Program-made: the position numbers and the translations under genes
The notes under the pieces: model-generated
Seen by the model: the letters and a program-made list of their open reading frames with translations, nothing else
Databases searched by the model: none
What the model was told of the DNA's origin: nothing
Assembly: GCA_029554345.1 (NCBI GenBank)
Contig: JAKPJF010000075.1
Span: 1-47,448 of the forward strand
DNA: 47,448 nucleotides
Direction: 5' to 3'
DNA from: Spirochaetota bacterium
Lineage (GTDB): Bacteria; Spirochaetota; UBA4802; JAFGJZ01
Shown here: in pieces, positions 1 to 47,448 of the stretch
How the letters are laid out: each line of letters begins with the position of its first letter
Position numbering within the stretch: the first letter of the stretch is position 1

Positions 1-522
1 ATTATTGTTTTAGTATTCATTCTATTATCATCCATCTACTATACCTTTTATCATTTTGTAAAATAACACTACACTTGGTAATTATTGAAGTATTCATTAT
101 TAAGATCTGTTTTCTTTATAATTTCTAAAAATTAAATATTATAACAATGCTTGATTTTCACAGATAAACACTTCCACCAGCAAAGCAAAAAATCTTTCAT
201 CATCACAAGCTTCCATACTCATTCTAAAAAACTTTTTATACAACAATATTCCGTCTGTCAATATTAATTAACCAATCCTAACCTGCCTCGTTACAATAAC
301 AATCACCTCTAAGGCGGTGGTCAGTTTTTTTCGAGAAAAATAACCGAAAGTGAGCATTCAGCCCAAAGAAGGCATTTCACGGAGGGATTGGAGGGAGGTG
401 AATGCACTTATTTTAAATAATAATTAAGATAGAGGGAACTGTTTCAATATTAATATTACATTTAACTACAACAATTCTAATCTTTTTACTATCAAGTGAT
501 CTGATAAATCTTCCTTTATAAT
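1..522. other. AT-rich noncoding stretch
   Basis: No open reading frame with a credible start and ribosome site is visible on either strand. The only structure I see is an imperfect inverted repeat: AAGTGAGCATTCA (348-360) against TGAATGCACTT (399-409), with a GA-rich segment between. It may be a decayed relative of the palindromes elsewhere in the window. The left edge of the window cuts this region, so it may belong to a gene or repeat outside. Confidence 0.4.
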
Positions 523-939
523 TCAGAGACGATATTTTTCAAGCATGACTCTTGCTTCTGCTGTTAGAGTTGGAAAATGATACTTTCCATCATCCTTATT
601 CCATGATTTTGTATTTTTAAATTTTGGTAGATACTTTTTCAAAAGAATATCATGTGGATAAAGATACCAAGAAGATTCGGATTTATCGTTGAAGCAAATA
701 AATATGTCTTTTGATTGATACTTTTTTTCAAATGTTAGTCTTCCTTTCAATTGAACTTTTAGCGTTCTATTTCCATCGAAGCTGATAGCCAAAAAATCTG
801 CGCCCATCCAATCATCCGAAAGTTTTATTGTTGTATAGCCATATTCTGCAAAAAGAGCAGAAACTCTTTGGAAGTTATAAATTTCTTTTTGGCGCGGATT
901 CAATTTATTATAATTAACAAGCTCTCCAAGAACACTCAT
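523..939 (-). CDS. PD-(D/E)XK nuclease-like hypothetical protein
   Basis: A 138-residue soluble protein without signal peptide. Its core reads GADFLAISFDGNRTLKVQLK (about residues 46-65): an Asp in a hydrophobic strand, then a Q-x-K strand after a short turn. That spacing is typical of the restriction-endonuclease-like (PD-(D/E)XK) fold, so a DNA-binding or DNA-cutting role is inferred, not shown. An AGAAAGGTG ribosome site precedes the ATG. A perfect TATAAT (complement 962-967) lies upstream, with TTGACA (complement 982-987) only 14 nt further, an odd spacing. It stands alone between two noncoding regions with no methylase nearby, so I would not call it a restriction enzyme. A stand-alone accessory gene is likely. 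Confidence 0.75.
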   Translation of the reverse strand: MSVLGELVNYNKLNPRQKEIYNFQRVSALFAEYGYTTIKLSDDWMGADFLAISFDGNRTLKVQLKGRLTFEKKYQSKDIFICFNDKSESSWYLYPHDILLKKYLPKFKNTKSWNKDDGKYHFPTLTAEARVMLEKYRL

Positions 940-961
940 TCAAACACCTTTCTGAGCAATC

Positions 962-987
962 ATTATACAAATTTATCATGTTGTCAA
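962..987 (-). promoter_or_regulatory. Promoter of the nuclease-like gene
   Basis: On the minus strand TTGACA (982-987) and a perfect TATAAT (962-967) lie just upstream of the start at 939. The spacer is only 14 nt, shorter than the usual 16-18, so the TTGACA may not be the working -35 element. Confidence 0.4.
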
Positions 988-1104
988 GATAATCTTTTAA
1001 CTATAGCAAAATACCCCGCCCCTCTTCGAAAACATACACTTCAAAGGTGAACGTCATTGTTTTTTACAAAAACAGTATTTTCTAAATTCTTCAGAATAAA
1101 ATAA

Positions 1105-1580
1105 ATGACATCAACAACACCTAAATCATTCGGCGAAGCCGAATACCAAGGCGGTAGGATAACCGCCATCGAGGCGCTTCACAAGCAAACAGGAAGTTTG
1201 CAAAAAAGCGCCTCGTTAATAAGCGCAGACTATCGCTGCCATTACGTAGTAATGCGCGATAGGTCTGTCGCGATTAAGAGCGGGCGGGGATTTCACCGTC
1301 CAACGCTAACGGGCATCCTGCCCGCGTTGGATTTGCGTCATCCTGACGCTCAGGAAAAGGCTGGCCGTGTGCTCACGATGAGCACGAGCGAGGCGGCAAC
1401 ACGATGTTGAAAGCCGCCAAGGATGAAGCCCGATCCCTTTTGATCTTCTGCATGAGACCATTCAAAAAACGAATCTATAAGGCGAAGCCTTATGTGGTTG
1501 CCCAACTCATGGGCAGAAAGTGAACGGTTATCAAAGGCGGAGCCTTTGAAGCCCGCCCGGCTCTAGGGCATCGCGCATAT
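1105..1580. repeat. Palindrome-rich mosaic element, copy A
   Basis: About 475 bases of noncoding DNA made almost wholly of stem-loops. They are ATTCGGC-GAA-GCCGAAT (1128-1144); GGCGGT/ACCGCC (1150-1167); GAGGCGCTT/AAGCGCCTC (1171-1214) enclosing GCAAAC/GTTTGC; a two-part hairpin with outer arms 1227-1236 and 1256-1266 around CATTAC-GTA-GTAATG (1240-1254); CAACGC/GCGTTG (1301-1329) enclosing GGGCA-TCC-TGCCC; GCGTCA-TCC-TGACGC (1335-1349); GTGCTCA-CGA-TGAGCAC (1369-1385); GGCGGC/GCCGCC (1392-1418); ATAAGGC-GAA-GCCTTAT (1477-1493); TGCCCA/TGGGCA (1499-1515); and TCAAAGGC-GGA-GCCTTTGA (1531-1549). Its skeleton recurs at 35409-35630. A 101-codon reading frame runs through it, but it translates the palindromes and has no ribosome site, so it is not a gene. 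Confidence 0.8.
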
Positions 1581-1609
1581 AATTATTTCCAATATTCCCC
1601 TGAATTAAT

Positions 1610-1638
1610 TTGCCTTTCATTAAATTATGAGATATAAT
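1610..1638 (+). promoter_or_regulatory. Sigma-70-like promoter of the LruC lipoprotein gene
   Basis: TTGCCT (1610-1615), a 17-nt spacer and a perfect TATAAT (1633-1638). A strong AGGAGG ribosome site follows at 1691-1696. Transcription should start near 1645, leaving a leader of about 55 nt. Confidence 0.65.
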
Positions 1639-1700
1639 AAATCATCATGCATGGCATGTTTTCTGCAATCCATCTATTGTGCATTATCCAAGGAGGATTT

Positions 1701-3437
1701 ATGAAATTATTTAAATCATTGCTTGTTACGATTACACTTTTATCTATATTCTCGTGCGCGGGGGGTTCCTCCGGATCAGCAGGATCATAGATTCTGCCTC
1801 AGGATGAAGAAACGGCATCCCAGACAATTGGAGATACTCCTGCAGCTGCAACGGAAAATCCCGTAACGATTCCATCTGCAGACGAAAGCACTTATAACGC
1901 CGCAGTTCCGGAAAATGAAACTACCGCAGATTCATCCAAGGAGTCAGATACTGCCGATTCAACTAAGGAATCGAATGCAGCAGACGAAAACAAAACAAAC
2001 AACGCAAAACAGGACACCACTGTGCCGGGGAATAATGATTCAGGAACAGGTTCCGACAGCAAAACAGCGGACAATATTTCTCCTGACAACAATGAAACAG
2101 CATCAGACAAAACAGAATCCGCAGCGTCTGAAAACAAGAGTACTGAGTCTGCAGCAAATACCGAAACCGTAATTGCTTCTGACGATGAAATCTCCGTCGA
2201 TGACGATGAGGAAACAGCTGATACAGCATCTACGGCAGATGAGAAAGCGTTTAATTTCGCCACCAGCATCGAACTTCCTGCTCATATTGAATTCAAGGAC
2301 AAGGCAACAGGCAAAGCGATTAAAGGTGTTGAAATTTCAGTATACGATCCGGAAAATGAAAAAGTTCTCGCAACAGCTTTCTCCGACAGCAAGGGAATTT
2401 CCGAATTCATTATAACCGGGCAGTATACCGGTTCCCGGATAGAAATCGTTTTCAGAAAAGACAACTATACTCCAATTAGAGGATATTATATTGAAAGCAA
2501 CGATATAGCATCAATTTCCGAACTTGTACGCACGATTGAACTTAATCCGATTGCTTCTGAATCCGGGAAAGCAAAAGACGGCGGATCGATAATTGCGGAT
2601 AAAGACGGAGACGGAATTGCTGACGAGAACGACGAGTTCCCGGCCGACAAATCAATCGCGAAAGTTGAGAAGCACTCCTACATACTCGCCTTTGAAGACC
2701 GCTATCCCGGCATCGGCGATGCGGATTTCAACGATGCAGTCATCAAGTATGACATAAATGAATTCATTTCATCAGAAAATACAGTACCGAAAATCGTAAT
2801 TCGTTCTCAGGTTCTTGCAGCCGGAACTAACAAGAGCGCCGTATTCGCAGTCAACGTCTCCGGAAAGAGTTATACACTTATAGAAAATCTTAAAGCAGAT
2901 ATAGCTGACGGCTGGAATACCCGCTCGAACGACAAGTACCTTCCGGGTAAAGTCAACGAAATGGTAATCGAATTCAGCAAGCCTCTTGAGAGAAAAACAA
3001 TCGGAGCTGTTCCATATGACCCTTATCTTATTGCAAACGGCGCACATCATGCAAAAAAAGGAAAAATCAAGTCGGCAAACGAGATACACCTTAGTTTCGT
3101 AAAAACTCCGTATAAGAAAACCCGTTTTGCAAAAAACGGTCTCACTTACGCGCTCCTTCTTCCTTCTGACTGGGTATGGCCGGCCGAAAAAGTGGGCGGC
3201 ATTTTCAGAGCGTATCCGGATTTTGTAAAATGGTACAAATCAGGCGGAAAAACAAATACCGACTGGTATAAAAGTTATGATTCGGAACGGATTTTCAAAC
3301 AAGCCGTATCGACATCATCTATCGCAGGATACATTATGGATAATAAGCTGATGAGCACTTCTGTACTCATCCTCCTGATCGTCATGTTCGCCGGAATGAT
3401 AGTTCTTGTAAGACATTATAGACTGAAGCGCAACTAG
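1701..3437 (+). CDS. LruC-domain lipoprotein, interrupted by an in-frame TAG at codon 30
   Basis: The frame starts at an ATG behind a perfect AGGAGG (1691-1696) and encodes a lipoprotein signal ending LLSIFSC (Cys19). It then meets TAG at 1788-1790. The same frame stays open from 1791 to the TAG at 3435-3437, giving 578 codons in all. After the stop comes an acidic Ser/Thr/Asn/Asp linker of about 150 residues, a beta-rich domain, then a Ca-binding-like DKDGDGIADENDEFPAD and the LruC signature FEDRYPGIGDADFNDAVI. The C-terminus is a membrane helix (STSVLILLIVMFAGMIVLV) with a basic tail. LruC domains are known from secreted and outer-membrane proteins such as Leptospira LruC. A shorter product could start at the ATG at 2022 but would lack the signal peptide. 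Promoter, ribosome site and reading frame are otherwise intact, so this is a recent nonsense mutation, a sequencing error or, less likely, readthrough. Confidence 0.75.
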
Positions 3438-3457
3438 AATAACAACAATTCAATGAA

Positions 3458-3496
3458 CTAAAACAAAAGCACCGCTAACAGGTGCTTTTGTTTTAG
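3458..3496. terminator. Rho-independent terminator after the LruC gene
   Basis: A perfect 16-bp stem (3458-3473 with 3481-3496) and a 7-nt loop GCTAACA. The A-rich left arm and T-rich right arm let it work in both directions. Confidence 0.85.
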
Positions 3497-3574
3497 CTAC
3501 AATAAACAATTATGTTCACTCATCTAAAAATGTGTTGAGTTTTCATCAAGTTCCGGATTATTTATTCATATATT

Positions 3575-5293
3575 ATGAATATCGGCAATACATTAAAAAT
3601 AATACTATCGGCCGTTCCAGCGGCATTATTCCTATATCTTTACTGTAGAAGAATCGGCGAAAAAAAACATTTCCCGATTTACGCGGAGTCTTTCCTTCAC
3701 GGTGTGTTCGTATCATTAATCGTACTTCTTTTCAACAGTTTCACCCACGAAATAACCGTTTCGGCTCCTCTAATTGTCCGCAGTTTCGCACTTGCCGCTT
3801 TCATTGAAAAAATCACCGCACTTATTTCGATTTACATACTCATTCGCGGCAGCCGCAAACTGTCAATAAAACAGGGCATCTGCATAGGTATCATATTCGG
3901 TGCCGCATTCGGTTTCGTCGAGAACATTCAGTATTCGATCGCATACAGCGCGGATATTCTTTTACAGCGTATGTTTTTTTCAGTACCCATGCACATCATC
4001 ACATGCGGCATCATCGGATATTTTCTTTCATTGAAACGCATTCACTCAAAACGCCGGAACAGACTCAAACTGCTAACAGCGGCAGTTCTCATCCCGGTTT
4101 TTCTTCACGGTTTATTCGACTATGTGCTCTTTAAGGGTCTTCATGAAGAAATAACAACTCCCCTCATGATTACCGTAATGATCATTATTCTCGAATGGAT
4201 GATATCAATGGCAGTGACAATTCCATCGGCAATTACTCTCGCGGATAAAAAACTTGCATATGAAGAATGGTCGGTAATAACGCGGCATCAAAGGCATGAA
4301 AAATGGATAACCCGCACAATGGGAAAATCAGATGACAGCTATACCGGATTTCTCAGATTCGGAAGCGGAATATCCGATGTCATCATCGCCGTAGTACTGA
4401 TAGCATCTGCAGCAGTATTCATGGTCAAAGCCGACAGAATAACAGTGCTCTCTTCATTGCGCCTCGATCCCCGGGTTGTCGTAATGCTCTTCGTTTCATT
4501 TCCTCTGATGATAGCACTCGCATTCCTTATCAAAGGGATCATCAATCCTAAATACTTTACTGACGGTTTGCTTCGAATACCGGTAATAGCAAACGCAGTC
4601 ATATATCCTTACAGCGATGACGAAGAAACCTTTATAACATATGACATTACCTATGATCTTGTATTTCTCAAAACATATGATTTTCCGGAAACTGAAGTAT
4701 TCGACATGATGTTTGAAGCCGCTCACACCCTTTCTCCGATCATCACCGTAAAGAAGCGATGGGAGAACCGCTCAAACCCTTCCTATCCGTTCGGCGTCCT
4801 TGTAACTCCCGTATCGGGAACTGAATCCGCCCGAATGAAGTTATTCATTCGCCGATATCTACGTATAAAATACCTCAACGGCATTTTGTACGGACTCGGT
4901 GTTCCGGGCCGTGAAAGAATAAAGAGGCATTTCATTCGAACAGACTCCGTGATGAAGCAGAGAATCTGTTTTGAAAAAGGATCTCATATTTATAAAAAAG
5001 GAGATACGGCAAAGTACTTCTTCTGCATTCAAAGCGGAAAAGTTAAAATCTGTTTTGATTCCGGTGAACGCGAAATCAATTACATATTGAAACGCGGAGA
5101 ATATTTAGGGGAATCCGATGTCATAGGAGAGAGAATCCGCAAACATACTGCAATCGCCGAGAGTGATTGTGAACTCCTGGCTGCGGATTTATCGGAAATC
5201 AAAACACTCGTAGAAAACGACCCTCATTTTTCATACCTTGTAATCCTTTCGCTTTCACGTATAATTAAACTCTTCGAGGACGAAGAAAAATAA
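3575..5293 (+). CDS. PrsW-like intramembrane protease fused to a cyclic-nucleotide-binding domain
   Basis: A 572-residue membrane protein. The N-terminal half (about 1-230) has eight or so hydrophobic segments. It carries PrsW-family marks: FIEK (E78-K79), FGFVEN (E116-N117), H140 and HGLFDYV (H178, D182). The usual EExxK first motif is reduced to a single Glu followed directly by Lys, so catalysis is not certain. Two further helices lie near 265-285 and 300-325, followed by a soluble part. Residues 462-572 form a cNMP-binding (CAP/Crp-type) domain, with FEKGSHIYKKGDTAKYFFCI and RGEYLGESDVIGE. PrsW proteins are glutamic intramembrane proteases that start signalling cascades; here a nucleotide signal could gate the protease (inference). 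No clear ribosome site precedes the ATG. It sits between two terminated lipoprotein genes and is probably monocistronic. Confidence 0.8.
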   Translation: MNIGNTLKIILSAVPAALFLYLYCRRIGEKKHFPIYAESFLHGVFVSLIVLLFNSFTHEITVSAPLIVRSFALAAFIEKITALISIYILIRGSRKLSIKQGICIGIIFGAAFGFVENIQYSIAYSADILLQRMFFSVPMHIITCGIIGYFLSLKRIHSKRRNRLKLLTAAVLIPVFLHGLFDYVLFKGLHEEITTPLMITVMIIILEWMISMAVTIPSAITLADKKLAYEEWSVITRHQRHEKWITRTMGKSDDSYTGFLRFGSGISDVIIAVVLIASAAVFMVKADRITVLSSLRLDPRVVVMLFVSFPLMIALAFLIKGIINPKYFTDGLLRIPVIANAVIYPYSDDEETFITYDITYDLVFLKTYDFPETEVFDMMFEAAHTLSPIITVKKRWENRSNPSYPFGVLVTPVSGTESARMKLFIRRYLRIKYLNGILYGLGVPGRERIKRHFIRTDSVMKQRICFEKGSHIYKKGDTAKYFFCIQSGKVKICFDSGEREINYILKRGEYLGESDVIGERIRKHTAIAESDCELLAADLSEIKTLVENDPHFSYLVILSLSRIIKLFEDEEK

Positions 5294-5346
5294 GTGTTTA
5301 AATATATCACAATATCAACGAATCCGGCTGGACGGTTCTTTTTATT

Positions 5347-5442
5347 CGGTTATTTCAAAAAATCATTCATACGAAAATTAGTTTGACTTTTTTTATAAAA
5401 AAAGTAACTCTCTTGATGTTTGGTTTACTAATCAAATAACCG
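5347..5442. promoter_or_regulatory. Leader inverted repeat upstream of the LPP20 gene
   Basis: CGGTTATTT (5347-5355) and AAATAACCG (5434-5442) are perfect 9-bp inverted repeats flanking an A/T-rich stretch that includes TTGACT (5383-5388). They lie just upstream of the strong AGGAGG at 5457. An operator pair or long-range leader stem is possible; I recognise no known regulator site. Confidence 0.3.
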
Positions 5443-5466
5443 TAAAGGTTAATTTCAGGAGGAAAA

Positions 5467-5922
5467 ATGAAAAAAATATCATTTTCAGCACTAGCTTTGG
5501 TTTTCACTCTAAGCGTTTTCGCTGCATGTGGTCCAAGACAGGGCGGTCAGGTTAAAGGTGATTCTTACGTAAGCGAAGGATGGGTTAACGACAACACTTT
5601 CCGTGTAATCGCTACAGGAACTCCTAAAGCCACTCTTACAAACAAAATTCAGAGAAGAGGAACTGCGAAAGAAACTGCTATAATTATGGCAGAAAAAAGA
5701 GTAATCGAAAAATTCGTAGGTGCACGTGTTGAAGGTGCTGCCGGCGCTGCTGATTACGCTTCTACAGGCGTTGCAGTTTCTAAAGAATTCAAAGGTCTTG
5801 TTAAAGGCGGAACAATCGTAAAAGAAACTTATGATGATGATGACAACTGTGAAATCATCTATCAGGTAGAAAAGAAAGGACTCAAAAAAGAAGTTATGGG
5901 CGGAGCTACTGCCGTAGATTAA
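5467..5922 (+). CDS. LPP20-family outer-membrane lipoprotein
   Basis: A 151-residue lipoprotein. The signal peptide is MKKISFSALALVFTLSVFAA with the lipobox Cys at residue 21. The mature part has the LPP20-like pattern: a strand NTFRVIATGTP, a helix RRGTAKETAIIMAEKRVIEKFVGARVEG (about residues 58-85), then strands ending in EIIYQVEKKGLKKEV. The family, named after Helicobacter LPP20, holds abundant surface lipoproteins of unknown biochemical role. A perfect AGGAGG lies 4 nt before the ATG and a good terminator follows, so it is probably a highly expressed single gene. Codon use is simple and repetitive (AAA, GGT, GCT rich), in keeping with high expression. Confidence 0.8.
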   Translation: MKKISFSALALVFTLSVFAACGPRQGGQVKGDSYVSEGWVNDNTFRVIATGTPKATLTNKIQRRGTAKETAIIMAEKRVIEKFVGARVEGAAGAADYASTGVAVSKEFKGLVKGGTIVKETYDDDDNCEIIYQVEKKGLKKEVMGGATAVD

Positions 5923-5936
5923 TTTTTGATTTGTCA

Positions 5937-5969
5937 TAAAAAAGGCTGTCTTCGGGCAGCCTTTTTTAT
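5937..5969 (+). terminator. Rho-independent terminator after the LPP20 gene
   Basis: Stem GGCTGTC/GGCAGCC (5944-5950 and 5955-5961, one T-G wobble) with a C(TTCG)G tetraloop. It is flanked by an A-run on the left and a T6 run on the right. Confidence 0.9.
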
Positions 5970-6020
5970 TTTCATTTCGAAGAGACCCTAATTCAAGAAA
6001 TATGTTATGCTAGGTTTTCA

Positions 6021-6374
6021 ATGAGTGATTATACGGAAAAACCGGTTCTTGATACTAAATCAGTTTTAGACCGCATAGGCGGCGACGAACTCCGCCTCAA
6101 ACAATTATATTCGTTTTCTATTCACGAAATCCGCACATGGAATGATAAAATTTCCGAGAGTCTCAAATCGTTAAATTACGATGAAATAAGGAAAACTGTT
6201 CACGGCATTAAAGGCTCATCAGCAACTATAGGTGCCGAAAGATGCCGCAGTCTTTTTGCAGAAGCCGAGATCCTCATTTTAAACAATCAGAAAAAAGAAG
6301 CTTTAGAATTACTTAAAAAAAGTTACGGCGAAATCGAAAACCTCATCAAAGAAATCAGCGGCAATTATTGCTAA
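6021..6374 (+). CDS. HPt phosphotransfer protein
   Basis: A 117-residue single-domain protein. The motif VHGIKGSSATIGA places the phospho-accepting His at residue 61, in the four-helix bundle of HPt domains. Its role is to pass phosphate between a hybrid histidine kinase and a response regulator. The hybrid kinase at 21279-23090 ends in a receiver domain and lacks an HPt of its own, so it could be a partner, though nothing here links them directly. It follows the LPP20 terminator and should have its own promoter. Its stop codon overlaps the convergent radical SAM gene by 4 bp. Confidence 0.85.
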   Translation: MSDYTEKPVLDTKSVLDRIGGDELRLKQLYSFSIHEIRTWNDKISESLKSLNYDEIRKTVHGIKGSSATIGAERCRSLFAEAEILILNNQKKEALELLKKSYGEIENLIKEISGNYC

Positions 6375-7999
6375 AGGATATTAAGCAGCCTGTCTTTATA
6401 AAGCACTATAATTTCATTCCGTCCGCAAAGGGTTTTTGGAAAATCCGGACTTCTCGGTGAAAAAAATAAAAACTTCGAATATTCTTTCGGAGCAATTCCT
6501 TTCAGGCAAGACGAATCAGCAGAGTTTGATTTTAGAAACCCAAGGCATTTATGCTTGAACATTTCGTATTCCGGGAATAAAAAAAACGGATACGCACCCG
6601 GCACTTTAGATGTCACAAAGTCATAGCAGAGATAATCAGAAAGAAGCTGAACATCTAATAATTTACTCCGGGAATAATTTAACAGAAAAAAAGAAACATC
6701 TTTCCAGTTCTTTGTCTTTATGTCGAATCCGGATTCCGCCGCATAGCACAGCAAAGATTCCAGCAGATCAAAAAGCGTTTCTTTTGAAGATAGGTAATCA
6801 ATAGTTTTCCGGAAATTAGAAGAATTATAAACAGAATCAAGTATTGAATCGATCTCATGCAGTTTGGACAATTCGGCAAATGAAATATTATTCGTTTCGA
6901 TTACTTCATACGGAGGAGAACAAAAATGCTTTATTCCGAAAATTTTTTTTTGTGATTCAATTTTTGTACCCGGAAGTATTTTAAGAAAACCAAGCTGAAT
7001 CTTATCGGGCGCGGCAGATGCAAGAAGATTAAATGTTTTTTTGAATGATTGATAATCTTCAAATGGAAGCCCTGCAATTAAATCGGCATGAACATGAAAC
7101 TTTTTCAAATCCGAAATGCGCCTGATCTTGTCTGCCGAGTTTTCTGCGTTTTGATATCTGTTAACTGCTCCAAGAGTTTCGGCATTGGCGCTTTGAAATC
7201 CTATCTCAAACCTTAGCCTTCCGGATGGTACATCTTTGAGAACTTCAATAAATTCATCGCTGATAAATTCGGGATGAAGCTCAAGATGAAACACCGTTTC
7301 AGTTTCAAGAAGCGAGATATGACGAATAATTTCAACCGCTCTTTTATTGTCATAATTAAATGTCCGGTCAACGAATTTGACAACCGAACATCCGCTTTTT
7401 GAGAGAACGGATATTTCATCTTTAACCCGCTCTATATTTCTTAGATCAATTTTACATGGATATGATGACGAAAGACAATACGAACACGAGAAAGCGCAAC
7501 CTCGAGACGATTCATAATATAGTATTTTATTTTCAGCTGATGACAGTTCTTCATCCGTATACGGAAACGGTATCTCGTCAAACGGCGGATTCGGTTCAGA
7601 TATTATTTTCTCTTCATTCTTACAATTTGAATCAATAATTTTTCTAACAGATTCTTCTCCGGCATGAGCAATGACTGTTATTTCAGGGAAACTTCGAATC
7701 CACTCTTCAGAATTAAAACTGACTTCCGGTCCGCCGAGATAAATTCTGCATTTTATCAAAGAGGTTATTTCACCCAGCATAATTTTTACTAAAGACGAAT
7801 TCCATATATAAACGGAAATAAAAAGCGCATCAGGTGAATGCTCATAGACGGTTTTAACAATTTCACGCAAGGGTGTGTTTATGGTGAGTTCTTCGAGAAC
7901 AACTTCAGCCTCAGTTTTTTTTAAATATTGCCTGAGATAGCGGAGAGCCAAGTTTGAATGATAGTATCTGGCATTTAAAGCCATGAACATAAATTTCAT
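6371..7999 (-). CDS. B12-binding-type radical SAM protein (DUF4080-like)
   Basis: A 542-residue enzyme. The N-terminal 130 residues form a cobalamin-binding-type Rossmann domain (starting MKFMFMALNARYYHSNLALR). The radical SAM cluster motif GCAFSCSYC (CxxxCxxC) is near residue 170, followed by the TIM-barrel core with FRLEIGFQSAN-type segments. The C-terminal 170 residues match the DUF4080 tail. Such proteins bind a 4Fe-4S cluster and S-adenosylmethionine; the substrate of this subfamily is not known to me. It is the last gene in a minus-strand run after the XPB helicase, with a small hairpin (8011-8028) between. The ATG at 7999 lacks a clear ribosome site, but the family start pattern fits. 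Confidence 0.85.
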   Translation of the reverse strand: MKFMFMALNARYYHSNLALRYLRQYLKKTEAEVVLEELTINTPLREIVKTVYEHSPDALFISVYIWNSSLVKIMLGEITSLIKCRIYLGGPEVSFNSEEWIRSFPEITVIAHAGEESVRKIIDSNCKNEEKIISEPNPPFDEIPFPYTDEELSSAENKILYYESSRGCAFSCSYCLSSSYPCKIDLRNIERVKDEISVLSKSGCSVVKFVDRTFNYDNKRAVEIIRHISLLETETVFHLELHPEFISDEFIEVLKDVPSGRLRFEIGFQSANAETLGAVNRYQNAENSADKIRRISDLKKFHVHADLIAGLPFEDYQSFKKTFNLLASAAPDKIQLGFLKILPGTKIESQKKIFGIKHFCSPPYEVIETNNISFAELSKLHEIDSILDSVYNSSNFRKTIDYLSSKETLFDLLESLLCYAAESGFDIKTKNWKDVSFFLLNYSRSKLLDVQLLSDYLCYDFVTSKVPGAYPFFLFPEYEMFKHKCLGFLKSNSADSSCLKGIAPKEYSKFLFFSPRSPDFPKTLCGRNEIIVLYKDRLLNIL

Positions 8000-8010
8000 T
8001 TATTCAGCAC

Positions 8011-8028
8011 TTTTCCGTCATCGGAAAA
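8011..8028. other. Small hairpin between the XPB and radical SAM genes
   Basis: TTTTCCG (8011-8017) pairs with CGGAAAA (8022-8028) across a TCAT loop. No T-run follows on the minus strand, so it is more likely a processing or regulatory stem than a full terminator. Confidence 0.4.
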
Positions 8029-8067
8029 TAGGCGATGATAATTCTAAAAATTAACAACACTATATGA

Positions 8068-9756
8068 TTATGAATATTTCTCATTAAACATTTCTTCATT
8101 CATAATCGTATAAGAATAACCCTGTTCAGTCAGAAAAAGCTGGCGGTTATGCGCAAATTTTTCTTCGGCGCTCTGGGTCGTTATAACCGTATAAAAATGA
8201 GCAATATTCTCGTCCTTCTTCGGACGCAAAACACGCCCAAGGCGCTGGGCTTCTTCCTGTCTTGAACCGAATGTGCCGGAAATCTGTATAGCTACATTCG
8301 CGTCAGGAAGATCGATTGAAAAATTGGCGACTTTAGAAACAATCAGAGCTTTAATTTCACCCGATCTGAAACGGGCATAAAGCTGTTCTCTTTCCGGAGT
8401 CGGCGTACTTCCAGTAATCAGCGGAAGCTTAAACTTTCTCGCCATCTCCGTAAGCTGGGAAATATACTGACCAATAATCAAGATACTCGAATTTGAATGA
8501 TAGTGAAGAAGTTTATAAACTATATCCGTCTTCTTATCATTCTCTGAAGCTATACGGAATTTCTCTCTTTCTTTTGCAACAGAATACATGTATCTTGTAC
8601 TGTCCGGAAGAGTTATTCTAATTTCAATACATTCCGCCTTGGCGATCCATTTTGTTTTTTCTAGAATTTTCCACGGAATATCAAACTTTTTCGGTCCGAT
8701 AAGCGAGAAAACGTCGGTCTCCATCCCGTCTTCGCGTACAAGAGTTGCGGTAAGACCGAGACGGCGCTTTGATTGAATTTCTGAAGTCATTCTGAAAACA
8801 GGCGCAGGAAGAAGATGAACTTCATCATATATAATGAGTCCCCAGTTTTTAGAACCGAAAATTCCAAAATGAGTAAATCCTGTTTCTTTTTTCTTTCTGT
8901 ATGTAAGAATATTATAAGTCGCAATCGTTATAGGCTTTATCTCTTTTTTATCGCCAGAAAATTCGCCTATCTGATCAGGCGATATCGTAGTCTTGTCGAT
9001 AATTTCATCACGCCACTGACGAAGTGCGACAGTGTTAGTCACGAGAATGAGAGTTTCTGTCTGCATGCGCGTTATCGCGCCGATTCCGACAATAGTCTTG
9101 CCTGATCCGCACGGAAGAACGATTACACCGCTTCCGCCCTGCTGTGTTCCGGAACAATAAAACGCATTAACCGCACTTTCCTGATAATCTCTCATATCAA
9201 AATCTCTGCCGGAAAGAGCTATGTCTCTCTTTCCTATTTCAAGCGGATCCCCGTTTTCATAACCGGCCAAATCCTCAACCGGAAAGCCGATTTTAATCAA
9301 TGCCTGCTTCAAGTGACCGCGGAGTTCCGGTTTTACATAAATCGCGTTTTTTCCGGCGTAAGAATCAACAAACTGGTCTATTCGTTTATTATGAGATATT
9401 TCTTCAAGAATCATGGAATCTTTTGATTTCAATATCAGCTTATCGCCTTCTTTTTCAAGATAAAGAAGACCATAACGCATCATCTGTTCCGTAACAGAAG
9501 CCACAACGGTCTGGGGAACTTCATAACGTGAATACTTACGGAGTGTATCGATTATTTCGTTTCTGGTGTGACCGATGCTGGCGGCATTCCAAAGAGAAAG
9601 AGCTGTTATTCGGTACGTATGAATGTGTTCAGGTGATTTTTCAAGCTCTGCGAAAGGCGATATCGCATCTCTGGCCTGTTCATAATCTGCATTATTTACT
9701 TCAAGAAGTATAGTGTTGTCACTTTGTACAATTGCGGGTTTTGACGTTTTTTCCAT
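8068..9756 (-). CDS. XPB/Ssl2-type DNA repair helicase
   Basis: A 562-residue superfamily 2 helicase. After an N-terminal XPB damage-recognition-like region (LLEVNNADYEQARDAISPFA, SPEHIHTYRITALSLWNAA), it shows Walker A LPCGSGKT, a DEVH box (IIYDEVHLLPAPVF), GLTATLVREDG (motif III plus the RED element typical of XPB), and the C-terminal motif RLGRVLRPKKDE. Bacterial XPB enzymes are 3'-5' helicases thought to act in DNA repair; they are known from spirochaetes and mycobacteria. I start it at the ATG at 9754-9756 (MEKTSKPAIVQSDNTILLEV) because family homology begins there. An upstream ATG at 9828 would overlap the preceding gene. No Shine-Dalgarno is seen. TTGACA at 9790-9795 lies 33 nt upstream, suggesting a very short leader. 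Confidence 0.88.
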   Translation of the reverse strand: MEKTSKPAIVQSDNTILLEVNNADYEQARDAISPFAELEKSPEHIHTYRITALSLWNAASIGHTRNEIIDTLRKYSRYEVPQTVVASVTEQMMRYGLLYLEKEGDKLILKSKDSMILEEISHNKRIDQFVDSYAGKNAIYVKPELRGHLKQALIKIGFPVEDLAGYENGDPLEIGKRDIALSGRDFDMRDYQESAVNAFYCSGTQQGGSGVIVLPCGSGKTIVGIGAITRMQTETLILVTNTVALRQWRDEIIDKTTISPDQIGEFSGDKKEIKPITIATYNILTYRKKKETGFTHFGIFGSKNWGLIIYDEVHLLPAPVFRMTSEIQSKRRLGLTATLVREDGMETDVFSLIGPKKFDIPWKILEKTKWIAKAECIEIRITLPDSTRYMYSVAKEREKFRIASENDKKTDIVYKLLHYHSNSSILIIGQYISQLTEMARKFKLPLITGSTPTPEREQLYARFRSGEIKALIVSKVANFSIDLPDANVAIQISGTFGSRQEEAQRLGRVLRPKKDENIAHFYTVITTQSAEEKFAHNRQLFLTEQGYSYTIMNEEMFNEKYS

Positions 9757-9799
9757 ATCTAATGCGAAAAGTAAGAACGGAAACTGAGCTGTCAACCAC

Positions 9800-10480
9800 T
9801 TATTCGACCGGGTATAAAAGAATTTCACCTTCTATAAACGCGATATAATGCTCCAGATCGTTCTCAAGCTGTTCAGCATCAGTTAGAGATTGGCAGGCAA
9901 TTTCATCAAAATATTCTTCCTTGTAGACGATTTTAAAATGTGCCGATTGAATCCAAAGCTGAAGAAGCAAAGATTCATCAAATTCTTCAAGAATCATGTT
10001 TTTTAAAATTTCAGACTTAAAACCCTTAAAAGGTGAAAAAGGATCTGCTATATTAATTTCTGCCGAACTGTTGAGTTTTGCCGTTACGGAATCAGACAGA
10101 TTAAATACAGCATATTCGCCGTCTTCTTCTCTCATTCTTTTTCTGCTTAAACTTACAAATTGCGATTCGTTTAATAGTGAAATTATTTTTTCGGCAGCAG
10201 CACAGAACTTAGGGTGAGACAAATCAGAAAAAATTAATTCATCATAATTATTTTCGGCAAAACTAACTGCGCTCTGAAAGCACCCGCCGTAACCGAGCGG
10301 AACTTCATGAGAAATCAGATATATTCTTCCGCCTGTTTTTATTTTTGAAGCTGTAGAATCCGATGAACCGTCATCAACGAAAAGAATGTCAGCATCCAGA
10401 TTCATAAGCTCAATTTCGTCGAGCTTTTGCGAAATAATATTTTCTTTTTCATAAAACGGAAGAACCAGAAGTCTCTTCAT
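9800..10480 (-). CDS. Family 2 glycosyltransferase-like protein
   Basis: A 226-residue protein with the start of a GT-A fold: MKRLLVLPFYEKEN, then DADILFVDDGSSDSTASKI with the nucleotide-sugar-binding DDGSSD. A later ISLSR segment and a basic middle follow. It resembles dolichol-phosphate-mannose-synthase-like family 2 enzymes but is short and has no membrane segment; the acceptor cannot be told. The ATG at 10478-10480 follows GAGGAAAA. The frame extends upstream to 10600, but that part reads into the divergent neighbour's promoter. It shares its upstream region with the DHH gene, transcribed the other way, and is followed after 43 bases by the helicase. Confidence 0.7.
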   Translation of the reverse strand: MKRLLVLPFYEKENIISQKLDEIELMNLDADILFVDDGSSDSTASKIKTGGRIYLISHEVPLGYGGCFQSAVSFAENNYDELIFSDLSHPKFCAAAEKIISLLNESQFVSLSRKRMREEDGEYAVFNLSDSVTAKLNSSAEINIADPFSPFKGFKSEILKNMILEEFDESLLLQLWIQSAHFKIVYKEEYFDEIACQSLTDAEQLENDLEHYIAFIEGEILLYPVE

Positions 10481-10549
10481 GTATTTTTCCTCGAAGGTAA
10501 TAGAATTGACAATTTGCGCACTATGTGTTCTGTTAACAGCAGAAACAAA

Positions 10550-11662
10550 ATGAATATAGCAAATCTCACAAACAGTCTCATTAAGGCAATAAAAAAACAC
10601 AAAAGCATTCTAATCTTCATAAAAGGCTCACCTGACCCGGATGCGATAGGATCTTCTTTCGCTTTTCAGGCAATATGCTCTTCTCTTGGTGTAAAAAGCG
10701 AAATAATCGCCCTAATGGAACTTTCTCTTAATCAGAATAAAATGATTGTTTCATCCCTTTCTATTCCTGTTCAGTTCAGACAGAACCTTCCGGACATTGA
10801 CAAATATGACGCCTACGCAGTTCTGGATCATCCGTCAAATTATGTACGCGAAGTCGGCCAACTCGTATGCGCGGTACATCTCGATCATCACGCAAAATCT
10901 GATGATTCCGTTGATGCCGAATTTTCGTTTACCGAAGAAAGTATAAATTCTCTTTCGTCCCTGATCGCCCTTATCTACCGTGAGATGAATCTCAATATTG
11001 ACCGCGAATACATGCGCAGAATAGCAACATCGCTTTACTACGGCATATTAACCGACACAGACATGCTTTCCCACGCGACTTCAATCGACTCGGACGCACT
11101 CGAATACATCAGCGCGTTTTCCGACATAAAGCTCATAGAAAGCCTGGTAGCCCTGCCTTATTCCGGCGAAACAATGACCATTATTCAAAAAGCAATACGC
11201 TCAAACATAGTTTACAAAAACTGGATAATTGCAGGTGTCGGCTACATCGATGAAGAAAACCGCGACGCCATCGCAATAACCGCAGACTATCTTCTGAACA
11301 ACAATGATTTCTCAACTTCTGTGGTCTTTGCAATTATAAGAAAAAAAGACGGCTCGAAGTTTATTGATGCATCTCTCAGAACAAAACTAATTATGCTCGA
11401 TCTTAACCATTTTATTCACGAGATTACACCTAACGGAGGCGCCCGTAAATACAAAGGAGCATATCAGGTAGATCTTGATTATTTTTCAAAATATGCAGAT
11501 GAAGAATTTCTCTGGAACTTTGTCAGAAGCGTTACTGTATCACACATCAAACACGGAAGAGATACAATAAAATATCTGGCTGTAACCGACATATTCTCCC
11601 GTATTGGAAATCGCTTCAGCCGTATTAAATCGATATTTCACCAGAAGGATATCAACCAATGA
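10550..11662 (+). CDS. DHH-family phosphoesterase (NrnA/RecJ-like)
   Basis: A 370-residue protein. It has the DHH-family motifs GSPDPDAIGSS (about 27-37), AVLDHPSN and VHLDHHAKSDD (the DHH itself), plus a C-terminal DHHA1-like part with GGARKYKGAYQVDL. These proteins are Mn-dependent phosphoesterases; related enzymes degrade short oligoribonucleotides or cyclic dinucleotide products. The exact substrate cannot be told. The frame is open from 10427, but I choose the ATG at 10550, just before the family homology and clear of the divergent gene. TTGACA (10506-10511) lies 38 nt upstream. Its stop overlaps the start of the next gene by 4 bases (ATGA), so the two are co-translated. Confidence 0.82.
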   Translation: MNIANLTNSLIKAIKKHKSILIFIKGSPDPDAIGSSFAFQAICSSLGVKSEIIALMELSLNQNKMIVSSLSIPVQFRQNLPDIDKYDAYAVLDHPSNYVREVGQLVCAVHLDHHAKSDDSVDAEFSFTEESINSLSSLIALIYREMNLNIDREYMRRIATSLYYGILTDTDMLSHATSIDSDALEYISAFSDIKLIESLVALPYSGETMTIIQKAIRSNIVYKNWIIAGVGYIDEENRDAIAITADYLLNNNDFSTSVVFAIIRKKDGSKFIDASLRTKLIMLDLNHFIHEITPNGGARKYKGAYQVDLDYFSKYADEEFLWNFVRSVTVSHIKHGRDTIKYLAVTDIFSRIGNRFSRIKSIFHQKDINQ

Positions 11663-12057
11663 AGGAAATTTCAGTTTCAACTAACCGGAAAGAAGAACTA
11701 ATCGACATAACAAGAGCTGTAGCTAAATGCATAGATGAAGAAAATTTTCATGACGGAATCTGTGTAATATTCACACCGCACACAACCGGTGCAGTAACCA
11801 TAAATGAAAACGCCGATCCTGATGTCAAAAGCGATATGATCCGCGGACTTTCATCTGTCGGAATAGAAAACGTCCGCTATGATCATTCCGAAGGAAATTC
11901 TCCCGCGCACATCAAATCATCTCTTGTTGGAGTTTCGGAAACTGTAATTATTGAAAACGGCAGACTTATACTAGGAACATGGCAAGGCATTTATTTCTGC
12001 GAATTTGACGGTCCGAGAAAAAGAAAAGTTTACGTCAAAATGATCGGAAACTCTTAA
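11659..12057 (+). CDS. YjbQ/UPF0047 family protein
   Basis: A 132-residue protein with the full YjbQ signature: CVIFTPHTTGAVTINENADPDV in the middle, DHSEGNSPAHIKSSLVG, and LILGTWQGIYFCEFDGPRKR near the end. Family members are compact trimeric beta proteins with conserved His residues. Some have weak thiamin-phosphate synthase activity in vitro, but the physiological role is unsettled. It overlaps the DHH phosphoesterase gene by 4 bp and ends 2 bases before the convergent mazG. Confidence 0.9.
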   Translation: MKEISVSTNRKEELIDITRAVAKCIDEENFHDGICVIFTPHTTGAVTINENADPDVKSDMIRGLSSVGIENVRYDHSEGNSPAHIKSSLVGVSETVIIENGRLILGTWQGIYFCEFDGPRKRKVYVKMIGNS

Positions 12058-12059
12058 AT

Positions 12060-12830
12060 TTAGAGCTTTGCCTTATCCCAGAGAGCATTCATTTCATCAA
12101 GAGTCATGTCGGAAATTTTTCTCCCAAGCTTTCCGGCTTCTTTTTCTACAAGTCTGAATCTTGAAGAAAATTTTTCCGTTGAATGAAGCAGGGCTTCCTC
12201 GGGATCAATGTCCAGAAAACGCGAAATATTCACAAGAGTAAAAAGAATATCGCCGAATTCATCTTTGATTTTAGCTTTATCAGCGGATTTAACCGCTTCC
12301 TTGAATTCACCTATTTCTTCATCAAGCTTTTCTTCTACATCTTCAATATTATCCCAATCGAATCCTATCCGGGATGTTTTTTCCTGAGTGCGGTATGCCT
12401 TCAAAAGAGCCGGCAGAGATTTAGGAACTCCGTCAATCGCAGACTCCCCTTTTTTCTTTTCAGTCTTTTTTATATTTTCCCATCGGGTTAATACTTCATC
12501 CGAAGTAATTTCATCCTTAACAGAGAAGACGTGGGGATGACGCCGGATCAGCTTTGTATTGATACCGTCTGCTACATCGTCAATATCAAAACGTTTCTGC
12601 TCACGAGCGATCTCACTGTGGGCGTACACCTGATAAAGAAGATCACCAAGTTCTTCTTTTATCTTTTCATCATCCTTTGAATCAATTGCATCTATGACTT
12701 CATATGTTTCTTCGATGAGATACTTTTTGAGAGTCTCATGCGTCTGCTCCCTGTCCCACGGACATCCTTTCTCGGCCCGCAGAACAGCTGCTGTTTCAGC
12801 AAGTTTATAAAGTTTACGCGATTCGTTCAT
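12060..12830 (-). CDS. mazG: Nucleoside triphosphate pyrophosphohydrolase MazG
   Basis: A 256-residue protein with two tandem MazG domains. The first has CPWDREQTHETLKKYLIEE (residues 23-41) and EETYEVIDAI; the second has RIGFDWDNIEDVEEKLDEEI and EIGEFKEAV. The EExxE-type motifs bind Mg. MazG hydrolyses NTPs to NMP and pyrophosphate, cleaning the pool of abnormal nucleotides and affecting ppGpp in E. coli. Its ATG (12828-12830) directly follows the TAA of the aminotransferase gene with no gap, so translation is coupled. It converges on yjbQ with only 2 bases between, and no terminator is visible there. Confidence 0.93.
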   Translation of the reverse strand: MNESRKLYKLAETAAVLRAEKGCPWDREQTHETLKKYLIEETYEVIDAIDSKDDEKIKEELGDLLYQVYAHSEIAREQKRFDIDDVADGINTKLIRRHPHVFSVKDEITSDEVLTRWENIKKTEKKKGESAIDGVPKSLPALLKAYRTQEKTSRIGFDWDNIEDVEEKLDEEIGEFKEAVKSADKAKIKDEFGDILFTLVNISRFLDIDPEEALLHSTEKFSSRFRLVEKEAGKLGRKISDMTLDEMNALWDKAKL

Positions 12831-14003
12831 TTACATCACCGATTTAATCGCGCCGGCAAGGCGTTCAATTCCTTCAGTAATAGTAGCCTCATCAACACAA
12901 CTGAAATTCAGTCTCATGGTAAACTTATCCGGATTAGAAGGATAAAAAGGATCACCTGGAACAAATGCAACCTTATCCTTAATCGCAATATCAAAAAGCT
13001 CAAGCGAATTGATATGACGAGGCAGTTTAACCCACAGGAACATTCCTCCTTCAGGTTCGGTAAATTCAACTTCTTCAGGAAAATATTTCTTTATCGCATT
13101 TACCATCGCCTCTCTTTGTTTTCTGTAAACAGCAAGAATTGTTGAAATATGTTTATCAATATCATTATTTCTGAGATAATCGAAAAGAACCCTCTGTGAA
13201 AAATAATTTGTATGAAGGTCTGCTGCCTGCTTAGCAACAATAACTTTTTCAAAGATGCTTTTCGGTGCGGCAATCCATCCGAGACGGAATGACGGCGCGA
13301 ATATTTTAGAAAAAGACCCGAGAAGAACAGTATTCTTTTCAAGATACTTTTTCATGGACTCCTGAGGTTTTCCTATGAAGCGAAGTTCTCCATAAGGATC
13401 ATCTTCAATAAGAACAGTTTTGCTTGGAGCAAGAACATCCGCGACCTCGCGCCGTTTTGAATCAGACCATGTTATCCCCGAAGGATTTTGAAAATTCGGA
13501 ACCGCATAAAACAATTTCGGATTTGATTCTATTGCTTTCTTTACATCTGATATGCAGGGACCGTCATTTTCGAGATCAACAGTTTTAAAATTAGCCTTAT
13601 ATATCGACAAAGACTGGATAGCACCGAGATATCCCGGGCGTTCAATTATTACATTTTCTCCCTCGTTCAAAACCGATTTGGCCATCAGGTCAAGACCCTG
13701 CTGTGAACCGTTCGTTATAAGAATTTCGTCTGGAGAAATATTGATACCTTTATCAGCATAACGTTTTGAAACAAATTCTCGCAAGGGTTCATATCCTTCA
13801 GTTGTACTATATTGAAGGGCATCCTTACCCGATTCATCCAAAACCCGGCAGCAAGATTCCCTGATTTCCTTAACCGGGAAAAAATCCCTGTTTGGAAGAC
13901 CTCCAGCGAAAGATATAACATCAGGCTGAACAGTTACTTTGAGAATTTCGCGTATAAAAGACTTGGGAACATCATTAATTCTGTCTGCAAATATATTTTC
14001 CAT
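12831..14003 (-). CDS. PLP-dependent aminotransferase (class I, LysN/MocR-like fold)
   Basis: A 390-residue aminotransferase. It has the N-terminal QPDVISFAGGLPNRDFFP, ILITNGSQQGLDLMAK (phosphate-side loop), AVPNFQNPSGITWS, LIEDDPYGELRF and the PLP-lysine motif GSFSKIFAPSFRLGW. The pattern fits the 2-aminoadipate/alanine/valine-type transaminases that resemble the catalytic half of MocR regulators, but there is no HTH domain here. The amino donor cannot be told. No Shine-Dalgarno is seen. TTGACA (complement 14035-14040) lies 31 nt upstream of the ATG, hinting at a leaderless mRNA. First gene of a two-gene unit with mazG. Confidence 0.9.
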   Translation of the reverse strand: MENIFADRINDVPKSFIREILKVTVQPDVISFAGGLPNRDFFPVKEIRESCCRVLDESGKDALQYSTTEGYEPLREFVSKRYADKGINISPDEILITNGSQQGLDLMAKSVLNEGENVIIERPGYLGAIQSLSIYKANFKTVDLENDGPCISDVKKAIESNPKLFYAVPNFQNPSGITWSDSKRREVADVLAPSKTVLIEDDPYGELRFIGKPQESMKKYLEKNTVLLGSFSKIFAPSFRLGWIAAPKSIFEKVIVAKQAADLHTNYFSQRVLFDYLRNNDIDKHISTILAVYRKQREAMVNAIKKYFPEEVEFTEPEGGMFLWVKLPRHINSLELFDIAIKDKVAFVPGDPFYPSNPDKFTMRLNFSCVDEATITEGIERLAGAIKSVM

Positions 14004-14080
14004 AATGAATGGATATTTTTCCGGAGAATAAGAGTGTCAATAAATATATTTCAAGATTTGTATTACAGAAGTCTGTTTTT

Positions 14081-14232
14081 TTGACTTCGTACTGTTTTAT
14101 CCGATATTAAAGAGTCCATATCAATCATATTTGCGAAATACAAGCTGAAAATACCGTTTAACCAGGTTAACTCTGTTAAAATCGCTTGATTTTATTTCAG
14201 CGGGTTCAAAGATAAATCAATACCGCTGAAAT
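14081..14232 (+). promoter_or_regulatory. Structured leader of trpB
   Basis: TTGACT (14081-14086) with ATATTA at 17 nt is a plausible weak promoter. Downstream lie a compact palindrome TTAACCAGGTTAA (14158-14170), which could be an operator, and a perfect 10-bp stem ATTTCAGCGG (14194-14203)/CCGCTGAAAT (14223-14232) with a 19-nt loop. The leader is about 170 nt long. There is no T-run after the stem and no Trp-rich leader peptide that I can see, so classical attenuation is not supported. Confidence 0.45.
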
Positions 14233-14285
14233 ATATGCGGCTGGAATATAACAGCGTGTTTAAATACCGCGGAAAGGAGAAAACC

Positions 14286-15485
14286 ATGGGAGATTATTTC
14301 AAAAACACTCCGAATGAAAAAGGATATTTCGGCGAATACGGAGGCAGCTTCATTCCGCCTGAACTTCAAAAGGAAATGGACCGCATCACAGACGCGTATT
14401 ACGCAATCAGCAAGTCTCACCAGTTCATAGAAGAACTTAGAAGCATCCGCAAACATTTTCAGGGACGTCCGACTCCTGTTTATTTCGCTAAACGCCTGTC
14501 AAACGAACTCGGCGGAAGAATTTATCTCAAACGTGAAGATCTCAATCATACAGGTGCTCACAAACTCAACCATTGCATGGGAGAAGCTCTTCTCGCAAAA
14601 TACATGGGCAAGAAAAAACTTATCGCAGAAACAGGCGCCGGCCAGCATGGAGTTGCTCTTGCAACAGCTGCCGCATACTTTGGACTCGAGTGCGAAATTC
14701 ACATGGGTGAAGTCGATATAGCAAAGGAACATCCGAATGTCGTCAGAATGAAAATCCTCGGAGCAACCGTAGTTTCAGTAACACATGGATTAAAAACACT
14801 TAAAGAAGCTGTTGATTCCGCATTTGAAGCATATCTCAAAGATCCGGTTAACTCAATCTATTGCATAGGTTCTGTCGTCGGGCCGCATCCTTTTCCGATG
14901 ATGGTACGTGATTTTCAGAGAGTTGTAGGAATTGAAGCCCGTGAACAATTTCTTGAAATGACAGGAGAACTTCCTGACAACGTCGTAGCATGTGTCGGCG
15001 GCGGAAGTAACGCAATGGGAATGTTCACGGCATTTCTCGATGATGCAGACTGCAAGCTTTACGGTGTTGAACCGGCTGGAAGATCAACAAAAATCGGCGA
15101 TCATGCCGCGACTATAACATATGGAAAACCAGGAATCATTCACGGATTCAAATGCTATCTCCTTCAGGATGAAAAAGGCGAACCGCTTCCAGTATATTCT
15201 ATAGCAAGCGGACTGGATTATCCGGGCGTTGGTCCTGAACACTCCATGCTTCACGATTTGAAAAAAGTTAATTACACATCTGTTACAGATAGTGAATGTG
15301 TTGACGCCTTCTTCGACTTAAGCCGCAAGGAAGGAATAATTCCTGCGCTCGAAAGCTCTCATGCCGTAGCTTATGCGATGAAACTTGCCAAAGATAATCC
15401 GCGCCAGTCGATTCTCGTGAATCTCTCCGGACGCGGAGACAAAGATATTGATTTCATTGTAGAAAATTACGGTATAAGAAAATAA
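14286..15485 (+). CDS. trpB: Tryptophan synthase beta chain
   Basis: A 399-residue PLP enzyme that joins indole and serine to tryptophan. It has [14 protein letters not shown] with the PLP lysine at K93, [47 protein letters not shown] and the late SGRGDKD. The ATG at 14286 follows AAGGAG; an upstream in-frame ATG at 14235 lacks a ribosome site. No trpA or other trp gene is next to it, unusual for this enzyme. The segment [15 protein letters not shown] differs from the typical enterobacterial form. It may be a stand-alone TrpB that salvages indole, or the rest of the pathway may lie elsewhere. Its terminator overlaps the 3' end of the convergent GNAT gene. Confidence 0.93.
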
Positions 15486-15488
15486 TAC

Positions 15489-16355
15489 TCACGCAGTATA
15501 AACTGCCGGATATTTTATATTATCCGGCAGTTTTATATTCCTTCCGAGATAAAACATTTTATCATAAACAAACTTCCCGCCGCGCACGGCACATGAATCA
15601 AAATCATCCGGCATAAAATGATAGATAATTTTTTTTACGCCGCTTTCAATAATATACGGAATCAAATCAACAGCCTTCAAGGGCGATTCTGAAATAATAT
15701 CATAAAGCTGCAATTCATCATTAAGTATCGAATAAACCGCAACACAATCAAGAGGTGAAATATAATGAAACGCATCTGTATAAGTATTCAGAAAATGCCA
15801 AAGCGGAACAGAAACAGAACCCTTCACTCCGAAACATTTTGACTGAAAATTACGTTTAGACAGTTTATCTTTCAAAAGTGAAATATCTTCCGGGTTTCCT
15901 CCGCATAAACGCCGTTTACCGCTTAAGATTTCGAATGACGTAATATTTTCATTGCAATAAATAAATTCATCAGAAGAAACAAAACCGAACTTAGGATAGA
16001 AATCTAGAAGCGAGTTATTAGCAAAAAGATAAATTAATTCAGCATATGAATATTCATCAAGAACAGACTCAATCAGTTTACGGGAAAGTCCGCGTCCCCT
16101 GAATGATTGATCTGTCATAACAGTTCCTATCTGAATTCCTTTAACTTCCTTGCCGTTAATCATCATTTCCGTTTTAGTAACCGAGACATTAGCAATTATT
16201 CTTCCTTCATGGACAAAAGAATGCGGGATATAAGTTCCGTCACAGCATCCTGAATTTTTCCATGCCGAAAAATCCAAAGAAAAAGTTTTAGCAGCAAGTT
16301 CATTAAAACTTAAAAATAAATTCGCATCCTCTAAATAATCTGCAACATATTCCAT
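15489..16355 (-). CDS. GNAT-family N-acetyltransferase (Eis-like)
   Basis: A 288-residue protein. The N-terminal GNAT domain has the acetyl-CoA loop GTVMTDQSFRGRGLSRKLIE (about residues 76-95), after a strand with ISNVSVTK-type sequence. The C-terminal half lacks a second clear acetyl-CoA site, as in Eis-like two-part acetyltransferases. The substrate is unknown. A GAGG ribosome site precedes the ATG. Its last codons are part of a perfect 13-bp stem that serves as the terminator of trpB. Confidence 0.75.
   Translation of the reverse strand: MEYVADYLEDANLFLSFNELAAKTFSLDFSAWKNSGCCDGTYIPHSFVHEGRIIANVSVTKTEMMINGKEVKGIQIGTVMTDQSFRGRGLSRKLIESVLDEYSYAELIYLFANNSLLDFYPKFGFVSSDEFIYCNENITSFEILSGKRRLCGGNPEDISLLKDKLSKRNFQSKCFGVKGSVSVPLWHFLNTYTDAFHYISPLDCVAVYSILNDELQLYDIISESPLKAVDLIPYIIESGVKKIIYHFMPDDFDSCAVRGGKFVYDKMFYLGRNIKLPDNIKYPAVYTA
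15500..15537. terminator. Terminator of trpB embedded in the GNAT coding end
   Basis: A perfect 13-bp stem: AAACTGCCGGATA (15500-15512) with TATCCGGCAGTTT (15521-15533), an 8-nt AT-rich loop and a short T-run. It lies wholly inside the 3' coding end of the convergent GNAT gene. Confidence 0.85.
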
Positions 16356-16536
16356 AAAACCTCAAACCTATTACTGCTACAACAAAATCGGTTATTTGCA
16401 AAGCAGAATTTGCAAATAACAGGCGGTTTTTTGTACTTATTTTAAGATAAATTTTTAAAATTATTCCAAACTTAAATATCTTTTTGATCCAAGTCTTAAT
16501 TATTCATGCATTAATTAGATTGACATTATTATTTAA

Positions 16537-16559
16537 TATACTCCAAATTTATTAGAGGT
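16537..16559 (+). promoter_or_regulatory. Possible -10 and ribosome site of the 16565 lipoprotein gene
   Basis: TATACT (16537-16542) and AGAGGT (16554-16559) precede the ATG. TTGACA at 16520-16525 is only 11 nt upstream of the TATACT, too close for a standard promoter, so which elements are used is unclear. Confidence 0.3.
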
Positions 16560-16564
16560 TATTT

Positions 16565-17116
16565 ATGAAATTTAATATTATTTTAACAATGATCGTTATC
16601 TCAGCTTCTGCAGTTTTCACAGCTTGCGACGATTCTGGTGACGATTCACTTAAATCCGGAACAATAAGCGGATCAGCTGTTTTTACAACAAGCTCCGGAA
16701 ATGCTCCGGCAAATGTTAAACTCGCAGCAGTTTATTATCCCGAGTACGCTTCTATGTCAACCGATGGTGCTAAAATTATTTCAAATGTTGTAGATCTTGG
16801 AATAGTACCAAATACTGGAAAAGCTTTTTCTCTTGATATCAATTTTGAAAACGCTACATCACCAAAAGATGGAAGTGCAATTATATTAACAATGTGGACC
16901 GATACAAACGATGATAATATAATGGATGGATCAGAAAAGTTCGCACCTACGGAAGCAAATACCGGGTGCCCAGTTTTCGGATCATCAACATTATGCTGCC
17001 TCCTTTATCATCAAGAATGGTCAATCTCAACCGGTGACGGAGATGAAGACATTGCTCCTTTCGAGTCAGCAGTAAAAACAGGCGCTAAAATAATTTCAGG
17101 CACAAATATGAATTAA
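16565..17116 (+). CDS. Hypothetical lipoprotein
   Basis: A 183-residue lipoprotein: signal MKFNIILTMIVISASAVFTA with the lipobox Cys at 21, then Asp-rich DDSGDDS. The mature part begins with a beta strand pattern SGTISGSAVFTTSS and contains DTNDDNIMDGSEKF, which resembles a calcium-binding loop of dockerin/EF-hand type. A CPVFGSSTLCC stretch offers several cysteines. No family is recognised. It stands alone with a TTGACA box 39 nt before the ATG and a bidirectional terminator behind it. Confidence 0.75.
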   Translation: MKFNIILTMIVISASAVFTACDDSGDDSLKSGTISGSAVFTTSSGNAPANVKLAAVYYPEYASMSTDGAKIISNVVDLGIVPNTGKAFSLDINFENATSPKDGSAIILTMWTDTNDDNIMDGSEKFAPTEANTGCPVFGSSTLCCLLYHQEWSISTGDGDEDIAPFESAVKTGAKIISGTNMN

Positions 17117-17157
17117 AATAATTCAAATTAAGCCTTTCTTTTCAATCAACGATAACA

Positions 17158-17190
17158 AAAAAGCCGCAGTTTCCTGCGGCTTTTTACATT
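17158..17190. terminator. Bidirectional terminator between lipoprotein and GAPDH genes
   Basis: A 12-bp perfect stem, AAAAAGCCGCAG (17158-17169) with CTGCGGCTTTTT (17174-17185), and a TTTC loop. It serves both converging genes. Confidence 0.92.
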
Positions 17191-17206
17191 CAATCAAAAA
17201 AAGGAA

Positions 17207-18280
<1,074 letters not shown>

Positions 18281-18360
18281 TCATATAATATTTTCTTTTA
18301 AAAAAGTGCAATACACCTTCTCAGTCAACATATTTGGAGCGCATGCAGTGTCAAGATTAA

Positions 18361-18888
18361 TTAGTCGCCTTCGAAGCAGCAAATGTGAAATATTTCATAA
18401 CTTCTTTTTTTCAGTCTTTCCGCGCCTTTCAAATCAGGCAGATTGACAATAAAAGCTAATCCGGCGACGATTCCGCCGGCGCTTTCAATAAGTTCGGCAG
18501 AAGCAAGTGCCGTTCCTCCTGTCGCAAGAAGGTCATCGACTATGAGAATACGCTTTCCCGGAGAAATTACATCATCATGAATCTGGATAGTATCCTCGCC
18601 GTATTCAAGCTGATAAGTTCGCGAAATAACAGAGCCCGGCAATTTACCCTTTTTACGTATAGGAATAAAACCCTTTCCTAATTTTACCGCTACAGCGCTT
18701 CCGACAATGAACCCGCGTGATTCGATTCCGGCGATATAATCAATATCCCTTGAAATGCAGTAATCGGCAATTAATTTTACCGATTCGGCAAACGCAGAAG
18801 GGTCGGCAAACAGAGTTGTCAGGTCTCTAAACATTACGCCTTTTTTCGGGAAATCCGGAATTGTTCTTATTGAATCTTTAATATTCAC
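18361..18888 (-). CDS. apt: Adenine phosphoribosyltransferase
   Basis: A 175-residue enzyme converting adenine and PRPP to AMP. It starts IKDSIRTIPDFPKKGVMFRD, has GIESRGFIVGSAVA in the middle and the PRPP-binding RILIVDDLLATGGTALA. The start is GTG at 18886-18888, placed by an AGGAGG (complement 18897-18902) that lies inside the end of murJ. This GTG overlaps the murJ stop as GTGA, so the two are translationally coupled. A longer frame up to 19032 only reads into murJ. Confidence 0.95.
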   Translation of the reverse strand: MNIKDSIRTIPDFPKKGVMFRDLTTLFADPSAFAESVKLIADYCISRDIDYIAGIESRGFIVGSAVAVKLGKGFIPIRKKGKLPGSVISRTYQLEYGEDTIQIHDDVISPGKRILIVDDLLATGGTALASAELIESAGGIVAGLAFIVNLPDLKGAERLKKRSYEIFHICCFEGD

Positions 18889-20450
18889 AGAAACTTCCTC
18901 CTGATCTTGTTTAAAAATAGAGACAGATAATGAATCTCTTTTATCCTGAGAACAAACGCCGCTCCAAGATAGACAGCAGCTCCAGTCGAAATAAGCACAA
19001 ACAGCCAGAACACCTTCATCAAAAATCCGCACTCACTCCAGTCAATCTTTGACTGAATTATATACAGTATAATACCGAATAAAACCGAAGCAAGAAAAGA
19101 TTTAACAAATGAAATGAAAACCGGTTTAAGCATACCCTTGCCGAATTTTCTCCGCATAAAAAGAAACGCTGTGAATATCTGGGCAAAAGCCGCAATACTC
19201 ACTGCAAGAGTAAGCCCCGCATGACGGAGATCCGTCTTTATCAGAAGGTATCCCGCACCGGCATTTACAACAAGAGAAATGAATGAAGTAAAAACCGGTA
19301 TCCTGGTATTTTTTACTGCATAAAATACAGGCATGGTAACGCGCACAAGAGCAATAGCCGAAAGTCCGATTGCAGCGTAAAAAAGAGCCTGTGAAGTCAG
19401 AATTGAATCATTATGCGTAAAATTATTTCTTTCAAAAAAAGTCGAGACTATCGGAAGAGAGCAGCTCATAAGAAAAGCTGAAGCCGGAAGCGCAAAAAAA
19501 AGCGACGCACCCGCAGCACCCGAATATATGGATTTCATGCCTTCAACGTCATTCTTAGCGGATTTCGCACTCATTTCAGGAAGAATAACATTTGCAATCG
19601 ATACCACGAAAATGCCGAGAACAATTTCCGTAAGACGGTCGGAGTAATAGATACTGCTCACCGCACCCTTGAAAATTGTCGTGGCAAATGCGGTATTTAC
19701 GAGAATATTTATCTGATAAATCGCAATCCCAAGAAGCGCGGGAGTCATCATCCTGAAAATCCGCCTGATTCCCGGATCTTTAAAGTCAGGAAGGAAGCTG
19801 AAGCGGAAACCGCTGCGCCTCATATAAGGCAATTGGAGAAGAAGCTGCATTATTCCGCCGAACAAAACACCGAATGCGAGCCCCATTACTTTTTGCTCAA
19901 AAAAAGATGAAAAAACAACCGCACCGCAGATTATTCCGACATTAAGCAAAACAGGAGAAAATGCCGGAGCAAAAAAATGTTTATTGGAATTCAAATAACC
20001 CATGCAGAAAGATACAATTCCCACCAGAAAAAGATAGGGAAACATAAGCCTGTTCAGCAAAACGGTCAGGGAAAGAAGAGAATCATCAGTAAAACCGTAG
20101 GCGAAAAGATTGACGATCTGCGGCGAAAAAATTATTCCAAGCGAAACGACCGCGAAAAGTATCAGTATAAGAACCGAAACAGTCTTGCGGGCGAGAATTT
20201 CCGATTCATCTTTGGTTTTATTATGAAGATAATCCGTATATACCGGGATAAAGGAAATCGTAAGAGCTCCTTCTGCAACCAATCGTCTGAAAAGATTCGG
20301 TATACGAAAAGCTACATAGAAAGCGTCGCTTACATCATTCATGCCGAAAATACTGCTGATCAGAATGTCGCGCACAAAACCGAATATTCTGCTTATAAAT
20401 GTAGAACCGGCAACAACACCGGTAGATCTGATTACTTTTTTTCTGTCCAT
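18885..20450 (-). CDS. murJ: Lipid II flippase MurJ
   Basis: A 521-residue protein with about 14 hydrophobic helices of the MviN/MurJ type (MATE-like MOP superfamily). The N-terminal pattern STGVVAGSTFISRIFGFVRDILISSIFG and RLVAEGALTISFIPVYT is diagnostic. It flips lipid II across the inner membrane for peptidoglycan synthesis. TTGACT (complement 20479-20484) lies 28 nt before the ATG and no strong ribosome site is seen, so the mRNA may be nearly leaderless. The gene is coupled to apt by a 4-base GTGA overlap; the pairing has no clear functional logic. Confidence 0.93.
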   Translation of the reverse strand: MDRKKVIRSTGVVAGSTFISRIFGFVRDILISSIFGMNDVSDAFYVAFRIPNLFRRLVAEGALTISFIPVYTDYLHNKTKDESEILARKTVSVLILILFAVVSLGIIFSPQIVNLFAYGFTDDSLLSLTVLLNRLMFPYLFLVGIVSFCMGYLNSNKHFFAPAFSPVLLNVGIICGAVVFSSFFEQKVMGLAFGVLFGGIMQLLLQLPYMRRSGFRFSFLPDFKDPGIRRIFRMMTPALLGIAIYQINILVNTAFATTIFKGAVSSIYYSDRLTEIVLGIFVVSIANVILPEMSAKSAKNDVEGMKSIYSGAAGASLFFALPASAFLMSCSLPIVSTFFERNNFTHNDSILTSQALFYAAIGLSAIALVRVTMPVFYAVKNTRIPVFTSFISLVVNAGAGYLLIKTDLRHAGLTLAVSIAAFAQIFTAFLFMRRKFGKGMLKPVFISFVKSFLASVLFGIILYIIQSKIDWSECGFLMKVFWLFVLISTGAAVYLGAAFVLRIKEIHYLSLFLNKIRRKFL

Positions 20451-20518
20451 GAACTTAAAATTTCACCAAAAGCGATTCAGTCAAGGTATATTCTTTTTAA
20501 TGCCACATTGATTTTTTA

Positions 20519-20548
20519 TTGACTTCAAAAGGCAATTAAAGCTAATAA
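20519..20548 (+). promoter_or_regulatory. Promoter of the 20566 membrane-protein gene
   Basis: TTGACT (20519-20524) and TAATAA (20543-20548) with an 18-nt spacer. A GGGGGAG ribosome site follows just before the ATG at 20566. Confidence 0.5.
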
Positions 20549-20565
20549 AACTCTCGGGGGAGAAT

Positions 20566-21186
20566 ATGGATTACAGACTTGTCAGACAGTATGCCAATAA
20601 TTCAATAGACAATTTTTTCAATTTTTTCTATAAAATAGCTGACTTTTTCACGGTTATGATCGACTGCTTCTGGGCTTTTTATGACATCTGGTACTGCTTT
20701 GTAATGGTTTTCGTTAATTTCTTTTCATACTTATATTTCATGTTTCTTTTTATCGTCGATAAAGCCACTTTTTCAAGATCTTCACTTTTCTGGAGAAAGA
20801 CTTTCGACGACTCCGGTGTCCGTAAAATAACCGCAGCTTATTCACGCGAGCACTACAATCCTGTTCCGGGAATGTACGGTAAGGCGGCTGATTCTGCAGC
20901 GAGAACAATCAGCGCAGTAACTAATGCCGTATCGGCACCGAAAATTTCATCACCTGTTTCTGCAATAAAACGTCCGGAAGGAGCGAGAAAAAACTTTTTC
21001 AAGGAATTTGCTGAAGGCTTTGTAAACTTCATGAGCAAGCTTTTCAAAAAATTCCGCGAATTCGGAGAATGGTTCAAGAAAACTATTCTTTCGAAACTCA
21101 GCCCGGTTCGCGAAGAAGAACCACAGGGAAGAAAATCCCTGGTCGACAGCTACATGAAAGAATATCAGAAATCAAAACGAAGATAA
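20566..21186 (+). CDS. Hypothetical membrane-anchored protein
   Basis: A 206-residue protein. Residues 15-65 are rich in Phe, Tyr and Trp and form one or two membrane helices (FTVMIDCFWAFYDIW, VMVFVNFFSYLYFMFLFIV). The rest is cytoplasm-like, Ala/Ser-rich in the middle and strongly basic at the end, with an amphipathic Lys/Phe-rich helix (FMSKLFKKFREFGEWFKK). No family is recognised. It has a clear promoter and GGGGGAG ribosome site and stands alone. The basic amphipathic tail could touch membrane or nucleic acid; that is a guess from composition. Confidence 0.65.
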   Translation: MDYRLVRQYANNSIDNFFNFFYKIADFFTVMIDCFWAFYDIWYCFVMVFVNFFSYLYFMFLFIVDKATFSRSSLFWRKTFDDSGVRKITAAYSREHYNPVPGMYGKAADSAARTISAVTNAVSAPKISSPVSAIKRPEGARKNFFKEFAEGFVNFMSKLFKKFREFGEWFKKTILSKLSPVREEEPQGRKSLVDSYMKEYQKSKRR

Positions 21187-21207
21187 ATCTCCATCCGGAG
21201 AAGTTCA

Positions 21208-21240
21208 TACACGCATACGAATAATATTCTTATGCGTGTA
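21208..21240. terminator. Stem-loop between converging genes
   Basis: TACACGCATA (21208-21217) and TATGCGTGTA (21231-21240) form a perfect 10-bp stem, with GAATA/TATTC pairing inside. A weaker stem TCTCC/GGAGA lies just before. It is likely the shared terminator of the 20566 gene and the kinase gene, although T-runs are poor. Confidence 0.55.
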
Positions 21241-21278
21241 ATATAATCATACTTACAATTTCAAAAAATTTCAGCTCA

Positions 21279-23090
21279 TCATTTAGTATTCAAAACTTTT
21301 TTAATAATATCAGTTAACTGATTTTTTCTATAAGGTTTTGGGAGAAATCCGTCTGCATCTTTGGGCACTTGTCCTTCCTGAGAAAAACCGGAAGTCATAA
21401 TGATTTTCGCTGATGGATCAATCTCTTTTATTTTCTCAAAGACAGTCAGACCGCTCATTTCAGGCATTACCATATCAAGTAATACCATCTTTATCTCATC
21501 TTTTTGTCTTCTTAACAATTCAAGCCCTTCAATTCCGTTTGATGCCGAAACAACTGCAAAGCCAATATCTTGAATCATTAGCCTGGCAGTAGTCCTCAAT
21601 ATGTCATCATCTTCGATAACTAGAATTTTCCCCGGCTCAGAAAAAGCAAACTCTACTGCATCGGCGAAATTATATATACCGTAATTTTTAGGCCCGGAAT
21701 ACAAAGGAAGATAAATGGTAAACACAGATCCGTTTCCGTTACTGCTTTTAAGTGTTATAGCGCCATGGTGACTGAGAACAGTTCCGTATACTGCTGAAAG
21801 ACCCAACCCGGTTCCCTTTCCGTCGTGTTTTGTTGTAAAAAAAGGTTCAAATATCCTGTCCTGAATCTCCTCCGGAATGCCTGATCCGCTGTCCATTGTA
21901 GCAATGCTGACATAATCACCCGGTGTCAGGGATAATTTATTCTCGTAACAAAACCCGGCATCCAGATACACTTTCCGCATTGTAACACGGATTTTTCCGG
22001 ATCCGCTGATTGAGTCTCTTGCATTTATCAGCAAATTAAGAAAAGCATTCTGAAGCTGACCGGGATCTCCTATAACTTCAAGGGGCTCCGGCGATATCTC
22101 GCGTTCAATCACTATCTGCCGGTCAATTGTATGTTCGGCAATAGATATCGTCGTATTAATAATATCCTGTATAACTACCGGTGTAGAAAGTATTTTTCCT
22201 TTTCGGCTGAAAGCAAGCAGGTTCTTGGTAAGATCTGCTGCACGGGATGATGATTTCAATATGAGATCAATAATCTCTCTCTGATCATCATTCAAACTGC
22301 CGCCTTCCATCAGAACATCAGCGGCTCCGATTACACCTCCAAGCATATTGTTAAGATCATGTGCAACTCCTCCTGCAAGCTGTCCGATAGCTTCCATCTT
22401 GTGAATATGATTTAATTGAGCACTCATAGATTCATACTCGCTCATATCCCTGTAAATTCCGACTGTTCCTATGATAGAGGAGTCTTCCCCTTTGATAACC
22501 GTCGTATTGTCACTGACCGGTATTGTTTGTCCGCCTTTACTTTTTAGAAGATATTTTCCCTGTGCTGAAACTGACACTTTGCCATTGATGATATCTCTTA
22601 CAGGATGATAATCGACGTCTTTCTTGGTAATCCGGTCTACATAACGGATCATATCCTGTACATTCCGGCCGATAGATTCATTCAAATTAAAACCAGTTAA
22701 CTTTTCCATCGCGTAATTTAAATGTGTTATCCGGCCTTCGTTATCAGTTGTTATTACACCATCAGCGATTGAATTAACCGTAACCCTCAGCCACGTCTCC
22801 TTTTCTTTTAAATCAAGAAGAACCGTATAATTATTCCAATTATTTATAAAAAAAAGAAATATCAGAGTGAAGAGTATCTCATTGATATCCTCAAGAGGAT
22901 CAAAGAAATCAGATATATCCGAGTGTTCCAGGATATTTGAAAATGAAACGAGCATATAAAAAATAACTATCATCGAAAGCGGAATAATTACATTTAAAGG
23001 AATGTTTCTCTTTCTGATGCGCACTGCCAAAACAACAATGGTCACGGACAAAATAAGCGTAGAAAGTATACTGGCTGTTAACTCTATCAC
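21279..23090 (-). CDS. Hybrid sensor histidine kinase (PAS-HisKA-HATPase-REC)
   Basis: A 603-residue kinase. Three membrane helices lie in residues 1-90. A PAS domain spans about 100-220 (GVITTDNEGRITHLNYAMEK). The HisKA box GQLAGGVAHDLNNMLGG carries His244. The ATPase follows with GDPGQLQNAFLNLLINARDS and GKGTGLGLSAVYG. A C-terminal receiver domain has the phospho-Asp at 539 (MVLLDMVMPEMSG) and Lys585 in PKPY. It would autophosphorylate and pass phosphate to its own receiver; a separate HPt protein such as that at 6021 may carry it on. The start is GTG at 23088-23090, overlapping the upstream gene as GTGA. The short sensor loops suggest sensing within the membrane or cytosol. Confidence 0.92.
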   Translation of the reverse strand: MIELTASILSTLILSVTIVVLAVRIRKRNIPLNVIIPLSMIVIFYMLVSFSNILEHSDISDFFDPLEDINEILFTLIFLFFINNWNNYTVLLDLKEKETWLRVTVNSIADGVITTDNEGRITHLNYAMEKLTGFNLNESIGRNVQDMIRYVDRITKKDVDYHPVRDIINGKVSVSAQGKYLLKSKGGQTIPVSDNTTVIKGEDSSIIGTVGIYRDMSEYESMSAQLNHIHKMEAIGQLAGGVAHDLNNMLGGVIGAADVLMEGGSLNDDQREIIDLILKSSSRAADLTKNLLAFSRKGKILSTPVVIQDIINTTISIAEHTIDRQIVIEREISPEPLEVIGDPGQLQNAFLNLLINARDSISGSGKIRVTMRKVYLDAGFCYENKLSLTPGDYVSIATMDSGSGIPEEIQDRIFEPFFTTKHDGKGTGLGLSAVYGTVLSHHGAITLKSSNGNGSVFTIYLPLYSGPKNYGIYNFADAVEFAFSEPGKILVIEDDDILRTTARLMIQDIGFAVVSASNGIEGLELLRRQKDEIKMVLLDMVMPEMSGLTVFEKIKEIDPSAKIIMTSGFSQEGQVPKDADGFLPKPYRKNQLTDIIKKVLNTK

Positions 23091-23401
23091 AGTCTTTGCC
23101 GTCTCCTCTCTTTTTCATCAGAGAGAGCTCCGTCTTTTAATGCATCTTTTCCGGTAAACTTCACAACGCCTGCAAGCAGAAAAAATGCTCCAATTGTAAT
23201 GCTTATATGCTCCAAAGCGTTGAAGATTTCAGAGAAATTGTACTCTTCTGCAACAGTAAATATATTAGAAAAAAGAATAGCTGTATATGCTAATATAAAA
23301 TAATTTTTTCCTTTAATCTTAGATCGGATTATAAGATTCCAGAATAGCGGATATCCTATAGCAAAAACTATCATTACGAAAATCTCTGTGGAAATCGGCA
23401 T
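23087..23401 (-). CDS. Small membrane protein coupled to the histidine kinase
   Basis: A 104-residue protein with three hydrophobic helices (about 6-24, 32-50, 66-82) and a charged C-terminal tail. Its layout resembles the membrane part of the downstream kinase (an NILEHSDISD-like segment in the kinase, NALEHISIT here), so it may be a duplicated or split sensor module. Its TGA overlaps the kinase GTG (GTGA), which makes co-translation near certain. A partner in signal sensing is the natural inference. No named family is recognised, and the ribosome site is weak. Confidence 0.65.
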   Translation of the reverse strand: MPISTEIFVMIVFAIGYPLFWNLIIRSKIKGKNYFILAYTAILFSNIFTVAEEYNFSEIFNALEHISITIGAFFLLAGVVKFTGKDALKDGALSDEKERRRQRL

Positions 23402-23555
23402 ATCCGCACCAGCCAGGAGAAAATTTCATCCATGCATAAAAGCTAGTGATAAGAATAACATCATTTTAGGCAGTCAGTCAAATTATTTTTTCAGAAGATT
23501 CTATTACTTACGATTTCAAGAAGTCAGGCTTATACAGCATCTGAACTTTTATATT

Positions 23556-24254
23556 TTATAAAATGAGCAGAATTTCATCAAATTCCTTTATCCTGAACGC
23601 ACAACTGTCATTACTTCCAAGACTGTTTTGCGAAAACCACAGAGCTTGCATTCCAATTTCCTGCGCGGGCATTATATCCATTTCCAGTCTGTCACCGACC
23701 ATCAAACTTTCATTTTCCATTGATCCGCTTTTTATTAATGCTGTCCGAAATATCTCATGGCTGGGTTTTCTTATTCCAATATCATAACTATAAAATTCAT
23801 AATCAATTAATTCAGACAAATTCAGATACTTTAATGTCACACTATGACATTGACCAGGAACAGTTGAATTTGAGATTATACCTGTTTTTATGCCTCTTGA
23901 TTTTATTTCACTTAAAACCTCTCTTATTCCATGCATCGCGACTGCAAAACGGGCACACGGCTCATGAAACGCAAGAATCAGTTCCATAAAGATATTGGAA
24001 TTTTCTTGAATTGCATCAGGCATAAAATGCATCATATCAAATTCCTTTTTACTTTCATTTCGTTTAGTCAAAACGTTTATCCATGGATAATAAAAAGTAT
24101 TTAACAATTTATCGAATTCAATTCCAATTTCGTATTCTTTCAGTTTTCCATGCATCTGAAAAAGTCCAAGAAAATCCTTTTCTTCGTCTGTCAAATTTCC
24201 CGAATGATAATCAACAATAGTATTACCAAGATCGAAAAAAACTGTTTTTATCAT
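23556..24254 (-). CDS. HAD-superfamily hydrolase
   Basis: A 232-residue protein with all four HAD motifs: FFDLGNTIV (nucleophile Asp near residue 7), TGIISNST (motif II), RKPSHEIF (motif III Lys) and MVGDRLEMDIMPA (motif IV). The helical cap suggests a subfamily I phosphatase such as phosphoglycolate- or nucleotide-type enzymes. The substrate cannot be told. A GGAGA ribosome site precedes the ATG. It appears monocistronic. Confidence 0.88.
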   Translation of the reverse strand: MIKTVFFDLGNTIVDYHSGNLTDEEKDFLGLFQMHGKLKEYEIGIEFDKLLNTFYYPWINVLTKRNESKKEFDMMHFMPDAIQENSNIFMELILAFHEPCARFAVAMHGIREVLSEIKSRGIKTGIISNSTVPGQCHSVTLKYLNLSELIDYEFYSYDIGIRKPSHEIFRTALIKSGSMENESLMVGDRLEMDIMPAQEIGMQALWFSQNSLGSNDSCAFRIKEFDEILLIL

Positions 24255-24342
24255 TTTTTTGTCTCCAGAGAGAGGTATCGCCTATTCAATTAGTCCCAAA
24301 CGCAGGGCTGATGCGGAGTCCTGGAGCGCCGCAGCTTATAAC

Positions 24343-26055
24343 CTAGGCAGTTGTTTTTTCTGAAAGTGCAACCATTTCTGCGGCATGTTTACGCGAAAGT
24401 TCAGTAACTTCCTTACCTGCAAGCATTCGCGCGACTTCTGTGATCTTTTCGTCTCTTGAAAGATTTTTTATATGAGTGAAGGTTCTGTCTCCTGACTTCT
24501 CCTTGCTGACGCTGAAATGATTATCGGACATCGCCGCTATCTGCGGAAGGTGCGTTATTACAAGAACCTGTCTTTCTTTAGCAAGAACCTTAAGTTTCTG
24601 TCCGACTATTTCAGCGGTTTTTCCGCTGATTCCGGCATCGACTTCATCAAAAATCAGTGTTTCAACTATGTCGTTTGAAAGAAGAACGGTCTTAAGAGCA
24701 AGCATTATTCGGCTCATCTCTCCGCCGCTTGCGGCTTTCTTCAATTGCTGTAGCGATTCGCCGCTGTTTGCCGAAAGAAGAAATTCTATTTTATCTAATC
24801 CGTGAGGATAGAGCATGTATACATTGTTATTCATTTCAATTTCGCCGGACGGATTAATTTCCTGTTTGATTGAAATTTTAAACTCGGTTCCCTGCATATT
24901 AAGATCTGAAAGCTCCTTCATCACAAGACTTTCAAGTCTTTGCGCGGCAGCGGTGCGCTTTTCCGAAAGTTCAAGAGCTTTAACCTTAGTAAGCTGAACC
25001 TTCTTACGGTATTCATCTGTAAGCTTTTCTCTCATTTCATCGGATGAGTTTATTGAATTGAGTTCGTTCCTGCTTGTTTCAGCAAACTGAAGCACGTCAT
25101 TAATCGTGTTTCCGTATTTCTTCTTCATCATCTGAACCAGAGAAAGTCTTTCTTCAACTTCGTTTATACGCGATTCTGAAAAGTTGAGCTTCTCCTGATA
25201 ATCCCTGAAAAATACGGATGAATCCTCGAGTGAATAAAGAGCCGATCTGACCGAATCAAGATTAGCCGCGATATTTGCGTCTATCTCAGCGACAGAAGAA
25301 AGCGACTGCTCAATTTTCTTTAATCTGGCGATTACACCGCCGTCTCCGCGCAGATTTTCGTTTGCGGCATTTATCTGTGAAAATATTTTTTCAGAGTTTG
25401 AAAGAATGGTTTCTTCTTCCTTGAGTGCTTCGTCTTCATTTAAAACTAGACGCGCTTTTTCAATTTCATCAATTGCAAAAGAAAGATATTCGACCCTGCG
25501 TTTTTTTTCCGCTTCATTCATCTCTGTCGATTTTATTTTTTCTTTAATCTGAAAAAGATCATTATAACATTCGCCGACTTCACCGACCAATGATTCTAGT
25601 CCGGCAAACCGGTCAAGAATCTCGCGGTGCTTGGCGACTTTTGAAATATTCTGATGCTCATTCTGTCCGTGTATATCGATCAAACTCTCGCCAATTTCAA
25701 GAAGCTTTGAAACCGGAATCTGAAGAGAGTTTGCGAAAGACCTTCCTTTTCCGCTCGAATAAAGCTCACGGCGGAGAACGAGAGTATCATCATCGCAGTC
25801 GATTCCGGCATCATCAAGAACAGACTTAATGTTCGGAATTCCGCCGATATCGAAATCGCCTTCAATTGTTGCGCGTTCGAATCCGGTTCTGATGACATCA
25901 GTAGTCATTTTATCTCCGAGAACCGCTGAAATAGCATCTATTAATATTGATTTACCTGCTCCGGTTTCACCCGTCAGCACATTCAATCCGTTTTTAAAAT
26001 CAATTTCAAGGTCTTCAATGAGAACAAAATTCTTTATTCTAAGTCTATTCAGCAT
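24343..26055 (-). CDS. recN: DNA repair protein RecN
   Basis: A 570-residue SMC-like ATPase. Walker A GETGAGKSILIDAI lies at residues 29-42 after MLNRLRIKNFVLIEDLEID. A long coiled coil runs from about 150 to 370, then ASGGEMSRIMLALK (signature) and LIFDEVDAGISGKTAEIVG (Walker B). It acts in double-strand-break repair with RecA, holding DNA ends. The length is normal for the family. The upstream ribosome site is weak (GGGGA). Confidence 0.96.
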   Translation of the reverse strand: MLNRLRIKNFVLIEDLEIDFKNGLNVLTGETGAGKSILIDAISAVLGDKMTTDVIRTGFERATIEGDFDIGGIPNIKSVLDDAGIDCDDDTLVLRRELYSSGKGRSFANSLQIPVSKLLEIGESLIDIHGQNEHQNISKVAKHREILDRFAGLESLVGEVGECYNDLFQIKEKIKSTEMNEAEKKRRVEYLSFAIDEIEKARLVLNEDEALKEEETILSNSEKIFSQINAANENLRGDGGVIARLKKIEQSLSSVAEIDANIAANLDSVRSALYSLEDSSVFFRDYQEKLNFSESRINEVEERLSLVQMMKKKYGNTINDVLQFAETSRNELNSINSSDEMREKLTDEYRKKVQLTKVKALELSEKRTAAAQRLESLVMKELSDLNMQGTEFKISIKQEINPSGEIEMNNNVYMLYPHGLDKIEFLLSANSGESLQQLKKAASGGEMSRIMLALKTVLLSNDIVETLIFDEVDAGISGKTAEIVGQKLKVLAKERQVLVITHLPQIAAMSDNHFSVSKEKSGDRTFTHIKNLSRDEKITEVARMLAGKEVTELSRKHAAEMVALSEKTTA

Positions 26056-26139
26056 AATTCCCCGCGCAAACTCTGCAAAAGCTCCTAACTATAAAACGTA
26101 AACAAATTTCTTTTTTCATCAATTTCTTGAAATAATTCT

Positions 26140-26676
26140 TCATTTTGAAGATTTTGTTTCAGCTGCTGATGCCTTTTTGAAAGTAGCGCGGACTTTTTTG
26201 AACTCTTCAAGAAATCCGTCAAACTTTGACTGCAATGAATAGAAAATAACCTGAACAAAATGTTTGTCCGACTCGACAAAGGTTATAAAGTAACGGACTT
26301 TTATTCCGTCAACGGAACCCGATAGAATTATTGATTTTGCCTTCATCCCGTCGAGAGCAAGTTCATCATGATTTTCATAGGTCATGTTGGTAACTGTAGA
26401 ATTCATATTCTTTTTGATAAGCTCGGCATAACCGTCAACATTTTTGATATTATCAAAGTCTTCTTTAGCCTCGACAAAAACCATGACATATTTTCCGGAA
26501 AGATTGCTCCCTGCCTGAATGTCGGCTTCATCATTAAGATCGTTCATAACAGACCAAGAACCCGGAGCGCTTATCTGAAAATTATTGCCTTCATCTTTTA
26601 AAACCTTTTCTTTTCCAAGATCAAAACAACCGCCCAAAAACACTGCTACTGCAGTAATAAATATTATTTTACGCAT
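26140..26676 (-). CDS. PsbP/DUF1795-like lipoprotein
   Basis: A 178-residue lipoprotein: signal MRKIIFITAVAVFLGGC with the lipobox Cys at 17. The mature part begins NNFQISAPGSWSVMNDLNDEADIQ and later has DGIKVRYFITFVESDKHFVQVIFYS and KFDGFLEEFKKVRATFK, the pattern of the PsbP/Mog1-like alpha-beta domain found in DUF1795-type proteins. The function is unknown. It has a good AGAGGA ribosome site and lies downstream of the DUF6506 gene, separated by a strong palindrome. Confidence 0.7.
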   Translation of the reverse strand: MRKIIFITAVAVFLGGCFDLGKEKVLKDEGNNFQISAPGSWSVMNDLNDEADIQAGSNLSGKYVMVFVEAKEDFDNIKNVDGYAELIKKNMNSTVTNMTYENHDELALDGMKAKSIILSGSVDGIKVRYFITFVESDKHFVQVIFYSLQSKFDGFLEEFKKVRATFKKASAAETKSSK

Positions 26677-26795
26677 ATTAATCCTCTAATATTTTTTAGT
26701 AACCAAAACAGACATATTCTGACCTTTCTCCCGGAGAAAACAACTACAAAACAGTTTTTATTTAAAGTTTTTGACAGTCAAGCAAAGCATTAAAA

Positions 26796-26825
26796 GAAAT
26801 GCTGTTTGAATTCAAACAGCATTTC
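26796..26825 (-). terminator. Perfect 30-nt palindrome, likely terminator of the DUF6506 operon
   Basis: GAAATGCTGTTTGAA (26796-26810) is followed directly by its exact reverse complement (26811-26825). On the minus strand a T4 run follows. This places it as the end of the three-gene operon that finishes at 26882. Confidence 0.75.
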
Positions 26826-26881
26826 CGGAATAATATCCTGCATCAAATAACGCGCACGATTCGCTGTCATGCTCACTTTAA

Positions 26882-27184
26882 TTATAACCCGACAGCATCT
26901 CCGCTTTTATTTCCGAATGCCGGATGAACATCAAAACGTACTACTCCGACAAGTACGCCGCTTCCCACAGCATCCGAAATCATCGAAACCCCTTTATTTC
27001 CAAAACCCGCACAAAGTTCAATTACAGAAACACCTTCAGCCGCATATTTTTTTGCGATTTCAACAGCTTCTTCGTATGATGAAGAACCCGCGATATGAAG
27101 AATGTTTCCGCTGAATTCTACTTTAGACCTGCACTTTGAAGCTTCCTTGTCAGGAGCGGCGAAAAGAAATAAAAACTGATTCAT
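26882..27184 (-). CDS. DUF6506-like small protein
   Basis: A 100-residue soluble protein. It starts MNQFLFLFAAPDKEASKCRS and has EEAVEIAKKYAAEGVSVIEL, CAGFGNKGVSMISDAV and the end VRFDVHPAFGNKSGD. That pattern matches the DUF6506 family as I recall it. The GVVRFDVHP segment could be an active or binding site, but no reaction is known to me. A perfect AGGAGG precedes the ATG, 22 bases after the AraC-type regulator gene. It is the last gene of that operon and may be its regulated effector. Confidence 0.75.
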   Translation of the reverse strand: MNQFLFLFAAPDKEASKCRSKVEFSGNILHIAGSSSYEEAVEIAKKYAAEGVSVIELCAGFGNKGVSMISDAVGSGVLVGVVRFDVHPAFGNKSGDAVGL

Positions 27185-27206
27185 AAATCCTCCTCATGAT
27201 TTATTA

Positions 27207-28025
27207 TCAGAGAAGTTTTACCCCGGCAGAACGGCTTGTATTGTAAAAATGCGACATGAAGCGCTTATCGGTTAGAAACTCACCGGGAGTCTTTCCGGTG
27301 TAATACCGGAAATCACGGATGAAATGCGACTGATCATAATAACCGCCGTCATAAACTGCCGGAAGATATGATTTACTATGAGTCAGAAGCAGTGAACGGA
27401 GCACCTTCTGAAAACGCGCAGTTCTATGAAAATATTTCGGCGGGACGCCTACTGCGGAATTTACCAGTCTTTCAATCTGCCTGAAACTCAAAGAGCAATT
27501 TACGCAATAATCCGAAAGCGAGAAATTCTCATTCGCATAATATATGCATGAAATAAATTCATCCAGCCATTCGTCTTTCTTTTTGTAAATGGAGAGAAGC
27601 ATCATCAGATTTTTTTGTATTGCGTCAATGCGGTCTTCTATTCTTTCAGACGAGAAAACATCATCAGCGAACTTATTGCCGAATGAATCCCACAATTCTT
27701 CTCCTGAAAAAATATTATCAGTCAGTTCAGAAATATTCATCGGAATAAAATGCCTAAATGCGGAAGAACGGAAACGCACTGCTATAAATGATATCTTTGA
27801 ATCACACGAAAGTTTAATACCGGAATAACGGGTACAGCCCGAATGAAACTTCGGAAGTTTCAGCTTCGTTTCTTCCGATATCAGACTTGGCGGATTATCA
27901 TAGAAGAACAATTCACAGCCCGTTCCAGGAAGAATATCAGGCAATTCATCCTCTTCCGTCCAGCCCCATATTCTGTCAACATAGACAGACAGCGGCGCAA
28001 CCGGAATAATTGAAAACCGGCTCAT
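27207..28025 (-). CDS. AraC-family transcriptional regulator
   Basis: A 272-residue regulator. The N-terminal 150 residues resemble the cupin-like sensing domain of small AraC regulators (PVAPLSVYVDRIWGWTEEDE). The C-terminal double HTH has FSLSDYCVNCSLSFRQIERL and DGGYYDQSHFIRDFRYYTGK, followed by TPGEFL. It should bind DNA and respond to a small ligand. An AAGGTA ribosome site precedes the ATG. It is 10 bases downstream of the acyltransferase gene and upstream of DUF6506, so it probably controls its own operon. Confidence 0.9.
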   Translation of the reverse strand: MSRFSIIPVAPLSVYVDRIWGWTEEDELPDILPGTGCELFFYDNPPSLISEETKLKLPKFHSGCTRYSGIKLSCDSKISFIAVRFRSSAFRHFIPMNISELTDNIFSGEELWDSFGNKFADDVFSSERIEDRIDAIQKNLMMLLSIYKKKDEWLDEFISCIYYANENFSLSDYCVNCSLSFRQIERLVNSAVGVPPKYFHRTARFQKVLRSLLLTHSKSYLPAVYDGGYYDQSHFIRDFRYYTGKTPGEFLTDKRFMSHFYNTSRSAGVKLL

Positions 28026-28035
28026 CGACTATACC

Positions 28036-29175
28036 TTATGCCGTAATCTTCGCAACTATCGGTATTTTCCTTAGACCAAAAGAAACCGCCAGAGACGCGA
28101 GATACGCTGCAGGGAAAATCATTAAATGCTTTGCAAGCATCGGAAACTGTATGCCTGCGCAAAGCAATGATATCCCGGTTAATACAGGAGCATGAAAAAT
28201 ATATATGCCGAATGAATTTTGAGATATAAACCGCGAAATGGAATTTTCATCCGAGAATTTTTTACCAAAGAAAGCAATTAATCCGATAGTCATCGTCAGC
28301 GCGGTAAAAGATTCCCAAAGAGCATACGCCGCAGTCTGCCAGTGAAGTCCTCCGCCAATCGGGATATCGCCGGATAAAGCTCCGCCTAAAATCATGATAG
28401 CGCCCCAAACGGGTATGCCGGCAAAAACTGCAAGCTTGAGATAAACAATATTTTTATCAGAGACTATTTTTTCAAACCAGTTTCTTTCAGCAGAATTGGT
28501 TCCCATAATAAAAAGCACGATGTATGAAGCGAAAAATCCGAACTGAAGATTTAAGAAATTACTTCCTATCGGATAAACAAGCCTGATTAAAAATGCCGCA
28601 ATTGATGTAACAAAAACCAGAAGCATTATCTTTGCGAATGAAGGAACACTGCCGTTTTTTATAACACTCGGAAATATTTTTCTGATTATTGCATACACCG
28701 CACAGAATATTAGAAGTGCCTCAGCAAACCAGAGAGGACCGGTACCGCTGATAAAATACAAACCTTTTATCATGCCCGCATAGAAATCAGGAAAACTCAT
28801 GAATTCATAGAAGAAAAGTCCGTTATGCCTAATATAAAAAAACACCATCAAAGGATTTATCATAAACACATAAACCAGAAGAGGAATTCCAAGCCTGAAA
28901 AGCCTTTCTTTCACAAAAGAATTAAATCCTTTTTTCTGAAAAGATTTTGCAGCAAAATAGCCTGCCAGAAAAAACAAAAATCCCATGAACCATGCCTGCA
29001 CAAAAGATCCGTACAGACCGAAGATCACGCGCGAAAGAACATCAAGAGATGCTGCATTGCCTTCGGTATAATACCAGCTTCCCATGCCGCTGTATGTTAC
29101 GTTCGAATGCATTATTACAACAAGCAGAATGACAAATGATCTGAGATTATCAGCATACACAAGTCTGTTACTCAT
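28036..29175 (-). CDS. Acyltransferase 3 family membrane protein (OafA-like)
   Basis: A 379-residue polytopic protein with about ten helices. It begins MSNRLVYADNLRSFVILLVVIMH with the conserved His in VVIMHSN, and has SFVQAWFMGFLFFLAGYFAAK as in acyltransferase-3 proteins. These transfer acyl (often acetyl) groups to membrane-bound carbohydrates or other acceptors; the acceptor is not known here. An AAAGGAAA ribosome site precedes the ATG. It is the first gene of an operon with an AraC regulator and a DUF6506 protein. Confidence 0.9.
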   Translation of the reverse strand: MSNRLVYADNLRSFVILLVVIMHSNVTYSGMGSWYYTEGNAASLDVLSRVIFGLYGSFVQAWFMGFLFFLAGYFAAKSFQKKGFNSFVKERLFRLGIPLLVYVFMINPLMVFFYIRHNGLFFYEFMSFPDFYAGMIKGLYFISGTGPLWFAEALLIFCAVYAIIRKIFPSVIKNGSVPSFAKIMLLVFVTSIAAFLIRLVYPIGSNFLNLQFGFFASYIVLFIMGTNSAERNWFEKIVSDKNIVYLKLAVFAGIPVWGAIMILGGALSGDIPIGGGLHWQTAAYALWESFTALTMTIGLIAFFGKKFSDENSISRFISQNSFGIYIFHAPVLTGISLLCAGIQFPMLAKHLMIFPAAYLASLAVSFGLRKIPIVAKITA

Positions 29176-29213
29176 ATAAATTTTCCTTTAAAACAGTATA
29201 TCAATGATGAATA

Positions 29214-29849
29214 TCAACAGCTTGTCTGGATAAATTTCGCCAGTGATTTTGCCGCTTTTGATATCACCCCTCGTTTATGACCAATAAATTCTTCCGAAAT
29301 TTCTGCAATAACATTTTTCTCTTCAGGAAGCTTACAGACAACATTCATCAATCCTTTTAATGCATGTCCGGCATGTTTTCCTTCATATTCATAAAGCATT
29401 TTTCTAAGCAGCGGGAAAGCTTTTTCTGCTTCATCTTTTCCAACTCCGGCAAAGTTCGCAATTATATCAGTTGAATAATCTCTGACAATAACGCTTTTAT
29501 CACCGAACATTAAATTACTTATAAGACTTAAATTATTTGCAACAGCAGAAGGAATGAATTCCGCTATCAAGGATACGGAGTGAACAGCTTCCCATTTAGT
29601 TTTTGAATTTTTATGGTTCATAGTCTCAAACAGAGTTTTCGCAAAAGGAACAATCAGCCGGGGATTTTCCATCGCGACATTAGTCATAACTTCAGCACAG
29701 TCAGCTGCAAGTTTTGCGTCATCAGACAATAAACCTGATTCAATATCTTCTAACAGATCAGGCTGCTTCAGACATTCAGCCGCAACAGCCTTATTTGATT
29801 CTTCGGTACGGTCGCCGGCTTTTGATGATAGTTTTTCGAGTATATTCAT
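29214..29849 (-). CDS. HEAT/ARM-repeat-like protein
   Basis: A 211-residue, all-helical protein. It is built of roughly 35-residue helical pairs: LSDDAKLAADCAEVMTNVA, SKTKWEAVHSVSLIAEFI, DKSVIVRDYSTDIIANFA and GHKRGVISKAAKSLAKFI. This is the look of HEAT/ARM repeats, which act as protein-binding scaffolds. No signal peptide and no catalytic motif are seen. The ribosome site is weak. The role is unknown. Confidence 0.7.
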   Translation of the reverse strand: MNILEKLSSKAGDRTEESNKAVAAECLKQPDLLEDIESGLLSDDAKLAADCAEVMTNVAMENPRLIVPFAKTLFETMNHKNSKTKWEAVHSVSLIAEFIPSAVANNLSLISNLMFGDKSVIVRDYSTDIIANFAGVGKDEAEKAFPLLRKMLYEYEGKHAGHALKGLMNVVCKLPEEKNVIAEISEEFIGHKRGVISKAAKSLAKFIQTSC

Positions 29850-29923
29850 GATTAAACCTATAGATGCTTCTAAGTAATTTTATCTTAGACATTTTTTAAA
29901 ACAAACCCGAAATTACCATGATT

Positions 29924-30073
29924 TCAATGCTGTTTTTTCAGGTCACTTATATCCAGTTTTACAATCTTGCCGTCTTGGAATATCATTGTAAAATTTCCGG
30001 CAGAACAACAAGCATAAAAAACAGAAGCAATACAAAGCGACATGGCAATGATCAGAATTACTTTTAATTTCAT
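29924..30073 (-). CDS. Tiny lipoprotein (49 residues)
   Basis: An ATG at 30071-30073 opens a 49-codon frame ending TGA at 29924-29926. The product starts MKLKVILIIAMSLCIASVFY, with a lipobox AC at residues 21-22 and a second Cys after it. Only about 27 mature residues follow (NFTMIFQDGKIVKLDISDLK). The signal peptide is textbook, which argues for a real gene despite its size and weak ribosome site. It lies 18 bases after the PIN toxin gene in the same direction. The mature part reads like a single beta hairpin. Function unknown; lysis-type or entry-exclusion lipoproteins of this size exist, but nothing here shows that. Confidence 0.6.
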   Translation of the reverse strand: MKLKVILIIAMSLCIASVFYACCSAGNFTMIFQDGKIVKLDISDLKKQH

Positions 30074-30091
30074 TAAATAAAAACCATTAAT

Positions 30092-30490
30092 CTATTTTTT
30101 GAAAATTGACCAGATTTCTCTTGGAGAAATAATTCTTACATTTTTATAATTCTTCAATACCAGCAAATCTTTATCTCCGGTTAAAATAAAGTCAACTTTT
30201 TGCTTTTCGCAAATACCAAGAATGGGATCATCATTAACATCCCGTGAAATCTGCTTAAGAGGAATACTGTAATCCGAAATGAATGTTGTTTCACGCAAGA
30301 ACAATAAGATTTCATCAACTTTATCCTTCGGCATCTTGAACTTCTTTATAAAGATACGATCAACTTCCTGAAGAATATATTCACTAATAATGATAGTATG
30401 GTTTTCAATCAGAAATTCAAAAAGAGACTTGCATAGACCATGAGACGAAAATGCGGCAACAATAACATTGCTATCAGTTATTATTCTCAT
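30092..30490 (-). CDS. PIN-domain toxin of a type II toxin-antitoxin pair
   Basis: A 132-residue PIN-family ribonuclease. It begins MRIITDSNVIVAAFSSHG (first Asp), has ISEYILQEVDRIF (conserved Glu), then DVNDDPILGICEKQKVDFIL and TGDKDLLVLKNYKNVRIISP with the last acidic residues. It fits the putative-toxin PIN family. Such enzymes cut RNA in a Mg-dependent way and are blocked by a cognate antitoxin. Its ATG overlaps the antitoxin stop by 4 bases (ATGA). All catalytic acids are present, so it is likely active. Confidence 0.88.
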   Translation of the reverse strand: MRIITDSNVIVAAFSSHGLCKSLFEFLIENHTIIISEYILQEVDRIFIKKFKMPKDKVDEILLFLRETTFISDYSIPLKQISRDVNDDPILGICEKQKVDFILTGDKDLLVLKNYKNVRIISPREIWSIFKK

Positions 30491-30705
30491 TTGAAATTAT
30501 TAAAAACATCTTCATCAGTCAAAACGCCTTCTGATTCAGCAAACGGTAAAACAGAATTGCGTAATTTTCTGAATTTCTGTACTGCCAAATATTTTTGCAG
30601 CGATTCCCTTACCAAATCGCTAACAGGCTTATTTTCAAATTTACTTAAGTCATCAAGATCCCGGCGCATATTGTCTGAAATTCTAATCGTAAGAGATTGA
30701 TTCAT
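30487..30705 (-). CDS. Ribbon-helix-helix antitoxin
   Basis: A 72-residue protein starting MNQSLTIRISDNMRRDLDDL, with a KPVSDLVRESLQKYL helix, the ribbon-helix-helix pattern of CopG/VapB-type repressors. The acidic tail (ESEGVLTDEDVFNNF) would wrap the toxin. I start at the ATG 30703-30705 behind GGGGTGGCG; the longer frame to 30738 adds 11 residues with no family support. It should bind its own promoter and neutralise the PIN toxin encoded next. Confidence 0.85.
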   Translation of the reverse strand: MNQSLTIRISDNMRRDLDDLSKFENKPVSDLVRESLQKYLAVQKFRKLRNSVLPFAESEGVLTDEDVFNNFK

Positions 30706-30738
30706 TTTCGCCACCCCGTAAGACAAAGTAACACACAT

Positions 30739-30954
30739 TATATAAAAAACAAGAAAAATATATTCACAAATATTGAACTGAAATCTATCAATATCCCATA
30801 ACTATAACAGCTCTGGCAAATGTGCAGAATACGATTCTGTTTATTCCAATCAATTGATTTACGATCTTAAATCATTCAGAAGATTGATAGAGAAATATTT
30901 TAATCTTAGCAATTATACTTATCTGCATCAATAATGATTTATTTAAAAATGATT
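30739..30954. other. Noncoding gap with a short open frame
   Basis: An AT-rich stretch. The plus strand stays open without a start codon from 30782 to the TAA at 30932-30934, reading a segment that ends DLKSFRRLIEKYF and NLSNYTYLHQ. It could be the tail of a decayed gene, perhaps a transposase-like protein, but I cannot place it. Nothing else is seen. Confidence 0.3.
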
Positions 30955-31189
30955 TTACTTTGAACATTTGTTTGATAATATTTTTAATTCTGAAAATTCC
31001 ACATTATATCCCTGCCCGGGAATGTGATAAGATTTGTAATCAAATTTTTCAACAGTTAGGCATTCTCCGATTTTAGGATATGGAATTCTGATTTTCTTAA
31101 ACCAGTGCTGTACTAATGTAATATTGCCGAGAAAGGGGCCCACAAACCAAAAAATGAAACCTGCCCGCCATGTGCTTGTACCGACAAAA
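30955..31189 (-). pseudogene. 3' fragment of an unknown gene
   Basis: The minus strand is open from about 31189 to the stop at 30955. Its N-terminal end reads NFVGTSTWRAGFIFWFVGPF, like the end of a membrane segment, followed by a soluble tail with PYPKIGECLTVEKFDYKSYH. No start codon or ribosome site fits the beginning of this similarity; the ATG at 31143 lies inside the hydrophobic stretch. It looks like the 3' end of a gene whose 5' part was lost where the next fragment joins. Family not recognised. Confidence 0.45.
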
Positions 31190-31390
31190 TTAAATTGATT
31201 TTATTCAACACAATCGGGTTTATCCGCTCAATATAATCCGGAATACCGACATTGTTGATGCCGTTCTTGATGTTTGAATACTGAAACTCGATAAGCTGTT
31301 CCCAGTTTATGCGCAATGGAATATTTCTAACGGATTTGAGGACGTCAATTACTTCATCCTGTTTATTATGAATAAGGTGACAGGGGAAGA
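31190..31390 (-). pseudogene. Fragment of a PIN-domain (VapC-like) toxin gene
   Basis: The minus-strand frame around 31190-31380 reads HNKQDEVIDVLKSVRNIPLR, then INWEQLIEFQYSNIKNGINN and VGIPDYI, the middle of a PIN-domain toxin, where F..G...GIPD carries a catalytic Asp. The N-terminal part with the first Asp is missing: upstream the frame runs into a 21-bp tandem repeat. After GIPDYI the similarity fades and the frame ends in VQAHGGQV before joining the other fragment. Read as a toxin gene broken at both ends. Confidence 0.5.
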
Positions 31391-31461
31391 GAGCCGAGCT
31401 TCAACAAGCAGTTGTACTAAGCCGCAAAAAGTAAATATCAAACCGATTTTGCCCCTTTTAT

Positions 31462-31766
31462 AATCCAAATTGGTTCTCCGAGTACCAAATTTGGTACTCA
31501 AACAGGAAAACTTTCTACTCCGGGAACCAAAATCGACACTCAAAACAAGCAAAACAGGCGCAAAAGACAGTTTTTCAATGTAAAGTAAGAAAATTTTTCT
31601 TCTATAACAGAAAAATTTGGTTCTCAGACAGGAAACATTGGTTCTTCGAGAACCAAAAAGGTCTCTCAGAATAGAAAACTTGGTTATCAGATAAGAAACA
31701 TTGGTACTCAGACAGGAAACTTTGGTTATCAGACAACCAAACTTGATTCTCAAACAAGAAAACTTG
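31462..31766. repeat. Degenerate 21-bp tandem repeat (minisatellite)
   Basis: About 14 imperfect units of roughly 21 bases with consensus near TTGGTTCTCAGACAGGAAAC. The clearest lie at 31617-31760. Because the period is a multiple of three, both long minus-strand frames translate into heptapeptide repeats (CLSTKFS-like in one frame, FLSENQV-like in another). Neither frame has a ribosome site or a start that fits, so coding is unlikely. Confidence 0.7.
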
Positions 31767-31780
31767 CTTGGACGGAGACA

Positions 31781-31807
31781 AAAAAGGCCTCACGAAGAGG
31801 CTCTTTT
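31781..31807 (-). terminator. Terminator of the 31830 gene
   Basis: GCCTC (31787-31791) pairs with GAGGC (31797-31801) across an ACGAA loop. An A-run lies on the left (a T-run for the minus strand) and TCTTTT on the right. The hairpin is short but well placed 23 bases after the stop. Confidence 0.65.
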
Positions 31808-31829
31808 AAATGGTTGTAAGGAAAATTTA

Positions 31830-32300
31830 TCAGGCGGATACTTTAGAAGGTCTGCCTGGGTAGCGCTTAGAAAGATCATCATAGATAGAACCGGCCTTCG
31901 GAACATTAGTTTTTTTGGCGGTCTTGACAGTGTTATAGAACATAAGCGCGGCGGAATAAGCGTCGCTGCCTGAAAGAGTCTGAGTGTCGGAAAGAGCCTC
32001 AGCGATCTGGGAAACCTGAGACTTGATACCGCGGAGTTTCTCGAAGGCTGAAACGTCACGCTTGAATTCATCAAGATCAAGAAACTGCGGAACAAGATCG
32101 GGATTCTGAACGCAATGCTCGCAGGCTTTCTGAACAAAGGCGTAGGTCTTGTCGCCCATTTTAGGAAGCTCTTTCTTTTCATCAGCGTTAAGCGTTTTAA
32201 GTTTAGGCAGAAGTTTGGACACGAGAACGTCCACCGCTGATTTGATCTGATCCATTTCCTCCGCGGAAATATCAACAGACACGAAATTCTGCTGGCTCAT
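31830..32300 (-). CDS. Conserved hypothetical protein
   Basis: A 156-residue soluble helical protein starting MSQQNFVSVDISAEEMDQIK. It has ADEKKELPKMGDKTYAFVQK, QNPDLVPQFLDLDEFKRDV and GSDAYSAALMFYNTVKTA. This helical layout is one I know from many uncharacterised proteins in Bacteroidota, cyanobacteria and spirochaetes, often in accessory regions. The C-terminus is basic (KRYPGRPSKVSA). A GAGAGGTG ribosome site precedes the ATG, and a terminator follows. No function can be given. Confidence 0.75.
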   Translation of the reverse strand: MSQQNFVSVDISAEEMDQIKSAVDVLVSKLLPKLKTLNADEKKELPKMGDKTYAFVQKACEHCVQNPDLVPQFLDLDEFKRDVSAFEKLRGIKSQVSQIAEALSDTQTLSGSDAYSAALMFYNTVKTAKKTNVPKAGSIYDDLSKRYPGRPSKVSA

Positions 32301-32530
32301 AAAGCACCTCTCAATGTTATAATTATTTTACATTAAGGTCGGTCCGTTATGGTAAGTGATTATCAGTTTTTACTCAGTTTTTGCCCGGCTTGTCAAAGAC
32401 TTTTTTTTAAAGGGAAACCACGGAAACATATTAAATACCGTACTTATGAGGACTCGTTCTAAAGCGGTTCCGGTTTTGAATGTAACCTGAATAATCGCTT
32501 GAAGAAAGAATCATTAAGCACTGAATATTT
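32301..32530. other. Noncoding gap at the left end of the cassette array
   Basis: No gene is seen. ATGTAAC (32480-32486) would be a GTTRNRY box on the minus strand, but no partner arm lies at a fitting distance. The end of the array, or a decayed site, is here. Confidence 0.35.
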
Positions 32531-33055
32531 TCAAACTATTGGATCATTATAAATTTGTTTAACATTGTCTGTTATTTTCCCCATTAAACTCAAGAGACTG
32601 ATTGAATCTTGATCATTTATCCATCCATTTACCATCAACACAAGTTGATTGACCTGATCATTTAGAATTGATTCATTTTTATTGAAATTATCAAGCATTA
32701 ATTGAATCTTATGAACACATGTTATAATTTTTAATTTATCAATTTTAGGATTAATTTCAGGATCTGTTAATGTCAACAATTCAGAGACTAGTGAAACAAT
32801 TTTTTCTTTTTTTTTATTTAATCTTGAAACATTAGATTGAGTGATTATTTGATGATTAACTTTATACATTTCTGATCTTATTATTCTATTGGTAACAAAT
32901 AATTGAGTAATTAATGCAATCAACGAAGTTGCTACAGCACTTCCAACTGAGATAAAAGCAACTTTTAAACCCAAATCATAGTTTGATGAATTTGATAGAT
33001 TGTCGTTAATCAATTTTAAGAATTCTAACATTAATTCGACAGATTTTGCGTCCAT
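32531..33055 (-). CDS. Hypothetical membrane-anchored protein, first cassette
   Basis: A 174-residue protein with one membrane helix (about 30-54, KVAFISVGSAVATSLIALIT) and a long, helical, Asn/Lys-rich C-terminal part (IITQSNVSRLNKKKEKIVSL). A GAGGAA ribosome site precedes the ATG, which is 92 bases from the putative attC boundary at 33148. The sequence is clearly more AT-rich than the core genes. No family is recognised. Single-TM proteins with cytosolic helical tails are common among integron cassettes and defence loci; that is context only. Confidence 0.7.
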   Translation of the reverse strand: MDAKSVELMLEFLKLINDNLSNSSNYDLGLKVAFISVGSAVATSLIALITQLFVTNRIIRSEMYKVNHQIITQSNVSRLNKKKEKIVSLVSELLTLTDPEINPKIDKLKIITCVHKIQLMLDNFNKNESILNDQVNQLVLMVNGWINDQDSISLLSLMGKITDNVKQIYNDPIV

Positions 33056-33141
33056 ATTTTCCTCGATTCTTAAAAATACTTGTTAAAACTTAAATTACAT
33101 AACTCAAATATTTCATAAATATTTAATAAAAAACTCATTGC

Positions 33142-33278
33142 ACCTAACGATAGAGGCTAAGTAGCGTTTTAATTTGCGCTAAGAAAAGCCGAAGAAAGGT
33201 GCAAATCAAATACGCAGAAAATCGGGTACTACATGCAACATAATGAGCAAGAAGCGCAACTTTTAGCAACAGTTATAT
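33142..33278 (-). repeat. Putative attC recombination site 1
   Basis: On the minus strand the low end carries GTTAGGT (complement 33142-33148), a perfect GTTRRRY box. The high end carries ATATAAC (33272-33278). The outer arms GCACCTAAC (33140-33148) and GTTATATGC (33272-33280) pair at 7 of 9 positions. Inside, GCTAA (33156-33160) pairs with TTAGC (33263-33267) and TTGCGCT (33174-33180) with AGCGCAA (33253-33259). Unequal spacers leave unpaired bases, as in attC hairpins. It begins 8 bases after the stop of the HNH-like gene. Confidence 0.6.
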
Positions 33279-33285
33279 GCAGCGA

Positions 33286-33948
33286 TTATTCAGCCATTTT
33301 AATAGTAATTCCAAAATAATCATAGAATTCATATCGTAGAATGTAAGTATTATCTGACTGCAGAAATTTGTACTTAAAGACATCTTTATTCTCACCTTTA
33401 TAAGGAACATCTTTCAATAAGGCTTTTATTCCATTGTCAATGTCATTATATAGTTCGTTCTTTGAATTATCTGATTTATGAAGTAATCCGTTGTATAAAA
33501 TCAATATTTCCCCAGAGAACATTCTACTATAATCATAGAAGAATAAACCTTTTGCGACATATTTAAGTATCAAGTGATATCGATTAATATCAACATAAAA
33601 TACCAGCGACTCAAATAACTGATCATTTTGCTTAACAAGAATTTGCTTTGGATTAATCATGAACTTTGAAAACCTATCTGGTGAATGCTGGAAAGCCCGC
33701 ATGACCTTTGTCGAAAAATGATCAACACCAATATTGTTTGGTTTATGCCCAGCAGTCAGAATCCTTAATAGATATTCATCATCTTGTGATTTCAACATGT
33801 TGTGTTTATTGCAAGATGGTACTGTAATTAGATTTTTCCTGTAATTATAATTAAGATCTTTGAATTCGGGAAAAATACATTTTGGAGGGACATGCTCTGA
33901 CGAAGTTGCATTTTCACCACAATAGTAACAAGTTTCCTTTTTATTCAT
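33286..33948 (-). CDS. HNH-endonuclease-like protein, second cassette
   Basis: A 220-residue protein. The N-terminus has CYYCGE (Cys7, Cys10), EHVPPKCIFPEF (His19) and VPSCNKHNMLKSQDDEY (Cys46, His49): a zinc-binding HNH-like module of a kind often found in accessory and defence loci. The C-terminal 150 residues have alternating strands and helices and end in EFYDYFGITIKMAE; no family is recognised. I start at the ATG 33946-33948, since the upstream extension to 34101 only reads through a putative attC site. The ribosome site is weak. The gene lies between attC-like sites 1 and 2, with its stop 8 bases before site 1. Confidence 0.72.
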   Translation of the reverse strand: MNKKETCYYCGENATSSEHVPPKCIFPEFKDLNYNYRKNLITVPSCNKHNMLKSQDDEYLLRILTAGHKPNNIGVDHFSTKVMRAFQHSPDRFSKFMINPKQILVKQNDQLFESLVFYVDINRYHLILKYVAKGLFFYDYSRMFSGEILILYNGLLHKSDNSKNELYNDIDNGIKALLKDVPYKGENKDVFKYKFLQSDNTYILRYEFYDYFGITIKMAE

Positions 33949-34006
33949 AAATAATAGCCTATTTTTAATAGTCGCAAAATATATTCCATAATAAGACAAT
34001 AATTGT

Positions 34007-34120
34007 ACGCAACTTAAGTGTGAAGACAACAATTCGACGATGTTCAAATGTGTATTTAGGGTGAGCACCACGTATAGCGAAACAAGCACGGAAGAAATCA
34101 CTTACTCTCAATTGTGCGTC
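34007..34120 (-). repeat. Putative attC recombination site 2
   Basis: The minus strand has GTTGCGT at the low end (complement 34007-34013), fitting GTTRNRY. The arms ACGCA (34007-34011)/TGCGT (34115-34119) and AAGTG (34016-34020)/CACTT (34099-34103) pair with unequal spacers. The R''-like box at the high end is degenerate. It starts 10 bases after the TIR stop codon. Confidence 0.45.
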
Positions 34121-34129
34121 GCTGTAATC

Positions 34130-34642
34130 TCATAAGGAGCCATTCTTTATAAATGTTGATAGAACATCGGCTCCAACTTCCGTATATTGTAGCAAATATT
34201 CTTGTCCTGAATATGTAGAAATCCGATTATTAACATCCAGCAAAGGAACAATTCCTAAACGATTTGTTCCTTTTTTACTATCATAATAACCAATTTCCCA
34301 CGGTGTCCAAATGGAGCTTCGCGAATTATGTGTATGTAAATAAATTAAAACTTTTGAGTTATTCATCGCTGTTTTGAGCTTATCCGCAATTTCGTGCCTC
34401 TTTGAATCTGAATCTTCTATCCAATCGATGTAAACGGAAAAACCCATTGCGTTTAATTTATTTTTGAAATTAATTACAATCATTTTGTCCTTTGAACTAT
34501 GTGACAAAAAAATATCCCACGGTTGAAATTCCGATTGGACTTTCAATGAATCTTCTTCCAGATAAGATTCTCGTGAACTATAAACAACTGATCGAGTGCT
34601 AAATGCTGATTCAAAATAAAATTTTTCACCATAGCGTTTCAT
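34130..34642 (-). CDS. TIR-domain protein, third cassette
   Basis: A 170-residue protein. After a short N-terminal stretch, the TIR domain runs from about residue 41 to the end: WDIFLSHSSKDKMIVINFKN, a strand GFSVYIDWIE, KVLIYLHTHNSRSSIWTPWEI with the expected catalytic Glu at 116, and VPLLDV. Bacterial TIR domains are NADases or make cyclic ADP-ribose-like signals in antiphage systems such as Thoeris, or act as cell-killing effectors. The TAA of the 3-TM protein gene is 4 bases upstream and there is no clear ribosome site of its own, so it is translationally coupled. It shares the cassette with that gene. Confidence 0.82.
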   Translation of the reverse strand: MKRYGEKFYFESAFSTRSVVYSSRESYLEEDSLKVQSEFQPWDIFLSHSSKDKMIVINFKNKLNAMGFSVYIDWIEDSDSKRHEIADKLKTAMNNSKVLIYLHTHNSRSSIWTPWEIGYYDSKKGTNRLGIVPLLDVNNRISTYSGQEYLLQYTEVGADVLSTFIKNGSL

Positions 34643-34646
34643 TTAA

Positions 34647-35048
34647 TTAACACCACACTATTATCAATAAAATTGAATTCAAAATCAGCAATGTTATATA
34701 GAAAGGCCAAATAGCAATTGACTTTAACGCTGATCGAAACTTTACTTTAGTATTAAAGGAACTTGTATCCATGCTAAAATCAGTTGTTTTGGCTTTGCGT
34801 CTCGTATCATAAAGCTTACGATATTTCTTCTCTTGCCATAAGTAAAAACAATCAAGCAAAGATAACATTAACAGAATTAAATACACTACGCAGAAAATTA
34901 TTACCATATTTTCTGTTAATCCATAGGCAATTAATCCAGAAAACACAATCAAGGTGAATCCTTTAATGTTAAAGCTCGAAACACTCATTCGAGTAATGAT
35001 TCCCTGAATGAGTTTTAAATGCTCAACTATCTTAGTTTCTTTATCCAT
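34647..35048 (-). CDS. Three-helix membrane protein paired with the TIR gene
   Basis: A 133-residue protein with membrane helices at about 29-44, 47-70 and 112-132. It has a charged cytosolic loop (EKKYRKLYDTRRKAKTTDFS) and an N-terminal amphipathic helix (VEHLKLIQGIITRMSVSSFN). The IITRMSVSSFNIKGF pattern recalls small membrane proteins I have seen beside TIR or other defence effectors, but I cannot name a family. A GAGGT ribosome site precedes the ATG, 36 bases from the putative cassette border at 35085. As first gene of the pair it could be a membrane sensor or a membrane-disrupting effector that works with the TIR enzyme. Confidence 0.75.
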   Translation of the reverse strand: MDKETKIVEHLKLIQGIITRMSVSSFNIKGFTLIVFSGLIAYGLTENMVIIFCVVYLILLMLSLLDCFYLWQEKKYRKLYDTRRKAKTTDFSMDTSSFNTKVKFRSALKSIAIWPFYITLLILNSILLIIVWC

Positions 35049-35078
35049 AAACTACCTCAGAATATATTTTGCAATGGT

Positions 35079-35154
35079 GCATAACGACATATATACGCGA
35101 TTCAATTCACAAAATCAGTTCCTTTTTGAAAACTCAATTTCTCCGTATTTATGC
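35079..35154 (-). repeat. Putative attC recombination site 3
   Basis: The minus strand reads GTTATGC at the low end (complement 35079-35085), fitting GTTRNRY. The arm GGTGCATAA (35077-35084 and flanks) pairs with TTATGCATACC (35149-35159) with a 2-base insertion. TACG near 35094 and CGTA near 35145 add an inner pair. The length of 76 bases is normal for attC. Confidence 0.45.
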
Positions 35155-35162
35155 ATACCAAA

Positions 35163-35408
35163 ATCAACATACACGGAGAGCATCATGAAATCAATATTTA
35201 CATGACCCTTACAATCTTTTTGAGCAATATTTCCAAAAATGTCAAATCCAAAAAAACCGCCTGCCGCAGAAAGAATTACGCGCGCCCTCACCCAGCCTCT
35301 GGCTCGCCCTCTCCCAGAATGAAGCTCAAATCGGCAAAGCCGATGAAGAAAAACCATTCCCGGGAGAGGGCTTTCTATCAATATTTTACTGATTCAGCAT
35401 GTATTAAA
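35163..35408. other. Noncoding stretch with one long imperfect hairpin
   Basis: No gene is seen. GCCCTCTCCC (35306-35315) pairs with GGGAGAGGGC (35362-35371), extended by AATG/CATT, around ATCGGC-AAA-GCCGAT (35330-35344). Part of the palindrome family but with a CAAAG loop. Confidence 0.5.
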
Positions 35409-35630
35409 TAATACCAACAACACCTGAATCGTCCGACGCAGTCGGACACCGAATAAGCGCAGACTTTCGCAGTTATTACGAAGTAATACGCGAAAGTTCT
35501 GTCGCGACAAAAAGCCGGGTAGGGATTTCAAAAGGGACAGGGCTGGCGACTGAAGCCCTGTCCCTTTTGATCTTATCGTATGAGACCATGCGAAAACCGG
35601 GTAAAGGGCATGGAATGCCCTTTAATGTAC
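35409..35630. repeat. Palindrome-rich mosaic element, copy B
   Basis: Shares its skeleton with copy A (1105-1580): AACAACACCT, a variable hairpin (GTCCGAC-GCA-GTCGGAC, 35431-35447), AATAAGCGCAGACT and a two-part hairpin (outer arms 35461-35470 and 35490-35500 around TATTAC-GAA-GTAATA, 35474-35488). Then come CTGTCGCGA, GGGATTTCA, a perfect 17-bp stem (35528-35544 with 35554-35570), TCCCTTTTGATCTT and ATGAGACCAT. Compared with copy A, stem bases differ in compensating pairs. The end holds AAAGGGCAT-GGA-ATGCCCTTT (35603-35623), part of a 31-base string repeated at 47253. Confidence 0.8.
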
Positions 35631-35759
35631 GTCCGACTCTCGGAAGAATTTATTGTTGAAATCAGTTAATTAATTCTTATTCTCAGCGAACTTCCTATTC
35701 GCTTCGAATGAGATTTTGAATTGATTTAACGCACCAACCTATGAGGTAACGCTTACATT

Positions 35760-35983
35760 TTCCCGCTATGGACTTCGTCCATCTCGCGGGCAGTCGGAAC
35801 GAGTCCGACAAACGAGACGCTTCAATATGCGACACGACGTCGCAACGAAAGCGTCTCATCAGTTTCCGCTTCCTTGCGGAAACGGCATGACACCATGCAA
35901 ACGACGAATACATAAGGCGGAGCCTTATGACAAAAAAAAACCGCGTTACAAACGCGGGCCGATCTTTAAGCCGAAGGCTTAAA
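35760..35983. repeat. Palindrome cluster downstream of gltD
   Basis: In order: CCCGC/GCGGG (35762-35790) enclosing ATGGAC-TTC-GTCCAT; GTCGGA/TCCGAC (35793-35809); GAGACGCTT (35814-35822)/AAGCGTCTC (35849-35857) enclosing TGCGAC/GTCGCA; GTTTCCGC/GCGGAAAC (35862-35883); GCATG/CATGC (35885-35898); CATAAGGC-GGA-GCCTTATG (35911-35929); CCGCGTT-ACA-AACGCGG (35941-35957); and TTTAAGCC-GAA-GGCTTAAA (35965-35983). The last ends 4 bases from the gltD stop. Confidence 0.75.
35931..35957 (-). terminator. Terminator of gltD
   Basis: On the minus strand a 7-bp GC-rich stem (35941-35957) is followed by nine T (A-run at 35932-35940). It is a standard intrinsic terminator 30 bases after the gltD stop. Confidence 0.85.
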
Positions 35984-35986
35984 AAA

Positions 35987-37405
35987 TTATTTAGAAAGAA
36001 ACTCATTTATAGCATTCGCGGCACCGCGTCCTTCGCTGATAGCGTAAACAACAAGAGAAGCTCCCCTGTTCGCGTCGCCTGCGGCAAATACTTTATCAAC
36101 GCTTGTTTTAAAATCAGCGCCGGTATCGATATTTCCGCGGGCATCAAGCTTGAGTCCGAGTTCGTTGACAAAATCCTTCTGCACTACATGAACAAATCCC
36201 ATTGCAAGAAGAACAAGATCAGCTTCGATCTCGAATTCACTGCCCGGAACTTCCTTCATATTAAATCTTCCGTTTTCATTTACCCACTCTACTTTGCACG
36301 CGAGAACATTCTTTACTTTTCCGTTTTCGCCGATAAATTTCTTAGAGCTGATGCACCAGAGTCTTTCACAACCTTCTTCATGAGAGCTTGAAGTCTTGTG
36401 AAGTCTAGGCCATAGAGGCCACGGTTCGGAATCAGTTCTTGTCTTTGACGGCATCGGAAGAAGCTCGATCTGAGTGACTTTTCTCGCGCCTTGACGGTTA
36501 GCTGTTCCGACACAGTCAGAACCCGTATCACCGCCGCCGATTACGAGAACATTTTTATCAAGAGCGGCTATTAAAGAATCCTGACACACCTTATCTCCCG
36601 CGCAGGTTTTATTCTGCTGAGTGAGATAATCAAGTGCCTGATGAATTCCTGAAAGCTCTCTTCCTTCGATTGGAAGATCTCTCGCTTCGCGCGCACCGAT
36701 TGTTATACAAACGGCGTCATATTCTTTCATGATGTCGTTGATCTTCACATCGCGTCCGACATACGAATTCGTTTTAAAAGTAACACCTTCTTCTTTCATG
36801 ATGTCGAGACGGCGGTCGATAAAACTTTTTTCGAGTTTAAAATCAGGAATACCGTATCTCAAATATCCGCCCACTCTGTCAGTGCCTTCAAACAATGTAA
36901 CCAAGTGACCGGCTTTATTCAGCTGATCAGCAGCAGCAAGTCCCGCAGGACCACCGCCGATAACGGCAACTTTCTTGCCGCTTCTTTTTTTAGGCGGATT
37001 AGCTTTAACGAGACCAAGCTCAAAAGCCTTTTCAATTACGGCAAGCTCGTTCTGTCTGATGGTGACGGCTTCGTCATTCAGCGCAAGAACGCATGAAGCT
37101 TCGCAAAGAGCCGGGCATACACGCCCAGTAAACTCAGGAAAATTATTTGTCTCCTGAAGCATTTCCCATGCTTCTTTCCATTCGCCTTTAAATATTTTAT
37201 CCTGCCATTCAGGCATGATGTTTGAAACCGGGCATGCCCAGTGGCAGAACGGAACTCCGCAATCCATACATCTTGATGCCTGAAGTTTTCTTTCGTCTTC
37301 CGAAAGCTGAAGCTCTACTTCACTGTAGTCATTTATTCTCTGTTCAACCGGTCTGTAACCGGCAACCTTTCTGTTTGTTTTGAGAAAGCCTGTAGGATCA
37401 CCCAT
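35987..37405 (-). CDS. gltD: Glutamate synthase small (beta) subunit
   Basis: A 472-residue FAD/4Fe-4S protein. The N-terminus has cluster cysteines in RCMDCGVPFCHWACPVSNIM and GRVCPALCEASCVLAL. FAD and NADPH sites follow: VIGGGPAGLAAADQLNKAGH and VIGGGDTGSDCVGTA, with LLAMGFVH and KVFAAGDANRGASLVV. It takes electrons from NADPH and passes them to the large subunit to make glutamate from glutamine and 2-oxoglutarate. Its ATG shares one base with the gltB stop (TAATG), so the two are coupled in one operon. A terminator follows at once. Confidence 0.96.
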   Translation of the reverse strand: MGDPTGFLKTNRKVAGYRPVEQRINDYSEVELQLSEDERKLQASRCMDCGVPFCHWACPVSNIMPEWQDKIFKGEWKEAWEMLQETNNFPEFTGRVCPALCEASCVLALNDEAVTIRQNELAVIEKAFELGLVKANPPKKRSGKKVAVIGGGPAGLAAADQLNKAGHLVTLFEGTDRVGGYLRYGIPDFKLEKSFIDRRLDIMKEEGVTFKTNSYVGRDVKINDIMKEYDAVCITIGAREARDLPIEGRELSGIHQALDYLTQQNKTCAGDKVCQDSLIAALDKNVLVIGGGDTGSDCVGTANRQGARKVTQIELLPMPSKTRTDSEPWPLWPRLHKTSSSHEEGCERLWCISSKKFIGENGKVKNVLACKVEWVNENGRFNMKEVPGSEFEIEADLVLLAMGFVHVVQKDFVNELGLKLDARGNIDTGADFKTSVDKVFAAGDANRGASLVVYAISEGRGAANAINEFLSK

Positions 37406-40400
37406 TATGCTCTACCTCCGATCTCTTCTTCCTCGATTATTCCTTTAAGCTTGTTGTCGAGTTCTTTCATTTTCATTTCTGCAAGTGCGCGTTTGTATTC
37501 GACCGGCATAACTTTTATAAATTTAGCCTGACTTGAAGTCCAATCCGCAAGAATAGCTTTTGCGTAAGACGAATCAGTATTATCAACATGATTCTGAATC
37601 ATCGCCTTAACACGGCTGATGTCTTCATCATTGTCCAGTTTCGAAAGTTCAACCATTCCCTTGTTGCAGAAAAATTCAAAATTTCCATCGACATCATAAA
37701 CGTACGCTATACCGCCGCTCATTCCCGCACCGAAATTTCTTCCGACTTTTCCGAGAACCGTGATATAACCGCCCGTCATGTATTCCGCGCAGTGATCTCC
37801 TGTCCCTTCGACAACTGCAGTCACACCGCTGTTTCTAACACAGAAACGTTCACCCGCAACTCCTCTGATATAAACTTCACCCGAAGTCGCTCCGTAAAGA
37901 ACTGTGTTTCCGATTATGATGTTTTCTTCCGGCTTGAAAGTTGAACCCTTTGGAGGCACTACAACTATCTTTCCGCCGGAAAGTCCCTTGCCGAGATAAT
38001 CGTTCGCGTCGCCGTGAAGCCTGAAAGTCACACCTTTCGCAAGGAATGCTCCGAAACTCTGGCCTGCACTTCCCGAAAAATCAACGGCAATAGTTTCATT
38101 ACCGAGACCTTCGTCTCCGTAGCGTTTTGATATTTCGTATGAAAGCATGGCTCCGGCAGTTCTGTCCGTGTTTTTGACAGGAAGACTGAACGAAACTTTT
38201 TCTTTTTTCTCAATTGCGTTTTTAGATTTTTCAATCAACGTTCTGTCAAGAATCGCGTCTATCTTGTGAATCTGATCCTGAACACAATAAGTCGCGTATT
38301 TATCCGCTTCTTTCGGTCTGTGAAGAAGAAGTGTCGGATCAGCGGTTTTCGCCTTCCAATGAGCATTCGGTTTAACTTCAAGAAGATCTGTTCTTCCGAT
38401 AAGATCATCGAATTTTTTAATTCCGAGAGAAGCCATCACTTCTCGTACTTCTTCCGCGAGAAATCTGAAATAATTTATAAGATGCTCTGGCTTGCCCGCG
38501 AATCTTTTTCTCAATTTAGGGTCCTGGGTTGCGATTCCGACAGGGCATGTATTAAGATGACATTTTCTCATCATTATACATCCCATAACAATCAATGTAG
38601 TCGTACCGAAACCGAATTCTTCAGCTCCGAGAAGACCGCCGATTACGATATCGCGTCCTGTTCTCAGCTGACCGTCAGTCTGCAGTTTAACTCTTCCGCG
38701 CAGATCGTTGAGAACAAGAGTCTGATGTGTTTCGGCAAGACCTATTTCCCAAGGCATACCCGCGTGTTTGATTGAACTCTGAGGACTCGCGCCTGTTCCG
38801 CCGTCGTATCCGCTTATTAAAATATTATCAGCATGCGCCTTAGAAACACCCGCAGCAATTGTACCGACTCCGGATTCAGAAACCAGCTTAACGCTGATTC
38901 GAGCGTTCGGATTTGCATTCTTCAAATCAAAAATCAGCTGAGCAAGATCTTCGATAGAATAAATATCGTGATGAGGCGGAGGCGATATGAGAGTTACACC
39001 CGGTGTTGAATTTCTTGTCTTCGCGATAATAGCGTCGACCTTGTGGCCCGGAAGCTGTCCGCCCTCGCCCGGTTTAGCTCCCTGAGCGATCTTGATCTGA
39101 ATTTCATCCGCATTGGCAAGGTAGTTGCTTGTAACGCCGAAACGGCCTGAAGCAACCTGTTTGATCGCGCTTCTTGCCGAAGTTCCGTCCGCGCGTGGAA
39201 TAAATCTCTTAGGATCTTCTCCGCCTTCTCCGGAATTGCTTCTTCCCTTGATGGAATTCATTGCAACAGCAACAGCCTCGTGAACATTTGCACTTATAGA
39301 ACCGAAACTCATCGCGCCTGTAGTGAAGCGTTTCATAATTTCTTCAATCGGCTCAACTTCTTTTATATCTATTGCATTTGTCTTTTTGAATTCGAGCATA
39401 CCTCTGATAACATGAGGCTTCTGATTAAGAGCGTCAGCCTTTGCAGAGAATTCTTTGAATTTTTTATAATCATTAGATCTTGTCGCCCATTGAAGAAGAT
39501 AAATAGACTCAGGATTCCATGCGTGATTTTCTCCGCCTTTTCTATAACGGTAAACGCCTTCGCTTTCCGGAAGAGCATCCGGTGACTCATAAGCTTTTGA
39601 ATGAACTCTTCTTACTTCTTCGGCAAGTTCCGCAATACCAATTCCGCCGATTTTAGAAACAGTTCCGGCAAAACATCTGTCAAGAAGCTCTTTGCCTATT
39701 CCGACAGCCTCAAAAATCTGAGCTCCGCGGTAACTTCTGAGAGTCGATGTTCCCATTTTTGAAAGAATCTTGAGAATGGCTTTGTTAATAGCCTTCATAA
39801 AATTCTTTTCTGCATCCTTGTATTTATCGACACCTTTGCATTTGCCGTTCTTTACCAGTGAATCGATTACGGCAAGAGCTCCGTAAGGATTTATTGCATC
39901 CGCGCCGTAAGCGAAAAGAAGCGCGAAATGATGAACCTCGCGCGGTTCTGCCGTTTCAAGAACAAGTCCCGCTTTTAGACGTTTGCCGTTTTTAACAAGA
40001 TGATGCTGAAGCGCGCCGATTGCTGCAAGTGAAGGAACCGGTGCTCTGTCTTTAGAAAAGTTCTTATCAGAAAGAATTAATATAGAAGAACCTGAGTCAA
40101 TTGCCTTGTCGGCATCAGCGCATATTTTATCAAATGCGGCAGAGAGTGCTTTTTCGCCGCCTGCAGCATCGAAAGTTATATCAATTACAGAAGTCTTATA
40201 ATCCGAATTTTTCCAGTCGGCGATTTTTTTAACATCGGAATTGGAAAACAAAGGATTAAGAAACTTGATTCTCTTACAATGATCTTCCGTTTCTTCGATA
40301 ATATTTTTATGCGAACCGATGAAACTTGTCAGAGTCATTACGAGTTCTTCTCTTATCGAATCGATCGGAGGATTCGTTACCTGCGCGAAAACCTGTTTAA

Positions 40401-41943
40401 AATAATTAAACAGTCTCTGCGGCTTATCGGAAAAAACCGCAACAGGGGTATCAGTTCCCATTGAACTTGTAGGCTCCATACCCGTTTCGACCATGGTAGG
40501 CAAAAGAGTATCAAGATCTTCCCTGTTATATGAGAAAACTTTTTCGAGTTCAGAAAGTTTAGCACTGTCAAACGACGGAGAAACTTCTTCTCCCTTAATT
40601 TCCGTAAGATCAGTTCTGTTCTTTGCGACCCATTCGGCATACGGCTTCTGTGTAGCAATTTTCTCCTTAACTTCGCCGTCCGGAATAATTCTTCCTTCTA
40701 CGGTATCAACGAGAAGAATTTTGCCCGGCATCAACCTTCCTTTATACTCTATCTCTTCAGGAGAAAAATCTTGAACACCTACTTCTGAACCCATCACTAT
40801 CATGTCATTTTTTGTTATGATATAACGTGAAGGACGCAGTCCGTTTCTATCCAGTGTTCCGCCGACAAATCTTCCGTCGCAGAATACCATTGACGCAGGT
40901 CCGTCCCACGGCTCCATGAATGTCGCATGATATTCATAAAATGATTTAAGCTTTTCATCTATAGGATTCTTTTCATTCCAGCTTTCAGGAATAAGCATCA
41001 TCAGCGCGTGCGGAAGCGAACGCCCTGTCATAACAAGAAGCTCAAGCGCGTTATCAAAAGACGCCGAGTCGCTCTTGTTCGGTTCGATTACAGGAAGTAT
41101 CTTTTTGATGTCGTCGCCGAACTCTTCCGAAGCAAGCATCGATTCGCGCGCGCTCATCCAGAGACGGTTTCCTTTTACTGTATTGATTTCACCGTTATGA
41201 GCAAGCATTCTAAACGGCTGGGCGAGATCCCATGAAGGAAAAGTGTTTGTACTGAATCTTGAGTGAACCAGCGATATAGCGCTCTCGAAAGAAGACTCAG
41301 AAAGATCAGGAAAATACTGCTTAACCTGATCCGGCATGAGCATTCCCTTGTAAACAATCGTTTTAGACGAAAGACTCGGGATATAAAAATCTGCTTTATT
41401 ATTTATCGAAGAATTTCTGATTGTTGATTCTGAAAGTTTTCTTATAATATAAAGTTTTCTTTCAAGACGGTTTTGATCCTGTTTCTGTGTGCCTGAAATA
41501 AATACCTGTTCAATTTTCGGTTCGCTTCTTTTAGCGATTTCACCTATACACGAATCAATAACAGGAACATCGCGCCATGCAATTATTTTCTGTCCTTCAG
41601 CCGAAACTATCTTTTCAAACTCGGCTTTCACCTTGTCACAGTCTGATTTATCGCGCGGAAGAAAAACGAGACCCGCGCCGTATTCGCCCTCAGCAGGAAT
41701 ATCTTTGATTTTTTCCGCAAAAAACTTATGCGGAATCTGCATCATGATACCTGCGCCGTCTCCGGTCTTATTATCAGCGCTTTCCGCGCCTCTGTGTTCC
41801 ATTCGCGCAAGCACTTCGAGTCCGCGCTGTACTATGTCGTTTGACTTTCTTCCTTTAATATCGGCAACAAAACCGATACCGCAGTTGTCATGTTCATTCG
41901 CTCTGTCATAGAGTCCCTGGTTCTCAGGAAAAAGCTCTTCCAT
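37405..41943 (-). CDS. gltB: Glutamate synthase large (alpha) subunit
   Basis: A 1512-residue enzyme, full length. After a 20-residue leader, Cys21 in DNCGIGFVADIKG is the glutaminase nucleophile exposed by processing. The central and FMN domains include SGEGGEDPKRF, GAKPGEGGQLPGHKVD and GYDGGTGASPQSSIKHAG. The 3Fe-4S cluster is bound by MGCIMMRKCHLNTCPVG. A C-terminal beta-helix has GDANDYLGKGLSGGKI. It hydrolyses glutamine and channels ammonia to 2-oxoglutarate. A strong AGGAG precedes the ATG, and TTGACT lies 30 nt upstream (complement 41974-41979). First gene of gltBD. Confidence 0.97.
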   Translation of the reverse strand: MEELFPENQGLYDRANEHDNCGIGFVADIKGRKSNDIVQRGLEVLARMEHRGAESADNKTGDGAGIMMQIPHKFFAEKIKDIPAEGEYGAGLVFLPRDKSDCDKVKAEFEKIVSAEGQKIIAWRDVPVIDSCIGEIAKRSEPKIEQVFISGTQKQDQNRLERKLYIIRKLSESTIRNSSINNKADFYIPSLSSKTIVYKGMLMPDQVKQYFPDLSESSFESAISLVHSRFSTNTFPSWDLAQPFRMLAHNGEINTVKGNRLWMSARESMLASEEFGDDIKKILPVIEPNKSDSASFDNALELLVMTGRSLPHALMMLIPESWNEKNPIDEKLKSFYEYHATFMEPWDGPASMVFCDGRFVGGTLDRNGLRPSRYIITKNDMIVMGSEVGVQDFSPEEIEYKGRLMPGKILLVDTVEGRIIPDGEVKEKIATQKPYAEWVAKNRTDLTEIKGEEVSPSFDSAKLSELEKVFSYNREDLDTLLPTMVETGMEPTSSMGTDTPVAVFSDKPQRLFNYFKQVFAQVTNPPIDSIREELVMTLTSFIGSHKNIIEETEDHCKRIKFLNPLFSNSDVKKIADWKNSDYKTSVIDITFDAAGGEKALSAAFDKICADADKAIDSGSSILILSDKNFSKDRAPVPSLAAIGALQHHLVKNGKRLKAGLVLETAEPREVHHFALLFAYGADAINPYGALAVIDSLVKNGKCKGVDKYKDAEKNFMKAINKAILKILSKMGTSTLRSYRGAQIFEAVGIGKELLDRCFAGTVSKIGGIGIAELAEEVRRVHSKAYESPDALPESEGVYRYRKGGENHAWNPESIYLLQWATRSNDYKKFKEFSAKADALNQKPHVIRGMLEFKKTNAIDIKEVEPIEEIMKRFTTGAMSFGSISANVHEAVAVAMNSIKGRSNSGEGGEDPKRFIPRADGTSARSAIKQVASGRFGVTSNYLANADEIQIKIAQGAKPGEGGQLPGHKVDAIIAKTRNSTPGVTLISPPPHHDIYSIEDLAQLIFDLKNANPNARISVKLVSESGVGTIAAGVSKAHADNILISGYDGGTGASPQSSIKHAGMPWEIGLAETHQTLVLNDLRGRVKLQTDGQLRTGRDIVIGGLLGAEEFGFGTTTLIVMGCIMMRKCHLNTCPVGIATQDPKLRKRFAGKPEHLINYFRFLAEEVREVMASLGIKKFDDLIGRTDLLEVKPNAHWKAKTADPTLLLHRPKEADKYATYCVQDQIHKIDAILDRTLIEKSKNAIEKKEKVSFSLPVKNTDRTAGAMLSYEISKRYGDEGLGNETIAVDFSGSAGQSFGAFLAKGVTFRLHGDANDYLGKGLSGGKIVVVPPKGSTFKPEENIIIGNTVLYGATSGEVYIRGVAGERFCVRNSGVTAVVEGTGDHCAEYMTGGYITVLGKVGRNFGAGMSGGIAYVYDVDGNFEFFCNKGMVELSKLDNDEDISRVKAMIQNHVDNTDSSYAKAILADWTSSQAKFIKVMPVEYKRALAEMKMKELDNKLKGIIEEEEIGGRA

Positions 41944-42098
41944 CTATTTCTCCTAAAAAAAAATTGCAGATGTAGTCAAAAAGCCGTTTTTAAGGACATT
42001 TTAACCAAGAAAACAAATCAAACTGCCCTCGGCAAACGAAAAGACCGGCTCAAATGTTTCATATATGTTAAATTACCGTAATACAAGGAATCGTTAAT

Positions 42099-42896
42099 TT
42101 AAAGAAAAATATGCTTCAAAACCGCTGTTTTGAAGATCCTTCCGATTACCGGAGAAAAGACCGCGCCTCTTACTACAAGATACTCGCCTGCCGGAATAAC
42201 TGAAATACCCGAGAAACTACGGTTATCCGCGCAAATTAATAGCTCGTTTTTTTTGATTTCATAGACATCATCTCTCTGTTTTAAAAGCGGATCATGCGAA
42301 GAAATATATACAGGATATAGAATATTCGTATTTTTTTCATAATACACATCGGCGATATTCTCAGAAGTATCATATTCAAGAAGATCAAGCTCACGCTCAA
42401 ACAAATATAGCCTTCCGCCGAAAAAGCGCACCTTTGACGGAGAACCCGCAACAACCCGCTTAATTCCCTTATGATATACAAGGTCTCCAAGCGAAGCCTT
42501 CTTTTTTTCGAGAAGAACTATATCCCCTTTGCCGAAAAGAGGATGAGCCGAAGAATCAGCTATATAGCTAAAATCATATTTTGAAAATATAACGCCTGCC
42601 GCAGTAAGCGTTAAGAGAAAAGACAAAATAGAAGGTGCTATAATCTTCAAATAATGCGCTCTGCGCTCTTTCGTAAAACAAACAAGAGACACAAGCGAAA
42701 TGATAATATAAACTAAAACGAAACCCGACAAAGAGATAAAGAGTGCGGCATTTTCAGGCAATGGAAGAAAAACATGAAGCATTAAAAGAAAAGGCAGAAC
42801 AAAGGCTGAAAAATACGCCTTAAATATTCTGCCCGAATAAGCCGTACCCGATGCCGGAAAAAGAAACGCGGCGAACACAGCAAAAACTATATTCAT
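42099..42896 (-). CDS. Divergent signal peptidase I-like membrane protein
   Basis: A 265-residue protein. Four hydrophobic helices fill residues 1-110, many more than in ordinary signal peptidase I. Then come recognisable S26 boxes in order: SSAHPLFGKGDIVLLEK (Ser and Pro of box B, GD of box C), GDLVYHK, KRVVAGSPSKVRF (catalytic Lys, box D) and ICADNRSFSGISVIP (box E). It is likely a membrane serine protease that trims secreted proteins, perhaps of a special set. I prefer the ATG at 42894-42896 because GGAG lies 10 nt upstream; the ATG at 42926 directly follows the thrC stop but has no ribosome site. It is downstream of hom-thrC and may be co-transcribed. Confidence 0.75.
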   Translation of the reverse strand: MNIVFAVFAAFLFPASGTAYSGRIFKAYFSAFVLPFLLMLHVFLPLPENAALFISLSGFVLVYIIISLVSLVCFTKERRAHYLKIIAPSILSFLLTLTAAGVIFSKYDFSYIADSSAHPLFGKGDIVLLEKKKASLGDLVYHKGIKRVVAGSPSKVRFFGGRLYLFERELDLLEYDTSENIADVYYEKNTNILYPVYISSHDPLLKQRDDVYEIKKNELLICADNRSFSGISVIPAGEYLVVRGAVFSPVIGRIFKTAVLKHIFL

Positions 42897-42926
42897 CGCG
42901 CTTTTTTCTCCACGCCGGAAATACAT

Positions 42927-44261
42927 TTATTTTGACGTCCGTGCAGCGAATTCCTTTTCAAGAGCTTCAGTCACTTTAGCAACATCCGCCGCGAGACGGA
43001 GAGGTTTATTCGCGTGCTTCGACTCGATGCCCTTCAAAGAAGACTCATGATAGCCGACTTTAAATTCAGAGAATTTTAGTCCATGCGCCGTTGAAACAAC
43101 AACAGTACGCGAATCCTTTTTGATTTCGCCTTTATCAACAAGCTTGATGAGTGCTGCAAGCGCAACTGCGGTATGCGGACATGTGTACATTCCTGTTTTA
43201 TCAGCAACAGCAGCCGCGTCGGCGAGTTCATCTTCGCTAGCATCTTCAACTATTCCATTGAAATCTTTGAGTCCCTTGATCGCCTTCTTAACAGAAACCG
43301 GATCCCCGATCTGTATCGCCGACGCCAGAGTCTTTTCAGCCTTAACCGGCTCAAACGATTCGTAGTTTTTGAGATACGATCTATAGAGCGGATTCGCGTT
43401 TCTCGCCTGAGCAAGAATTATGCGCGGCTTCTTCGTAATGATGCCGAGATCAAGCATTAGAGAAAAACCTTTTGCAAGAGCCGAAACATTTCCGAGATTT
43501 CCGCCCGGAATAATTATATTATCAGGAACTTCCCAGCCGAACTGCTGAACGATTTCAGGTGCAATAGTTTTCTGACCTTCGATTCTAAGCGAGTTCATCG
43601 AATTGGCGAGATATATCTCGTTATTCTTTGTAACTTCCTGAACGATTTTCATACAGCCGTCAAAGTCTGTGTCGATTGAAAGAACAATCGAATTATTTGA
43701 AATAGGCTGAACAAGCTGTGCAGTTGTAATCTTGTCTGCAGGAAGAAACACAATAGACGGAATGCCTGCATACGCACAATATGCCGAAAGAGCCGCCGAA
43801 GTATCGCCTGTTGAAGCGCATGCCACAGCTTTAATTTTCTTTCCGCGCGCGATCATGTCATTGACCTGCGAAACAAGAACCGTCATTCCGAGATCCTTGA
43901 AAGAACCGGTGTGAGTGTTTCCGCACATCTTTACCCAGAGATCGTTCATGCCGAGAAATCCGCCGAATCTCTTCGCCCAGAAAAGATTGCTGTTTCCTTC
44001 GTACATAGAAACGATATTTTCGTCATCGATGTCGGGATTAATCCACTCCTTATAGCGCCATACACCCGAGCCGAACGGCCATTTGGTAGTTCCCATTCTC
44101 GAAGAAAAAGTTTCCTTCCACTCCGACGCTGATTTCTTTTTAAGATAATCAGCGTCATGATGAACCTCGAGAAGAGATCCGCACTTAGGGCACTTGTATA
44201 TAATATCAGTTAAAGAAAATTTACCTTCGCATCCGTCGATACATCTAAAATATGCATTCAT
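42927..44261 (-). CDS. thrC: Threonine synthase
   Basis: A 444-residue PLP enzyme converting O-phosphohomoserine to threonine. The N-terminus has a zinc-ribbon-like set of cysteines (C7, C11, C24, C27 in [12 protein letters not shown] and [11 protein letters not shown]). The PLP lysine is K122 in [13 protein letters not shown]. Further signs are [17 protein letters not shown] (phosphate loop), [16 protein letters not shown] and [11 protein letters not shown]. Its ATG overlaps the hom stop by one base (TGATG), so the pair is translated together. Confidence 0.95.
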
Positions 44262-45541
44262 CAGTCTTCCACCCTTATTACAACTACTTCTTCTTTTATA
44301 AAACTGAACTCATTTATGAGCTCAAGCGATTTCTTCATCGAAGCCTCGCTCGCACTGTGCGTCATTATTATGAGAGGCACAGTATTATCAGTGCTGTCTT
44401 TTTCTTTCTGAACCACAGACGCGATGGAAATATTGTTTTTAGCGAATACTCCCGCGACTTTTTCAAGCACGCCTGAAGAATCCTCAGTGCGCATTCTGAA
44501 ATAAAAACGCGAGCATCTTTCTCCCGATGGAAGAAGCTCCGCCTTTCCGTCAAGATGAAGAGCGCTGTCTTCAACAAGAGTGTTCTGCGAAATTCTGACT
44601 ACGTCACCGACAACAGCTGACGCAGTCGGGAATGAACCGGCGCCCTTACCGAAAAGAACCACATTGCCTGTCATATCCGCGTCAAAAAGAATCGCGTTAA
44701 ATTCGCGTCTGACTGACGCGAGCTGGTGATTTTTTCTGATCATCGTCGGATGAACACGTATATCGATTTTGCCGTTTACATCTTTAGCAATTCCGAGAAG
44801 TTTTATGACGTAACCCATCTCGCGCGCGAAATGCATGTCGATAGAAGAAATACGGGTTATACCTTCCTTAGAAACAGACGAATAATCAATTTCTTTATTG
44901 AAAGAAAGCATTCCGAGAAGAGTAATCTTGTGACCGGCATCATATCCTTCGATATCGAAAGTCGGATCAGCTTCGGCAAAACCTTCACGCTGAGCTTCCT
45001 TGAGCGCATCGCCGAAAGAAAGCCCGCCCTCTTCCATGCGAGTTAAAATATAGTTTGTTGTTCCGTTTAAAATTCCCATTACGCTGTTAATGCGGTTTCC
45101 GACAAGACCCGATTTAAGCGCGTCAAGGCATGGAATACCGCCTCCGACACTCGCCTCAAAGCCGAGCTTGACCTTGCTGTTTTTGACAATTGAGAAAATT
45201 TCACTGCCTGCTTCAGCAAGAAGCTTTTTATTCGCAGTGACAACATTCTTTCCGGCTTTCAATGCTTCGATTATCATAGATTTGGCCGGCTCAACGCCGC
45301 CTATAAGTTCAACAACAGTATCAATTTCTTTATCATTAATTATATCTTTCCAGTTCGTCGTAAGGGCGGTTCCGGCAACTTCTGAAGCGATTTTGTCTGC
45401 ACGCAGATCACAGATCATTTTGACCGACACATTAAGTCCGGTGCGCGCCGCAATAACTTCAGAATTTTTCTTGAGGAGACCATAAACTCCGCTGCCGACA
45501 GTGCCGTAGCCGATGAGTCCGATCTTGACATCTTTTTTCAT
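44261..45541 (-). CDS. hom: Homoserine dehydrogenase
   Basis: A 426-residue enzyme reducing aspartate semialdehyde to homoserine. It has the N-terminal [30 protein letters not shown], the catalytic-domain signature [15 protein letters not shown] and [20 protein letters not shown]-terminal ACT domain ([20 protein letters not shown]) would bind threonine for feedback control. I start at the ATG 45539-45541 after AGGTTT; the frame extends to 45598 without support. TTGACA (complement 45593-45598) lies 51 nt upstream. First gene of the threonine operon. Confidence 0.96.
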
Positions 45542-45611
45542 AAACCTAACCCTTGATATAATTTTGCTAAAACTTATTTCAAGCGGACTTTTTGTCAATA
45601 ATAATGATTTT

Positions 45612-45990
45612 ATTCAAAGGCTTCGCCTTTTGATCCGTTATTCGCATGGTGTCATGCAATACACAAAAGGTGCTCCGCACCTTTTAAATCCATTTGTCCA
45701 TTTCTTTTGCGTCGCCCAAAAGAAATGGACGAAAGAAAAGGGCGCCGCTGCGCGGTGCTTGTCTCGCGTATTCCTCGCACCGGCGTTGCCGGATGCTGCG
45801 GTCGCTCGAGTTGTGTCCGACTGCGTCGGACAGTTTAGGTTCATTTTCTGCTCACTCAGCTTTTGCGTCTGTATTGACTCTTTATCACTCACTCCTTGCC
45901 CAGACTTCCGACAACCATATCCTTATGCCTCATTGATTTCAATGACGACATAAGGCCGCTTATCCTAAACCGGATGGGAGTTTAGTTCGA
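45612..45990. repeat. Palindrome cluster upstream of hom
   Basis: No gene is seen here. The stem-loops are AAAGGC-TTC-GCCTTT (45616-45630); GCATG/CATGC (45644-45657, the same string as at 35885 in reverse); AAAAGGTGC-TCC-GCACCTTTT (45665-45685); a perfect 14-bp stem with arms 45696-45709 and 45717-45730; GCGCCGC-TGC-GCGGTGC (45742-45758, one G-T); GCA + CCGGC-GTT-GCCGG + TGC (45777-45795); TGTCCGAC-TGC-GTCGGACA (45814-45832); CCTTATG/CATAAGG (45921-45955) enclosing TCATTG/CAATGA; and CTAAAC/GTTTAG near 45966. Short frames through the palindromes have no ribosome sites. Confidence 0.75.
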
Positions 45991-46001
45991 ATCTAATTGT
46001 A

Positions 46002-46412
46002 CTACTTTAATAGCAATAATCCTTTATACGAAAATAAATCATTTGTCGTAATTACTTTCATTTTATTCTTATTTTTCTGAGCAATTCTAAATTTAACAGT
46101 TATTTTATTATTTGAAAAAATATACTCTTCAGATGGATAAGAAATACCTTCTTCATCTTCATCTATTTCGATTCCAGTATTTTTTTCAGCTACACCTTTA
46201 AAAACTATATTATTAGTTTTATTGTTTTTATCCAAAAATTCACAATAAAAATCAATACCATTTTTTACATAAGTAACAATTACCGTTTGAGAAATCTGAC
46301 TATTTTCGAAATAGTATGTTTTTTTGATGTCTTCAGACCTGCAATTTGCAAAAATCAAAAGACTTATACCGATTAACATATTTTTACCACTTAACAATCT
46401 ACCGCATTTCAT
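46002..46412 (-). CDS. Hypothetical lipoprotein, possible immunity protein
   Basis: A 136-residue lipoprotein: signal MKCGRLLSGKNMLIGISLLI ending FANC, lipobox Cys at 24. The mature part is rich in Lys, Asn, Glu and Ile with alternating strands (QTVIVTYVKNGIDFYCEFLD, ITVKFRIAQKN). A strong GGAGGTGG ribosome site precedes the ATG. The start overlaps, by 14 bases, the end of an upstream open frame that reads like the C-terminus of a secreted toxin. Toxin followed by a lipoprotein immunity gene is a known layout, so that role is possible but unproven. AT-rich, unlike the hom-thrC genes beside it. Confidence 0.65.
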   Translation of the reverse strand: MKCGRLLSGKNMLIGISLLIFANCRSEDIKKTYYFENSQISQTVIVTYVKNGIDFYCEFLDKNNKTNNIVFKGVAEKNTGIEIDEDEEGISYPSEEYIFSNNKITVKFRIAQKNKNKMKVITTNDLFSYKGLLLLK

Positions 46413-46644
46413 TCACACCACCTCCAGCAGGTATTCCATTAGCATTTAAAATTACAATTTGGCGTAACACCAGATGAGAGTCTAAATCCTGACACTTCAT
46501 TTTGAGAAAATAGCGAATATTTGACAGAATCTCCCGACTACCTCTCAATATAACCAATTCACTTCTCTCAGTTTTTCCTACTACAGATCCAACATGACCT
46601 TTTCCTCCACCCCAATTAAATATTGTAAGATCACTAGTAACTAT
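46399..46644 (-). pseudogene. Remnant of a larger protein's C-terminus, possibly a toxin
   Basis: The minus strand is open without a start codon from 46644 to the TAG at 46399-46401 (81 residues). It reads TIFNWGGGKGHVGSVVGKTE, RSELVILRGSREILSNIRYF and then ends NANGIPAGGGVNEMR. The NWGGGKGHVGSVVG pattern recalls C-terminal toxin domains of polymorphic secretion proteins, though I cannot name a family. The upstream part of the gene is missing. Its end overlaps the lipoprotein gene. Confidence 0.45.
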
Positions 46645-46667
46645 CTAGAAAAGTTTATATGAAAATA

Positions 46668-46884
46668 TTATAAATTTACATAACAACCATACTCGATGTC
46701 TTTTTCATGGCTGTCAAAAAATATACTTTTTCGATCAAATGCTATCCAATGTCCTTCCGAAAATTTAGCATAGCTAGAATTTTTTTCTTTTATATTCCAT
46801 TTTCAGATAAAGTCTCTCAGGTTTACTTAATAAAAATTTTTTCGCAACATTGATCCAATTATCTTTTATATTAAGCATTTTCAT
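46668..46884 (-). pseudogene. Small gene with an A7 frameshift
   Basis: The ATG at 46882-46884 begins MKMLNIKDNWINVAKKFLLS and runs to a stop just after a run of seven A (complement 46780-46786). Skipping one base in this run joins it to a second frame, KNSSYAKFSEGHWIAFDRKS to the TAA at 46668-46670. That gives one protein of about 71 residues with a normal ending (DIEYGCYVNL). The size and charge resemble immunity proteins. Read as a frameshifted gene, or one needing slippage on the A-run. Confidence 0.45.
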
Positions 46885-46914
46885 CGTCAATCCAATATTA
46901 TAATCCAAAATATT

Positions 46915-47290
46915 ACAAAGGCGAAGCCTTATTCTACAAGTCCGATCTGTCCGCATTAAATTTTCCCAATCCTGACCCACAGGAAGAGAAGCGATCGTGA
47001 GCTCTGAAAGTAATTAACGAATGACAGAAAAAGCCTTTAAAAACTTCATCCGCAGAATAAGTTACGCGTATACTGAGCGAAGCGAATAAACGCGTAATGA
47101 TATTATCAATTAAATGATTCCCGAAATTACGAAAGTGCGCTAAGCACTTCAGAAAGATATGCATGAAAGAAAAAGAAATTAAGGGGTCTGGGGATATCCC
47201 CAGCGGCTTTTCTTTGCGGTACTTTCTTTTTGCCGAAAAAAAAGAAAGTACCAAAACCGGGTAAAGGGCATGGAATGCCCTTTGATTTTT
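46915..47290. repeat. Palindrome cluster near the right end
   Basis: No gene is seen. The stem-loops are AAGGC-GAA-GCCTT (46918-46930); TTACGCGT (47062-47069)/ACGCGTAA (47090-47097) enclosing GCGAAGC (47077-47083); AAGTGC/GCACTT (near 47132-47148); GGGGATATCCCC (47190-47201); a 14-bp stem with arms 47218-47231 and 47239-47252; and AAAGGGCAT-GGA-ATGCCCTTT (47263-47283). The last is inside a 31-base string identical to 35593-35623. Confidence 0.75.
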
Positions 47291-47359
47291 ATCTTGATTT
47301 ATTATACAAAATGCATCACTGAAGATATTATACTGAACTATTAGTTTTAAAGAGGTAAA

Positions 47360-47448
47360 ATGAAAAAATTCACATTTGCATTATGCGTATTATGTACTTT
47401 TATATTTTCATTCTCGCAGGCGAATCAGCAAAGAAGAAAAGTTTTATT
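47360..47448 (+). CDS. Start of a secreted protein, cut by the window edge
   Basis: An ATG at 47360 after AAAGAGGT opens a frame that runs off the window. The first 29 residues are a classical Sec signal: MKKFTFALCVLCTFIFSFSQ, with likely cleavage after SQA, then NQQRRKVL. There is no lipobox at the cleavage point, so an exported periplasmic or outer-membrane protein is likely. Nothing can be said of its function. Confidence 0.7.
   Translation, partial: MKKFTFALCVLCTFIFSFSQANQQRRKVL

Follow-up and report, generated by a model that had tools for sequence, protein, structure and literature searches.

Promoter hairpins of phage N4 extrude at physiological superhelicity only if the 3-base loop has a 5' G and a 3' A and is closed by a C-G pair, and the hairpin on the complementary strand is the only one that SSB melts (PMC4496689). 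In Streptomyces telomeres, several palindromes are packed together, with GNA loops and compensatory stem changes (PMC7205883). Among bacterial repeats, BIME, REP and REPIN elements are intergenic interspersed palindromes joined in mosaics (PMC3733652, PMC3116915), and pneumococcal BOX elements are modular composites whose module number varies between strains (PMC3049150). No paper was found on GNA-triloop mosaic repeats in bacteria.

The spirochaete hairpin clusters described here have traits in common with each of these systems. They resemble N4 virion RNA polymerase promoters in their short stems, 3-nt loops with 5' G and 3' A, C-G closure, variable stem sequences and one predicted stable, SSB-resistant strand, whereas they form many-hairpin arrays at dozens of chromosomal sites, with no phage context seen. 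With Streptomyces telomeres they share the packing of five to eight palindromes, GNA caps (GCA, GGA), compensatory changes and fast turnover; a telomere of that type was set aside because many of these dispersed clusters are internal, between genes inside contigs. The likeness to BOX elements is one of organisation only, about ten hairpin module types being used here. Unlike BIME, REP and REPIN sequences, the clusters follow a triloop rule and run in one direction, with no GTAG/CGTC tag rule and no RAYT found.

The window, i.e. the whole stretch of DNA analysed (47,448 nt), lies on contig C153 of a 3.03 Mb draft genome (214 contigs, 96% complete), hereafter the source genome. The genus has one further sampled species (JAKJGA01, UR.bin167), represented by a 66% complete genome. 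The parts of the repeat recognised in the window were as follows, with the basis of each assignment in brackets.

1020..1127, plus strand: AT-rich leader of cluster 1, near-identical in the cluster of contig C161 (sequence comparison, upstream similarity)
1128..1144, plus strand: module a hairpin ATTCGGC-GAA-GCCGAAT (re-extraction, family counts)
1221..1274, plus strand: module b, a bulged long hairpin with its apex CATTAC-GTA-GTAATG at 1240-1254 (alignment, re-extraction)
1275..1442, plus strand: a form of module c into which a multi-hairpin stretch has been inserted, ending in the shared ...CCCTTTTGATCTT (cluster comparison)
1477..1493, plus strand: module f hairpin ATAAGGC-GAA-GCCTTAT (re-extraction; 33 AAGGCGAAGCCTT sites listed in the genome)
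1531..1549, plus strand: module f hairpin TCAAAGGC-GGA-GCCTTTGA (re-extraction)
35260..35375, plus strand: CCCTCACCC...GGGAGAGGG module, whose inner hairpin ATCGGC-AAA-GCCGAT is ATTGGC-GAA-GCCAAT in the orthologue (orthologue comparison)
35431..35447, plus strand: module a hairpin GTCCGAC-GCA-GTCGGAC, with a GAA loop in the UR.bin167 orthologue (re-extraction, orthologue comparison)
35455..35508, plus strand: module b, apex TATTAC-GAA-GTAATA (alignment)
35511..35596, plus strand: module c, its 16-bp stem closing on the constant loop GGCGACTGA, together with the module d hairpin (covariation; model R1, E 4e-19, this copy being included in the model)
35602..35624, plus strand: module e hairpin with a T-GGA-A triloop (re-extraction, family counts)
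35690..35890, minus strand: module k, a structured block with C-GAA-G (a second copy on contig C114 differs partly through paired changes)
35911..35929, plus strand: module f hairpin CATAAGGC-GGA-GCCTTATG (re-extraction)
45616..45832, minus strand: cluster 3, with modules a, b2, c2, h, d and f (orthologous to contig C158 of UR.bin167)
46918..46930, plus strand: isolated module f hairpin AAGGC-GAA-GCCTT (re-extraction)
47253..47286, plus strand: module e hairpin with a T-GGA-A triloop, adjoining a 14-bp AAAGAAAGTACC palindrome at 47218-47252 (re-extraction)

The original prediction, made from the window, had listed fifteen hairpins with C-GNA-G loops. All were present on re-extraction, and 13 agreed with it in loop, closing pair and strand and had perfectly paired stems of 5-9 bp; the remaining two were weaker, that at 45742-45758 pairing at 6 of 7 positions and the GCGAAGC at 47077-47083 having a stem of just 2 bp. 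Its four A-T-closed GGA hairpins were recovered as well, those at 1311 and 1335 having their GGA on the strand opposite to the remainder of cluster 1. Among triloop hairpins with a perfect stem of 5 bp or more, C-GNA-G accounted for 13 of 25 in the four clusters (1.95 kb) and for none of 85 in the rest of the window (45.5 kb; Fisher p = 2e-10). In having a GNA triloop and C-G closure on a perfect stem, these hairpins have the form of the C-GNA-G class of DNA mini-hairpins.

The clusters were real, as predicted, but their hairpins were modules of a larger mosaic repeat rather than isolated elements. Thirty-four clusters were found within the sampled part of the source genome, a minimal count because many sit near contig ends of the draft, and cluster 2 gave 53 partial matches in that genome. 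Comparison of clusters displayed a module order: an AT-rich leader ending in ACACCTAAAYC, hairpin a, a bulged hairpin b (forms b1-b4), then c or its alternative c2, followed by the small hairpin d (GCATGAGACCATGC) and by a repeated large GNA hairpin (e, f or h) together with d or g hairpins. Module c consists of a 16-bp stem with the loop GGCGAYTGA, and c2 of TTTCTTTTGG...CAAAAGAAA. All anchors lay on a single strand in 55 of the 57 clusters of the two genomes, and inverted (head-to-head or tail-to-tail) dimers were not the arrangement found. Neighbouring genes occurred in all orientations, and a UTR-type element was rejected on this mixed orientation. Being dispersed intergenic composites with variable module combinations, the clusters are organised in the manner of BIME and BOX elements, and are best read as copies of a non-coding mosaic interspersed repeat. 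Some ten types of hairpin module make it up; they can replace one another, but tend to follow one order and all point the same way.

With cluster orientation set by asymmetric anchors, C-GNA-G lay on the sense strand in 109 cases against 3 (72:3 in the source genome, 37:0 in UR.bin167). Stems of the C-GNA-G hairpins comprised at least 13 distinct sequences by our count, with several copies each: GTCCGAC, ATTCGGC, TATCAGCC, AATTTGCC, ATCTGCC, CATTAC/CATTTC, AAAGGC/TAAGGC, AAAGAC, AGGTGC, AAGGGCGT, CCTCC, CCGCT and TTAAGCC. Some of these families are probably related through compensatory change. A GNA loop capped 125 of the 142 hairpins with listed stems (a strand-doubled count of 284, halved), AAA being the commonest exception; these counts overstate the evidence because the many copies of a few module families are not independent, and the family is the cautious unit. 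Counted in that way, more than ten stem families obeyed the GNA rule and about six broke it (b2 with AAA, d with ATC, g with CAC/CTC, G-TGA-C, A-CGA and A-TCC). Within a stem family the loop varied mainly at the free middle base, as in families a1 (GCA 18, GAA 8, GTA 2), h (GAA 12, GGA 11, GTA 2) and f (GAA 51, GCA 2, GGA 1). The claim that the loop class is retained while stems differ therefore held: so many stem families share the rule that one ancestral hairpin for all copies was excluded.

Triloop counts against order-2 Markov sequences told the same for loop proportions, which were not random. In 352 kb of the source genome sampled irrespective of clusters, to which cluster-bearing contigs were added for the genome-wide loop counts, C-GNA-G occurred 30 times against 4.8 expected at stems of at least 6 bp and 20 times against 0.2 at stems of at least 7 bp. 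Contigs of UR.bin167, picked because they hold clusters, gave 47 against 1.6 expected. Values were 7 against 5.0 in 400 kb of other Spirochaetota (5 against 1.4 at stems of at least 7 bp), 0 against 0.6 in 58 kb of the sister genus, and 0 against 0.4 in 50 kb of E. coli. Enrichment is confined to the clusters and to the genus, and a general bacterial triloop bias was ruled out at stems of at least 5 and 6 bp, where the control genomes were at or near chance. Neither of the outcomes named beforehand as fatal to the prediction, random triloop proportions or one ancestor for all copies, was observed.

The repeat itself had a narrow range. A BLAST search of 98 relatives with cluster 2 matched solely the other genome of the genus, and an exact b2 pattern, the one module used in a named-genome scan of 84,980 species, was found in UR.bin167 alone. 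The same pattern had no match in viral contigs, plasmid and phage homologues were searched for and none was found, and the orthologous sites examined in the sister genus carried no arrays. Two genomes rich in AAGGCGNAGCCTT, G055 and G143, were set aside as carrying repeats of other kinds. In G055, a GC-rich spirochaete, a dispersed repeat of about 200 bp starting TCAAAAGGCGAAGCCTTTTACCTGG occurred in several places (L178-L189). In G143, from another spirochaete family, arrays of GTGCT...AGCAC palindromes were mixed with many different GNA-capped hairpins (L170-L177); the loop rule may have arisen there independently, although the sample is biased, since the loci were chosen by one GNA-capped hairpin.

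Orthologous sites of the two species displayed the turnover of the repeat. The cluster of contigs C168/C203 was kept in UR.bin167 with CAAAGGC-GAA replaced by CAAAGAC-GAA, a single paired G-C to A-T change with the loop unchanged, and with a loop change from GAA to GGA, still in class. Cluster 2 was common to both species up to module b and then continued with different modules, the switch falling exactly after GTCGCGACAA. Cluster 3 and its orthologue had different a hairpins (GTCCGAC-GCA against ATCAGCC-GAA), and cluster 3 was without a 54-nt stretch of extra modules present in UR.bin167. At another site, a 57-nt unit of modules e and g was gained in UR.bin167 or lost in the source genome. 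Modules are thus exchanged, gained and lost at orthologous sites and stems change by paired substitutions, while C-GNA-G or T-GNA-A is kept on one strand. Whether DNA or RNA is concerned, the clusters clearly illustrate how mosaic repeats evolve when modules are exchanged and stems change in pairs. Where UR.bin167 has its counterpart of cluster 3 (L121, about 3190-4000), a short two-gene unit followed a 20-bp palindrome where the source genome has other sequence; by eye, it is apparently an antitoxin and PIN-type toxin pair.

Covariation in the stems was strong. Cells of the c-d alignment were paired in 98.9% of cases, with 10 pairs changed on both sides (69 such cells), and its covariation score of 0.443 exceeded both the shuffled value (0.202, sd 0.016) and that of slid versions (no higher than 0.102); the b alignment was 99.1% paired, with 4 pairs changed on both sides. 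Stems capped by other loops (modules c and d) covaried as well. The sense strand folded better than the antisense in 36 of 42 clusters with DNA parameters and in 29 of 42 with RNA parameters (median -4.2 kcal/mol), a pseudo-replicated comparison, which for DNA is not circular because the parameters used give GNA no bonus. Relative to GC skew, the sense strand was the C-rich one in 30 of 42 clusters (p = 0.008), a weak bias, opposite in orientation to that expected if the GNA strand were exposed as lagging-strand template.

A DNA hairpin constraint on one strand of the mosaic repeat is the favoured reading, at a probability of about one half, because of the GNA precedents in N4 and Streptomyces. 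The special stability of C-GNA-G DNA mini-hairpins, invoked in the original prediction, is backed by those studies (PMC4496689, PMC7205883). We infer that the sense strand would matter as a folded single strand, whose likeliest form would be DNA that replication lays bare or negative supercoiling extrudes, since GNA triloops let short DNA hairpins extrude and survive SSB on one strand, as in N4 promoters. Hairpins with other loops would be melted more often and so lost as working or copying units, and copies may have spread through recombination or template switching between clusters, or through an enzyme acting in trans. Against this reading, the strand asymmetry, like the fold difference, suffers in part from pseudo-replication, some families are off-rule (AAA in b2, TGA, ATC, CAC/CTC), the bias relative to GC skew runs the wrong way, and searches for PF01797 and PF00078 turned up no mobilising enzyme. 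If the sense strand does act as folded single-stranded DNA, the clusters would be a natural many-copy set of chromosomal hairpins under selection for loop structure over sequence, for which N4 promoters, Streptomyces telomeres and mobile elements of ssDNA have so far been the main examples, and the role of cruciform extrusion or SSB resistance in repeat evolution would become testable.

Module c fits RNA at least equally. Among transition departures from Watson-Crick pairing in its stem, counted over distinct sequences, the sense strand had 13 G.T cells and 1 A.C cell, which points to sense-strand folding. Because of this excess, the main rival remains a transcribed structured non-coding RNA on the sense strand, tentative as it is, in which each module would correspond to a domain of the RNA and the arrays would be mosaics within a single RNA family, with module c and its GGCGNNTGA loop as a core conserved across the order. 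The strong covariation of module c and the RNA folding of the sense strand agree with it. The GNA hairpins do not: their G.T and A.C departures were about equal and thus without an RNA-like signal. The free swapping of modules, the mixed orientation relative to adjoining genes and promoter scans, which in the two clusters scanned scored close to shuffled sequence, also weigh against RNA. In Rfam, nothing in the window matched above the gathering score, sub-threshold matches only being obtained. Nor are GNA triloops known for special stability in the nearest-neighbour tables of RNA, which was counted against the RNA rival too.

Relatives of module c were found further afield. A covariance model of c-d recovered them in further families of the order (G012, G025, G008, G017, G021, G026 and G043; L233-L243), with the purine-rich 5' arm of the long stem seen in the clusters; they were multi-copy in G012 and G025, in G012 as a repeat of about 600 bp. 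Those of genus g7 had different stems around a constant GGCGNNTGA loop, as the RNA reading would have it, and no C-GNA-G excess (1 against 0.9 expected). In several relatives a GGACTGTNTGAG...CGAGTTCCGCAG block stood 5' of module c and resembled module b3. Module c is therefore old, and hairpins with GNA caps seem to have developed within this genus, since order-wide relatives exist without a C-GNA-G excess in g7. The relatives are absent from Rfam; should the clusters act as RNA, module c would represent a structured element of the order that has not been described before. On a contig of a viral collection (IMGVR_UViG_2829208299, L247:9041-9077), GGACTGTCTGAG...GCGAGTTCCGCAG was followed by a TTTTGGTTCCTTTTCTT...AAGAAAATG palindrome, like b3 and c2; this block with its TTTCTTTTGG-type palindrome suggests a wider distribution.

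More speculatively, these may be genus-specific repeats defined by structure and not by sequence, unrelated stems being held to one loop rule because their C-GNA-G caps are read, on one strand, by a protein of the host or of the element, or through SSB exclusion; G143 would then offer a possible parallel. A neutral, mutational origin is unlikely. In it, a 3' end would fold back on a CGNAG core and prime or template synthesis, so that palindromes are made and continually perfected and the loop rule reflects the foldbacks that form and no function. It predicts that, on one strand, stems of many sequences enclose an unvarying C-GNA-G, and that template switching yields paired changes, and the long-stem count in other Spirochaetota and the G143 arrays accord with it; however, other genomes were at chance levels for shorter stems, modules c and d covary under other loops, module order and orientation are retained, and G143 is a biased sample.

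Least probable are non-autonomous ssDNA transposons moved in trans by a Y1/HUH enzyme (RAYT, IS200/IS605) or another hairpin-reading recombinase, for although the palindromes are dispersed, multi-copy and intergenic, with strand-specific hairpins and module gain between species, no PF01797 match was found in the 96% complete source genome, GTAG accompanied 0 of 68 C-GNA-G hairpins, and the clusters are unidirectional, not head-to-head dimers, with no clean element ends defined. The original prediction was thus borne out in its observation and not in the RAYT/TnpA gene it proposed to look for. The same absences of GTAG and PF01797 and the single direction speak against RAYT-mobilised REP or REPIN sequences; CGTC stood near 14 of the 68 hairpins.

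Enzyme searches covered PF01797 and PF00078. The single RVT_1 match in the source genome lay on contig C114, where a group II intron (L067:1-1795; RF02005 at 9e-24, RF00029, an RT ORF of 436 aa) stands directly upstream of module k and a palindrome cluster. As a driver of the repeat it was rejected, being a single copy beside one cluster only, and no RVT_1 match was found in the 66% complete genome of UR.bin167, though it has clusters. At the end of cluster 2, CCGCGTT-TGT-AACGCGG followed by TTTTTTTTT (35941-35957 of the window, minus strand) is likely the intrinsic terminator of a gltBD-like operon.

Follow-up and report, generated by a model that had tools for sequence, protein, structure and literature searches.

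The BOX elements of Streptococcus pneumoniae, of which 125 are known in one genome, are modular, non-coding, intergenic repeats with the order boxA-boxB(n)-boxC; they have a predicted secondary structure, vary in module number between strains, and are probably parasitic (PMC3049150). Intrastrand triplex motifs are also repeated in bacteria, and in E. coli they have been associated with local rearrangement (Holder et al. 2015, PMC4666352). Here we analyze a hairpin element of a Spirochaetota bacterium, which the original prediction had described as two copies of one structured nucleic acid with compensatory stem changes, possibly an undescribed ncRNA or mobile element.

Materials and Methods

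The window, by which we mean the whole stretch of 47,448 nucleotides analyzed here, is one entire contig (C153) of a 3.03-Mb MAG that is 96% complete (G000, the source genome). The single congener compared with it was G001, a MAG only 66% complete (G039 is the same MAG). Chains of modules were mapped by shared words on stretches drawn from parts of G000 and G001, and because parts of each genome and not all of it were mapped, the copy numbers are lower bounds for both. Some junctions may be assembly errors, given that G000 and G001 are both MAGs and that many of the chains sit close to the end of a contig. The covariance search was run on genomes of the phylum (392) and of the order (46). Mismatch counts taken hairpin-wide were noisy, and family- and event-level counts of G·T and A·C were used in their place, on the premise that a strand-specific fold tolerates G·T better than A·C.

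Results

Chains of Interchangeable Hairpins

The window carries four chains, whose approximate coordinates are given in Table 1. Copies A and B are those of the original prediction, and both are real, the number of two being too low for the window as for the genome. Their shared skeleton is present where it had been placed, with AACAACACCT, AATAAGCGCAGACT, CTGTCGCGA, GGGATTTCA, TCCCTTTTGATCTT and ATGAGACCAT found in both. In the two-part hairpin the paired changes that had been read are confirmed in the sequence, from ACTATCGC/GCGATAG to ACTTTCGC/GCGAAAG in the outer arms and from CATTAC/GTAATG to TATTAC/GTAATA in the inner arms, and the one-base bulge preceding TCT is real in both copies. The bounds proposed for copy B (35409-35600) were too narrow, as seen in Table 1. 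The 17-bp stem attributed to copy B exists there, and copy A, whose insert had been taken as fully different, retains its 3' arm only, the hairpin being broken by a nested insert.

Table 1. Chains in the window and their modules (chain bounds approximate).
Copy	Feature	Position	Strand	Remark
A	Chain 1b-i1-2a-i2-i3-4-7	1113..1495	+	
A	Slot-1 hairpin 1b, ATTCGGCGAAGCCGAAT	1128..1144	+	
A	Inserted module i1, two hairpins	1150..1215	+	
A	Slot-2 two-part hairpin 2a	1221..1273	+	
A	Inserted modules i2 (1296-1333) and i3 (1364-1418), filling slot 3	1296..1418	+	
A	Slot-3 hairpin, 3' arm left, 5' arm replaced	1426..1446	+	By reading
B	Chain TM-1a-2a-3a-4-5-9-x1-x2-4-7	35238..35919	+	
B	Module CCCTCACCC..CCCTCTCCC..GGGAGAGGG, long-loop form of published E. 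coli triplex motif	35285..35370	+	
B	Slot-1 hairpin 1a, GTCCGACGCAGTCGGAC	35431..35447	+	
B	Slot-2 two-part hairpin 2a	35455..35507	+	
B	Slot-3 17-bp hairpin 3a, loop GGCGAYTGA	35528..35570	+	
B	Hairpin 4, TCGTATGAGACCATGCGA	35576..35593	+	
B	Hairpin 5, AAAGGGCATGGAATGCCCTTT	35603..35623	+	
B	Hairpin 9, TCCGACTCTCGGA	35632..35644	+	
C	Chain 1a-2b-YRY-6-4-7	45613..45831	-	
C	Perfect pyrimidine (Y-R-Y) intrastrand triplex motif TTTTCTTT..TTTCTTTT..AAAAGAAA	45701..45739	-	
D	Chain acg-gtg-YRY-5	46912..47269	+	
D	Perfect Y-R-Y intrastrand triplex motif	47208..47247	+	

A chain is a fixed succession of slots with conserved short linkers between them, and for each slot there is a small repertoire of interchangeable hairpins from which its occupant is drawn. 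Optional leading modules stand at its 5' end, namely a triplex-type module with CCCTCNCCC and the TTACGCG and AAGTGCGC hairpins. Slot 1 is a short hairpin of several kinds, and slot 2 is the two-part hairpin, which comes in four forms. Slot 3 is taken by a 16-17-bp hairpin (five kinds, with loop GGCGAYTGA), by a pyrimidine triplex module, or by big multi-hairpin inserts, and the 3' tail is a series of small hairpins. Polarity is uniform, in such a way that orientation-bearing words inside one chain agree almost without exception. Between adjacent modules, 189 steps go forward and 3 backward in slot order, a ratio that shows how consistent the chains are and cannot serve as an independent test, the order having been derived from the same chains on which it is scored. 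The filling of the slots is highly varied, with 70 distinct module strings among 71 chains and 19 combinations of slots 2 and 3.

Two other features were noted. At 31486-31769 of the window there is a series of direct repeats of around 21 bp, AAACTTTGGTTATCAGACA-like, overlapping predicted reading frames of the minus strand. A conserved TTTTGGATTTGACA-N17-CATAAA-like promoter of a divergent gene, common to many loci, lies 5' of many chains (for instance at 35220-35250, minus strand); it may be the strong promoter of the species or a piece of the repeat.

Copy Number and Turnover

Counted by origin, there are at least 54 non-coding chains in G000 and at least 28 in G001, most of them intergenic. 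A query of 261 bases gave 36 matches in G000 and 26 in G001, some of which are fragments of a single copy, and a covariance model, a kind of check proposed originally and here built on slots 3 and 4, matched 38 times in G000 and 30 times in G001. Word mapping found 78 chains in the stretches taken up first and 4 more in 654 kb of G000 not picked for hits, with zero chains in the reversed-sequence control.

Many chain flanks are orthologous between the two genomes (identity 80-98%), and the two genomes have unlike module strings at every one of the 11 orthologous chain loci that were compared. The clearest case is the pair L139/L157. Its flanks are orthologous on both sides, at 85-90% identity, and the chains agree up to slot 2d, with replacement of the linker, of slot 3 and of the tail. 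At L140/L150 modules 2c and 2a are exchanged in slot 2 while slot 3c is unchanged, and between copy C of the window and L160 tail modules have been gained or lost. The search for empty sites in a sister genome, also suggested originally, yielded one: a G001 chain of 835 bp (L143:1404-2238) is represented by around 40 bp in G000, with flanks 80-87% identical and the same two divergent genes on either side. At this single empty site neither a target-site duplication nor terminal inverted repeats, the classical marks of MITEs, were visible. In short, copies have appeared, disappeared or changed in size from one related genome to the other. The many further copies, the paired changes and the module swaps at orthologous sites strongly support the predicted structured nucleic acid with interchangeable hairpin modules.

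Pairing and Covariation

Slot 2a was aligned from 14 distinct copies. Of its pair cells 99.6% are paired, three pairs (8 cells) are changed on both sides, and just 2 cells in 280 show a one-sided change or a break (one G·U, one broken). For slots 3 and 4 together (24 distinct copies) 97.2% are paired, with two-sided changes at 9 pairs (77 cells); the covariation score was 0.402, against 0.188 in shuffles, none of the 500 shuffles reached it, and with the partners slid it was at most 0.107. The outcome that would have refuted the original prediction, stem breaks matching compensations in frequency, is not seen in the aligned modules. The slot-3 loop GGCGAYTGA is kept in 24 of 24 aligned copies while the arms are swapped wholesale for other, fully paired ones, and pairs of the G·U type occur often in the modules of slots 3 and 4. 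This stricter conservation of the loop than of the arms looks, from the alignment, like recognition of a folded strand.

Triplex Motifs

In the 1.38 Mb scanned, all 16 perfect Y-R-Y triplex motifs lay within 300 bp of a chain, as did 5 of the 6 long-loop CCCTCNCCC motifs, and both kinds were absent from the reversed controls. Since all 16 Y-R-Y motifs are in or beside chains, the chains can be connected to the published intrastrand-triplex repeats of bacteria. Three blocks predicted to be capable of Y-R-Y or R-R-Y intrastrand triplex formation are present, and the strict TM-ECO pattern CCCTCNCCCN3-6GGGNGAGGGN3GGGNGAGGG, with its published short loops, had 0 matches.

Relatives in Other Families and in Viral Contigs

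Among the phylum and order genomes searched, the only matches of the slot-3/4 covariance model beyond the genus itself were in genus g7, from another family, and in a single genome from a third family; both families belong to this order. Exact matches to the loop together with its inner stem, GGGCTGGCGNNTGAAGCCC, are present in the own genus and in g7, with 0 occurrences of the backwards pattern. The slot-2d joint CTGTCTGAG..CGAGTTCTGC was within chains in 6 of 6 occurrences, and its order-wide form GAGGACTGTYTGAG..CGAGTTYCGCAG was present in 9 of the 392 genomes searched in the phylum, each of the 9 belonging to this order, and in none of the controls. In some relatives the joint is constant and the arms, of up to 27 bp, are wholly different between copies, which is the rule seen in the chains.

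Three loci of G016, from family f5 (L212, L221 and L228), carry long AT-rich palindromes of 25-27 perfect pairs. From copy to copy their arms show no relationship, but the apex, CGAGGACTGTCTGAG-GCC-GGC-CGAGTTCCGCAG, is common to them. Two IMG/VR contigs have hairpin-rich stretches beside a pyrimidine-rich hairpin, one with the same joint (L211) and the other with the same GGGCTGGCGATTGAAGCCC loop (L249). Fourteen viral contigs with the slot-3 loop were considered, and they are mostly chance matches without paired arms, L249 being possibly a true relative; the slot-2 motif was not found in viral contigs. Plasmid and phage comparisons gave no match.

Recombinase and Transposase Genes

Contig C180 of G000 has a number of tyrosine recombinase genes at short distances from one another (3760-5497, 12990-13478 and 22138-23740), possibly an island or a recombinase array. 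In L127 (G000:C183) an IS3-like transposase gene pair at 2915-4062 is inside or adjoins a chain that is cut off at 4103, and beyond the pair there are a broken recombinase and then another transposase-like gene. Of the tyrosine recombinases matched by the integron integrase model TIGR02249, the one adjoining a chain in G001 (C326) is an ordinary divergent neighbor of that chain.

Discussion

High copy number, non-coding and intergenic location and ordered modules place the element among repeats of the BOX/BIME-like kind. We favor, with a probability of around 0.6, that it is a non-coding mosaic repeat acting at the DNA level, in which recombination at shared linkers exchanges the modules. This reading is preferred because of the copy number, the module turnover and the lack of gene orientation. 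What is seen directly is the copy number, the intergenic place, the slot order, the covariation, the replacement, gain and loss of modules at orthologous loci, the empty site and the triplex-capable modules. Chains would spread as non-autonomous elements, and modules would be exchanged between copies at the shared linkers through recombination or template switching, in such a way that slot order would be preserved automatically. The hairpin and triplex modules would probably promote this exchange by stalling replication and by folding in single-stranded DNA, and the arms may be kept paired by template-switch correction, by selection acting on the single strand in its folded state, or by both. 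Any benefit to the host, such as the separation of adjacent transcription units, would be secondary. Against this reading stand that neither a mobilizing enzyme nor a target-site duplication was found, that the slot-3 loop is stricter than the arms, and that slots 3 and 4 have frequent G·U pairs, with a non-significant excess over A·C overall; the circular scoring of slot order and the risk of misassembled junctions count against it as well.

The same fixed loops, together with strong covariation and those G·U pairs, would also fit a family of structured non-coding RNAs, in which transcribed chains fold and act through conserved loops and joints, with modules chosen per locus; the asymmetric joint CTGTYTGAG/CGAGTTYYGC, common to other families of the order, points in this direction too. 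We hold this for a possible explanation, at well below even odds, and the same applies to the ncRNA suggested originally. Chains keep no set orientation to neighboring genes, with 15 between divergent and 16 between convergent genes, 21 in tandem sense and 15 in tandem antisense. The excess of G·T over A·C was not significant at event level (29 vs 17, p = 0.10, in 340 module copies; an earlier cell-level count gave 67 vs 58). No match at gathering score was found in the window with Rfam 15, miRNA models matching at 35519-35581 far below that score, and no Rfam match (E up to 0.1) at the related loci of other families. Moreover, a composition that differs at each orthologous locus is not what one would expect of a functional RNA. 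A role as RNA is possible, and gene orientation, replication strand and the balance of G·U and A·C give no clear sign of it.

The suggestion of a mobile element is backed by the copy number and the empty site, though neither a transposase nor a target duplication was found. In its specific form, an element of a single-strand-hairpin recombinase, REP/RAYT- or integron attC-like, with an enzyme acting on the folded strand, we consider it unlikely, even if the imperfect hairpins with bulges, the single orientation per chain, the variable genes that copies adjoin and the many tyrosine recombinases of G000 would agree with it. Mobilization of the RAYT/IS200 type is disfavored by 0 matches of the Y1 (HUH) transposase model PF01797 in G000 and in the 66% complete G001, a model that matched in 5 of 14 control genomes. 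Regarding an integron, the cut-off of TIGR02249 is 265 bits, and the best pieces scored 134 and 96, with model positions 182-238 unmatched. These hits are generic tyrosine recombinases, and attC core sites were not noticed by eye. Chain orientation relative to the GC skew of the contig, as a sign of replication strand, was 14 vs 24, which is not significant.

Transcription terminators or insulators between genes, alike merely because terminators recur, are a very improbable explanation, for although chains are positioned between promoters and gene ends and the related hairpins of family f7 resemble bidirectional terminators in their A- and T-runs, most hairpins of the chains are by reading without long U-tracts, 15 chains lie between divergent genes, and the sequence shared over hundreds of bases and the strict slot order far exceed what terminators have.

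A broader proposal, which we put forward tentatively, is an order-wide Spirochaetota family of combinatorial folded elements, in which a dedicated factor would recognize the fixed loops (GGCGNNTGA) and the CTGTYTGAG/CGAGTTYYGC joint on folded RNA or ssDNA, with the arms free and the choice of modules functional.

Returning to the mosaic DNA repeat, to our knowledge few bacterial repeats have a grammar this clear, with strict slot order, multiple hairpin alleles per slot and turnover at every conserved site compared. The chains offer a natural system for separating template switching, hairpin/triplex instability and compensatory stem evolution, and their strong covariation is a warning that covariation by itself is no proof of an ncRNA.

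Literature searches with the joint and triplex sequences returned unrelated papers only, and nothing on modular palindromic repeats of spirochaetes. Among modular repeats, BOX is the nearest to the chains, being modular, intergenic and non-coding, with fixed module order and predicted structure (PMC3049150); the likeness is one of organization, and whereas BOX varies chiefly in the number of boxB, the chains have several alternative hairpins per slot. BIME/REP sequences with RAYT are similarly palindromic, extragenic, mosaic and of high copy number (PMC2817692, PMC3116915), but the chains have far more module types, a fixed order and no RAYT gene in G000 or G001. Integron attC sites resemble them as bulged hairpins in arrays beside variable genes; in contrast, the chains are accompanied by no integron integrase above cut-off and are not bound to one gene orientation. 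With the published triplex motifs the chains share perfect Y-R-Y blocks, intergenic repetition and a link to local rearrangement, and with TM-ECO the block order CCCTCNCCC..GGGNGAGGG..GGGNGAGGG, with longer loops (PMC4666352), the difference being that in the chains the triplex block is one exchangeable part of a longer array.

Follow-up and report, generated by a model that had tools for sequence, protein, structure and literature searches.

A putative self-nesting double-hairpin mobile DNA family in intergenic regions of one spirochaete genus

The locus and its two-hairpin unit

The window, the whole stretch of 47,448 nucleotides that was analysed, is contig C153 of the genome of an uncultured spirochaete (G000; 3.03 Mb, 214 contigs, 96% complete), and it was compared with a congener (G001, 66% complete), so that two species of one genus are represented. 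Near its right-hand part, a gene for a GltD-like protein with 98% identity to its counterpart in "Spirochaetes bacterium isolate UR.bin167" stands beside a composite repeat, element B. Composite elements of this kind are a few hundred bp long and are built of units lying within one another, and the segments of repeat territory that they occupy range from 90 to 938 bp. The first-pass annotation had drawn attention to a hairpin at 35814-35857 and to a similar one at 1171-1214. Both were located where it had placed them: GAGACGCTT (35814-35822) pairs with AAGCGTCTC (35849-35857) around an inner TGCGAC/GTCGCA hairpin, while the comparison hairpin has GAGGCGCTT/AAGCGCCTC as its outer arms and GCAAAC/GTTTGC as its inner arms, and CA begins the loop in each. 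A further hairpin at 35793-35809, which that annotation overlooked, belongs to the same unit as the former. The features are as follows.

1084-1549, plus strand: composite element A (repeat territory)
1128-1144, plus strand: head hairpin hp1 of element A, ATTCGGC gaa GCCGAAT
1150-1215, plus strand: unit S2, between hp1 and hp2, with P hairpin GGCGGT aggata ACCGCC and Q hairpin CGAGGCGCTT..AAGCGCCTCG; the comparison copy of the first-pass annotation
1299-1349, minus strand: unit S6, P hairpin GCGTC aggat GACGC, Q hairpin TCCAACG[CGGGC aggat GCCCG]ttag CGTTGGA
1369-1418, plus strand: unit S5, P hairpin GTGCTC acgat GAGCAC, Q hairpin GGCGG[CAAC acgat GTTG]aaag CCGCC
35393-35930, plus strand: composite element B, core of the repeat territory 35200-35929
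35431-35447, plus strand: head hairpin hp1 of element B, GTCCGAC gca GTCGGAC, its stem variable between copies
35762-35790, minus strand: Q part of host unit S7, CCCGC..GCGGG, inner ATGGAC ttc GTCCAT (read from the sequence)
35793-35809, plus strand: P hairpin of unit S1, GTCGGA acgag TCCGAC (read from the sequence, folded together with Q)
35814-35857, plus strand: Q hairpin of unit S1, outer GAGACGCTT/AAGCGTCTC, inner TGCGAC acgac GTCGCA (pattern, covariation, covariance model, DNA fold)
35862-35883, minus strand: P part of host unit S7, GTTTCCGC ttcctt GCGGAAAC; empty linker counterparts read GCGGGCAATGTTTCC
35885-35929, plus strand: small hairpins of the tail train, GCATG acac CATGC and CATAAGGC gga GCCTTATG
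35987-37405: GltD-like gene product, beside element B
45600-45870, minus strand: third composite element, head hairpin TGTCCGAC tgc GTCGGACA (read on the plus strand)

The unit is about 50-70 bp long and consists of a P hairpin, a linker of 2-7 nt and a Q hairpin, the last made up of an outer stem, an internal loop and an inner hairpin; a P hairpin precedes every Q hairpin examined for its upstream context. When P and Q of the S1 unit in the window were folded together as DNA, they took exactly the two-hairpin form (-21.3 kcal/mol, z -5.8). A search for units with A[CG]GA in the P loop, a short linker and A[CG]GA in the Q inner loop covered 34.3 kb of repeat territory (60-base margins included) and 116.9 kb of flanks from G000 and G001. 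It found 45 units (34 in G000 and 11 in G001, at 44 places and with 38 distinct strings), all of them in repeat territory, with none in the flanks and none in any of 10 shuffles. The units fall into seven stem families, S1 with 9 members, S2 with 10, S3 with 9, S4 with 3, S5 with 5, S6 with 7 and S7 with 2. Distinct stem strings number 18 for P, 20 for the outer and 17 for the inner stem of Q if length variants are counted apart, and 10, 12 and 11, respectively, if only the four loop-proximal pairs are considered.

Because the unit search itself imposes A[CG]GA loops, a repeat search blind to the loops was also run, and it returned 48 two-hairpin matches in the territory and 5 in the flanks. 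A[CG]GA was present in both loops of 29 of the 48 matches, in one loop of 7 and in neither loop of 12 (at least one loop in 36/48), some of these 12 being units seen from the opposite strand or tail-train hairpins with GNA loops. The same loops are, therefore, carried on unrelated stems: the loops are kept while the stems are replaced in matched pairs. The territory is also rich in hairpins generally, those with at least 6 Watson-Crick pairs occurring at 14.05 per kb, compared with about 1.3 in shuffled sequence, whereas the flanks have 2.72 per kb compared with 2.1-2.3.

Covariation, wobble and the drift of stems

The arm pattern GAGNCGCTTN{8,38}AAGCGNCTC occurs at 12 listed places in G000, all 12 inside repeat territory by their coordinates, and the reversed-pattern control gave 0. 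These represent 11 separate places because the C81/C178 copy is double, the starts of the two contigs being an identical 141 bases (overlapping ends) that gives rise to duplicate counts. The first-pass annotation had proposed a covarying module on the strength of a compensated change between its two outer stems, and this was borne out: the change is present, further copies exist in the genome with their arms paired, and covariation is far above that of shuffles, although mismatches do occur in some copies, at 16 of the 448 pairs counted in 28 distinct ones. An alignment of 16 Q copies, 15 of them distinct, is nearly gapless over 46 columns; the outer stem spans 10 bp and the inner one 6 bp, 97.5% of cells are paired, and 13 of the 16 base pairs show both-sided changes. 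The covariation score was 0.612, compared with 0.193 (sd 0.028) for shuffles, none of 500 of which scored as high, and at most 0.114 for slid controls. The number of further pair types was not exceptional (17 versus 15.3 in shuffles, reached by 117 of 500). Changed cells comprised 50 double, 3 one-sided and 6 unpaired, counts that come from related copies, not independent events.

With a covariance model of the 16 copies, at least 25 matches were obtained in G000, where 150 of 1105 first-look candidates were scored, and at least 9 in G001, where 150 of 691 were. G001 contributed a third compensated outer stem, GAGTCGCTT/AAGCGACTC, together with the inner stem TTTGAC/GTCAAA, and one G001 copy has arms that disagree at this outer position. 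In the related families S1 and S2, compensated drift affects the outer stem (GAGACG, GAGGCG, GAGTCG) and inner stems are exchanged (TGCGAC, GCAAAC, CCGGC, TTCCGAC, TTTGAC); across families the outer stem is itself exchanged (GCGATGCC, GGCGG, TCCAACG, GACTC), and what remains constant is the loops, the short spacers and the two-hairpin plan. The earlier suggestion that the outer stem is kept while an inner cargo is swapped captured the exchange of inner stems between S1 and S2, but not the drift of the outer stem between them or its exchange across families. Likewise, the inner hairpin is part of the unit and not cargo, although in 5 of the 12 separate S1 Q hairpins captured by the search patterns the inner loop is indeed replaced by an inverted second unit.

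Wobble pairs were counted over 28 distinct Q copies from 25 chosen sources. Of 40 matches, six were dropped as antisense, one as a repeated stretch and five as identical rows, and the G000 matches on C146 and C198 lay outside the count. The Q copies had been selected with a model that favours paired sequences. Their 448 pairs consist of 425 Watson-Crick pairs, 7 G-U pairs and 16 mismatches. G-U accounts for 7 of 432 standard pairs in Q and for 45 of 719 in 33 tRNAs of G000 (Fisher p 0.0002, only indicative for related copies). As 7 of 23 departures from Watson-Crick pairing (p 0.63 against 25%, p 0.09 against 1/6), the G-U share is near the level expected of unselected substitution; against one sixth, wobble would be mildly favoured. 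The scarcity of G-U in Q fits DNA palindromes better than RNA, and the dominance of double changes is the pattern predicted by arm-to-arm copying (PMC8794818).

Head hairpins behave in the same manner, with 242 of 245 hp1 pairs Watson-Crick, 3 G-U and ten different perfect 7-bp stems among 35 copies, which were picked by eye from 59 rows, the others being chance matches or other hairpins. To be retained by the search, a copy needed at least 5 of its 7 pairs, and three good heads (element B of the window, C72 and G001:C305) were lost to the flank filter. A broken head hairpin lies near position 1430 of C183, and a chimaeric junction in G001:C190 joins the inner hairpin of hp2 to an hp1 flank.

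Nesting and comparison of two species

Units recur inside the loops and linkers of other units and hairpins, and each such context is also met in empty form elsewhere. The counts derive from regular expressions applied to 51 stretches chosen because they matched, a procedure that misses diverged copies. Loops of AAGGC(GNA)GCCTT-like hairpins contain S3 in 11 cases and are empty in 34; S1 lies in the S7 linker in 14 (13 places), with 10 empty; S5 occupies GGCTGGC/GAAGCC sites in 5, with 15 empty; and an inverted unit occupies the S1 inner loop in 5, with 8 simple loops (7 places). The hairpin at 35814-35857 is one of the filled cases, its S1 unit sitting in the linker between two S7 hairpins, and the minus-strand S7 layout occurs also at other loci (2 units). 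Similarly, S5 in the window is flanked by GGCTGGC and GATGAAGCC, which in other copies make up the loop side of a hairpin of the GGGCT..AGCCC type.

Among the five nested S1 inner loops, that of C11 holds an inverted unit whose own P hairpin is degraded. The stems enclosing the inverted unit are unlike, GCAAAC/GTTTGC in C34 and C33 and GCGAC/GTCGC in C11, so that both stem arms differ, with about 60 nt of insert between them. No clear target duplication was seen by eye at the filled and empty sites, so that independent insertion is not proven and a given context may go back to a single early insertion that was duplicated together with its host.

The family was detected in one genus. When 392 Spirochaetes genomes were scanned with the covariance model, matches came from two, both members of this genus; the filters were stricter and, among the rows listed, 15 candidates were scored for each genome, so that weak copies elsewhere may be missed. 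Two sister-genus genomes gave no covariance-model matches among the 150 first-look candidates scored in each. BLAST with element B matched 2 of 98 relatives (at most 6 candidates scored per genome). Two genomes only carry the trait. Within them, element B matched 80 pieces in G000, and element A matched 58 in G000 and 42 in G001.

At four loci (gltD, C54/C283, C60/C243 and C76/C4) G000 and G001 carry an element at the same place with different interiors, orthology being indicated by one conserved flank at each. At one of these, S2 is present in G001:C243 and not in G000:C60; the neighbouring hp2 differs too, one flank is shared, and block exchange is possible. C168/C203 is the sole pair that is conserved on both sides and colinear. 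There, identity is 95.7% inside the element (19 gap columns) and 90-97% outside, so the element changes at about the rate of its flanks; one compensated change is present (TCAAAGGC/GCCTTTGA to TCAAAGAC/GTCTTTGA), some hairpins lose pairing, and nothing has been swapped. Comparison of positions 44000-47448 of the window revealed no whole-element empty site between G000 and G001, as the segment at about 44002-45864, third element included, has its match in G001:C158. Neither transposition events nor intermediates were seen in the two genomes, where presence and absence could be demonstrated for inner units alone.

Explanations and known systems

The architecture, the kept loops, the matched replacement of stems, the nesting with empty counterparts, the common positions with reshuffled interiors and the detection in a single genus are all matters of observation. 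On balance, they probably, though far from certainly, reflect a non-autonomous and self-nesting family of double-hairpin mobile DNA that has multiplied between genes and come to lie in the loops and linkers of its relatives. In such a family, the unit would be recognised as folded single-stranded DNA or as a cruciform through its A[CG]GAN loops, and stems would be free to change provided that they pair. Hairpin loops exposed during replication would serve as insertion targets, perfect Watson-Crick stems would persist because one arm is copied from the other (template switching) and because copies recombine, and the enzyme would act in trans. A more tentative extension, which seems possible but rather doubtful, is that the family represents a distinct class of bacterial mobile DNA, in which a trans-acting enzyme recognises a folded single strand only via two small loops and inserts it into exposed hairpin loops, those of its own copies first. 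Were this so, Russian-doll hairpins would pile up in a genome while their stem sequences remained free to change, and a loop-recognising enzyme, if it exists, would be a new kind of mobiliser.

Several searches were directed at such an enzyme or at a home for the repeat. The Y1 transposase model (PF01797) had no match in G000 or G001, at their 96% and 66% completeness, and matched in G002 and G003 of the sister genus and in 5 of 14 controls. Neither G000 nor G001 has a match to integron integrase (TIGR02249) above the cut-off (best 134 bits versus 265). The R'/R'' core-box consensus of attC was used to test the unit ends, and core boxes were found at 0 of 45 units at either end; with no integrase over the cut-off, an integron attC identity was rejected. 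A reverse transcriptase (RVT_1) matched once in G000 and not in G001. Because it is present as a single copy, the group II intron that holds it was taken as a visitor to the repeat and not as its driver. No recurrent neighbour gene emerged among the 25 largest clusters listed (ORFs of at least 60 codons within 1.6 kb of an element), which consisted of pairs at shared loci, one three-member cluster (C72, C76 and G001:C4), the identical pair C72/C135 and weak pairs at 27-29% and 42% identity. A phage, plasmid or viral home was likewise rejected, element B being unmatched in phages and plasmids and one pattern unmatched in viral contigs.

That intron occupies positions 1-1795 of G000:C114 (Rfam RF02005, RF00029) and contains the sole RVT_1 match of G000; its 3' end at C114:1795 abuts repeat territory, and such introns may use hairpins as landing sites. 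In G000:C72 and G000:C135 there are two copies of a small gene of about 86-92 codons, 100% identical in the aligned part, and an element follows each. Tyrosine recombinase-like matches below the integron cut-off occur at G001:C326 2728-3528 and at several places in G000:C180, and one of them lies about 320 bp from the element piece G001:C326:2326-2408.

A mobile family has to be weighed against passive spread, an unlikely but substantial rival, in which intergenic DNA is merely recombined and duplicated, matched stems are a by-product of template switching and the hairpins are recognised by nothing. Reshuffled interiors in shared elements, the G001:C190 chimaera and the enzyme searches that gave no candidate are all in line with it. 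Changes restricted to Watson-Crick combinations and compensated changes of several bases are, moreover, what template switching predicts in PMC8794818, which describes hairpins so maintained with their loop retained; that paper concerns a mutational process and not an element, and here the process would act on a dispersed repeat family. However, passive spread leaves unexplained why A[CG]GAN loops sit on unrelated stems in 29 of 48 loop-blind matches and why units recur in loops and linkers. A quite improbable reading takes the hairpins for structured RNAs, which might, for instance, act as sponges for CsrA or another regulator that binds loops. GGA in hairpin loops is the consensus of CsrB/RsmZ-type CsrA sponges, and CAGGAxG loops may resemble CsrB repeats; CAGGA(A/G/T)G loops are common in Q, covariation is strong, and CsrA was found in 7 of 7 genomes searched, G000 and G001 included. 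Yet five of the searched genomes that have CsrA lie outside the genus, and among the 45 units GGA occurs in only 14 P loops and 31 Q loops, and in both loops of 11, with ACGAY loops standing in, counts by which the sponge identity is weakened. The scarcity of G-U also speaks against RNA, as does strand: among 28 units with a single head strand, S6 is opposite to the head in 6 of 6 cases and S1, S2, S3 and S5 share the head's strand in 22 of 22, so that the element is internally ordered, yet presents like loops on both strands. Nor do flanking genes share an orientation, being 13 tandem (7 and 6), 5 divergent and 4 convergent by rough ORF calls for the 22 of 27 elements with both neighbours called. 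A known Rfam RNA was rejected, with no match over the gathering score in the window; over 8 element loci, two sub-threshold matches (snoR64, E 0.48, and mir-3170, E 0.18) look like chance.

Gene orientation bears equally on intrinsic terminator clusters or 3' end stabilisers, an identity to which very little probability is given: 4 of the 22 elements lie between convergent genes, but 5 lie between divergent genes, where no gene ends. Terminator-like sites are somewhat above shuffles (4 versus 1.3 at 35200-36000; 4 versus 0.7 at 1000-1640), and hairpin clusters able to terminate transcription are reported (PMC8355165). Of the 8 sites, however, only CCGCGTT/AACGCGG (35957-35941), beside gltD and outside the unit, has a long unbroken T-run, unless one counts the T6 at 1226-1208, the stem of which spans module boundaries. 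A REP/REPIN family that has lost its RAYT transposase, or in which the transposase was overlooked, is disfavoured and scarcely probable. REP, BIME and REPIN sequences resemble the units in being intergenic, present in many copies, hairpin-forming and non-autonomous, with compensatory stem changes (PMC3116915, PMC3733652), and CGTC-type REPs occur in Spirochaetes without a dedicated transposase (PMC3733652). REPINs are, however, tied to RAYTs (PMC3116915), whereas G000 and G001 have no Y1 match although two sister-genus genomes do; GTAG was found near 1 and CGTC near 2 of 45 unit ends, and the spirochaete units comprise two unequal hairpins that nest in one another.

If the repeats are indeed a hairpin-type non-autonomous mobile DNA, as appears somewhat probable, they would belong to no named family, with the double-hairpin elements (DHEs) compared by description. 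DHEs were reportedly described by Paquin, Laforest and Lang in 2000 from Allomyces and other fungal mitochondrial DNAs. They are cited in PMC5910586 and appear nearest in plan, with two adjacent hairpins as the unit, a non-coding nature and suggested mobility; the spirochaete family differs in its bacterial chromosomal location, its seven stem families with A[CG]GAN loops and its recursive nesting. GC42 and other GC clusters of yeast mitochondria (PMC4478555) and the sponge RHE (PMC2800124) are likewise palindromic, repeated and thought to be mobile, the GC clusters being shuffled and merged. In contrast, changes in GC42 fall mostly in loops (loop:stem 367:174 and 48:2; PMC4478555) and the stems of RHE are described as conserved (PMC2800124), the reverse of the spirochaete units, in which stems change and loops are kept. 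Among the titles and abstract openings returned by the literature searches, which extended to neither subscription papers nor preprints, none concerned a spirochaete repeat of this type or self-nesting double hairpins in bacteria.

The family may also matter for how covariation is read. As a rule, covariation counts as proof that an RNA is functional. In this family, dozens of copies from a single genome combine strong covariation with few wobbles, and wobble is scarcely favoured relative to mismatch; this points to a process at the DNA level and counsels that covariation alone should not be read as RNA function. The family also offers a natural data set for the arm-to-arm copying of palindromes and for how hairpin loops become insertion targets.

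Other features of the window were noted in passing. The third element (45600-45870) carries a long GTCCATTTCTTTTG..CAAAAGAAATGGAC hairpin and is matched in G001:C158. Another repeat family, at 47054-47286, combines a GGTACTTTCTTTTT..AAAAAGAAAGTACC hairpin with a copy of AAAGGGCAT gga ATGCCCTTT and has several copies in G001. A long-loop hairpin, GCCCTCTCCC..GGGAGAGGGC, lies upstream of the head in several elements (35306-35371 in the window, and also C54, C89 and G001:C283) and looks like a separate repeat. An imperfect tandem array with 21-nt spacing occupies 31486-31770 in a region of small ORFs, and a TIR-domain protein (Pfam TIR_2, ThsB_TIR) is encoded at 34130-34642 on the minus strand beside small genes, a possible defence gene near element B.
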